From: Methanosarcinales archaeon
GTDB taxonomy: Archaea > Halobacteriota > Methanosarcinia > Methanosarcinales > Methanogasteraceae
Direction of reading: 5' to 3'
DNA length: 44,591 nt
NCBI GenBank assembly: GCA_004211975.1
Contig: RXIK01000126.1
Coordinates: 1-44,591, forward strand
Below the pieces are notes generated by a model that saw only the letters and a program-made list of their open reading frames with translations, ran no database searches and had not been told where the DNA came from. The position numbers were made by a program, and so were the translations under genes. Positions 1 through 44,591 of this stretch are shown here, in pieces. Each line of letters opens with the position of its first letter. Within the stretch, counting starts at the first letter, position 1.

Positions 1-141
1 GGATTATACGTATGCCCAGATAAGGGCGTATCCATAAATGCAGATGTGAACGGCGTCGCAAACATCAAACAGAATAATAACTGTGAGCCTCCGGGTAGCA
101 GTAACTGGGCTATGGCGAGCCCATTGCGGGTGTCAGCATGA
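1..141 (+). pseudogene. tnpB: C-terminal end of a TnpB-like (IS200/IS605 family) protein, cut by the window start
   Basis: Frame 1 reads GLYVCPDKGVSINADVNGVANIKQNNNCEPPGSSNWAMASPLRVSA*, with the NADVNGxxNI RuvC-III/zinc-ribbon tail typical of TnpB. The 5' part is outside the window. Confidence 0.75.
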
Positions 142-198
142 AAGTGGTAACGCACTACACAAAGATTCCTCGCTCTTCAGAGCGGGGAGCACGTCAAA
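142..198 (+). mobile_element. Right end of IS605-type element / omegaRNA 3' region with terminal hairpin
   Basis: Immediately downstream of the tnpB stop. Hairpin CCTCGCTCT-TC-AGAGCGGGG (168-187), then AGCACGTCAAA, resembling IS605 right ends. Confidence 0.5.
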
Positions 199-596
199 GG
201 TTGGATAAGGTTGAACGAGTAGGGATGGGCATACACAAGATGAAGGAAACTATGGCTCTGGCAGGTTTAAAAGAACCTGTGTTTGAGACGGATTGTTTTT
301 TCAGAGCGATATTTTTCAGACCGACGAGAGGCGATATTTTTCCAACCCCGCTTAAGGTCGGAGAAAAGGTCGGAGAAAAGGTCGGAGAAAAGGTCGGAGA
401 AAAAATAACTGCAAACCAGCAGAAGATCATTGATTCCATTCTACAAGAGCCAACCATTTCCGCAAAGGAATTATCCGGATTAGTAGGTATTTCCCAGAGA
501 AAAATCGAAGACAACATCGCCAAACTAAAAAAAATGGGGTTAATCAGGCGCATCGGTCCGGCGAGAGGTGGGCACTGGGAGATAGGTGGCAAATGA
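199..596 (+). pseudogene. 5'-truncated AlbA/HATPase_c_4-type ATP-binding wHTH protein (C-terminal part only)
   Basis: VERVGMGIHKMKETMALAGLKEPVFE...FFRxIFFRP is the end of the ATPase domain, followed by a (VGEK)n linker and wHTH. The N-terminal AlbA and most of the ATPase domain are absent. The called ORF 138-596 starts inside the IS end. Confidence 0.65.
354..401 (+). repeat. Four tandem 12-bp repeats (AAGGTCGGAGAA) encoding (K)VGEKVGEKVGEKVGEK
   Basis: Read directly from the sequence. Confidence 0.95.
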
Positions 597-1279
597 CGGG
601 GGATGCACCGACTCACTACAGTTACAGGCTTTCTGAAGAAGAAAATCTTTTCAGGTTCTACTTTAGCATATTCGAACGATTGATTAAAAAGACCGATCTA
701 CCCTTTGCGTTGAGGGCAGATGGCTTTGCCACCGATGATCAACCCCAGCTTACTGCGATACGGGATGCACTGGCGAATCTTCTGATACATTCCGACTACT
801 TCAGTCCGGTGAAACCAAGGATAAGGGTCTTCATTGACCGGATTGAGTTCCTGAACCCGAATAGCCTGCCAAAGGACCTTGAATCCATTATACGAGAAGA
901 TTTCACTATGCCAAGAAACCCCATTGTCACAAAGATATTCAGGGTCATAAAACTGGCTGAGAATGCGGGATCAGGCATTGATAAAATGATCAATGGCTGG
1001 AAAGCCTATTACGAGAACGTGCCTGCGATATCAGGTGGCATCGATTACTATAAGATAACGTTTCCGTTAGTCAAGGGCACGGGAGTTTCGGAGAAAACTT
1101 CGGAGAAAATCATTCTGCTTATCAAAGAAAATCCATCGATCAGTGCAAAAGAGATTGCAGAAAAGCTCGGCGTATCGCCACGGGCAATTGAGATGCAGAT
1201 TGCGAAATTGAAAAAGAAGAACATTATTATACGAATCGGTCCGGCAAAGAGTGGGCAATGGGCGGTGGTCGACAAATGA
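593..1279 (+). pseudogene. Second AlbA/HATPase_c_4 wHTH paralogue, 5'-truncated
   Basis: YSYRLSEEENLFRFYFSIFERL...AIRDALANLLIHSDYFSPVKPRIRVFIDRIEFLNPNSLP...ENAGSGIDKM...SEKTSEKI...wHTH. Lacks the N-terminal AlbA/Schlafen-type domain. Confidence 0.65.
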
Positions 1280-1782
1280 AGGGGCAGGCGGTCTTCAAGC
1301 ACTGGTTCGTCGATTTCGAGTTTCCGAACGAGAATGGCAAGCCGCACATATTCAGCGGCGGCGAGATGGTGGATCCAGAGCTGGGGGCGGTGCCGGATGG
1401 GTGGGAAGTTATTTCGATTGGTGATGTCGTGAAAATAGTGGGTGGTGGTACCCCTCGTACGAATAATCCTGCATTTTTGGAGGGGGGAATACATCGCTGG
1501 ACACGCGTAAATCTTGAGACCATTAAGGGACGCGCTTGTGAGACTACGTTTCAGGAAATTTGCAAGAAGAATTTTAGACCCATTAAGATTGCTGTACCGA
1601 CACCTGAAATACTAACTCGCTTCGAAAAAACCGTTGGGCGTTTATTTAAACAAATCGTGGCAAATGAGTGGGAATCCCGCGCCCTAACATCAATCCGCGA
1701 TGCCTTCCTCCTAAAATTGATGTCAGGAGAGATTCGGGTAAATCATAAAAATGGGGGATATACAAATGAGATTCTGGGTTAA
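1258..1782 (+). pseudogene. hsdS: Type I restriction specificity subunit HsdS remnant (central conserved region, TRD2 with internal deletion, C-terminal conserved region)
   Basis: AVFKHWFVDFEFPNENGKPHIFSGGEMVDPELGAVPDGWEV...GGGTPRTNNP then ...PTPEILTRFEKTVGRLFKQI...IRDAFLLKLMSGEIRV. TRD1 and part of TRD2 are missing. Confidence 0.75.
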
Positions 1783-2299
1783 AGTGGGTCTTTTTCTCAG
1801 TTCTTATTTTCCACTATTTTTAATATTGGCTATTAAAAATTGGTTTAATTGTTATATGACGTTATTTCTTATTATAGTGAGCACATATAGCCTTGTGTGG
1901 GTGTGTATAATCAGCATCTCAAAGAAATGGACCGTAGAATCGTATAACGTTCTAAAAGTCGAAAACAGAACTCAGGAATCTTTAAACTATCTTATCCCAT
2001 ATATCATTTCATTCATCGGATTTGATTTGAATAAATGGCAGGATTGGGGTGCCCTTACCATCCTTCTGGCGATACTTTTTGTAGTTTATCTGAATTCCGA
2101 CCTATTATATGTCAATCCAATGTTATTATTTTTTAAATACAAAATATACAAGATTGAAGTATGTAAGCCGATAATAGGGTGTGAAGATACGAGAAGCGAA
2201 ATTCTAATAATAACAAATAGGAAAAACTATATTAAGAGAGATGACCGAATAACTGTAAAAGACATAGACCGGGGTATAGTCTTAGAGGCGATTGAATGA
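1766..2299 (+). CDS. kwaA: KwaA-like membrane protein of a Kiwa anti-phage system
   Basis: Small protein with several hydrophobic segments (FLSSYFPLFLILAI, TLFLIIVSTYSLVWVCII, SLNYLIPYIISFIGF, LTILLAILFVVYLNSDLLYVNPMLLFFKYKIYKIEV), followed directly by a KwaB-like gene (4-nt ATGA overlap at 2296). Preferred start is ATG 1766 behind GGGGGAT. Confidence 0.7.
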   Translation: MRFWVKVGLFLSSYFPLFLILAIKNWFNCYMTLFLIIVSTYSLVWVCIISISKKWTVESYNVLKVENRTQESLNYLIPYIISFIGFDLNKWQDWGALTILLAILFVVYLNSDLLYVNPMLLFFKYKIYKIEVCKPIIGCEDTRSEILIITNRKNYIKRDDRITVKDIDRGIVLEAIE

Positions 2300-3240
2300 T
2301 GAACGAAATAGTAACCTATCTGAAAGGAGCAGAACCAAGAAATGTAAAACTATACTTCGTAGAGCGGAATAAAAACCAAATAACAAAAGAAATTAGTTAT
2401 AATACATTAAAGACTACGATAACCACAGATATAGGAAGCGAGCTTATAGATGCGGGATATCAACAGGTTGTATCCATATTAAATAAGGATCCAGAATGCA
2501 TCGAATACGGAGTTATACCCTATTCGGATAGGGTTCATGTGGAAAAAATAAACAAAAACGAGGTTCCCTATTTATCTCAACTGCTAACAGAAGTTTCAAA
2601 CTCCGCCCTTGAAGTTTTCGAAGATAACAGAACTAATAAGATCTTTGGATATATTGTAAAAATAGAAAATGGAAACAATGCCCTATTTTTATTCAGGAAA
2701 TACACCCCGAAAAAACTGTTAGAAAAGGGAAAACTCTCAATGATAGTCAACGAAGGAAGTTTTCAAAGATTGAATTATAAAATAATGGCGATAGATGAGG
2801 TCTATGATGCTGCACTTCTTTTAAAAGAAGGAAATGACCTTTCACAATTGCAGGTTTTCATTTTCAACAGATCAAAATTTGAGTCTATGTTTAGCTTTGT
2901 TGCTTTTTATGAGAAAGAAGTGGATGGCAGAAAGAAAGAAATCAACGACAAGAATTTGTTAAATGATATTGATGTGTTTATCGATTTCTGCAAAAATGAT
3001 AGTCGAATGATTAAGAAATTTGCACGAATTCTTAAAAATGGTGAATTCAGTAAAATGAGTAAGAACAACATAAAAGATGTTGCAGATGAATACAAGTTAG
3101 ATTTAGAATTTGATGACAGTGGGAAAATCGTGCTAAATAAAGACAACATCTGGACAATCCTTCGAATTTTAGATGACGATTACGTACGTTCTGAGATTAC
3201 TGATACTAAATATGAGGCACGTTCCAAGGTGAAAAAATGA
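2296..3240 (+). CDS. kwaB: KwaB-like protein (DUF4868 family) of a Kiwa anti-phage system
   Basis: 314 aa with DUF4868-like body (FGYIVKIENGNNALFLFRKYTPKKLLEKGKLSMIVNEGSFQRL...FDAALLL-like segment...QVFIFNRSKFESMFSFVAFYEKEV). Partner order and sizes match KwaA-KwaB. Confidence 0.7.
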   Translation: MMNEIVTYLKGAEPRNVKLYFVERNKNQITKEISYNTLKTTITTDIGSELIDAGYQQVVSILNKDPECIEYGVIPYSDRVHVEKINKNEVPYLSQLLTEVSNSALEVFEDNRTNKIFGYIVKIENGNNALFLFRKYTPKKLLEKGKLSMIVNEGSFQRLNYKIMAIDEVYDAALLLKEGNDLSQLQVFIFNRSKFESMFSFVAFYEKEVDGRKKEINDKNLLNDIDVFIDFCKNDSRMIKKFARILKNGEFSKMSKNNIKDVADEYKLDLEFDDSGKIVLNKDNIWTILRILDDDYVRSEITDTKYEARSKVKK

Positions 3241-3319
3241 CTCACTCATAGAACTCAGACCCAAAGTCCCCCATCAGAATCAACCAAACCACAAAAATAA
3301 CCAACAAAGGAGACCCAAC

Positions 3320-4393
3320 ATGCCCAACACCGAAAGACAACTAACCTTAACCATCGGCGGTCCGGATGTCGAGGACGGAAAAATTCCTCTTGCAGCACTT
3401 GCCGGTAAACTAAACGCACTCCAGAAAGCACTCTTCAACGTGGCGCTGGCACGGTCGGGAGGTCCGGTAGCGCAGCGTGGCAACTGGTCAAAGCGCATCA
3501 TTGCATCATGTGAATTACTATTCTGCGAATCTCGCAAAGGCAGTCTTGCCGTGGTAGCAGAGATCCCGCCGCCGTCATCGGTGCAGACCACACTTGGGGG
3601 AAAGAAAGACGATGAAGGATTGCATGCGCTCGATACGTTGCGGCAGGTAACGGTATCTATCAGTGCGGGCGATAGTTCAAATCTTGTCTCGATCATGCCG
3701 GATGGTGGGGCGCGTCTTCGTGCTCTAAAGTCCATTGAAGCGCTTTGTCCCCGTGATACTGACGGTTTCTGGGTATCTCTGGGAAATGGGGATGGATTGC
3801 CTTATGCTCGCCTTACATCCGAATCTCGAAGCTTCATTCAACATATATTCGAAGATGATGATGTTATTGAGGTCCAAACCATAAGCGGAGATCTTGTGGA
3901 GATCAGGGTGCTTGCAGGTAGGCGTCATATCGTTATCCGCCACCAACAGCGGGAAATTGTGTGTTATTACCCTACCGAGATGGAGGAAACTATTACACAA
4001 CTCGTTGCTGGTTCTATTGTCGAAGTTAAAGGGCGGGCACAGTTGGGTGATGACGGGGTGGTTCGCCAGATCGACGAAGTGCTGGATGTCTCAACAATAG
4101 ACCTCTCATCATTCCGAACATCCTCGTTCCATTTCAACGACGGACGTTTCATTCTCAAGGACCCCGTAATCTGCTCTCCGGAGTATCGCAATAACCTGTG
4201 GGTGTATGAGTGCCCACGCTATGGATTACATGCGTTTTCAGAGGATCGGCAGGAAGCGCTGCGCCAGCTTGGGGAAGAGTTCGCTTTCCTATACGAGGGT
4301 CTAATAAATGAACCTGATGAGAATCTGACACCAGATGCAATTGAACTTCGTGATCTACTCAAGGCAGATTCTGTCAGAGTCGAGGAGATCTAA
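3320..4393 (+). CDS. Uncharacterised protein, upstream partner of a HicA-like protein
   Basis: 357-aa ORF. Its C-terminal part (NNLWVYECPRYGLHAFSEDRQEALRQLGEEFAFLYEG) resembles a HicB-like segment. Stop is 2 nt from the next ATG. Confidence 0.6.
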   Translation: MPNTERQLTLTIGGPDVEDGKIPLAALAGKLNALQKALFNVALARSGGPVAQRGNWSKRIIASCELLFCESRKGSLAVVAEIPPPSSVQTTLGGKKDDEGLHALDTLRQVTVSISAGDSSNLVSIMPDGGARLRALKSIEALCPRDTDGFWVSLGNGDGLPYARLTSESRSFIQHIFEDDDVIEVQTISGDLVEIRVLAGRRHIVIRHQQREIVCYYPTEMEETITQLVAGSIVEVKGRAQLGDDGVVRQIDEVLDVSTIDLSSFRTSSFHFNDGRFILKDPVICSPEYRNNLWVYECPRYGLHAFSEDRQEALRQLGEEFAFLYEGLINEPDENLTPDAIELRDLLKADSVRVEEI

Positions 4394-4395
4394 AA

Positions 4396-4704
4396 ATGGC
4401 TGTTTATCACACATCAAAATTCATTGCCGCAATCAAGAGGAAGGGTTTTGTTCCAGATAAGACTCACCACAACATGTTCTGGTACTACCTTGATGGTAAA
4501 AAGACATCGGTTCGCACCCGCACAAGTCATGGGGAGAAGGAATTCAATGACGGACTGATGGCTGAACGGCGCAAACAGATTGGACTTGCCAGTAAAGAGC
4601 AAATGCTTGATTTAATCGAATGCCCACTCTCCGCAGACGATTTGCAGCAAATTCTCATCGAAAGTGGGCGCATTCGAGAACCAGAGCCAAAATTGAAGGA
4701 TTGA
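4396..4704 (+). CDS. HicA-like small protein (putative mRNA interferase fold)
   Basis: IAAIKRKGFVPDKTHHNMFWYYLDGKKTSVRTRTSHGEKEFNDGLMAERRKQIGL has the HicA layout (KGF...[ST]HH...DG+...V..SHG....L....+QIGL). Confidence 0.55.
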   Translation: MAVYHTSKFIAAIKRKGFVPDKTHHNMFWYYLDGKKTSVRTRTSHGEKEFNDGLMAERRKQIGLASKEQMLDLIECPLSADDLQQILIESGRIREPEPKLKD

Positions 4705-5089
4705 TCCACAACAAAAACGGAGGCTAATATGAGGGCATTCCCGATATCAAGCACAAAAGAAGACGAATTGTAATCACTCCGGCATGTTGATTGGATTCGT
4801 AACAATCTGACGATTGGCAAGGTGTTAAGGGGGCGTATTCAGGTAAAGCTCCAGGGGATGGTCACTCGACTTTGGAAACCAAAGAAACAGCTGCAGCCAT
4901 CCGATTACCCGCCAGATCCCAAAATACCGAAGACTAAATCCAACCAAAAACCGCCATCATCCGCCCCATCGAAACATGCCCAATTTCACACTTATTCTAC
5001 GTTGTAGGAGTAAGGTTCCAGCTTCACATTGTGCCGCAACACCCCGATTTTCAAGATTCTGAATATCTCGGCCAACTCACCGTGAACTC

Positions 5090-5283
5090 ATCATTCGGTC
5101 CGACCGGACGCGAGAATGCAATGCCATCGATCGGCGGGTCTCCCGCGGGTGAATGTCGCCCGCTTTCGGCTGGTATGTTGCGGTCGCCTCTGCGATGATG
5201 TCCGATTCGGTCACCCTTTCCCGCGGAGAGGTTCCACGCGGTCCCCTCGATTCCGAGGATGGTTTTGTGCATTGTTCTGGTGT
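5090..5283 (-). pseudogene. kae1: Frameshifted, internally deleted fragment of Kae1/TsaD N-terminus
   Basis: Minus strand reads MHKTILGIEGTAWNLSA, then a +/-1 shift to TESDIIAEATATYQPKAGDIHPRE, then back to IDGIAFSRPVG. These match successive Kae1 N-terminal motifs (GIEGTAWNLSA...IHPREA...IDGIAFSRGPG). Confidence 0.65.
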
Positions 5284-5374
5284 TATGGCGGGGGCGGGAG
5301 GTAAAGATATCCAAACGCACAATCAGAGAATCGTGGTTAACCTCTTAATCGTATAACGATATGCTGTATATGCA

Positions 5375-5671
5375 ATGGCTGAAGTAAAGATGCATGATGA
5401 CTATCTGATTGTTATACCGGTGAATGTCCGTGAATCACTGGGACTCATAATCGGAGAAACAATCGATTTTGTTGTGGAAATGGGAAAAGCAGCGTTGTAT
5501 CCAAAAAGATGTGGCGTGGTATCCGTGCGACGACTTTCCGGTATCGTCAAACACGGCGGTATGATCGATGAGGTGCTGGAGGTGGGCTACACTGCGATAA
5601 ATCTCAATACGGTGATAAAGAACGAGATAAAAGAGATCGTGACTGATGCGCGAAACTTTGGCAAGCAATAA
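5375..5671 (+). CDS. AbrB/SpoVT-type DNA-binding protein (VapB-like antitoxin)
   Basis: YLIVIPVNVRESLGLIIGETIDFVVEMGKAALYP swapped-hairpin AbrB motif. No PIN-domain partner follows. Confidence 0.6.
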   Translation: MAEVKMHDDYLIVIPVNVRESLGLIIGETIDFVVEMGKAALYPKRCGVVSVRRLSGIVKHGGMIDEVLEVGYTAINLNTVIKNEIKEIVTDARNFGKQ

Positions 5672-5743
5672 TATGACTGTAGAAGACTATCGTATGTGGT
5701 CAAAAGTGATAAAAATCCTTAAAATATGGGGGGAAAACAGTAA

Positions 5744-6730
5744 ATGGAACAGATAGCAGTTTATTTCATAAGGGCGCTTCAAAAATTGATTTCAAAGGTC
5801 ATGTTAGGTCTATTGGATTATATTGTACTATTAATGTTATCTGCGCCTACGGTATTCTTTTTAATCGATTATCTCGATATCTCAGAATTCATTTCAAAAT
5901 TTAATTCAATTTACATTATAATTTTGCTTTCTATTTTTTCTGTTTCTATGGTTTATTACTCGATTTACGTGTACCTAAAATTTAGTAAATCCAATGCAAA
6001 AAGGTGGTTGAAACGGGGGTTCGTTGGCATTGTTGGTGTCATCGCTGTACAACGTGTGCTAAGGTGGTTAGGTGGATATGAGTTAGGAGGAAAATTATTG
6101 TTAGAATCTTTCGAACCCATATACTCTTATTTACATGTGCTGGGGATGATAGCGGTAGTGGTCTGTACTCTGAGTGTTATGTCATTATTTGCGGAGTGGG
6201 TGGGTGGACACAAAATAAATACGTACTTTACCGATGCAATAAAACGCTTAGAAAAAATCCAGAATAATGAAATAAAGAACTATAAAGACATGTATGAAAT
6301 CCATAATGCTTCGGATGAGTACGGTAGTGGAATTAAGGAAGTAAAAAATTTATTGATACGTGGAATTGATCTTGATAGATTTTTTGATTTAAATACTGAA
6401 CTCAGTCTAAATGAAATTTTAGACTGGTTAACTTTTTCGATGCAATATTATCTTTTTTATGGGGAAATTGAACAAATGAAAGCAGTAAAAATACATTTGG
6501 AATGCATGACTGATAATTTCGATGAAAATTATTGTATCAATGCAGATAACTTTGTACGTGAAATTTTAAGGATGTATGATGAGATTGATCGATATTTTAA
6601 AGAAAATAACATTTGTATAGTGCGCAGCACCAAATTTACAGACCGTGCTATGAGTTATTTGCAACCGGTATTATTAGCTATTGTGTTATTAGTAATATCT
6701 ATGATTACTAAATATTTTATAATTAATTAG
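5744..6730 (+). CDS. Multi-pass membrane protein of unknown function with a large soluble middle region and C-terminal TM
   Basis: 328-aa AT-rich ORF. Hydrophobic segments at the N-terminus, residues ~50-70, ~95-105 and ~130-150, and C-terminal PVLLAIVLLVISMITKYFI. Confidence 0.6.
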   Translation: MEQIAVYFIRALQKLISKVMLGLLDYIVLLMLSAPTVFFLIDYLDISEFISKFNSIYIIILLSIFSVSMVYYSIYVYLKFSKSNAKRWLKRGFVGIVGVIAVQRVLRWLGGYELGGKLLLESFEPIYSYLHVLGMIAVVVCTLSVMSLFAEWVGGHKINTYFTDAIKRLEKIQNNEIKNYKDMYEIHNASDEYGSGIKEVKNLLIRGIDLDRFFDLNTELSLNEILDWLTFSMQYYLFYGEIEQMKAVKIHLECMTDNFDENYCINADNFVREILRMYDEIDRYFKENNICIVRSTKFTDRAMSYLQPVLLAIVLLVISMITKYFIIN

Positions 6731-6859
6731 CATCCAAGCATGCCCCTTCTCTGAATCTGGTAATCCAAGCACCGACACCCCAAACCGATTACGGTTTACT
6801 GCCCGACTTTAAGGTGTATGATACAGTGGTTAACTCCGATTAACGGAATATCAAGCAAG

Positions 6860-7380
6860 AGTTGTCAGAACACGCGCTGCGATGTGGGCGGATGCCGCCT
6901 CTAGCAATCGTGTTGTTACCGAATCTACCTTCTTTTGGACAACATGTATCGGTTGCAACTACTTCTTTCTGGCAGTGTGGGCATGTATAATGTGCAATTT
7001 TGTATTCGGTGACGATAACAGGTTGTGGTTCAGGAATCTCAGAGGGTGATCTTCGATTTTACGCTGAACGGAGCACCAAGCTTTGGCTCCACAGTCCGGA
7101 CATCGATCTTTCATGACATCCACCTGCCTATCCGGCTTTGCAGGAGGTCTTGTCACGCCCTTATGCCCTTTCTTCTGCCCCGACTTTCCCATCGCCTGCA
7201 TCCTGGTCCTTTTTGCGCTTGCCGCCACGCTTCAGACGAGGTTGCGTATTGCATTATCATGCATAGCAAGTTTGGCAACGAGCTCCCTTATGTGTCATTT
7301 AAGCGACTCATTCTCACGCTTGAGTTGGTCAATAGCGTCTTGAAGTTGCTTGATGATTGCGTTCTTGTCCATCATCCTCT
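6860..7380 (-). pseudogene. IS66-like transposase N-terminal remnant (several stops/frameshifts)
   Basis: Minus-strand pieces MDKNAIIKQLQDAIDQLKRENESLK*, GQKKGHKGVTRPPAKPDRQVDVMKDRCPDCGAK, YTCPHCQKEVVATDTCCPKEGRFGNN in different frames. Confidence 0.6.
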
Positions 7381-7507
7381 TGGAAGACTATCATAGTAAT
7401 AATATAAAAATTTTGTGGTTGAGAATGTGTTTCGGATCGATCCAGAAGAACAGTAGACAGAGTGGTTATGCGGGGGAGCTAAACACATACGATGAAGTAA
7501 CACAAAA

Positions 7508-7801
7508 CTACTTTGATTTCCATTCTTTCATTTCTTCATCTATAAAAAAATCAATCATCATTTTATATATTTTCTCAATTAACTCCGGAGATGCACCATA
7601 CTTTTCTGCTAATTCTTTTTTGGAATTAATAACGTTTTGCACTCTATTTGAATCTGTTACAGCTTTTTCATCCTTTTTGAATTTTGCAGCCTCTTTTACA
7701 TATTCTGAACGACTAGCAATTAATTCAACAATTTGATTGTCAATACTATCTATAGCTGTTCTGATTTCTGTCATATTAATACAATCTCTTGCATCTTTCA
7801 T
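7508..7801 (-). CDS. Chorismate mutase (AroQ-type)
   Basis: IRTAIDSIDNQIVELIASRSEYVKEAAKFKKDEKAVTDSNRVQNVINSKKELAEKYGASPELIEKIYKMMIDFFIDEE. Start taken at the internal Met (MKDARD). Confidence 0.8.
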   Translation of the reverse strand: MKDARDCINMTEIRTAIDSIDNQIVELIASRSEYVKEAAKFKKDEKAVTDSNRVQNVINSKKELAEKYGASPELIEKIYKMMIDFFIDEEMKEWKSK

Positions 7802-7939
7802 ATCTACCTTCTTTCTTGTTATTTCATCTAAAATTCCGGGCGTATCCGAATGCCGGCTTTGCTGGATTTGGGCGAAGCGCCGCAGACACGAAGCCAGATA
7901 CACTTTAGTTATATGAAGTTGTATTCATCTTCAGTTTCT

Positions 7940-8461
7940 CTAATACTTATGGGGAATACCTTTAATATGCAAAAGGAGATGTTCATGACCCTCGATCTCT
8001 TTGATCCAACCATAATTAGCATCTGATTTTACATCAAGATCTTTTATATATGGCTTGATATCAAGCACAGGGGTTCCATCGAACGCATCCAAACCCGATG
8101 TTAAAATCTCGTTATTTATGATGTGTTTTATACGAACAATGCTAAGCCCGATGTGATTCGGGCGATCAGGAGACCTACTTGCAAACACGCCTACCTGTAC
8201 ACCATCAGCCCATGGGGGGGACACAATCATTGACTGATCTCCCTTTACATGATGTATATAGTAAATAACATAGATATAGTGAAATCCGGCAAGTTTATGG
8301 AGTCCCTCGGCATATTGGGGCTCAACCACTATACGGAAATCTCCCTCTTCTTCCTTTACTGGCTGATACGGGGCATTATCGGCATATGGAGTTCTAATAA
8401 CTCCGATCTGATTCATCTCAAAGCATACGATTCCTTCTGTTTGTTTAATCTCTTTTGACAT
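7940..8461 (-). CDS. trmO: TrmO/TsaA-type tRNA (N6-threonylcarbamoyladenosine37-N6)-methyltransferase family protein
   Basis: IGVIRTPYADNAPYQP...GFHYIYVIYYIHHV...VGVFASRSPDRPNHIGLSIVRI...DAFDGTPVLDIKPYI family motifs. Confidence 0.85.
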   Translation of the reverse strand: MSKEIKQTEGIVCFEMNQIGVIRTPYADNAPYQPVKEEEGDFRIVVEPQYAEGLHKLAGFHYIYVIYYIHHVKGDQSMIVSPPWADGVQVGVFASRSPDRPNHIGLSIVRIKHIINNEILTSGLDAFDGTPVLDIKPYIKDLDVKSDANYGWIKEIEGHEHLLLHIKGIPHKY

Positions 8462-8580
8462 TTTATATATCCTCGTCTCGTGACATTATTTTCTTCTATC
8501 TTCTTATTTGCTAATCCAATATGTCTATCTTCACTCATCTGTTGCAATTTAATATAACGTTTTGTTAAACATTCTCTCGC

Positions 8581-8601
8581 TACTACTACTACTACTACTA
8601 C
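8581..8601 (+). repeat. (TAC)7 trinucleotide microsatellite
   Basis: Seven perfect TAC copies. Confidence 0.95.
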
Positions 8602-8688
8602 ACACATGCTCGCTGTAAAGACTTCGTTTAATGGTCGTCTTAGTGTATATCCCTTCATAGGTTCAGCACATCCCAAACAGAATGTTAG

Positions 8689-8900
8689 CTGCGGCATTGC
8701 GCCCGCAATCGGTATCCGCGGGGTCACTTCGGCTTTATCTTCCGGAGCTGCAGGATCTGGTTCATCGGATGTAAACGGATGCCTGAGTTCGTAGCCAGCA
8801 GTCACACCTGCTCGAGAGCCTGCATGGCTTTGACCTGTGTAGCCCAATCGTTTGCCTGCGAACTTGAGCACGGCAGGAGCGAAAGTGGAGCGCCCCCCGC
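8689..8900 (-). pseudogene. Possible frameshifted TnpB-like C-terminal remnant
   Basis: One minus frame ends DPADTDCGRNAAANILFGMC*, similar to TnpB DRDxNAAxNIL tails. The upstream part continues in another frame. Confidence 0.35.
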
Positions 8901-8923
8901 CCCAGAGTTTAATCCCTTACCGG

Positions 8924-9658
8924 TTAACTCAGGCTTTGTCCACCATCCACCACCAATAATGCCCCGGTAATAGCGCTTGCTTCATCAGAGCTTAAAAACA
9001 AAATTGTGTGTGCTACCTCCTTTGGTTCAATAAGTCTTTTTAAATAACTATCTTCTTTAAATTTCTCTATTGACACCTCAGGTATTGATTTTGCAATATC
9101 AGTATTTGTCATTCCAGGCGCAACAGTATTTACACGAATTTTAGGCGCAACTTCTTTTGCCAATGTTTTAGTAAAACTGATAACGGCTGCTTTAGAAGTT
9201 GAATAATCTGTAATTGCCGCTCTCCCTTGACCGAATAATCCCCTTATTGAGGAAATATTAACAATTGAACCGCCATCTTTCATTAATTTAATGGCTTTTT
9301 GAGAACATAAAAACATTCCCGCAATATTTACGGCATAAGTTTTATTCCACTCTTCTATAGTAAGTTCTGAAAACGATTTTATGGAAACTATACCTGCGTT
9401 ATTTATTAAAATATCTATTCTTCCGTATTTTTCAGATATCTGTTCAAACATGCCGATAATTTCGTCTTGTTTGCTAATGTCTGCTTTGATAAGCATGCCG
9501 TTATTGTTTATTTCATTTAAAACAGATTTTGCAGCCAGTTCATCTGAGAGATAGTTAATAATTACTGTTGCGCCTTCTTTTGCAAATAGCTTCGCAGTTT
9601 CTGCACCAACACCTCTACTTGCACCTGTGATCAACACAATTTTATTTTTAAATTTCAT
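8924..9658 (-). CDS. Short-chain dehydrogenase/reductase (FabG-like)
   Basis: VLITGASRGVGAETAKLF ... DILINNAGIVSIKSF ... DYSTSKAAVISFTKTLAKEVAPKIRVNTVAPG ... ITGALLVVDGGQ. Confidence 0.9.
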   Translation of the reverse strand: MKFKNKIVLITGASRGVGAETAKLFAKEGATVIINYLSDELAAKSVLNEINNNGMLIKADISKQDEIIGMFEQISEKYGRIDILINNAGIVSIKSFSELTIEEWNKTYAVNIAGMFLCSQKAIKLMKDGGSIVNISSIRGLFGQGRAAITDYSTSKAAVISFTKTLAKEVAPKIRVNTVAPGMTNTDIAKSIPEVSIEKFKEDSYLKRLIEPKEVAHTILFLSSDEASAITGALLVVDGGQSLS

Positions 9659-10090
9659 AGTATTTATAAGATTACAATTGTTTATAAAACTTTTGGGTCA
9701 GGGATTAAATTTCGCCTAACTTTATTATATCCAAACTCGAGTTCGCATATTATTCCACACAGGCATTACATCTAAGTTTACTTCGCATATATACCCCTTC
9801 AGTTGAACATTCTCACTCATTTTTCACAACCCGAACTTTGTAATAGATGCGGATGCACAAATAACTCGCGCATTTTTTGCAATGATGCATAACGTCGTGC
9901 AAATAAAAACGACAGATGTCCCGGATTTCTCTCTCATCCTCGCTACATGACCCAAGGCAACTCACAAATAATAATTTACCCACCACCAGTTTTACATATT
10001 GATCTCTTGATCGAGTGACCGCGGATAGAACTACTTGTATCCTGTGTATCTGAATTTCAGTGGAATTAAAGAGCAATTGTTATTACAGCA

Positions 10091-10126
10091 CCATTCCAAA
10101 ATAGATTCAATATATCTATAGAATGG
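10091..10126. repeat. Imperfect inverted repeat
   Basis: CCATTCcaaaATAGATtcaatatATCTATaGAATGG directly before the chimeric ORF. Confidence 0.6.
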
Positions 10127-10134
10127 TTTGTACG

Positions 10135-10539
10135 ATGAACATAAATGAAATATCAGAAACACTCAAGTCTATCATTAAGAATACGGCAGAGAAATTGAGT
10201 GGTTTTAAAAGAAGAACCTATATTGCCGAGATCAGCCTTCACCCGGGATCGCAGGTTCTTCTTACTGAACTCTTTGCAGAGGCGATAGCAGAAGGTAAAC
10301 AGATCATCATAACCACGCACAGCGAGTTTCTGCCGCTTGCACTGCGTAGACCGATTAAGAATGGTTTATTGGCGCTGGATGCTATTGCGCTGTACCACGT
10401 CATGAAAGACGAGGGTGGAACCACCGCTGAAAAGCTTGATCTCACCGAAGACGGTTATGTGCGGGGGTGGATCCCTTCTTTTGCCGAGATTGAGGATGAT
10501 CTGCTTGGTGAGTGGACAGAAACCGTTCCGGAGGATTAA
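10135..10539 (+). pseudogene. Chimeric/truncated ORF: ~30 aa possibly transposase-derived N-terminus joined to the C-terminal part of a DUF3696-type AAA/ABC ATPase
   Basis: EISLHPGSQVLLTELFAEAIAEGKQIIITTHSEFLPLAL has Walker B/H-loop-like parts without a Walker A. The N-terminus ETLKSIIKNTAEKLSGFKRRTYIAEI is unrelated to it. Confidence 0.5.
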
Positions 10540-10568
10540 GTTGCCCGATGTCTTGTTGATCGGGGATG

Positions 10569-13037
10569 TTACCCCTCCACGCCCTGTCTGAGCCGTATTG
10601 CCTCCTGCTTCACTGCGTTGTTCTTAAACACTGTTGCAACCATTTCGATTGCTTCTAGATTGCGCACAACTTGATCTAGGTACTCAAGGATGTCTGCGGG
10701 GTATGCATAGACTCCGTAGTTGTTGCTGATTTCTTGCACGATGTTTTTTGGGCTGAGTCCTTCGCATCGTAGTTCGATTAGTTTTTGTGAGAATTTTCGT
10801 TCGGGGCAGCCGCAGTAGGGTGTGTCGCGGCATGGGCATACCATGAATTCGGTGATGAAAGCGATGATTTGGTCGCGAATGTCGTGGTCAAGAGCGGCGA
10901 TTGATTCTCCTGAGAATATGAGGTCGTATGATGCGCCCTGGAATACTCTTGATGGTATGTGCATTTTCAGGGCGTTGGCGATTCTTCCTGCGTCCTTGAA
11001 ATAGACTGCCTCAAATATTTCGAGCGATACCACGGTGTCAAGTGGTGGCTCGCTTTTTTTGACTGCGTCCCTGATCAGGAATGCCTGTTTGATGCTGAGA
11101 AAGTGTGTTGTAGTGATTTTGCCAAAGTCGGTGAGTTTGGCGGATTTGGTGACAAGTCCGCCTTCCATCAGTTTTCTGAAGAGGTATTTGAAGTTTCCGC
11201 CGCCGATCAGCAGGTCGTTTAATGCGCGTAGTTCTGACTCGTTTTTTGCGAGTGCTGCGCATGCAAGCAGTTCTTCCATCTGTTCGGGTTCTTCGTACAC
11301 GGCGTCGACTGGTTCGACGTCGTGTTTCAGTAGTTTGAATGCGATTTCGTCTTCGGTTTCGCCGCCGCCGTGGTATTTTCGGTCTGGTTCAGCGAGCACC
11401 ATCACTTTCCCGAGGTCGTGGTAGTCTGGTCGTCCTGCCCGCCCGACCATTTGGTGGAACTCGTGCACGGATAGCCAGTCGATCCCCATTGCAAGTGATT
11501 CAAAGATTACCTGTGACGCCGGGAAATCGACGCCTGCGGCAAGGGCGGCTGTTGTTACGACCACTGCGAGTTTGCCTGCTGCAAACGCGGATGTGATGCG
11601 TCGTCGTTCCTGTTGTGATAGTCCTGCGTGGTATGCTGCGGCGTTTATTTGGGTGCTTTCTGCGATTTTGTGGCATCTTTGGCGTGAGTTGGTGAAGACT
11701 ATTGTCTGTCCCCGGTATCCTTTTGATGACTGTGTGTTCCATTCCCGCTGTGATAGTCGGTCGATGATCCGTATCTTGTCGCGTCCGCCTGCAAAGAGCA
11801 GGTGTATTTCGATTGGCACTGGTCGCACTCCGTATCGGACCAGTTGTCCTGGGGAGCCTTTTTCGAAAAGCATTTTTGAGAGGGATTTTGGTTTGCCAAC
11901 GGTTGCTGACAGGTAGATGAACTGGGCTTTTGGGGATGTGTGCTTCAGTCTTGCTATTAGACCGTCCATCCGGTGTCCGCGCTCCTCGTCTGCAAGTGTG
12001 TGTACCTCATCGATCACAACTGTCCCGATTTTTCCGAGTTTTCCTGCTTTTCCTGATCTAAGCAGGTAGTCCACGCCCTCGTAGGTGCCAACCCAGACTG
12101 TGGTTGTTTTTGTTGGTTTCCCTTGTTTACGCCCTTTTTCACGCATTATCCTGCTTGACCCGACCTGAAGCACTGTTGTGGTTCCAAGAGGCGCGTATCG
12201 TTTTCTGAAGTCTTCTTCTTTCTGGTGTGCAAGTGCAACGAGCGGGACCATGAACAGGAAGTTTCCTTTGCCTTCAAGCAGGTTTTTTATGCCTGCAAGC
12301 TCTCCGATCAGGGTCTTGCCAGTAGCGGTGTCAGAGACGACCAGTTGACCGGTGCCCTCAAAAAGACCGCTCTTTATGGATAGTGACTGAACTGGTAGCA
12401 GTGTGTCCAACTTTTCCGTAAGCAAACTCTTGAACCGCTTTGGAATTTGAAGATCCTGCACCCTCATTGGCTTAATCGCATTGGGATCGGTTGCACTGAT
12501 CCTGCGGTACAGCGTGAGATCAGGATCGATCACATCAGGATCAAGCATGCCTCTGACCCGGTCAAGGTCACGGGTTTTAAGAAGCAGATTCTCGATTCGT
12601 TCGAGTGCAGGTTCGCCGAGTTTCATCGGGGCAAGTTCCCTGTGTAGTTCTGTAAGCGCGCAATCCGGGCATATTAGCTCGCCTCTGGACTGGATCGATC
12701 GTTTATCGATTAGATTGAACCGGTTATCAAGCAGACAGTATCGGCAGGCTGAAACAGGTTCGCATGAAAGCTGGTAGCCGCGAAGCATCTCCTGAAACTC
12801 ATCTGCGGTCTTACGGTCTCCTGATGCAAGCAGGATGTGGTCAGCATCCCTGAGCATCTCGACTGCTTCGGCTGGCTTTTTGAACTTGTTTCCCAGCATG
12901 AATTTGAACGGGCGCATCCCTTTCGCGGTTTTTGCAAGCGTGAGCGTGTAGCAGGAGAGGGGCGTTTTCTGCAGGTTAATGATCTGCATGATCATGAGCT
13001 TTGATCGCTGCGGGGTTGCAAGGACCGATATGCTCAT
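10569..13037 (-). CDS. Archaeal DEAD/DEAH (Ski2/Hel308-like, DUF5814-type) helicase with zinc-binding motifs
   Basis: Motif I SDTATGKT, DEVH, SAT, QMVGRAGRPDY, plus CRYCLLD...CPDC and CPCRDTPYCGCPERK. Start set at an internal Met because of an ATGA overlap with the upstream small ORF. Confidence 0.85.
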   Translation of the reverse strand: MSISVLATPQRSKLMIMQIINLQKTPLSCYTLTLAKTAKGMRPFKFMLGNKFKKPAEAVEMLRDADHILLASGDRKTADEFQEMLRGYQLSCEPVSACRYCLLDNRFNLIDKRSIQSRGELICPDCALTELHRELAPMKLGEPALERIENLLLKTRDLDRVRGMLDPDVIDPDLTLYRRISATDPNAIKPMRVQDLQIPKRFKSLLTEKLDTLLPVQSLSIKSGLFEGTGQLVVSDTATGKTLIGELAGIKNLLEGKGNFLFMVPLVALAHQKEEDFRKRYAPLGTTTVLQVGSSRIMREKGRKQGKPTKTTTVWVGTYEGVDYLLRSGKAGKLGKIGTVVIDEVHTLADEERGHRMDGLIARLKHTSPKAQFIYLSATVGKPKSLSKMLFEKGSPGQLVRYGVRPVPIEIHLLFAGGRDKIRIIDRLSQREWNTQSSKGYRGQTIVFTNSRQRCHKIAESTQINAAAYHAGLSQQERRRITSAFAAGKLAVVVTTAALAAGVDFPASQVIFESLAMGIDWLSVHEFHQMVGRAGRPDYHDLGKVMVLAEPDRKYHGGGETEDEIAFKLLKHDVEPVDAVYEEPEQMEELLACAALAKNESELRALNDLLIGGGNFKYLFRKLMEGGLVTKSAKLTDFGKITTTHFLSIKQAFLIRDAVKKSEPPLDTVVSLEIFEAVYFKDAGRIANALKMHIPSRVFQGASYDLIFSGESIAALDHDIRDQIIAFITEFMVCPCRDTPYCGCPERKFSQKLIELRCEGLSPKNIVQEISNNYGVYAYPADILEYLDQVVRNLEAIEMVATVFKNNAVKQEAIRLRQGVEG

Positions 13038-13228
13038 TGCCGGTACCTTTGCAGCAGGCTGCGCATTATATTTACGGGAACTTTTGGGGGGTGCATCAGG
13101 CAGCACAGTTCATGTGCAATCATAGTTCCTATCTTGCGCCAGTTAAACGGGTGATAGCCCCTCTGTAATTGTGGTTGACCGGCAGCAAACTTTTTCCTGG
13201 CGGTCTTGCCGCTGTTATCTTGTTTCAA
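13034..13228 (-). CDS. Small conserved-looking protein of unknown function, upstream of the helicase
   Basis: 64-aa ORF (YHPFNWRKIGTMIAHELCCLMHPPK). Stop overlaps the helicase ATG as ATGA, suggesting coupling. Confidence 0.45.
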   Translation of the reverse strand: MKQDNSGKTARKKFAAGQPQLQRGYHPFNWRKIGTMIAHELCCLMHPPKVPVNIMRSLLQRYRQ

Positions 13229-13234
13229 TTAATC

Positions 13235-13591
13235 TTAGTCCTCACTCAAGCGCATGATTGCATCAGCGAGATCGCCGCTTGATTCTTTCAGTGCGTCGCG
13301 TGCCGCATCCTCGCTCACACCCGTCTGTTCGGCGACCAGTTTCACGTCATCATCGGGTATCATCAGCTCTCGCACGCGTTCCTGCTCGCGGGGAGTGCCT
13401 GTCAACTGGTATGTCTTTGTGCCGGAAGCATCCATTATCGAGACTGTTGCGTCATCAAACACGATCTCGGTGTCCGCCGTCCGGATGATAACCTCTTCCA
13501 CATCCTCGATATCTGTGACTGTGATGCCCATCTGCTTCATCATCTGCTTAACCTTGCGTGGGTTCATGCCCTTTCCAAGTCCCGGAAACAT
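13235..13591 (-). CDS. nac: Nascent polypeptide-associated complex protein (NAC alpha)
   Basis: MFPGLGKGMNPRKVKQMMKQMGI, NAC domain and C-terminal UBA (VSEDAARDALKESSGDLADAIMRL). Confidence 0.93.
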   Translation of the reverse strand: MFPGLGKGMNPRKVKQMMKQMGITVTDIEDVEEVIIRTADTEIVFDDATVSIMDASGTKTYQLTGTPREQERVRELMIPDDDVKLVAEQTGVSEDAARDALKESSGDLADAIMRLSED

Positions 13592-13745
13592 ATTTGTTCA
13601 CCTCGTTATCGTCACTGCTAAGTTGTTCTGATCTTCAAATACTGTGTTCTTTAATCTATATGACTTTTCTCTAAGTGGGCTAATTAATGATACTACGGAT
13701 TTCGCCGGAAAGACTATAGTTACAGAAAAGACCAACATCTGACTG

Positions 13746-14342
13746 ATGCAGATACACAGGTTCTCACAATATGCAAATGCATACTTACTCAACGAAACCG
13801 TCCTGATCGATGCCGGAATTAATCCGGTGGTTATTGAGGGACACGATCCTGAACTGATCATACTCACGCACTGCCATTTTGATCATACCTGCGCCGCGCC
13901 CGCAATCGTGGAGATGACTGGCGCTAAGATCGCAGTTCATGAGGCGGACGCCGTGCTGCTTGGTGATGACCGTGCGACCGCGGCAGTGATGTTCGGCGAA
14001 CATGCCCCTCATATAGCGCCTGATTTGCTGCTTCGCGGTGGAGAAACACTTGAATTTGACGGTTTCGCTCTGGACGTGATCCATACGCCTGGTCACACGC
14101 AAGGGGGTATCTGTCTGTACGAACCAGAGACGCGGAGTCTGTTTTCCGGAGACACCGTCTTTCCGGATGGTGGGATGGGGCGGTACGACCTTGGCGGTAA
14201 CATCTCTGATCTTGCACGCTCGATCGAACTGCTCACAAGCCTTGACGTGGCAGTGATGTACCCTGGACACATGGGGGTTACTGATGTGGATGTGCCTGCA
14301 CAGATACGATTATCACTGGATAGAGCGCGTATGCTCATGTAA
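13746..14342 (+). CDS. Metallo-beta-lactamase fold hydrolase (glyoxalase II-like)
   Basis: THCHFDHTCAA, HTPGHTQGGICLY, FSGDTVF, MYPGHMG metal-binding motifs. Confidence 0.88.
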   Translation: MQIHRFSQYANAYLLNETVLIDAGINPVVIEGHDPELIILTHCHFDHTCAAPAIVEMTGAKIAVHEADAVLLGDDRATAAVMFGEHAPHIAPDLLLRGGETLEFDGFALDVIHTPGHTQGGICLYEPETRSLFSGDTVFPDGGMGRYDLGGNISDLARSIELLTSLDVAVMYPGHMGVTDVDVPAQIRLSLDRARMLM

Positions 14343-14443
14343 CTGATCAAAAAACATCTGTGACCGGATATGTTCGTTTAAGCGGTATGTTTTTATCAGC
14401 CTAAAAAGAGTGTACTTGCAAAAACCAGATTATGGTGATTAAT

Positions 14444-15511
14444 ATGAAGAAACAACTTATTATTGGCGTCTTGCTGGCACTGGTTCTCGTTGTCAGCGGA
14501 TGCGTAGACACAGACGGTGGCAGTACTGATGAGGTGATCCAGGAGGGTGATTATGTGCGGGTGAACTACACGGGAAGACTTGAAGATGGCACTGTTTTTG
14601 ACACGTCCGTGGAAGATGTCGCAATCAAAGCAGGCATGCACAACCCGGGCAGGGCGTATCAGCCGATTGGGTTCACGGTTGGCGCCGGACAGATGATCAA
14701 GGGGTTTGACCGCGGTGTAGTTGGCATGGTGACAGGCGAAGCAAAGACCCTGACTATGTCACCTGAAGACGCATACGGATCTCCCAGTGATGACCGGGTC
14801 CAGACCGTTCCGATCGATGAATTGAGCGCGGCAGGCATCACACCTGTGATTGGAAAGAAGCTCTCCACCAGCTATGGGCAGGGCATCATAACAAACCTCA
14901 CAAACACAAGTGTTACGATTGATTTTAACCACGAGCTTGCAGGAAAAACATTGATTTTTGATGTGCAGATCGTGTCTATTGACCGGGGTGATGCAGCTGC
15001 TACCACGGCAGATGCCGTAAATCAGACCAAACCCGTGGGGGAGAATCGGATTACGGTGATCGAGACTAGCATGGGCACGATAACCGCTGAATTATATGAA
15101 ACGCGTGCGCCGGTCACCACGGCAAATTTCATCGGGCTTGCCGAGCGCGGATTCTACGATGGTCTGATCTTTCATCGCGTGATTAATGGTTTTATGATTC
15201 AGGGTGGCTGCCCGGACGGCACTGGAATGGGCGGCTCTGGCACAAACATAAAGCTGGAGATTCATCCTGAACTGACGCATGTTGACGGCGCACTTGCAAT
15301 GGCGCGATCCAGTCAGCCGGACAGCGCATCCAGCCAGTTCTATATCTGTGACGGGGCGCAGCCCAACCTTGATGGGCAGTATGCGGTATTTGGCGTGGTA
15401 ATTGACGGGATGGATGTCGTGCGGGCGATTTCAGAGGTGGAGACTGGTTCACAAAACAAGCCGGCAGAGGATGTTGTGATCACCAAAATTTCTATCGAAA
15501 TGCCTGAATAA
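14444..15511 (+). CDS. Lipoprotein with FKBP (SlyD-like) and cyclophilin peptidyl-prolyl isomerase domains in one chain
   Basis: Lipobox LVVSGC. FKBP part [18 protein letters not shown]...[16 protein letters not shown]...PEDAYG. Cyclophilin part [42 protein letters not shown]...[18 protein letters not shown]. Confidence 0.9.
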
Positions 15512-15612
15512 AAAGGAGTATGTGTAACCCGGGCATACGTGTTCAGCTAACCCCGAGATTGCACGGATTTGCACAAGAAGATGCGCATAAAAACCCCAAT
15601 TTATGCTCATCT

Positions 15613-15654
15613 GCGCTCATCTGCGGCTAACAGCAATTGTCAGCCGCAGATTCA
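15613..15654. repeat. Intergenic inverted repeat ATCTGCGGCT...AGCCGCAGAT
   Basis: Perfect 10-bp arms read directly. Confidence 0.7.
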
Positions 15655-15797
15655 CGGATGCCATTAATTTCGCCAACCAAATCATACCACTGTTTTCAGA
15701 ATTAACCTCATGTTTTCAACCGACCAGAATGAATTAAAAGGTCTCTGGTATCGTGCTTGTACATCTAAGGGCTTGCCAGAAAATAACATGTTGAAAT

Positions 15798-15882
15798 TCG
15801 TGGCATTCGGCACATTCGTGAAATTCGTGATAAAATTGGCATAAAGGATCACGAATGGCACGAATGAACGAATCGCACGAAT
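15798..15882. repeat. Long imperfect inverted repeat of ATTCGTG/CACGAAT units
   Basis: ttcgtggcattcggcacattcgtgaaattcgtgat...atcacgaatggcacgaatgaacgaatcgcacgaatg. Confidence 0.75.
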
Positions 15883-16055
15883 GTCAGGGATGTAGCGTGC
15901 CATCTCAGCTAATTTTGCTACTTTATTTTTCGGTAAGCACTAACTGACCATCACAGAAAAGGTTGATATGATGCGGACACCAAAACTGGACGGAAGATAC
16001 GATTCCGGCGAAAGAAACCGGGGATGCGGAATTCTCATACAAGGAGGTAATATCG

Positions 16056-16475
16056 ATGGACGTAAAATTTGTGTTCTCAAACAGATTGGAATGGAATGAG
16101 GGATATCAGGCAACAGTGTCGTTTGGCGAGAAAGCAAGCTTTGAGTTTGCCACACCACCAGAATTCCACGGTCCCGAAGGCTTCATCAGCCCCGAAGAAC
16201 TGTTTGTCGCATCTGCCAATGCATGCACTCTCACAACATTCGTCGCAAAAACAAAGAAGGCAGGGATCAACATCATTGCGTATGAGTCCAGTGCAGAGGG
16301 TACGCTGGAAAAGATGGATGGGCATCTGGTATTCACAACAATCGTTGTGAAACCACGGATAAAGACAGATGGCAACAAGGAAACCGTTAGAGAGATTGTG
16401 AAGCAAGTTGAAAAAGGAGCTCTCGTGCTGAATTCAATGAAGACCGCGGTCACAATAGACGCAATTATTGAATAA
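16056..16475 (+). CDS. OsmC family protein
   Basis: PEELFVASANACTLTTFVAKTKKAGINIIAYESSAEGTLEKMDG OsmC/Ohr-family layout. Confidence 0.88.
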   Translation: MDVKFVFSNRLEWNEGYQATVSFGEKASFEFATPPEFHGPEGFISPEELFVASANACTLTTFVAKTKKAGINIIAYESSAEGTLEKMDGHLVFTTIVVKPRIKTDGNKETVREIVKQVEKGALVLNSMKTAVTIDAIIE

Positions 16476-17131
16476 GAAACACCGGCACACTCTATAATCT
16501 GCATCCGATATGTGTCCCGACTTTCGGTGAATTAAAGTAAACATCTTTCTGTCATCATGATTTCAGATGTTTTTCGCTGCAGGGACCTTGAGTGATCCGA
16601 AGATCCACATACCAGATTAGGCAGCAGTATTAGGGGAAACACTCTAATATTGGGCTCTCCTGGTAATTCGCGTTGTAAGTGTCTCGTAGATGGATCCTGG
16701 TGGTGTGATATTAAGTGCTTAGAGATCAAGGATTTCGCGAATTAATGAGTGTTATGAATTCTAAACTGGAATATATTTGTGTTATTCGTCTATTCGTGAA
16801 ACCCGTGATATAAACTGGCATAACCTAATAAAATTCCCGGTAAACATCTGGAATTAAAGTGCAGCTATCCTGGATAAATGAATAATCTCATAAGTGTTGG
16901 CACTGCAACGTGTGATACTAAAGACCCATTAATATCCGTTGTAAGCCACTGATCGGGGCATTGGGAACCCAATGCCTGTGCACACGTGTAACCTCTGGTT
17001 AACTATTGTAACAATTTCAAGAGTTATAGGTGCCAGCGCACCTCAGCAAATCCCGTGTGGGTTTGGTTCTTGGGTGTGGGCACCTATTTCTCGTTCCTGA
17101 TGGAATCGCACATCCTGCGATTCGCCGCGAG

Positions 17132-17494
17132 TTAAGTCACTTCGCCGCCGATTGCGCTGCGCAACTGCTCCTGCAACTGTTGGAATCGCTTCTGGATGCG
17201 TTCTTCCTGTCGTTCGAGCGTGCTTGCTCGTAGTTGCATGGTCTCTTTCTTTTCGGCAAGCTCGTCCTTCACAGTGGTGCGCTCGCTCTTGATCATGAGT
17301 TGTCCGATATTTCTGTATATCACTGCGTCGTCTTCGAGTTTATCGAGTTCTTCAAGCGCCATCTCGGTTTCGTTTAATGCGGATGTCACCTGTGCTTTCT
17401 GTGTTGCAAGCGCTTGTGCCTGTTGCTGCACCTGCTGTAGTTGTGCAAGTTGGTGCTGCACCTGTTGGGGTATTTCAGTAGTCATAATTCTCAC
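17132..17494 (-). CDS. pfdB: Prefoldin subunit beta
   Basis: Coiled coil plus ALEELDKLEDDAVIYRNIGQLMIKSER...ELAEKKETMQLRASTLERQEERIQKRFQQLQ. Confidence 0.93.
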   Translation of the reverse strand: MRIMTTEIPQQVQHQLAQLQQVQQQAQALATQKAQVTSALNETEMALEELDKLEDDAVIYRNIGQLMIKSERTTVKDELAEKKETMQLRASTLERQEERIQKRFQQLQEQLRSAIGGEVT

Positions 17495-18231
17495 CTTTTT
17501 ATTGTGTCTACAAATTCAGTAATGGTTGTCTGTATATCTGTCGCTTCTTCGATGGCTGTGCCGGTCACAATGATGTCAGCACCAGCGTTCACTGCGGCTT
17601 TCGCGGCGTTTGCATCGCGTATGCCGCCGCCAACTATCAGTGTGCCGCAACCTGCGGACTTAACCGTGTTGATCATCTTTGTGGGAACTGGCTCTATTGC
17701 TCCCGAGCCTGCCTCCAGGTACACATATCTCATGCCAAGAAGCGTTCCTGCGAGTGCATACGCTGCGGCGAGTTTTGGCTTGTTCCGCGGGATTAATCTG
17801 GCATCACCAACCCATCCTGCCATGCCGCCTGGCTCAATGATGATGTACGCCATTGGGATTGGTTCTATGCCGTACTCTAAAACAGCTTTTGCGCCAAGCA
17901 TCTGGTTGGTAATCAGATAATTCGGATCTCTTGAATTCAGCAAGCTCATAAAGAAAACCGCGTCCGCATATTTGCTGAGTCCGCAGGCACCTGATGGAAA
18001 CAGGATGGTCGGGAGATCTGCAGCTGTCTTGATTGCACGCAGGGTCTCATTAAGTATGTCGCCTGATGCGCCGACCGAGCCGCCGATCATGATTGCGTCG
18101 CTCCCGGCTTTTGCCGCGGCACCCGCAATGTTGGATGCCTCGTTTAGGTCCTGCGCATCAGGATCGATCAACGTGAGATGTGCCGCGCCATCCTTTTCTA
18201 TAATATCATTAAGATATTGCTCTGTGCGCAT
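17491..18231 (-). CDS. Geranylgeranylglyceryl phosphate synthase family
   Basis: HLTLIDPDAQ...GSDAIMIGGSVG...ILFPSGACGLSKYADAVFFMSLLNSRDPNYLI...YIIIEPGGMAGWVG...YLEAGSGA...LIVGGGIRD. Confidence 0.93.
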   Translation of the reverse strand: MRTEQYLNDIIEKDGAAHLTLIDPDAQDLNEASNIAGAAAKAGSDAIMIGGSVGASGDILNETLRAIKTAADLPTILFPSGACGLSKYADAVFFMSLLNSRDPNYLITNQMLGAKAVLEYGIEPIPMAYIIIEPGGMAGWVGDARLIPRNKPKLAAAYALAGTLLGMRYVYLEAGSGAIEPVPTKMINTVKSAGCGTLIVGGGIRDANAAKAAVNAGADIIVTGTAIEEATDIQTTITEFVDTIKR

Positions 18232-18378
18232 CTATCCTCTGCTTTCCTTTGACTTCATGCGTAAATGTTTGTAATTGCATTTTCTACACCTGGTTGCGTC
18301 AACCGGGTTGCGTGCGTTGCATTTCATGCATATCTTCTTACGCAGTAGCCTGTTTTCTGCCTCTTCGAATCGTGCCAT
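18232..18378 (-). CDS. rpl40e: 50S ribosomal protein L40e (not in the supplied ORF track)
   Basis: Minus-strand translation [48 protein letters not shown]. Stop abuts the GGGP synthase start. Confidence 0.93.
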
Positions 18379-18665
18379 TAATCAGTCCTCATCATCTGTA
18401 TTCGGATGCTGTATATTAACATTGCCGTGTGCCCGGGAACACACAACGATAATTCCTCTGGAATGTAGGGATATTTGAAAACATTCGTCTGCACGTCACC
18501 GGATAATTATCTGACAATCCTCAATAACCCTCTGGTACACTTGATTTCAGCATTGGGCGTGTCATGGAACCCTCTAAATGCGTAAAATCATCCGGATAGA
18601 TAATGCTTGTGTGTCCCTGCCAGATGTTGTGTGAACGTGTGCGTGGTTGGGCTGATAGCCCACAA

Positions 18666-19538
18666 TCACACAAGCCCGTACCGCTTGACATTATGGTCCG
18701 CGATCTCCTGGATCTTTATAATTTCTTCTTTACCGCTTTCTGTGAACAGGTGTTTAAACCGCTTCTGCACACGAAGATATTCTTCAACCGGCTTCTGTTT
18801 GATCTTATGCACCTTCCCGAGTTCGCCGTCCACAAACTCAAAAATCGGGTGCAGCGCGGTCTGGACAGCAAGTCTCATGACCTCGACCGACATTGAACTG
18901 TCAAAGTACCAGCCGGTGCAGCATGATGCGTGAACCTGGACATAAGTCGGACCTCTGGTCTCGGTAGCTGTTTTTATCTTGCGGATCACGTCTTTTGGAT
19001 ATGCAATTGAAGTGGTTGCCACGTAAGGTGAGCCGTGCGCCGCAAGGATCGCGGGCATATCTTTCTTCGGATGTGGATTTCCGTGCGATACGTTGCCTGC
19101 TGGGCTGGTTGTGGTTGATGCATCAAATGGTGTTGCCGCGCTGCGCTGGATTCCTGTGTTCATGTATGCCTCGTTGTCATAGCACACATACGTGATATCA
19201 TGACCGCGCTCAAACGCGCCTGATATGCTGCGGATGCCGATGTCAAAGGTGGATCCGTCACCTGCTATGACCAGTACCTTTGTGGTATCGTTTCCGCGTG
19301 CCCGAAGTGCGGTTTCGATGCCTGATGCAACCGCGGCAGGATTCTCGAATAGCGAGTGGATATAGGGAACCCGCCACGCGGTTTCAGGGTATGGTGTTGT
19401 GAACACTTCGAGGCATCCTGTTGGACCACACACAATACTGTCGTTGCCAGCACCTTCAAGGATGAATTTTGCCGCAATCGCGGCTCCGCAGCCTGCGCAG
19501 CCGCGGTGTCCCGGGGCTAATAAACTTTCTGTAATCAT
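18666..19538 (-). CDS. porB: Pyruvate (2-oxoacid):ferredoxin oxidoreductase beta subunit
   Basis: [18 protein letters not shown]...[14 protein letters not shown]...[44 protein letters not shown]...SCCTGW. Confidence 0.92.
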
Positions 19539-19640
19539 CGTTATTTCCTCACTTTATTCACTGGTATTTTCCGGTTTCGTATATCTGTCTATCCCTGTAT
19601 CGGTATATCTATTTACCTATGTATTCATATATTCATAGAT

Positions 19641-20264
19641 CTATGACCGCCCCACAGAGACGTTTGCCGAACGGTATATGCAGACGACGCCGGGTTCTGA
19701 AACGGTCATCTCTGCATAGATCACTGCCTCTTCACCCCTGCTATACCCACTCTCTGGCCAAAGGCTAACTGAATCAACCGTCCAGTCACCATTACCATCC
19801 GTTTGCCCGACATTGCTCTGGAGCTGTTTTCCTTCTGCATCGGTGCAAACATAAATCCTGATCGTTGCGCCAGGTTCACTGCCATACCCTTCAACGGTGA
19901 GGCTGCGGGCAGTGTCACCACCGTCCTCCGGCGATGTGATCTTGACTGTTGGAGTCGGGACCGATGTTGGCGTGGGCGCTGGCTCAGCCGTCTTTGCCTC
20001 GTTCAGCGCAACCCAGTCAACCGGTACATCAGGGTCAACCGGATTTTCATCCTGCGGATCCCAGTGCCGATCGCCATCGGTGTCCTTCTTCGCAGGATCT
20101 GTTCCGGCAAGCAACTCTTGCTCATCACTCCACCCGTCGCCATCGGTGTCAACCACCTGCGCGGCATCTGGCTGGTCCTTCTGAACACACCCGAGCGACA
20201 CAACCGACACAACCAGCACAAGTGACATGATCAACATGAGCGACACGATCCGCATAATTTGTAT
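19641..20264 (-). CDS. Secreted lipoprotein with thrombospondin type-3/calcium-binding aspartate repeats
   Basis: Signal/lipobox VVSLGC, then DTDGDGWSDEQELLAGTDPAKKDTDGDRHWDPQDENPVDPD. N-terminal start uncertain. Confidence 0.75.
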   Translation of the reverse strand: MQIMRIVSLMLIMSLVLVVSVVSLGCVQKDQPDAAQVVDTDGDGWSDEQELLAGTDPAKKDTDGDRHWDPQDENPVDPDVPVDWVALNEAKTAEPAPTPTSVPTPTVKITSPEDGGDTARSLTVEGYGSEPGATIRIYVCTDAEGKQLQSNVGQTDGNGDWTVDSVSLWPESGYSRGEEAVIYAEMTVSEPGVVCIYRSANVSVGRS

Positions 20265-20512
20265 ACTGCCTATAATATTTCTTATATTTCCCATATTCAT
20301 AATCCTTCCCGATTTTGTCGTTGCTTAGTAACTGTCTGGTTATCCATTTATTTAGGTTTCGATGTATAAGTATCTGACTTATCGCGGAGGAGGAAACATA
20401 ACCAAACAAACAATAGCAGAAAAAACCCCCGGGTCTCTGGCATCTCGCGTTGCAATGACCAACACGCATAAATAAATCACTCATTTACCTAAAATCGTTA
20501 TACGTTAGTTCC

Positions 20513-20711
20513 GAGACTTTTTATTATTTTCTGGTTATCCGGGGTTGTCTTGTGTAAGCACAACCGATAAAATTGAGCGCTATCGATCTGAAAAGTCATT
20601 TATATCGTTAATCTGTGAAATCAGTGTTCATCTGTGGCTAAAAGTTTTATTTGCCACAGTGCCACTGTTTACAGGATTGGCATCATGTTGTTCAACCGAC
20701 CAGAACAAATT
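20513..20711 (+). repeat. Direct repeat copy 1 (partner at 22576-22811)
   Basis: gagactttttattattttctggttaYccgggg...aagcacaaccgataaaattgagcgctatc...ggcatcatgttgttcaaccgaccagaacaaat, near-identical to copy 2 apart from a ~35-nt indel. Confidence 0.93.
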
Positions 20712-20800
20712 AAAAAGTCTCTTAGTTCCAGGTGTTTACCGGGAATTTTATCAGGTTATGTCAGTGTGCGCAACCGATATTTTTTTTGCCAGGGGACCTG

Positions 20801-22057
20801 TCACTCTATCCTGAATTCGTCGCCGTTTTCGGGCGCTACCGCATCAACATGATGTTCTGAAATCCATGATGCAAACTTGCCGGGGTTGTTGCCATGCATC
20901 ACAAACACAAGCTCACCGCCAAGGTCGCAGAACCCGCGCACAATATCCTTTAACTCACTATCTCCACAGTGAGCAGAGAAATCGTATTGCTCCACCTTCA
21001 TGCCCAGGCGCAGCACCCGCTTCCCGATGGTTATGTGGTGGTGCTTGAGTGCATAATATCCGTTGGTGCCCCCAACCTGATATCCGGTCAGCAGAATCTT
21101 GCTGAATCTATCATCGTGTAGCTTATTGATGTAATACAGCGCAGGTCCACCGTTTAACATCCCTGCGGTTGTAACGACGACTGAAGCTTCTTTTAACAAC
21201 TGTGACCGCTTGTTTGGTCTCACCACCGTAGCGTTGTCAAACGCTTGCTGGAGCGCGCTTGAGTCCCGCAGGTATTCCGGGTACTGGATCATCATCCTGA
21301 ACACATCAACACCCATCCCATCAACATACGGATGCAGCCCATGTTTATACAGCACCAGCAGGATTTCCTGCGTTCTTCCGATCGCAAAACATGGGATAAC
21401 CACATTGCCACCCTGCTCAATCGTTTCACGGATCGAATCAACAAATTCACGCTCCAAATCCTCTCTTGGTGTGTGTTCGGTGCCATAATACGTGCTTTCC
21501 ATGATCAGGATGTCTGCCTTTGGCTGCTGGTCAGCACGGTTCAGCAGACGCGTATCCGAGAGGTTCACATCACCCGTGTACAGAACCCGCATCCCATTTT
21601 CAGACTCCAGAAGAACCGATGTCGAGCCCGGGATGTGCCCTGCATCATACAGTTGCGCGGTGTGCTTGCCACACGCAAACTCCTCCCGGTAATCAATGGT
21701 ATGGGCATTTCGTACAAACTCATTAATATCCTGCGCATAAAACGGCGGCACATGTCTCGCACGCTCAGCGATCGAAAGCGTGTCCTTCGCCAGAAACGCA
21801 GCAAGATTCTTGGTAATCGGCGTAGAATAGACCTGTGGATGCACATCCATGATATTTGGCACCAGCCCACAATGGTCAAGATGACCGTGCGAAATAATGA
21901 TCGATTGCGGGCGGACCCCGTTAAGCGGATATGATGGTAAATGATCCTGCGACTCCCCCGGTTTTATACCGTAGTCAAGCAGGATTTCATCGTCAACCAG
22001 AACTGCGGATCTGCCAACCTCCCTGCACCCACCAAGAAACCGCAATGAACAACCCAT
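20801..22057 (-). CDS. Archaeal beta-CASP metallo-beta-lactamase ribonuclease (aCPSF2-like)
   Basis: SHGHLDHCGLVP, DAGHIPGSTSVLLE, YTGDVNLSDTRLL, MESTYYGTEH, PCFAIGRTQEILLVL, TTAGMLNGGPALYYI, VEQYDFSAHCG. Confidence 0.92.
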   Translation of the reverse strand: MGCSLRFLGGCREVGRSAVLVDDEILLDYGIKPGESQDHLPSYPLNGVRPQSIIISHGHLDHCGLVPNIMDVHPQVYSTPITKNLAAFLAKDTLSIAERARHVPPFYAQDINEFVRNAHTIDYREEFACGKHTAQLYDAGHIPGSTSVLLESENGMRVLYTGDVNLSDTRLLNRADQQPKADILIMESTYYGTEHTPREDLEREFVDSIRETIEQGGNVVIPCFAIGRTQEILLVLYKHGLHPYVDGMGVDVFRMMIQYPEYLRDSSALQQAFDNATVVRPNKRSQLLKEASVVVTTAGMLNGGPALYYINKLHDDRFSKILLTGYQVGGTNGYYALKHHHITIGKRVLRLGMKVEQYDFSAHCGDSELKDIVRGFCDLGGELVFVMHGNNPGKFASWISEHHVDAVAPENGDEFRIE

Positions 22058-22166
22058 GATACATAAGTGAGCGCTTCTGACAGATTAAACATGTGGTGCA
22101 ACACATAGGTTTAAGTTGGTATTGCTATGATTATGTATATCGGAAAATTGGCAAATCCGATCGTAT

Positions 22167-22240
22167 GCCGCTATAGCTCAGTTGGTAGTAGCGCGTGGCT
22201 GTTAACCACGAGGTCACAGGTTCGAGCCCTGTTGGCGGCG
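22167..22240 (+). tRNA. tRNA-Asn (GTT)
   Basis: GCCGCTA acceptor, anticodon arm CGTGG-CTGTTAA-CCACG, T-arm CAGG-TTCGAGC-CCTG, 3' TGGCGGCG. Confidence 0.92.
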
Positions 22241-22245
22241 TTCAT

Positions 22246-22336
22246 GGGCCCGTAGCTTAGCCAGGTCAGAGCGCTCGGCTCATAATTTCTTAAATGAGAA
22301 ACCGAGCGGTCCTGCGTTCGAATCGCAGTGGGCCCA
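22246..22336 (+). tRNA. tRNA with CAT anticodon (Met elongator or Ile2) containing a 16-nt intron at 37/38 (22285-22300)
   Basis: GGGCCCG...TGGGCCCA acceptor. Anticodon stem CTCGG-CTCATA[atttcttaaatgagaa]A-CCGAG. T-arm CTGCG-TTCGAAT-CGCAG. Confidence 0.9.
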
Positions 22337-22575
22337 TCTGCCAAAAACACAAGTTACGCTGCTTTTACCGGGTAACCCCCAGGTTCGAAAAGCAACCCAA
22401 AATCAGAAAACACGTCCTGAAAATATTCTTTTATGGGCGCGTCGTCTTGTAATCATCCTGTTTTGTAGTTAATATGCGTCTGAAGCACCACCCCTGAGTT
22501 CAACCCGCCTCACCCGGGAATCTACTGAGATCAGCGCACTGAACCCCCGGGAAACCGCCCCCCGATCTAATTTAG

Positions 22576-22811
22576 GAGACTTTTTATTATTTTCTGGTTA
22601 CCCGGGGCTGTCCTGTGTAAGCACAACCGATAAAATTGAGCGCTATCAATCTGAAAGGTCATTTATATCGTTAATCTGCGAAATCAGTGTTCATCTGTGG
22701 CTAAAAGTTTTATTTGCCACAGATTAACACTGATTTCACTGATTTCGGAAGTCACATCATGCCACGGTTTGCAGGATTGGCATCATGTTGTTCAACCGAC
22801 CAGAACAAATT
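22576..22811 (+). repeat. Direct repeat copy 2, containing an inverted repeat (22680-22748)
   Basis: Matches 20513-20711. Includes GAAATCAGTGTTCATCTGTGGC...GCCACAGATTAACACTGATTTC. Confidence 0.93.
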
Positions 22812-22888
22812 TAGACTATACTTCGCACCGCCACAAACTAAGCTTCTTTGCAAAATGTGTTAGGTGTGTTAACGCCCAAGTATCCCAA

Positions 22889-22983
22889 TCACGCGCCGAC
22901 CACGATCTTTCCGCCCCGCACTCCGGCACAGACCTCCGGGTCGTAGTATGAGTACGCCCGGCTGTCAGGTATGATCGCCTTTG
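22889..22983 (-). pseudogene. Detached copy of the C-terminal coding end of the alpha-2-macroglobulin gene
   Basis: + strand cgcgccgaccacgatctttccgccccgcactccggcacagacctccgggtcgtagtatgagtacgcccggctgtcaggtatgatcgccttt matches 24029-24120 with about 3 mismatches. Minus strand encodes KAIIPDSRAYSYYDPEVCAGVRGGKIVVGA*. Confidence 0.92.
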
Positions 22984-23578
22984 CTGCTCAAGAGCGGCCC
23001 TCACTTCACGCAAAACTTTTCTAATATCCATTCTACCCGACGCACTCACTTTATCCTTTGTATGGATCTAATGTGAGAAATTATCAAGCTCAGGATGGTG
23101 TGGGATATTGTCCCACCTACAAATCAAATTCCCTGCCACGTCATGCCAGTGAAAACTGTATTTCGAAATTTCAATTGATCCATCTGATAGTAAATGCGTA
23201 TCTGTCTACCGCACCTGATAATTTATAATATAATGGGGTATTATCACATTTATCATTGACTAACTATCTATATAGAAAAACAATTCTGTATCTGGTTCTT
23301 AATTCCATAAATATTACTCCCTAAAAGGTATTGGCAGTGCTGAAGACATGTCTCTTTCAGATACACCTCCTTCAAGCAGGCTGCCAGCCCATATTAAATA
23401 TAATAATATGAGAACATATAATATTTCTACCCCGTTCTCTTTGCAGAATTCGATTATTCCCATAGTTTTATACCTGATGACGCATTCTATCTTTGAATTC
23501 CTGTGTTTTCGATTAATTCCACCCGCTTACAGTGGAGAAATAAACAGTTACACGACTCACCTGATGCACATTATGATT

Positions 23579-23704
23579 TTAGCAGTCAGGACATATTGGA
23601 TTACCGCAAAGGGGGCAGTTTATCGTCAAAGCAACAAATTCGTTGTTACATTTAGCATGATTGTGCAAAAAACCACATGTGAAGTGGACATAACAACGAA
23701 TCAT
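23579..23704 (-). CDS. Possible 41-aa Cys/His-rich zinc-binding microprotein
   Basis: MIRCYVHFTCGFLHNHAKCNNEFVALTINCPLCGNPICPDC*; three pairs of Cys plus His. No independent support. Confidence 0.3.
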   Translation of the reverse strand: MIRCYVHFTCGFLHNHAKCNNEFVALTINCPLCGNPICPDC

Positions 23705-24025
23705 TAACCCATTCACCTTTTTCATTCTTCCACTCTGTTGTAAGGTAGTTATCATTATTAAACTCCTTCATCCATGCTTTGAATCTATCAATGAATTCTT
23801 TTCTCGATAGATCCATCAACTCAAGTTCTCCAATTCCTGCAATTCACGATCCATCTCATTTGTTTTATATTGTATGAGTTTACCAAGGGTTTTATCAACC
23901 AACCCATCACCCATACCATAATCTATCAATTTTTCCAGTGTCCCGGATATTATATATAATCTCCATCCTACTTAAGATATCCTAAAAACAGTGGGGATCG
24001 CACAAATCACCCTACATACCCGCTC

Positions 24026-27000
24026 TTACGCACCGACCACGATCTTTCCGCCCCGCACTCCGGCACAGACCTCAGGGTCGTAGTATGAGTATGCCCGGCT
24101 GTCAGGTATGATCGCCTTTACCGGGAAGAGCGCCCGCATCTCCACATTAAACGAGAGTTCTGTTCCCCGTGGTAGGTCAAGCACGTAGACAATGACTTTT
24201 CTGCCCGCAATTTCGTAGCGCATGATTGTGCCATCAGCAACCAGCCTGTTCAGACTCCCTGTGACCGGCGCAAATCCGGTTGGCACAGCAACATCCACAA
24301 TCATCATGCCCGTGGAATCGGCAGCTCCCGTGTAGCTGACCCGCGTGTGCGCGGTCACAATGTCATTTACCGCGACATCTGTTGCATCATAGGTAATATC
24401 CAGTTGCAGGTCAGATGCCGGCGCAATCTCCGGAAGTATCATGTTGAATCGCTTTACCAGCTGATAATTCACTTCTCCGGTTCCGGTGAGTGTAAGCTGC
24501 ACCTCAACCGCACCATCAGGCACCCGGACGGTCTGAAGCACATCAAAGTTCCCTGCATCAATTCCAATCTCCTTGATAGTGGCGCCATCAGCAGATACTA
24601 CTACAGTGGCGTTGATATCTCTGCCCTGCATTGTTGCCGCGGTCATCAGTGCTTTTAGTGCCATAACCGTATCCTGTGTCGATGAAAATCCACCAAGCGA
24701 GTTTCGCTGGGACGCTATCCATTTGATGGCATCGTTTGCAAGCGGATGTTTTGCATCGATCAGGGCAAGCGCTGCGTAAGCCGTGATCTCGATGTTCTTG
24801 CTCGAAGGCGGGTGCTCGTACCTGAACAGACCTGGATCAGTGCCAGATCCTGATCCCGATTCACTAACGGGTGTTTCTCCCGGTCCCCAGTAGACTCCGT
24901 TTTCATCTTCCTTCGCAATCGCCACGAGCTTCTCAAGCGCTGCGTCCGCGTTCGGGCTTCCAAGTTTTCGGAGTGCAACAGAGCCTATCGCAAGCGAGTA
25001 AGGATCAGTCTGATTATCTAAGTTATCTTCGAGGTATGTTTGCACCTGTTTGAGGACGTGGGTTTTCACGTCCCCATATTCGGCGAGTGCAATTCCAACA
25101 AAGCTTGTGAGCGCATATCTACCCTCCATTCCGCCGATCATCTCCTCATGACAGATGAAACCAACCGACTCCCATGAGCCATCTGCACTCTGGCGGGCGC
25201 AGATCCAGTCAGACGCCTCTGCAAGAACCGAGTCGTCGATGGAGGTTACGTCCCGTGCGCTTGAAAATGAGTTCAGGACAAACGCAGTGAGCCAGAGGCT
25301 GCCACTCTCGCCCCCACTCTCGCCAAATGCGGAGAACGAGCCGTCGTTGTGCCTGAATGTGAGCTGGCGCTGATAGCCAGTTGTGATAAAGAGTTCGGCT
25401 TTTGCCTGAATCTCGGGGTTGGTCTGGTCAGTTGCCTTGAGATAACGAAGGATCTCAACATCGGGTGCAAACATGATCATATTCTGTTCGCCACAACCAT
25501 ACGGCATATCAAGGAGGCTATCTATGCCGTTTATTGTCTGTGCAACTATGCTTGGCGTAAAACTAACCAGAACAACCCCGGAATCAGGCACAATTCCCTG
25601 GGGAAGCGCGGCATCAAGCGTGGTGCTGCCCGCTTCCAGATTTCCGTTCTCAACGATCTCCTGCCTCGTCCCCTCTGCCTCAACGATGATGTTCTTTTTC
25701 ACGGCATCAGCCATCTTCTCAGTCTGTGCTGTGATTTCTATGGCATGGGTGCCGATTTTTGTTGGTGTAATCGTGAAACTAACGTCTTCAACGCTGTTTG
25801 CACCAATCAACACGCTTACCACATCATCGCCAATGCTATTGAACCAGCCACTGGAAGAGAGTGTTAATCTAACATCCTGCGGCGTATCGAGGTAGTTGTA
25901 GACCTGCACCTGGACAGGGAATATTTCTCCGCGGGTAACTGCGTATGGGAGATCAGGATCAAGGAAGAACTCCTGGAATACAGTGAGGCTGTCCTCTGAT
26001 ATCCCGATGCCCGCATCTGATGACGAGACCGCATGAAGCCGCCACGTCGTGATGCTGTCCGGTGTGGTGAGATCGATGTATGTACGACCACTTTCGTCGG
26101 TGAGGAGGTCCGGCAGCCAGAGCCATGTCTCCGGGAATAACTGGCGCACGCGCTTGACCAATGCGAGTTCGCCAGTGTCTGCCGTGTTTGGTGCAGTACC
26201 GGGCACAGGTTCCCCCGTCCCGTCCACCGCCGATGCCCCGTCCAAACTTTCCTCAACCGCCACGTCCATCGCAAACACTTCCCTGTTTGCGCCCCCTTTC
26301 CACTTCCCCACAGCACCCGGAACCTGCATTTCCGACTCAGGCGTCTTCGGAATCTTAAACGACGACGATGCGAGCACTTGCATGCCTGCATCATCCAGAA
26401 TCTCGTGCGTTCCGATACGCCGGTCATAATAGCCATATTCCGGATGGATCTCGATCTGAGGTTCCATGAACCGCTTTTCCAGCTCGTTAAAAACCTGCTT
26501 GAGGTTGAGCCTGCCAGCACTCAGCGCATAGACCGATTCGTCAACGATTGCGATGCCGATCATTGACTTGTCCCCTGCATCAAAGGTAACTCGCACAGAG
26601 TCGCCGGGAGACACGGTCTCGCTGTCAAAATCCGACGTTAGATTGACGCTTGTATCAAAACAAACGTCAAACGGTAAGACGTCGGCAGAGACCTCACAGT
26701 TCGGGTTGATCATATACGCCACGATCTTTGCGGATGGACCCATCTGTGGCGTGACCCGAACCATAATCTCTGATCGCTCACCAGTGCCCGAGTACACGGT
26801 TCTACCGTTCGCGTAGACATCATAAAACACCGTGCCCGGGTTGGTCGAGCGCACGGCAAAGGTGATCATGTCGCCGACATGAGGCACACCCTCGCTCGTC
26901 TGTGCGATGTGTATAAAGCTGGCACCAGGGGAGTATGCAGCATTAAGATCCACACACTGCCACACGGTTGAGCCGCTTGCATCATGGCACGTTGCCTCGA

Positions 27001-28273
27001 TGAGGGCGCCCGTGCAATTCTCAGGGATGGTGTAACTCACAGTAGCAACCCCATTTTCAGTTGAAACAACATCATCGCGCTCGGTTTCAGTGTAACCATC
27101 CTGACGGAACGTGGTTCTCACATCAACGTCCGAATTAATCGGGTTTCCGTCAGGGTCGTCTGTCACGACCAGCACCTCAAACGGAAGTCCTGGCTTCACG
27201 ATGCTTGATTCCGGGATCAGCTGGAGAATCACGTCAGACTCCACAATTTTCAGGAGTTCTGTCATGGTCTCTGTGTGATTTCCCGTGTCTGTGACTGAAA
27301 TGTTCAGCATGAGGCTGCCCTGCCCGCCTGCACCGTACGTCCCTGCGATCCACTCGACGGCTGGTAGCTCGAACTCGGCAGAGCCGTTCTTAAGAATAGC
27401 GCTGTATGTGGCATAGGTTTCCCAGGTGCCAACATACTTTGACGCCTCGATCTTAAGAGAACCCTCAACCGGTTTTCCGAAGAAGTAGTTCGCAGAGACT
27501 GTGCCTGTGATCAGGTCAGAGACAAGGAACCAGTCTTTCCCCATATCCGGCTTGATCCCAAACTTGGGGATCACGTAGCGCTCGACCAGAATATCCAGAA
27601 CCGCCTTTGATTCGCCAGAGACCGCTTTGATCTTCCATGTTCCAAGATTTGGTTCGGTTGATAATGGCAGATCAAACGTGGCTACGCCGAAATCGTTCGT
27701 GCCAAGCGTCTCCCGAAAGACTTTGATCCCTTTTGTGTCGGCAATCTCCAGTTCCACGGAATCTGCAAGTGGTATGAGGTTATTGTTCAGGAGGAGGAGT
27801 CTGCCATGGATCATCTGTCCGGGCTTGTAGATTGGCTTGTCAGTCTCGATAAATAGGGGGTTGCTCTTCAAAACCCTGACTGTTGCAGTGTATGACTCAC
27901 CAGTACCAACAGGCTCTGCAACCAGCGAATACGTGCCTTCATCGATTAGAGGAACATCGAATCGTGCGACCGAGTGCCCGGATTCACCGGTTGATGCGCG
28001 AACGAGAGAAACTTTCGTATTGTTACTATCCAGAAGCGCGCACTCAATTTGTCGTTTGGCAGGGATGTGTTCGTCACCTGTAAACGCAGACATGCTAATC
28101 GAACTCTCACTTCCGACAAAGAGTGTCTTTGGAGCAAGTATCAAGTAATCGGCAGCCTCAGCAGGCGTATCATTGCCCCTGTCAGAGAGGGTGCCGGTCT
28201 CGATGCAGCCTGACACGACAAGCACTGCGATGCATGTCAGTGACAGTATGCCATATACTAATGCTTTTCTCAT
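24026..28273 (-). CDS. Alpha-2-macroglobulin / thioester-containing lipoprotein
   Basis: 1415 aa. Lipobox VLVVSGC; MG domains (FIETDKPIYKPGQMIHGRLLLLN); RQLFPETWLWLPDLLTDESGRTYIDLTTPDSITTWRLHAVS; thioester MPYGCGEQNMIMFAP; alpha-6/6 TED domain; C-terminal receptor-binding-like domain. Confidence 0.95.
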   Translation of the reverse strand: MRKALVYGILSLTCIAVLVVSGCIETGTLSDRGNDTPAEAADYLILAPKTLFVGSESSISMSAFTGDEHIPAKRQIECALLDSNNTKVSLVRASTGESGHSVARFDVPLIDEGTYSLVAEPVGTGESYTATVRVLKSNPLFIETDKPIYKPGQMIHGRLLLLNNNLIPLADSVELEIADTKGIKVFRETLGTNDFGVATFDLPLSTEPNLGTWKIKAVSGESKAVLDILVERYVIPKFGIKPDMGKDWFLVSDLITGTVSANYFFGKPVEGSLKIEASKYVGTWETYATYSAILKNGSAEFELPAVEWIAGTYGAGGQGSLMLNISVTDTGNHTETMTELLKIVESDVILQLIPESSIVKPGLPFEVLVVTDDPDGNPINSDVDVRTTFRQDGYTETERDDVVSTENGVATVSYTIPENCTGALIEATCHDASGSTVWQCVDLNAAYSPGASFIHIAQTSEGVPHVGDMITFAVRSTNPGTVFYDVYANGRTVYSGTGERSEIMVRVTPQMGPSAKIVAYMINPNCEVSADVLPFDVCFDTSVNLTSDFDSETVSPGDSVRVTFDAGDKSMIGIAIVDESVYALSAGRLNLKQVFNELEKRFMEPQIEIHPEYGYYDRRIGTHEILDDAGMQVLASSSFKIPKTPESEMQVPGAVGKWKGGANREVFAMDVAVEESLDGASAVDGTGEPVPGTAPNTADTGELALVKRVRQLFPETWLWLPDLLTDESGRTYIDLTTPDSITTWRLHAVSSSDAGIGISEDSLTVFQEFFLDPDLPYAVTRGEIFPVQVQVYNYLDTPQDVRLTLSSSGWFNSIGDDVVSVLIGANSVEDVSFTITPTKIGTHAIEITAQTEKMADAVKKNIIVEAEGTRQEIVENGNLEAGSTTLDAALPQGIVPDSGVVLVSFTPSIVAQTINGIDSLLDMPYGCGEQNMIMFAPDVEILRYLKATDQTNPEIQAKAELFITTGYQRQLTFRHNDGSFSAFGESGGESGSLWLTAFVLNSFSSARDVTSIDDSVLAEASDWICARQSADGSWESVGFICHEEMIGGMEGRYALTSFVGIALAEYGDVKTHVLKQVQTYLEDNLDNQTDPYSLAIGSVALRKLGSPNADAALEKLVAIAKEDENGVYWGPGETPVSESGSGSGTDPGLFRYEHPPSSKNIEITAYAALALIDAKHPLANDAIKWIASQRNSLGGFSSTQDTVMALKALMTAATMQGRDINATVVVSADGATIKEIGIDAGNFDVLQTVRVPDGAVEVQLTLTGTGEVNYQLVKRFNMILPEIAPASDLQLDITYDATDVAVNDIVTAHTRVSYTGAADSTGMMIVDVAVPTGFAPVTGSLNRLVADGTIMRYEIAGRKVIVYVLDLPRGTELSFNVEMRALFPVKAIIPDSRAYSYYDPEVCAGVRGGKIVVGA

Positions 28274-28521
28274 TGCGATTCACCTTTCAGATCGGGTACA
28301 GATGGAATTGTGGAGTAATTGGATATATGCTTTGCTTAAACTTCAAAATAAGTTGTAGTTATCCTGATTTAGTGCGAGAAAATTCGGGGACCCCCTGAAG
28401 ATTATGGCTGTTGTTTGGGCTGATGTGCGTCACAAGCAGGCGAGCGCACCCCTCCGCACCCCATTTTCTGGCTTTGCCGTTTTTGGAAAAACTATTATAT
28501 CATAAATCATTATGTGAAGAC

Positions 28522-28944
28522 ATGGCATCTCAAATCATACAGATAGTTTCTTCAACCGACCAGGGACCGAAAAGAGTCAGAGTCGAGGCATCACCTTACG
28601 AATTCACGATAGCGACCCGCGCCAAATGGGAGATGGTTGTCGCAGACGAGAACCTAACGATTGCAAAAGGTGCGTTTGAGAAGATCAGGATCAGGGAGAT
28701 CAATTTGCAAAAAGATTTGCTCGCCCTTCTGTGCGCATTCTCCCCGCACGCACTCGTTTCGGTTGTGCGTGTCGGATCAGGAGCAGGTATTGCGCCTGTC
28801 GAGAGTGACCGGTGCATCAAGGCTGCCTACATACTCGGGCAAGAGACTGGTGAGGTCAAAGAGGGAGACCTGCTTGGAGTGCTGAATGTTCTGCCGATCA
28901 TGTTCACACGCGAGGCAAATGTGCCGATCGTGATCAAGGATTGA
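28522..28944 (+). CDS. DUF22-family archaeal protein
   Basis: AKWEMVVADENLTIAKGAFEKIRI...GIAPVESDRCIKAAYILGQETGEVKEGDLLGVLNVLPI. Start set to internal Met (MASQII). Confidence 0.7.
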   Translation: MASQIIQIVSSTDQGPKRVRVEASPYEFTIATRAKWEMVVADENLTIAKGAFEKIRIREINLQKDLLALLCAFSPHALVSVVRVGSGAGIAPVESDRCIKAAYILGQETGEVKEGDLLGVLNVLPIMFTREANVPIVIKD

Positions 28945-28945
28945 A

Positions 28946-29749
28946 ATGGCAGATTCATCTGCGATTGTTCGCAGGTTATTACCGGGCTCAAAGAGTCCGG
29001 TAACAAATCTTCGCGCGTGGTTGTTCGATGCAGGGATTACTAGTTCTGAAGAAGAATATCGAGTTTTACTGCATGAAATAACCATCGAACTTGCAAAAAA
29101 ACAAATTTCGCTTCCGATGTTTGCATCCGGCGATAAACAAGTTATCCAGGACATCGAAGCACTTGACACACTGAACGAAGTCTCAAACCTCCTTGGCGAG
29201 CGCCTGTTTGAATGGTATTCTTTTTACCATGGGTCAATCCCAAAGTCAAGAGAACTTGCCCGGAAGATCGTGGAAGACCACCATAACAACGTCCCTGATG
29301 CTATGCGCAACCTTGCACAGAACATACTGGACATAAACAAGAGCAAAAAACTGCTCGTCACACATATCCAGAATCAGATGCCCTGCGTTTCCCCAAACCT
29401 CACACACCTCGCAGGCGCCCTGCTTGCTGCAAGGCTGCTTGCCATCGCAGGCGGACTCGATAAACTATCCCGGATGCCAGCAAGCCGCCTGCAAGTACTT
29501 GGTGCAAACAGAGCGATGTTCCGCCACCTGCGAGGAGCCACCCCACCAAAACACGGCATCATCTTCAGACACCCCCTCATCCACACGTCCCCCCACCACC
29601 TGCGCGGCAAAATCGCACGCATGTTCGCATCCAAACTAACAATCGCCGCACGAATCGACCATTACAGCGACAGTGATATAGTGGAGGTGCGAGAAGAACT
29701 CAGCCAGAGTATAAATGCTCGGGTCAAAGAGATCAAGCGGAAGCAGTGA
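28946..29749 (+). CDS. nop5: C/D box RNP core protein Nop5 (Nop56/58)
   Basis: MPCVSPNLTHLAGALLAARLLAIAGGLDKLSRMPASRLQVLGANRAMFRHLRGATPPKHGIIFRHPLIHTSPHHLRGKIARMFASKLTIAARIDHYS. Confidence 0.95.
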   Translation: MADSSAIVRRLLPGSKSPVTNLRAWLFDAGITSSEEEYRVLLHEITIELAKKQISLPMFASGDKQVIQDIEALDTLNEVSNLLGERLFEWYSFYHGSIPKSRELARKIVEDHHNNVPDAMRNLAQNILDINKSKKLLVTHIQNQMPCVSPNLTHLAGALLAARLLAIAGGLDKLSRMPASRLQVLGANRAMFRHLRGATPPKHGIIFRHPLIHTSPHHLRGKIARMFASKLTIAARIDHYSDSDIVEVREELSQSINARVKEIKRKQ

Positions 29750-29849
29750 GTCCCGGACAACAATGGTCAGCGAACCCGGGTTGTCAGGCGGGAACCGTTT
29801 ACCATGCATCATTTTTGAAAACTCTTAAGTAGTTTGGAACTGACGTTTG

Positions 29850-29857
29850 TTTATATG
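29850..29857 (+). promoter_or_regulatory. Putative TATA box for lysA
   Basis: TTTATATG ~35 nt upstream of ATG 29887. GGAG motif just before the start. Confidence 0.3.
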
Positions 29858-29886
29858 TTTGTAGTATTTCATACTTAGGAGTACCA

Positions 29887-31167
29887 ATGTCTATAATAAG
29901 CGATCATCTCGGCATACGGAACCATCATCTCACTATTGGCGGCGTCGATACAGTGTCACTCACGCAGAAGTATGGTACGCCGCTGTATGTGCTTGATGAG
30001 GATCGTGTGCGCAGGAACTTCCGCACATTCAGGGGTGCGTTTCCTGATGCGGACCTATACTATGCAGCAAAGGCAAACTGGAATCTTTCGATCCTGCGGA
30101 TTATTGCGTCTGAGGGGGCTGGCGCGGATGTCTTTTCTGACGGTGAACTGTACGCAGCGCTTCTTGCAGGTATTCCTCCGGAGCGGATTCTTTTTAATGG
30201 CAACTCAAAGACGTTAAATGAGCTTCAGATGGCGGTTGATACCGGGGTGCGCGTCTCTATGGATTCATTGCACGAACTGTATGCGCTCTCTGATCTTGCT
30301 GTTAAATCCGGCAAGACGGTGGATGTTGCATTCAGGGTTAATCCTGATGTGTCTCCGGACACTCATCCGAAGATCGCAACTGGTCTTGCAGCCTCTAAGT
30401 TTGGAATTGGGTATGCTGACGTGGTGGAAGCGTATAAAGAGGCGAAAAAACTCGGGGGGGTGCGTCCGGTTGGCATTCATTGCCATATTGGCTCGCAGAT
30501 TCTTGATGTTGCTCCTTTTGGCGAGGCAGTTGAAAAGATGATGGATATGGTTGAGCAGATCACGAGACTTGGCGTTGATCTCAAATTTGTTGATCTTGGT
30601 GGTGGGCTTGGCATTCCGTACCAGGAGGGGATGGAAGCGCCAGAACCACGTGATCTTGCTGGCGCAGTTCTCCCAACGTTTAACGAGCGATCGAAAAGTA
30701 TTGGGATCGCCCCAAAACTGATACTTGAACCGGGTAGGTATATTGTTGGCGATGCAGGTGTTCTTCTCACGGGTGTGAATACGGTGAAGAAGGCGGCAAA
30801 GACTTTTGTGGGTGTGGATTCAGGACTTAATCTGCTGATCCGTCCTGCGATGTATGATGCGTATCATGAGGTGGTTGTTGCGAACAAAGCGGATGTTGCC
30901 GGGACAGAAACGTATGATGTCGTGGGACCAATCTGTGAATCCGGTGATGTTATTGCGAAGGATCGTGAACTGCCATCAGTCGAACCTGGTGATGTGGTTG
31001 CCGTGCTTGATGTTGGAGCGTACGGGTTTTCCATGAGCTCCCAGTATAATGGGCGCTGCCGGTGTGCAGAGGTTCTGATTAGTGCTGGTGGGGTGGACCT
31101 GATACGGGGTCAGGAGAGTTATGGGGACCTGCTCGCGAAACAGGTCTTGCCAGCAAGGCTGCTTTAA
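29887..31167 (+). CDS. lysA: Diaminopimelate decarboxylase
   Basis: YYAAKANWNLSILRIIASEGAGADVFSDGEL...HCHIGSQI...GGGLGIPY...EPGRYIVG...CESGDVIAKDRELP. Confidence 0.95.
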   Translation: MSIISDHLGIRNHHLTIGGVDTVSLTQKYGTPLYVLDEDRVRRNFRTFRGAFPDADLYYAAKANWNLSILRIIASEGAGADVFSDGELYAALLAGIPPERILFNGNSKTLNELQMAVDTGVRVSMDSLHELYALSDLAVKSGKTVDVAFRVNPDVSPDTHPKIATGLAASKFGIGYADVVEAYKEAKKLGGVRPVGIHCHIGSQILDVAPFGEAVEKMMDMVEQITRLGVDLKFVDLGGGLGIPYQEGMEAPEPRDLAGAVLPTFNERSKSIGIAPKLILEPGRYIVGDAGVLLTGVNTVKKAAKTFVGVDSGLNLLIRPAMYDAYHEVVVANKADVAGTETYDVVGPICESGDVIAKDRELPSVEPGDVVAVLDVGAYGFSMSSQYNGRCRCAEVLISAGGVDLIRGQESYGDLLAKQVLPARLL

Positions 31168-31193
31168 GCGACTCTATTGTCGACCCGGGATCT

Positions 31194-32210
31194 ATGCTAA
31201 CCATTGACGGCTCGTTTGGAGAGGGTGGTGGGCAGATCCTGCGCACATCTGTTGCTATGGCTGCAATTACGGAAACACCCGTTAAGATTGTGCATGTTCG
31301 GAAAAACCGCCCAAAACCCGGGCTTTCGGCTCAGCACCTGACAGCAATCAGGGCGCTGACCGAACTTGCAGGGGCAGATACAAACGGCGATGAGATCGGG
31401 TCAACAGAACTGACCTTCAGCCCGGGTGAGATCCGCGGCGGAACCTATTGCATGGATATTGGCACCGCTGGCAGTATTTCGCTTCTTCTCCAGTGCCTGA
31501 TTCCTGTTGCACTCTATGCGCCGGACACGGTCGTCCTTGATATCACGGGTGGCACTGATGTGAAATGGAGCCCGCCGATTGACCATCTGCGTCATGTTTT
31601 GTTGCCCGCGCTCGCGCTGATGGGGTGTGATGTGAATGTTGAGGTCATGAGGCGGGGGTATTACCCGCGTGGGGGTGGGCGTGTCCGGGCGGTGATCGAG
31701 CCATCAAGGATTTCCGGTGCTGATTTTTGCGAGAAAACTTCCGGTGCAGTTTGCGGATGCTCACACTCGTCAAGGCTCCCTGAACACGTCGCAAAAAGGC
31801 AGCGTAGTGCGGCTATCGCCAGACTGCATGATCACGGGTATGATGGCAGGATTGATGCCACTATTACTGTGACGCCCCCTGACCGGGGTGCTGCATCAAC
31901 AGGCAGTGGAATTACGCTCTGGTGTGGTTATGTTGGTGGATCTGCACTTGGAGAGCGTGGGAAACCAGCCGAAGTGGTTGGATCTGATGCGGCGGATAAT
32001 ATTATCAGAGAACTTAACTCTAAAGCCGCGGTGGATATTTATCTGGCAGATCAACTGATTCCATACATGGCTATGGCGAAATCCGGATTGTTTACCACGC
32101 GGGAGCTATCACTCCACGCAAAAACAAATATTTGGGTAAGCGAGCAATTCACCGATGCCAGATTTGACGTAACGCAATCAGATCAGGTTGTCAGAGTTGT
32201 TTGTCTGTAA
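31194..32210 (+). CDS. rtcA: RNA 3'-terminal phosphate cyclase
   Basis: DGSFGEGGGQILRTSVAMAAITETPVKI...RPKPGLSAQHLTAIRAL...GGTDVKWSPPIDHLRHVLLP...RRGYYPRGGG...LADQLIPYMAMA. Confidence 0.95.
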   Translation: MLTIDGSFGEGGGQILRTSVAMAAITETPVKIVHVRKNRPKPGLSAQHLTAIRALTELAGADTNGDEIGSTELTFSPGEIRGGTYCMDIGTAGSISLLLQCLIPVALYAPDTVVLDITGGTDVKWSPPIDHLRHVLLPALALMGCDVNVEVMRRGYYPRGGGRVRAVIEPSRISGADFCEKTSGAVCGCSHSSRLPEHVAKRQRSAAIARLHDHGYDGRIDATITVTPPDRGAASTGSGITLWCGYVGGSALGERGKPAEVVGSDAADNIIRELNSKAAVDIYLADQLIPYMAMAKSGLFTTRELSLHAKTNIWVSEQFTDARFDVTQSDQVVRVVCL

Positions 32211-32374
32211 TGACCGCGTGTATTCCAGTGATCGATACATTTTTCTTAACTGGCGTGCAATATGTGTGTAACTGGTTGTGAGCAGCTCAATTAAGAATAG
32301 TGCATTGAGTTTGGTGCGGATGTGAGGCTGCGTACAACCGGGGATGTAGTTTTGGGTGCACAGACCGGTAACGG

Positions 32375-32809
32375 GTGATAACTATGAAGTCATGTGAAAA
32401 ATTGATTCGTGACGTGATGACGCGTGGAGTGGTAACCGCATCTGCGGAGACGTTGCTCAAGGACATTGCAGAGAAGATGACCGACCAGCATCTATCAGGT
32501 GTGGCGGTGATTGGTGAACATGGGGATGTGATCGGTTTCATATCAGAGATGGATATTATCCGGGTGCTTGGCAAACCAAATCCCGAGAAGATGTCTGCCG
32601 AGGATGTTATGTCTCCGTACCTGATTGCAATTGCGCCAAATGCCACACTTAAACAGGCGGCAAGAGCCATGACCGAGCGAGCCACACACCGGCTACTTAT
32701 ACTGTCAGAGAAAGGCGTTGGCGCATCGCAGCGACCTGTTGGGATACTGAGTGCAAGCGACATTATACGCGAGGTTGCGCAAGCAAACAAGTCTCATATC
32801 ACCCACTGA
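32375..32809 (+). CDS. CBS-domain pair protein
   Basis: VRDVMTRGVVTASAETLLKDIAEKMTDQHLSGVAVIGEHGDVIGFISEMDIIRVL ... second CBS ...RLLILS...GILSASDIIREV. Confidence 0.9.
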   Translation: MITMKSCEKLIRDVMTRGVVTASAETLLKDIAEKMTDQHLSGVAVIGEHGDVIGFISEMDIIRVLGKPNPEKMSAEDVMSPYLIAIAPNATLKQAARAMTERATHRLLILSEKGVGASQRPVGILSASDIIREVAQANKSHITH

Positions 32810-33583
32810 CGGCGCGTGATAAAACACGGACGGCACGAATATGTAAATCGCTGGGTGTGGGGTGCCATTAGATAGCTTTGATGGTGCTCAGGCAACTTGC
32901 AAATAATAATTTGGTTCTTTGCTGTTTTGTGTGGGTGGCATGAGCGCTCATTCTGCTAAATTGGGATCGGTGCGGAAGAGGTATCCTGGATGGAGTGGGG
33001 GGAATAAACCATCCACACAGAATAAGAATGGTGAGGAGTTCTGTCCGGTTGGTATGACTATTCGGAGGGGCTGAAACCAGGACCTGGAACCGTGTGCATT
33101 ATGTAGACTATTTTATTTGGATTGGTTTATTAATCGACCTGTCGGTACTCTGAGTGTATGTGATAGTACAGGAACCTATCGATCAATCAAAACACTTCAT
33201 GATCCACTGCAGAACTCCACAACAAAACTACAATCTCAGATCCGGCATGGCGCTCGCCATCTCTATTGCATGATCGCCCGGGCATTGAGAACCCCCATAA
33301 GCAGAGTAACCTTTACTACATCTTACTATCATTGGGCATACTAAAATGTAATAAACCTTGCACCCGGATATGATAATGTCTACACCGCTACCGATGCCGC
33401 TTCCGAAAACGTCGCCGAGTTTGCGTCTTACGGACGCGCGCCCGGGCGTCCCCGCATAATTATGCAGCAGACGCCAAACAATGTTGCGCAGGCGGCACGA
33501 CGTTATCGCTGTCAGCCAACCACCGGGCAAGCAGAGTCGGACTAACGGGTGCAACCACAACACGAAACACGAGGTATCACACA

Positions 33584-34003
33584 ATGACCGAAGAATTCGA
33601 ACCAAGCATACTGGCGTTCTGCTGTAACTGGTGTTCGTACGCCGGGGCCGATCTTGCAGGGGTCAGCCGGATCCAGTACCCAACAAATATCCGGATCATC
33701 CGGGTGATGTGTTCCGGACGGATCGAACCCGCATTTATCTTTGAGGCGTTCAAGGACAAAGTCGACGGCGTACTAATCATGGGCTGTCACATCGGAGACT
33801 GTCACTATCTCGAAGGGAACGTTAATGCCGAGGTAAGGGTCAACAACACCATAGAAGCGCTCAAGCATCTCGGGCTGGATGACCGGCTGCGCCTTGAGTG
33901 GGTATCTGCAAGTGAAGGAGCCCGCTTTGCAGAGGTTGTCAGCAACTTCACCGAAGATATCCGGAAGATCGGACCAAGTCCGCTGAATACGGACACCACG
34001 TGA
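33584..34003 (+). CDS. mvhD: MvhD-type iron-sulfur electron transfer subunit
   Basis: AFCCNWCSYAGADLAG...IRVMCSGRIEPAFIFEAF...DGVLIMGCHIGDCHYLEGN. Confidence 0.92.
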   Translation: MTEEFEPSILAFCCNWCSYAGADLAGVSRIQYPTNIRIIRVMCSGRIEPAFIFEAFKDKVDGVLIMGCHIGDCHYLEGNVNAEVRVNNTIEALKHLGLDDRLRLEWVSASEGARFAEVVSNFTEDIRKIGPSPLNTDTT

Positions 34004-34289
34004 TCTTGCATACACGTTAATCACTACGTTGGTGCGACGTCTCAACATCGAAATGTTTTAGTACTACCCGCGTGGTAAATCCATAACGAATAGGATAGGT
34101 GCTTAATATGTGTCTAAAACAGCCGGGTGCACCCGATACGGGTCGGATATCTCATTGTACCTGGTCGTCTTATTATAGCTATCCGGACGCCGGCTACTGC
34201 CATAGACACAACACTTGCATACGTAACACATGCAACATCAATATAATCAATTTGAGATAGTCGAACATTGGAAAGGAGGTTACTGAATA

Positions 34290-34808
34290 ATGGATACAAT
34301 AAAAACCGCCGAGCTGGACCACGATTTCATAAAAGAGATCAGTGAGGAGCCCGGTGCTGAGAAGATCACCCTGTGCTTCAACTGTACCGGTTGTACAGCG
34401 GGCTGCCCCATGGCAGATCTGGAGGCACAGTATAATATAAGAAAGATTCTCCGGATGGCGAGTCTCGGGATGAAGGACGAAGTGCTCAACAACCCGTATC
34501 TCTGGTACTGTACTACCTGCTACAAGTGTCAGGAACGCTGTCCTCAGGGCGTGCAGAACGTGGACGCCCTCTTAAAGATACGTACAATCGCAGTTAAAAA
34601 CGGGATCATGCTGCCAAAGCACAGGGCTGTGGCAAAACTCGTAATCGAGTATGGACATGCCGTGCCGATAAACGATGATGCAAAAGAAAAGCGCAAGAAG
34701 CTGGGACTCGAGGAAATGCCATACACGGTGCAACGGTTCCCCGAGAGCCTGGACGAAGTGCATAAGCTGGTTGAAATAACGAAATTCGGTGAATTGACAA
34801 CGGAGTGA
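34290..34808 (+). CDS. hdrC: Heterodisulfide reductase subunit C
   Basis: CFNCTGCTAGCP and CTTCYKCQERCPQGV [4Fe-4S] motifs. Overlaps hdrB by 4 nt. Confidence 0.93.
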   Translation: MDTIKTAELDHDFIKEISEEPGAEKITLCFNCTGCTAGCPMADLEAQYNIRKILRMASLGMKDEVLNNPYLWYCTTCYKCQERCPQGVQNVDALLKIRTIAVKNGIMLPKHRAVAKLVIEYGHAVPINDDAKEKRKKLGLEEMPYTVQRFPESLDEVHKLVEITKFGELTTE

Positions 34809-35704
34809 GTATCATGCCAAAACTATCATTTTTCCTCGGGTGTATAATGCCCAACCGGTATCCTGGCATCGAGATTGCCACAAAAAAGACTCTTGAGAAA
34901 CTGGGCGTTGAACTCGTGGAACTACCCGGTGCAAGCTGCTGTCCTGCGCCCGGAGTCTTCAGGTCGTTCGACAAAGCTACATGGCTTTCGATAGCTGCAC
35001 GAAACGTCGTTCTCTCTGAAGAACTGGGTTATGATCTGCTGACAGTCTGTAACGGCTGCTTTGGATCTCTTGTGGATGCTAACAACATCCTCAAAGAAGA
35101 CGAGGCAGAAAGAGAGGCTACAAACAAGATCTTAAAGCAGATCGGGCACGAGTTCAAAGGAACCATCCGGGTGCGCCACATCATAGAATTCCTGCACAGC
35201 GAGGTAGGAGCTGACAAGATCAAAGAGGCGGTAGTCAAGCCTGTTGACCTGAAAGTCGCAGTCCACTACGGCTGCCACCTGATCAAGCCGTCCAAGGAAC
35301 GACATCTCGGAAGCGTGGAGAACCCCCGGTTCTTTGACGAACTGGTGGAAGCGGTTGGTGCGGAATCGATCGAATACGAAGATAAACTTGCGTGTTGTGG
35401 TGCAGGCGGCGGTGCAAGAACCGCGGTGCTTGACACTGCACTGCAGATGGCTGAAGCAAAGGTACAACATGCAATTGCGGCAGGAGCCGACTGTTTTGTT
35501 GATGCATGTCCATTCTGCCACCTGCAACTGGATGTCGGGCAGACAGAGATCGCAAAGAAGTTCGGACGCGAGTATAATCTACCCGTACTACATTACTCCC
35601 AGCTACTCGGGCTTTCAATGGGTTATACGCCGGAAGAGATGGGAATTGACATGAATTACATTACAAACGATGAATTTATGAAGAAGATCGGAGGTGACAA
35701 GTAA
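34805..35704 (+). CDS. hdrB: Heterodisulfide reductase subunit B
   Basis: LSFFLGCIMPNRYPGIE...CCPAPGVFRS...YGCHLIKPSKERHLG...LACCGAGGGAR...DACPFCHLQLD (CCG motifs). Confidence 0.94.
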   Translation: MSIMPKLSFFLGCIMPNRYPGIEIATKKTLEKLGVELVELPGASCCPAPGVFRSFDKATWLSIAARNVVLSEELGYDLLTVCNGCFGSLVDANNILKEDEAEREATNKILKQIGHEFKGTIRVRHIIEFLHSEVGADKIKEAVVKPVDLKVAVHYGCHLIKPSKERHLGSVENPRFFDELVEAVGAESIEYEDKLACCGAGGGARTAVLDTALQMAEAKVQHAIAAGADCFVDACPFCHLQLDVGQTEIAKKFGREYNLPVLHYSQLLGLSMGYTPEEMGIDMNYITNDEFMKKIGGDK

Positions 35705-38700
35705 TGGCTGGCGATAAGATTGGTGCGACGGCTGTTATTGGCGGCGGCATCGCAGGTATTCAGTCCGCTCTGGATCTGGCAGATAGCGGGATCAAAGTCT
35801 ACCTGGTTGAGTCAGGACCAAGTATCGGCGGGAAGATGTCGCAGCTTGACAAGACATTCCCAACGATGGACTGCGCGATGTGCACGCTCTCACCAAAGCT
35901 GGTCGATGCCGAGCGGCACCCGAACATCGAACTGATGACGTACTGCGATGTGGTTGGCATCAGCGGCGAGGAAGGCAACTTCACAGTCACGATCAACAAG
36001 AAAGCACGTTACGTTGATGAAGACAAATGTATCGGATGCGAGATCTGCTTTGCCAAATGTCCTGTGAAAGTGCCTGACGAGTACAACGAACTACTCGGAA
36101 AGCACAAAGCAATCTATCTTCCGTTCCCACAGGCTGTGCCAAAGATCGCGGTCATCGACGCCGAACGATGCCTGTACCTGACCAAGGGCAAATGCGGCAA
36201 CTGCGCGAAAGCATGTGAGGCAGGCGCTATCGATTACGAACAGAAAGACAAACAGGTCGACATCCCGGTCGGCGCAATCATCCTCACCACCGGATTCAAG
36301 CCATTCGATGCAGCCAAGCTTGAACAGTACCATGTCGAGCACACAAAGGTCATCACGTCGATGCAGTTCGAACGGATGCTCAGTTCCTCAGGTCCGACAG
36401 GCGGGCACATCGAGCTTATGGACGGGTCACGACCAAACCGCATCGCATGGATCCAGTGCGTCGGTTCAAGGAACCCTGAGATCGGCAACCCGTACTGTTC
36501 CGCGGTCTGCTGCATGTACTCAACCAAAGAGGCGATGGTTGCAAAAGAGCACGAACCTGATCTGGACATGACAATCTTTGCGATCGATGTGAGAGCCTTC
36601 GGAAAGGGATTTGAGGAGTTCTACCAGAGAGCAAAGACCGCAGGCGTCAGATATATCAGATCAAGACCAAACGGCGTGGACATCGACCCGGTGACCGATA
36701 ACGTCTATATCAAATACGAATCAGAGGAAGGAACAATCGAACGTGAAGAGTTCGACGTGATCGTGCTCTCAATCGGGCTTACACCATCTGAAGACACCAA
36801 AAAGATCGCGGAGATGGCTGGCATCGAACTGGACGAGTTCGGAAACGTCAAGACCGACCTGACCAATCCTGTTGAGACGAGCGTGCCCGGAATCTTTGCG
36901 TCAGGCACCATCCAGGGCCCAAAAGACATTCCTGACACCGTGGCAGACGCAAGCGGCGCGGCAGCCAAGGCAGGGTCGATGCTCGCAGGCGTGCGGGGCA
37001 CGCTTGTGACCAAGAAAGAATATCCTGATGAGACGCCATTTAACGGGGACAAACCAAGAATCGGTGTCGTGGTCTGCAGGTGCGGTATCAACATTGGCAA
37101 TGTTGTGGACGTGCCCGAGGTCGTTGAGTATGCAGACACGCTTCCAGGTGTCGTTATCTCCAAAGAAGAGGTCTACGCATGCAGCGGTGACTCTCATGAG
37201 CGGATAGGTGAGATGATCAAGGAACACAACCTCAACCGGGTCGTGGTTGCATCATGCACCCCAAGAACACATGAACCACTGTTCCAGGAGACGTGCCGAA
37301 ACGCAGGACTCAACCCGTTCTTCTTTGAGCTTGCAAACATCCGGGAGCACTGCTCATGGGTGCATCAGAACGAGCCAGAGAAAGCAACAGTCAAAGCAAA
37401 GGATACCGTGCGGATAGCGGTCGCAAAATCAAGTCTGGCAGAACCACTCTACACACAGGAACTCGCGCTCACCAAGTCCGCGCTGGTGGTCGGCGGAGGA
37501 ATTGCTGGCATGACCGCCGCACTCGACATCGCAAACAACGGCTTTGATGTGGCACTTGTTGAGATGGAGCCCGAACTCGGCGGCATGTTACGTAACATCA
37601 AGAAACTGAACACGGGACAGAAAGCATCTGACGTGCTAAGCGAAATCGTGGCTAAAGTGGAGGCTAACCCAAAGGTCAATGTGTATGTTGGAACCACCCT
37701 TGAGAGCGTGGCAGGAGCGGTGGGTAACTTCAGGGCAACGCTCAAAGACGGAACCGAGCTTGAGTTTGGCACTGCGATCATCGCAACAGGCGCACACGAG
37801 TTTGAGCCGAAAGGCTACTTCTCATACGGAAAGTATGAAAACGTGGTCACCCAGTTACGGCTTGAAGAAATGCTTGAGAGCGGGCTTGACGCAAACACAA
37901 ACACTGTCGTGATGATCCAGTGCGCAGGCGGAAGAAACGATGAGCGCCCATACTGCTCACGGGTCTGCTGCATCAACGCCATGAAGAACGCGATCCGGAT
38001 CAAGGAGGAAAGTCCCGACACACACATCTACGTGCTCTACCGTGATATCAGGACCTACAGCGTATGGGAAGAACTCTACATCAAGGCAAGGGAACTTGGC
38101 GTCTTCTTCATGCGATACACCGAGGACCGTGAACCCGAAGTTGGCGACGGCGTAGTAAACGTATTCGATCACCTGCTTGGCAGGGACGTGGAGATCCAGG
38201 CAGACCTCGTGGTTCTGAGCGCACCGATGGAGACACCGGAATCAAACACGGAACTATCAGAACACTTCAAGGTGCCACTCGGAAGCAACAACTTCTTCCT
38301 TGAGGCACACATCAAGCTGCGACCAGTGGACTTTGCAACAGACGGCATCTTCCTCTGTGGAACCGCACAGTCGCCAAAGCTGATCGACGAGTCCGTAGCA
38401 CAGGCTTCTGCTGCCGCATCAAGAGCATGCACAATCCTTACAAGGGATACTCTTGAGACAATGGGCAACATAAGCGTGGTTGATCCTGAGCGATGCATCG
38501 GATGCGGAACCTGTGTCACAGTCTGCCCATACGAAGCGCCAACCATGCAGGACGCCACCGTGACCGTTGAGGAGATCACCTACACCACCAAGAAGTCAGA
38601 GATCAACCCCACACTCTGCAAGGGCTGCGGATCATGCGCATCCGGATGTCCGGCAAACGCAATCACAGCCCGACACTTCACGGTCGGCATGATGCTCAAG

Positions 38701-38778
38701 TCAGTCAGGGCATTTGCAGATATCACAGACGTCGCAGATGCAAGAGAAGGAACCGCGGCAGGCGAGACAGCTGCGTAA
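35704..38778 (+). CDS. hdrA: Double-length heterodisulfide reductase subunit A (HdrA-HdrA fusion)
   Basis: Two FAD-binding halves (AVIGGGIAGIQSALDLA...VYLVESGPSIGGKM and ALVVGGGIAGMTAALDIA...VALVEMEPELGGM). HdrA N-domain (VVVCRCGINIGNVVDVPEVVEYA) mid-protein. Several ferredoxin motifs including two at the C-terminus. Confidence 0.92.
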   Translation: MAGDKIGATAVIGGGIAGIQSALDLADSGIKVYLVESGPSIGGKMSQLDKTFPTMDCAMCTLSPKLVDAERHPNIELMTYCDVVGISGEEGNFTVTINKKARYVDEDKCIGCEICFAKCPVKVPDEYNELLGKHKAIYLPFPQAVPKIAVIDAERCLYLTKGKCGNCAKACEAGAIDYEQKDKQVDIPVGAIILTTGFKPFDAAKLEQYHVEHTKVITSMQFERMLSSSGPTGGHIELMDGSRPNRIAWIQCVGSRNPEIGNPYCSAVCCMYSTKEAMVAKEHEPDLDMTIFAIDVRAFGKGFEEFYQRAKTAGVRYIRSRPNGVDIDPVTDNVYIKYESEEGTIEREEFDVIVLSIGLTPSEDTKKIAEMAGIELDEFGNVKTDLTNPVETSVPGIFASGTIQGPKDIPDTVADASGAAAKAGSMLAGVRGTLVTKKEYPDETPFNGDKPRIGVVVCRCGINIGNVVDVPEVVEYADTLPGVVISKEEVYACSGDSHERIGEMIKEHNLNRVVVASCTPRTHEPLFQETCRNAGLNPFFFELANIREHCSWVHQNEPEKATVKAKDTVRIAVAKSSLAEPLYTQELALTKSALVVGGGIAGMTAALDIANNGFDVALVEMEPELGGMLRNIKKLNTGQKASDVLSEIVAKVEANPKVNVYVGTTLESVAGAVGNFRATLKDGTELEFGTAIIATGAHEFEPKGYFSYGKYENVVTQLRLEEMLESGLDANTNTVVMIQCAGGRNDERPYCSRVCCINAMKNAIRIKEESPDTHIYVLYRDIRTYSVWEELYIKARELGVFFMRYTEDREPEVGDGVVNVFDHLLGRDVEIQADLVVLSAPMETPESNTELSEHFKVPLGSNNFFLEAHIKLRPVDFATDGIFLCGTAQSPKLIDESVAQASAAASRACTILTRDTLETMGNISVVDPERCIGCGTCVTVCPYEAPTMQDATVTVEEITYTTKKSEINPTLCKGCGSCASGCPANAITARHFTVGMMLKSVRAFADITDVADAREGTAAGETAA

Positions 38779-38801
38779 GCGTTCGTGAAACATGCGAAAT
38801 C

Positions 38802-38852
38802 CGAGGGCTTGTAAAGAGCTTCTTTACAAGACCCTCGCACCGTTATTTTTTT
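38802..38852 (+). terminator. Hairpin plus T-tract terminator downstream of hdrA
   Basis: CGAGGGcTTGTAAAGA-gct-TCTTTACAAgACCCTCG followed by caccgTTATTTTTTT. Confidence 0.75.
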
Positions 38853-39151
38853 GGGCTGTCAGTGGTACGACCACTGGGTTTTTCAGTGGCGGCAGATGTT
38901 AAACAGGGCAGCCACACCACATCGCCCGGAGGATAAATGCCTCTGTTAGGCGGTGACCAAAGATATCCTCAAAAAGTCTCAGACGCGTATCCATTGGGAC
39001 AAACTGGTAGTTGGTCTGGTGGACTGCCATCACCCTAAGCCGGTCACCATATTGCACAGATGCAGTGACGTCTGATAGAAATAGAGCCATGTTGCGTGCG
39101 CCCACAATGATAACACGTCTTGATCTCTGCTTGATATTCCGTTACTTCAAC

Positions 39152-39566
39152 TTACGGGCGAAATGTCAAAGACCCGGGGGGCGCTCTCGGGCAGTCATCC
39201 ACGCAGGCACCTTCGAGAGTTGCGCCGCACAGTATGCACCGATCTGCAACACGCACTTCTATGTGATCCGGCTCTTCCACAGGTTCCAGTGTGCGACTAA
39301 CATGCCCCTCAGGTCCGCCGTTCTTCTTGTTGCCCGACAACCTCATGGCTTTTGGTGCGAGGCGTCTTTTTGACCCCATCGCCGGAATGTGGCTTGCTGC
39401 TGTTTTTGCTGTTCTTGTTCAGCTGATCTTGCAGGGCTTGAAGCTGATCCTGCATGGTCTGTAATTCCCCTGTGAGGCAATCGGACAGTTGGATGATAGC
39501 CTCTTCCCCTTGCCGGTACGCGGCACGAATCTCATCGTGAGTAAGTCTATGCATCATGTTCTCCAT
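39152..39566 (-). pseudogene. IS66-like transposase N-terminal remnant with frameshift
   Basis: QLSDCLTGELQTMQDQLQALQDQLNKNSKNSSKPHSGDGVKKTPRTKS, then a shift to GNKKNGGPEGHVSRTLEPVEEPDHIEVRVADRCILCGATLEG. Confidence 0.7.
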
Positions 39567-39785
39567 CCATCAAACAAAATGTTTTTATTAACAACCATTG
39601 CGATGGGAAATATAATCTCATTAATAATAACTTTTGCGGTGGGGGGTGAGTAGTTACAATCACTTTTGCTTTTCAATCTACTAACATTTTGATAGAGTTT
39701 AGCATATTTTTGATTATTTCCCGACTTTCGGCGAACTGAAATAAACATCCCTTTTATCGTCACGGTTTTTAAGTGGTTTGAAATC

Positions 39786-39848
39786 ACCGCAGAGGACGCG
39801 GAGTGCGCAGAGTTTTGTCTCTCTGCGTCCCTCTGCGTACTCAGCGGT
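39786..39848. repeat. Inverted repeat ACCGCAGAGGACGCGGAGTGCGCAGAG...CTCTGCGTCCCTCTGCGTACTCAGCGGT
   Basis: Read directly; ~26-bp imperfect arms, 8-nt loop. Confidence 0.85.
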
Positions 39849-40281
39849 TAAATTTCTTGCTTCAATCACCATGGTTTTAACCATATGGTGTTGAGCACGT
39901 ATCTTTTTGTGGGAAATTTGCTAAAAATCCATGATTTATTGGGTGTATTCAAAAATAGTGTTTGCTGAGGGTAACAAACATATCGCATTTGTGTGGCATG
40001 TTTTGGGCAGTAAGTTACATTTCACCGAAAAATGGGTTATTTCTCCAAAAGAACTGTTCTTGTACCGCATTCACATGACAATTCATACTCGGAGTTTGAT
40101 CCACTATCAGAATAGTGGATTTAAAGCGCAGTAAATTCCAAAAGACGAGTAGTTACGCGCAAATGAGTCGAATATGTGGAGGGCTGCCCCCGAATGAATT
40201 TGGGTGATGTGGATGGGGCTGGATGTATGGTAGTTGAGAACACATAAATTGGTGTACCATGTATATATCTGCATGACTCAC

Positions 40282-41055
40282 ATGCTCCTATCACCCACAC
40301 CAGCAGAGGTAAATGAGTTTGCGGATGCTTACATGCGTGGCATGCGCTCGAAAGATAATGTGTTGGTTGTGGTTGGGTGTTGTTGTGTTGAGTATGTTGG
40401 GCGGGCGCGCTCAATGCTTGGTTGGGGTGGTCGTGTTGTTATTGTTAAGTCTGATGGTAGTGTGCTTGTGCATCAGAAGGTTGGGGGTGCGCCTGTGAAC
40501 TGGCAGCCGCCAGACACGTTGGTTAGGTACCGGACGGAAGCTGGTAATGGTATCTCTTTGTTTGTGATTTACTCGTATCGGCTCAAGCCTCCGGAGAAGA
40601 TGTATGTGCGGTTCAAGACCGTTGACATGGTTAGCGCACATCGGCTGCGTGACGATCGGACTCTGCGGATCATGGGGGCGGAGTCTGACATAGTAGACCG
40701 GATCATGGGTGATCCGGGTGTGATTGAGGAGGGGCTGCGTATAACGGATCGGGAGAAGCAGACGCGGTCTGGTGCAATTGACCTGTTTGGGGTTGACCGA
40801 GACCATATACCGGTGATTATTGAGATTAAGCGAAGTCAGCCCACACCATCTGCAGTGCTGCAGCTCAAAGCTTATGTTCTTGACCACCAACACCGGCACA
40901 CGGGGGCTGTGAGGGTCCGCGGGATACTGTGCGCACCAAGCATGCCAGTTATGATACGAACACTGCTCACAGAGAACAAACTTGAATGGCGGGTGTTCAA
41001 ATGTGAGTTTGAGCAGGTGGACGATGCGCAGAGCACACTTGAAGAGTTCACGTGA
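40282..41055 (+). CDS. nucS: Endonuclease NucS/EndoMS
   Basis: SMLGWGGRVVIVKSDGSVLVHQKVGGAPVNWQPP...SGAIDLFGVDRDHIPVIIEIKRSQPTPSAVLQLKAYV. The supplied ORF begins at 40234; an internal Met start is more likely. Confidence 0.92.
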   Translation: MLLSPTPAEVNEFADAYMRGMRSKDNVLVVVGCCCVEYVGRARSMLGWGGRVVIVKSDGSVLVHQKVGGAPVNWQPPDTLVRYRTEAGNGISLFVIYSYRLKPPEKMYVRFKTVDMVSAHRLRDDRTLRIMGAESDIVDRIMGDPGVIEEGLRITDREKQTRSGAIDLFGVDRDHIPVIIEIKRSQPTPSAVLQLKAYVLDHQHRHTGAVRVRGILCAPSMPVMIRTLLTENKLEWRVFKCEFEQVDDAQSTLEEFT

Positions 41056-41092
41056 GTCAATTTCAGGGGCTAACCTTTTTGGCTGATGTTAT

Positions 41093-41197
41093 GTGTGTTC
41101 TCGTACGTGTGTGAGACCAACTATCCATATTGTGCTTCTCGTGGTTATCATCGCACTTGCAGCGTGCTATGCGGGGTGTTGTGCGAACGGGCAATGA
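41093..41197 (+). CDS. Possible 34-aa lipoprotein-like microprotein (GTG start)
   Basis: VCSRTCVRPTIHIVLLVVIIALAACYAGCCANGQ*; hydrophobic helix followed by a LAAC lipobox-like motif. Confidence 0.25.
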   Translation: MCSRTCVRPTIHIVLLVVIIALAACYAGCCANGQ

Positions 41198-41326
41198 GCG
41201 TGCTGATAGAAAGCGATAATAGTTCAAGGATGTTGAAGTTGGTGATCTAACACATCTTAATGTCTGCTCATGCCGATGACATACAACATGTCGCTCTGGT
41301 TTGTGCTATGATTCCTGGAGATGTCT

Positions 41327-42694
41327 TCAGACCCTGGATATCCGGATGCCGATACCTGCAACTTCCATCGCGTTCCTGCCAAGGATTCGCACCATCGCCT
41401 CTTTTCCGGTGCCGCCCCGGTCATATATGATCTGTGGCACATAGCCAGCCTCTTTTATTGCGTGTGCAGTGCCCCAGTCCATGGTCTGGTGTTGTGGCGG
41501 TTCGTCTTGTCGGCTAAAGGATGCTATCGTGTATCCAAGTGCCTCGCAGGTAGAGATGATTTCTTCCGAACACCGGATATTAAGTGCGCTCCTGACTTCT
41601 GGATCGAACCGCATGGCTGCAAGGATTAGTCTTGCTACGTGGGATGATGCGCCAAATCCAATCTGCCCGATTGCACGCGCAGTTCCTCCGAATCGCACGA
41701 TTCTTGATCTGACCGCGACAACATCCTTAACCGACTGCGCATGGGGAGTTGCTGTGCCAATGTTACATCCCACTTCCGGAATCAGTGATGTGAATGATCT
41801 GCAAGCTTCAATGCAGTCCACAGCATTGCTGACATCCGCGGTCGCCCGGTATCGCGACGCGTCCATGAGGACGTGCCCCGTCTGGTTGACCGGGGAGACC
41901 CCGCCGCCCACTGATGGTGCAGCCTGAATTGCGTGCATGACAAAGTCCTTTGCAGCGATGCACGCATCGGGTATGGTGAGTTCTTTCGCAAGAAACGCTG
42001 CGATCGCCGCAGAATATGTGCAGCCTGCGCCATGTGTCCCGCCCGTGATCAGGTTTCCAGGGATCAGCCGGAACCCTTTCTCGTCCCGGTCGTCGCAGAG
42101 AACATCGGTGCCGTGCAGATGCCCGCCAGTGACAACCGCTGCCTTGCATCCGAGATCGACGATTGCCGCAGCCGCGCGTTTTGCATCATCCGTATCATGT
42201 ATCCTGATGCCGGTGATCGCTTCTGCCTCAAACACGTTTGGCGTAACCACAGTTGCGGCAGGAATCAGTTCTGAGACCATCGCGCCGAGCGCAGCATCTG
42301 TCAGCAGAGATCCGCCGGCTTCCGCGCTCATCACAGGATCAAGCACGAAAGGAACGCTGTTAACACCGCATATATGGCTTGCAACAAGATAAACAATCTC
42401 TTTTGAGGACAGCATCCCGATTTTAGCGTAGTCAACGTGTATGTCATCGAGCACCGCACAGATCTGACCTGCGATCACATCTTCCGGAAGATCGAACACG
42501 TTCTGCACACCAAGCGTGTTCTGCGCGGTGATCGCGGTGATCGCGCAGGCGCCATGCATGCCAAGTGCGGCGAACGTCTTCAGATCCGCCTGAATGCCTG
42601 CGCCGCCACCCGAGTCTGAGCCGGCGATGGTTAGCGCGGTTCGTGTTAGTGGTTCATGCGCGGACACAATCCCACATCCAGTCACCCGCTCCAT
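41327..42694 (-). CDS. thiDN: ThiD-ThiN bifunctional protein (HMP(-P) kinase / thiamine-phosphate synthase)
   Basis: LTIAGSDSGGGAGIQADLKTFAALGMHGACAITAITAQNT...DPVMSAEAGG...GTHGAGCTYSAAIAAFLA, then ThiN domain (VPEVGCNIG-like...ARAIGQIGFGASSHVARLILAAMRFDPEVRSALNIR). Confidence 0.93.
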   Translation of the reverse strand: MERVTGCGIVSAHEPLTRTALTIAGSDSGGGAGIQADLKTFAALGMHGACAITAITAQNTLGVQNVFDLPEDVIAGQICAVLDDIHVDYAKIGMLSSKEIVYLVASHICGVNSVPFVLDPVMSAEAGGSLLTDAALGAMVSELIPAATVVTPNVFEAEAITGIRIHDTDDAKRAAAAIVDLGCKAAVVTGGHLHGTDVLCDDRDEKGFRLIPGNLITGGTHGAGCTYSAAIAAFLAKELTIPDACIAAKDFVMHAIQAAPSVGGGVSPVNQTGHVLMDASRYRATADVSNAVDCIEACRSFTSLIPEVGCNIGTATPHAQSVKDVVAVRSRIVRFGGTARAIGQIGFGASSHVARLILAAMRFDPEVRSALNIRCSEEIISTCEALGYTIASFSRQDEPPQHQTMDWGTAHAIKEAGYVPQIIYDRGGTGKEAMVRILGRNAMEVAGIGIRISRV

Positions 42695-42769
42695 CTTTAT
42701 TCCTGCACATCTCTTGCATCATGCCCACATTCAACACACAGATCACCCCCCTCATCGTCCATTTATCCA

Positions 42770-43348
42770 TCAATCATCTTTTGAAAAGGTTATCGCGGCA
42801 TCAATTGAGTCAACACCATCCAACCATTCGGCAACCAACCCGTCCGGCACGTCAAAGAGGATTTCCGGCAGCGGTTTGCCGCCAAGTACTCGTGCACCGA
42901 CCATGCTGAGATATTCTAGCGCCTGCTCCTGATTGTCGCGCTCTATCTCGATTGCATTTTTGATTAGCTTGATGAGCGACGTTTTTTTGTCATACGTGCC
43001 CTGTATGTTATATTCGCACGAAGCAAGTGCGCAGATCAGCGAGGATTGGAGCGACCGGATCATCATGTCCGTATCATCGTTGATCGGGGGAACCTCGCCC
43101 AGCACGATCTCGCTAATGCTTGAAATCGCATGTAACGCATCTTCTGCGGATACTTTCTTCTTTTTATGTCCACGAACAACTTTCAAGCAGGCGAGCACAA
43201 CATCATCCATCATACCAACGAATACTGCTGTATCAGTGTCACCCTCCTCTTCTATCTTGAAATTGCTCTCTTTCACCCGGGAAACCCAGTTATCCCAGCG
43301 TTCTTTTGTATAATATTGAATTGCCTTCTGTTTATCTCCTTTTTTCAT
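42770..43348 (-). CDS. DUF2150-family archaeal protein
   Basis: QYYTKERWDNWVSRVKESNFKIEEE...DTAVFVGMMDDVVLACLKVV. Start approximate. Confidence 0.75.
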   Translation of the reverse strand: MKKGDKQKAIQYYTKERWDNWVSRVKESNFKIEEEGDTDTAVFVGMMDDVVLACLKVVRGHKKKKVSAEDALHAISSISEIVLGEVPPINDDTDMMIRSLQSSLICALASCEYNIQGTYDKKTSLIKLIKNAIEIERDNQEQALEYLSMVGARVLGGKPLPEILFDVPDGLVAEWLDGVDSIDAAITFSKDD

Positions 43349-43525
43349 GATAATCATCCCTCTATAGTTCCCTTCACTTCATATTCCTATTTGAGTTAGC
43401 ATCCCGTTATATGTGTCTCGCCTACATGCCTCTTTTTCTGTGTGGTCATTAGTTTTGACCTTACAATAACATAATATGAAATCGTAATTAAAGATACTCA
43501 CAGGAAACATGGGGATTTGCATAAC

Positions 43526-44591
43526 ATGACACGAAACACAGAACCAACCGATAGTATATATGGTGGTATGCGGTGGCAATCGCTCTCGCAAAACCAGCCT
43601 GCGGCACTAGCACACCTTGATGAATTAGGCGCAATCATCACAGGGCACCGTGCCCGCGAACTTAAGATATCCGAACTGACCTCGGACCTGATCGTCGCGC
43701 TTACGGAAACAGACAACGAAACTATTTTAGGCGAGGCAACAGCGGTGAGCAAGCAGTTGCTGTCAAAGATCAGAGAGGACATCGCAGGTTTTTCGACCGA
43801 GCAGTTACCTGTATTATTTGCGTCGTTACAGCTTTTTGCTGTGGAACCCGGGCAGTACGGGTTTGAAACAATCGAATATCCTGATTCGGATCTTAACAGG
43901 ATAACTGGTAAGTATAGCAGTCAGGACCCGGAATATCTCAAGAAGAAAGACGCGTACACAAAAACACAGGGGTTGCTTGCAGAGGCAGAGAGCCTGCGCG
44001 CTCTGGCTATATCCACGCTCGCTTCGCTCTTTGAGAGGGCGGAATTCATCGGGATCACCGGTCACATCAAGGCTGAGCTACTCCCGATGATTGCGTCACT
44101 TAACGATGATAAGCGGTACAGACCGTTTCGGACAGCGCTTGCCGCCAATATTGCTGACAAGCTGTACCGGTTCGCGCAGCGGACAGACGACCCGGTATTA
44201 ACAGAACTTCTCCAGAGGATATTCAACAAAAAATACATTAAATTCGGGACATCCGGGTTCAGGGCGTTTGTGAACAAGGATTTTGTCCAGAAACGATCAG
44301 ACTTCGTGACTGCCGCGATATGTAACGATCTGGAGACCTCACAAGGGATGAGCGGCAAGACCGTGGTGATCACCTACGACACAAGGATTGGCGCCCGGGA
44401 GTTTGCGCTTGAAAGCGCCAGGGTGTTCCTTGCGCGGGGCTTTCCTGTGCGATTCGCAGAGGAACCCTCACCCACAGGTGCTCTTGTGTACTGGCTCCGC
44501 GAAGAAGAACACGGCAAAGCGGCAGGCGGCGAAAACATGACTCCAAGCCACAACCCGCTATCGACACAGGGACAGCGCTGGAACCTGGAAA
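43526..44591 (+). CDS. Phosphohexomutase (phosphoglucomutase/phosphomannomutase superfamily), 3' end beyond window; not in the ORF track
   Basis: Open frame from ATG 43526 to the window end: ...KYIKFGTSGFRAFVNKDF...VVITYDTRIGAREFALESARVFLARGFPVRF...GGENMTPSHNPLSTQGQRWN (GTSGFR, D-TR and SHNP motifs). Confidence 0.88.
   Translation, partial: MTRNTEPTDSIYGGMRWQSLSQNQPAALAHLDELGAIITGHRARELKISELTSDLIVALTETDNETILGEATAVSKQLLSKIREDIAGFSTEQLPVLFASLQLFAVEPGQYGFETIEYPDSDLNRITGKYSSQDPEYLKKKDAYTKTQGLLAEAESLRALAISTLASLFERAEFIGITGHIKAELLPMIASLNDDKRYRPFRTALAANIADKLYRFAQRTDDPVLTELLQRIFNKKYIKFGTSGFRAFVNKDFVQKRSDFVTAAICNDLETSQGMSGKTVVITYDTRIGAREFALESARVFLARGFPVRFAEEPSPTGALVYWLREEEHGKAAGGENMTPSHNPLSTQGQRWNLE

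Follow-up and report, generated by a model that had tools for sequence, protein, structure and literature searches.

The Kiwa system (KwaA-KwaB) reportedly goes back to Doron 2018. In PMC12904381, which cites Zhang 2025 for Kiwa (PDB: 9mrg, 9mrx, 9nyu), bacterial KwaA is described as forming tetramers in the membrane that hold KwaB dimers. According to the same source, these tetramers gather where the phage injects its DNA, and KwaB, once bound to that DNA, halts replication and late transcription but does not cut it (PMC12904381). Type I restriction-modification (RM) operons are known to host other defence systems, namely PrrC (EcoprrI; PMC12707154), TgvAB (PMC11411939), and DarTG2, the last of which lies in the slot between hsdS and hsdR (PMC12255303). 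These apparently share with the locus described here their nesting in a type I RM operon, whereas their proteins and mechanisms are unrelated to Kiwa. Archaeal KwaB-like genes are also known, as RefSeq already labels a gene on a plasmid of Halobacterium sp. BOL4-2 as KwaB-like. On that plasmid (L050), kwaA-kwaB sit within a methylation-based defence cluster, as they do here; however, the cluster is BREX-5 rather than type I RM, and its Kiwa belongs to a separate lineage. Our literature search, which was thin on subscription journals, identified no paper describing Kiwa in the hsdS-hsdR slot or in BREX. Since other defence systems have already been described from this slot, Kiwa there adds to a known kind of arrangement; what is new, and worth following, is the recurrent nesting of Kiwa in archaeal type I RM and BREX clusters.

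We analyzed 44,591 nucleotides of a Methanosarcinales archaeon (contig RXIK01000126.1), hereafter the window. The window very probably carries a divergent but intact archaeal Kiwa, presumably antiviral, which arrived or descended as a module of a type I RM operon; that operon has since decayed. Like described Kiwa systems, it has two genes in the same order with the same folds and tight frame spacing, a multi-helix membrane KwaA, and a DUF4868 KwaB. It differs in being 12-25% identical to the bacterial proteins sampled, in its apparent nesting within the remains of a type I RM operon, and in having an archaeal host without RecBCD. We know of no archaeon with RecBCD. The cooperation of RecBCD with Kiwa reported for E. 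coli, in a preprint as cited in PMC11514479, therefore cannot apply to the Kiwa of the window, which weighs against a working Kiwa here.

The kwaA and kwaB genes

1766..2299, plus strand: kwaA, membrane subunit of Kiwa (PADLOC PDLC00215; PDB 9mrg and 9mrx_A)
2296..3240, plus strand: kwaB, DUF4868/KwaB effector subunit (PF16162, PADLOC, profile of archaeal relatives, fold match 9nyu_A)

The kwaA frame runs from an ATG at 1766 to a stop codon at 2297-2299 (177 aa); an alternative ATG lies upstream at 1751, and the starts of its relatives align with 1766. The kwaB frame follows on the same strand with a 4-base ATGA overlap, from an ATG at 2296 (or 2299) to a stop codon at 3238-3240 (314 aa). Both frames are full length without an internal stop, and ribosome-binding-like stretches (GGGGGAT and GAGGCG) precede the starts of kwaA and kwaB, respectively. 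The GC content of kwaAB is 0.33, compared with 0.48 for the window.

The KwaA sequence matched 14 KwaA models in PADLOC, with PDLC00215 the best (E = 9e-27), and a sequence search of the PDB identified the solved KwaA 9mrg (2.9e-10). KwaB scored 122.7 bits against Pfam PF16162, for which the cut-off is 26.3. Alignment profiles of archaeal relatives (16-17 sequences) matched KwaA only (7e-28) or KwaB only (6e-21) in the PDB. The AlphaFold model of KwaA (pLDDT 80.7) combines a beta domain with helices at residues 3-24, 29-51, 69-84, and 91-111, and in the PDB the solved KwaA (9mrx_A) was the sole protein that it matched at E ≤ 0.001 (E 1.3e-10, TM 0.79). At the same threshold, the KwaB model (pLDDT 85.7) matched the KwaB entries 9nyu, 9mrx, and 9mtn alone; the best match, 9nyu_A, is a moderate overlay (E 2.8e-11, TM 0.60, rmsd 6.7). 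Because of these profile scores and the matches solely to solved Kiwa structures, the resemblance to Kiwa is not due to chance, and family profiles together with matches of the predicted structures confirm the pair as KwaA and KwaB.

Both proteins fall below the NCBIfam equivalog cut-offs (74.6 vs 100 bits for KwaA, 70.2 vs 200 bits for KwaB), which are naming thresholds for close functional equivalents rather than a defining trait of Kiwa. No other family was matched, and the scores mark a divergent member of Kiwa, not an outsider; KwaB aligned with 12-20% identity to sampled bacterial KwaB. The initial annotation had read the locus from its letters as an AT-rich, sequence-divergent Kiwa, with a multi-TM protein overlapping by ATGA a 314-aa DUF4868/KwaB-like protein, and this description held for both genes in the profile and structure searches.

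Remnants of a type I RM operon

1..140, plus strand: what looks like the C-terminal end of a TnpB-like transposase gene, at the edge of the contig (from reading the sequence; SINADVNGVANIKQ-like end)
138..596, plus strand: remnant ORF with a winged-helix-like segment at its end, resembling the end of the next ORF (ORF list)
593..1279, plus strand: accessory ATPase gene remnant, RecG C-terminal-like HATPase_c_4 plus winged HTH (PF13749, 6e-13)
1258..1782, plus strand: decayed hsdS, 174 aa, frame open into the start of kwaA (PADLOC Specificity_I, 7e-39, two blocks)

The decayed type I RM gene that had been noted directly upstream of the pair is an HsdS with its target-recognition domains largely deleted. 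Residues 10-82 correspond to the central conserved block of type I specificity subunits and the rest to the C-terminal block. Of the two target-recognition domains, the first is gone and little remains of the second. The sequence is 52% identical over 73 aa to the HsdS of another archaeal genome with Kiwa (G065). In the Kiwa-bearing operon of G022, hsdM and hsdS likewise flank a PF13749 domain (L029 5690-7189), which suggests that the window holds the left part of a type I operon that decayed while the Kiwa within it stayed intact. The overlap of the hsdS remnant with kwaA is 17 bp, the same as in the intact hsdS-kwaA-kwaB-hsdR operon of G305, a genome from another archaeal family. Together with the nesting pattern in other archaea, this equality points to a remnant of a type I operon with a nested Kiwa. 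The earlier view of the RM gene as a decayed neighbour thus stands in refined form, as kwaAB appear to occupy the hsdS-hsdR slot in which Kiwa is found at many archaeal loci.

Only the 5' half of this slot is preserved, with no hsdR after kwaB, and neither HsdR nor HsdM was found in the window. Elsewhere in the source genome, a 5-kb contig (C53) encodes an intact HsdR of 1079 aa (L070 1317-4556, minus strand) that is about 50-55% identical to the HsdR of the Kiwa-bearing operons in G305 and G198; intact HsdM and HsdS were sought in the source genome without success, and the pieces found look broken. The pair would have originated as a module of an operon that now reads ATPase - hsdS - kwaA - kwaB, hsdR and hsdM being absent and hsdS gutted while Kiwa persisted.

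With the upstream operon decayed, a promoter may have been lost, and kwaAB could be open but unexpressed, on the way to the same fate as hsdS. The apparent transposase remnant at the contig edge, the lack of hsdR and hsdM in the window, and the absence of KwaB from the same-genus genomes searched would fit such a relic; however, both frames are full length, as the claim of an intact pair among decayed neighbours had it, the structural models are confident, and the ribosome-binding-like stretches are in place, and we consider this reading distinctly improbable beside that of an intact Kiwa.

Near-perfect 12-bp tandem units (AAGGTCGGAGAA) at 354-413, with the tandem repeat itself at 354-401, encode a KVGE repeat within the ORF at 138-596. 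Directly downstream of kwaB, the plus strand encodes a 357-aa protein of no known family (3320-4393), followed by a 102-aa protein that is weakly HicA-like (4396-4701; E = 0.065).

Kiwa loci in other archaea and in bacteria

We mapped type I genes at 18 archaeal KwaB loci, the window and 17 others. A type I restriction operon surrounds KwaB in nine, including the window and one decayed copy. The order hsdS-kwaA-kwaB was found in G022, G052, G058, G065, G179, G198, and G305, with hsdR coming next wherever the contig extends further, and in G132 a KwaB fragment lies beside RhuM-like genes and a truncated hsdR. The hsdS and kwaA genes overlap in 7 of 8 type I loci, and kwaB and hsdR overlap in G198 and G305. 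BREX clusters hold kwaAB at 4 of the 18 loci (G104, G164, G215, and G357); a large N6-methylase is present in G104 and G164, with PglZ confirmed in G164, and the haloarchaea G215 and G357 match an annotated BREX-5 cluster of a Halobacterium plasmid. Kiwa is thus nested in type I RM or BREX at 13 of the 18 loci, and no such cluster surrounds kwaAB at the other five (G240, G246, G362, G376, and G452). This context is not accidental. Random placement gives p = 6.8e-18 for adjacency to hsdS, a value that overstates the case, since defence genes tend to lie together and the loci are related; the conserved order, the overlaps, and the number of lineages make the better argument.

The bacterial loci sampled were few. 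In E. coli E24377A and LR-28, which represent one lineage, hsdM-hsdS-hsdR-kwaA-kwaB run in one direction; in Rhizobium etli, kwaAB adjoin a complete type I operon that is encoded on the other strand, and in Paenibacillus crassostreae, the KwaB gene lies a few kilobases from one. Type I genes were absent at the kwaAB loci of Microvirga, Emticicia, Klebsiella, the Nissle plasmid, Salmonella, and prophages.

The nesting is probably that of passive cargo, with the hsdS-hsdR junction and BREX serving as landing sites from which Kiwa is carried and expressed without a mechanistic link. PMC12255303 describes the slot as a potential hotspot where defence systems recombine, the AT content of the Kiwa genes exceeds that of their locus in 14 of 17 cases, free-standing Kiwa occurs elsewhere, and the slot of G065 also holds a GmrSD gene. 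The frame overlaps at the junctions of several loci, however, are more suggestive of joint expression and a long shared residence than of casual insertion. In a second reading, nested kwaAB would act as a backup that comes into play once the surrounding type I RM or BREX has been disabled by anti-restriction proteins, in the manner of PrrC; in the window, the RM system would be dead and the backup left alone. In favor of such coupling are the 13 nested archaeal loci, the co-directional E. coli arrangement, at least seven changes between the nested and free states on the tree described below, and the precedent of PrrC in EcoprrI, together with inhibition of both type I and BREX by Ocr (PMC12707154). 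Yet Kiwa is unnested at five archaeal loci and at most of the bacterial ones sampled (plasmids, prophages), which argues that it is independent of RM; the slot houses the unrelated DarTG2, TgvAB, and PrrC, as a simple insertion hotspot would; and Kiwa persists in the window without RM. We regard coupling as rather unlikely. Equally doubtful is its extension across Halobacteriota, by which Kiwa would be a recurrent, functionally coupled partner of type I RM and BREX. In that case it would be a backup at the membrane stage, able to work without RecBCD or bacterial triggers and, as in the window, to survive the loss of RM. Nesting reached in several Kiwa lineages suggests either a partnership or a shared landing site, and the choice is directly testable.

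The KwaB gene of G164 contains one in-frame TAG (L013 1681-1683; L030 about 9973-9975) and is then open to 349 aa; the genome is likely of the Methanosarcina family, and the codon may encode pyrrolysine or may be a mutation that disables the gene. The closest KwaB relative of the window (47%; G362, L031 8488-9968) is free of type I RM.

Phylogeny and transfer

In a tree of KwaA plus KwaB from 27 pairs, bacterial ones included, the window clusters with G362, G305, and G376 (100/99), and the other archaeal pairs cluster with Rhizobium, Microvirga, or enterobacterial pairs. A single archaeal Kiwa clade is rejected (AU p = 1e-64). Since archaeal Kiwa is polyphyletic and AT-rich, it was transferred repeatedly, and Kiwa has moved between the domains more than once. 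The window's own lineage is archaeal in the present sample, in which the bacteria are limited to plasmids and E. coli. Its nearest relatives are other Halobacteriota (59% identity for KwaA, 46-47% for KwaB), so that another archaeon is a likelier direct donor in the last transfer than a bacterium. Horizontal acquisition, as initially proposed, therefore remains the likely means of spread, with this refinement of its last step.

Possible mode of action

The same scheme as in bacteria is the best guess for the Kiwa of the window because the folds are conserved. By homology, a KwaA oligomer in the archaeal membrane would respond when a virus attaches or injects its DNA; KwaA would also keep KwaB dimers at the membrane, and these would bind the incoming viral DNA and block viral replication and late transcription without cleavage. 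On this basis we infer antiviral activity, a sensing step, DNA binding, and expression in the source archaeon. The locus extends Kiwa firmly into methane-metabolising archaea, in which RecBCD is absent, and makes it testable whether the block on incoming DNA needs bacterial recombination machinery.

Host genome and distribution

The source assembly (249 contigs, 87% complete) contains one copy of KwaB. The genome, from Halobacteriota, encodes McrA, and the contig carries archaeal-type genes for a DUF5814 helicase, an RNA 3'-phosphate cyclase, ThiD-ThiN, and a beta-CASP nuclease. Public genomes queried with KwaB alone gave no match; a 4-sequence alignment matched one Methanophagales MAG only, a genome of the same phylum. 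The host is thus archaeal, as the initial annotation had it, but an archaeal Kiwa is not new in itself, given the RefSeq entry. KwaB is present in about 3-5% of the Halobacteriota genomes searched. Neither viral contigs nor phage records gave a match; the viral contigs thus gave no sign that the window's Kiwa lineage is virus-borne. Neither a tRNA nor direct repeats were found at the region boundaries, and the TrmO gene downstream has only distant matches (30-45%) in same-genus genomes, so this flank cannot be anchored for an empty-site comparison with them. Farther along the contig, the minus strand at 24029-28273 encodes an alpha-2-macroglobulin-like protein of 1415 aa that has bait region, thioester, and receptor domains, which is to our knowledge unusual for archaea.
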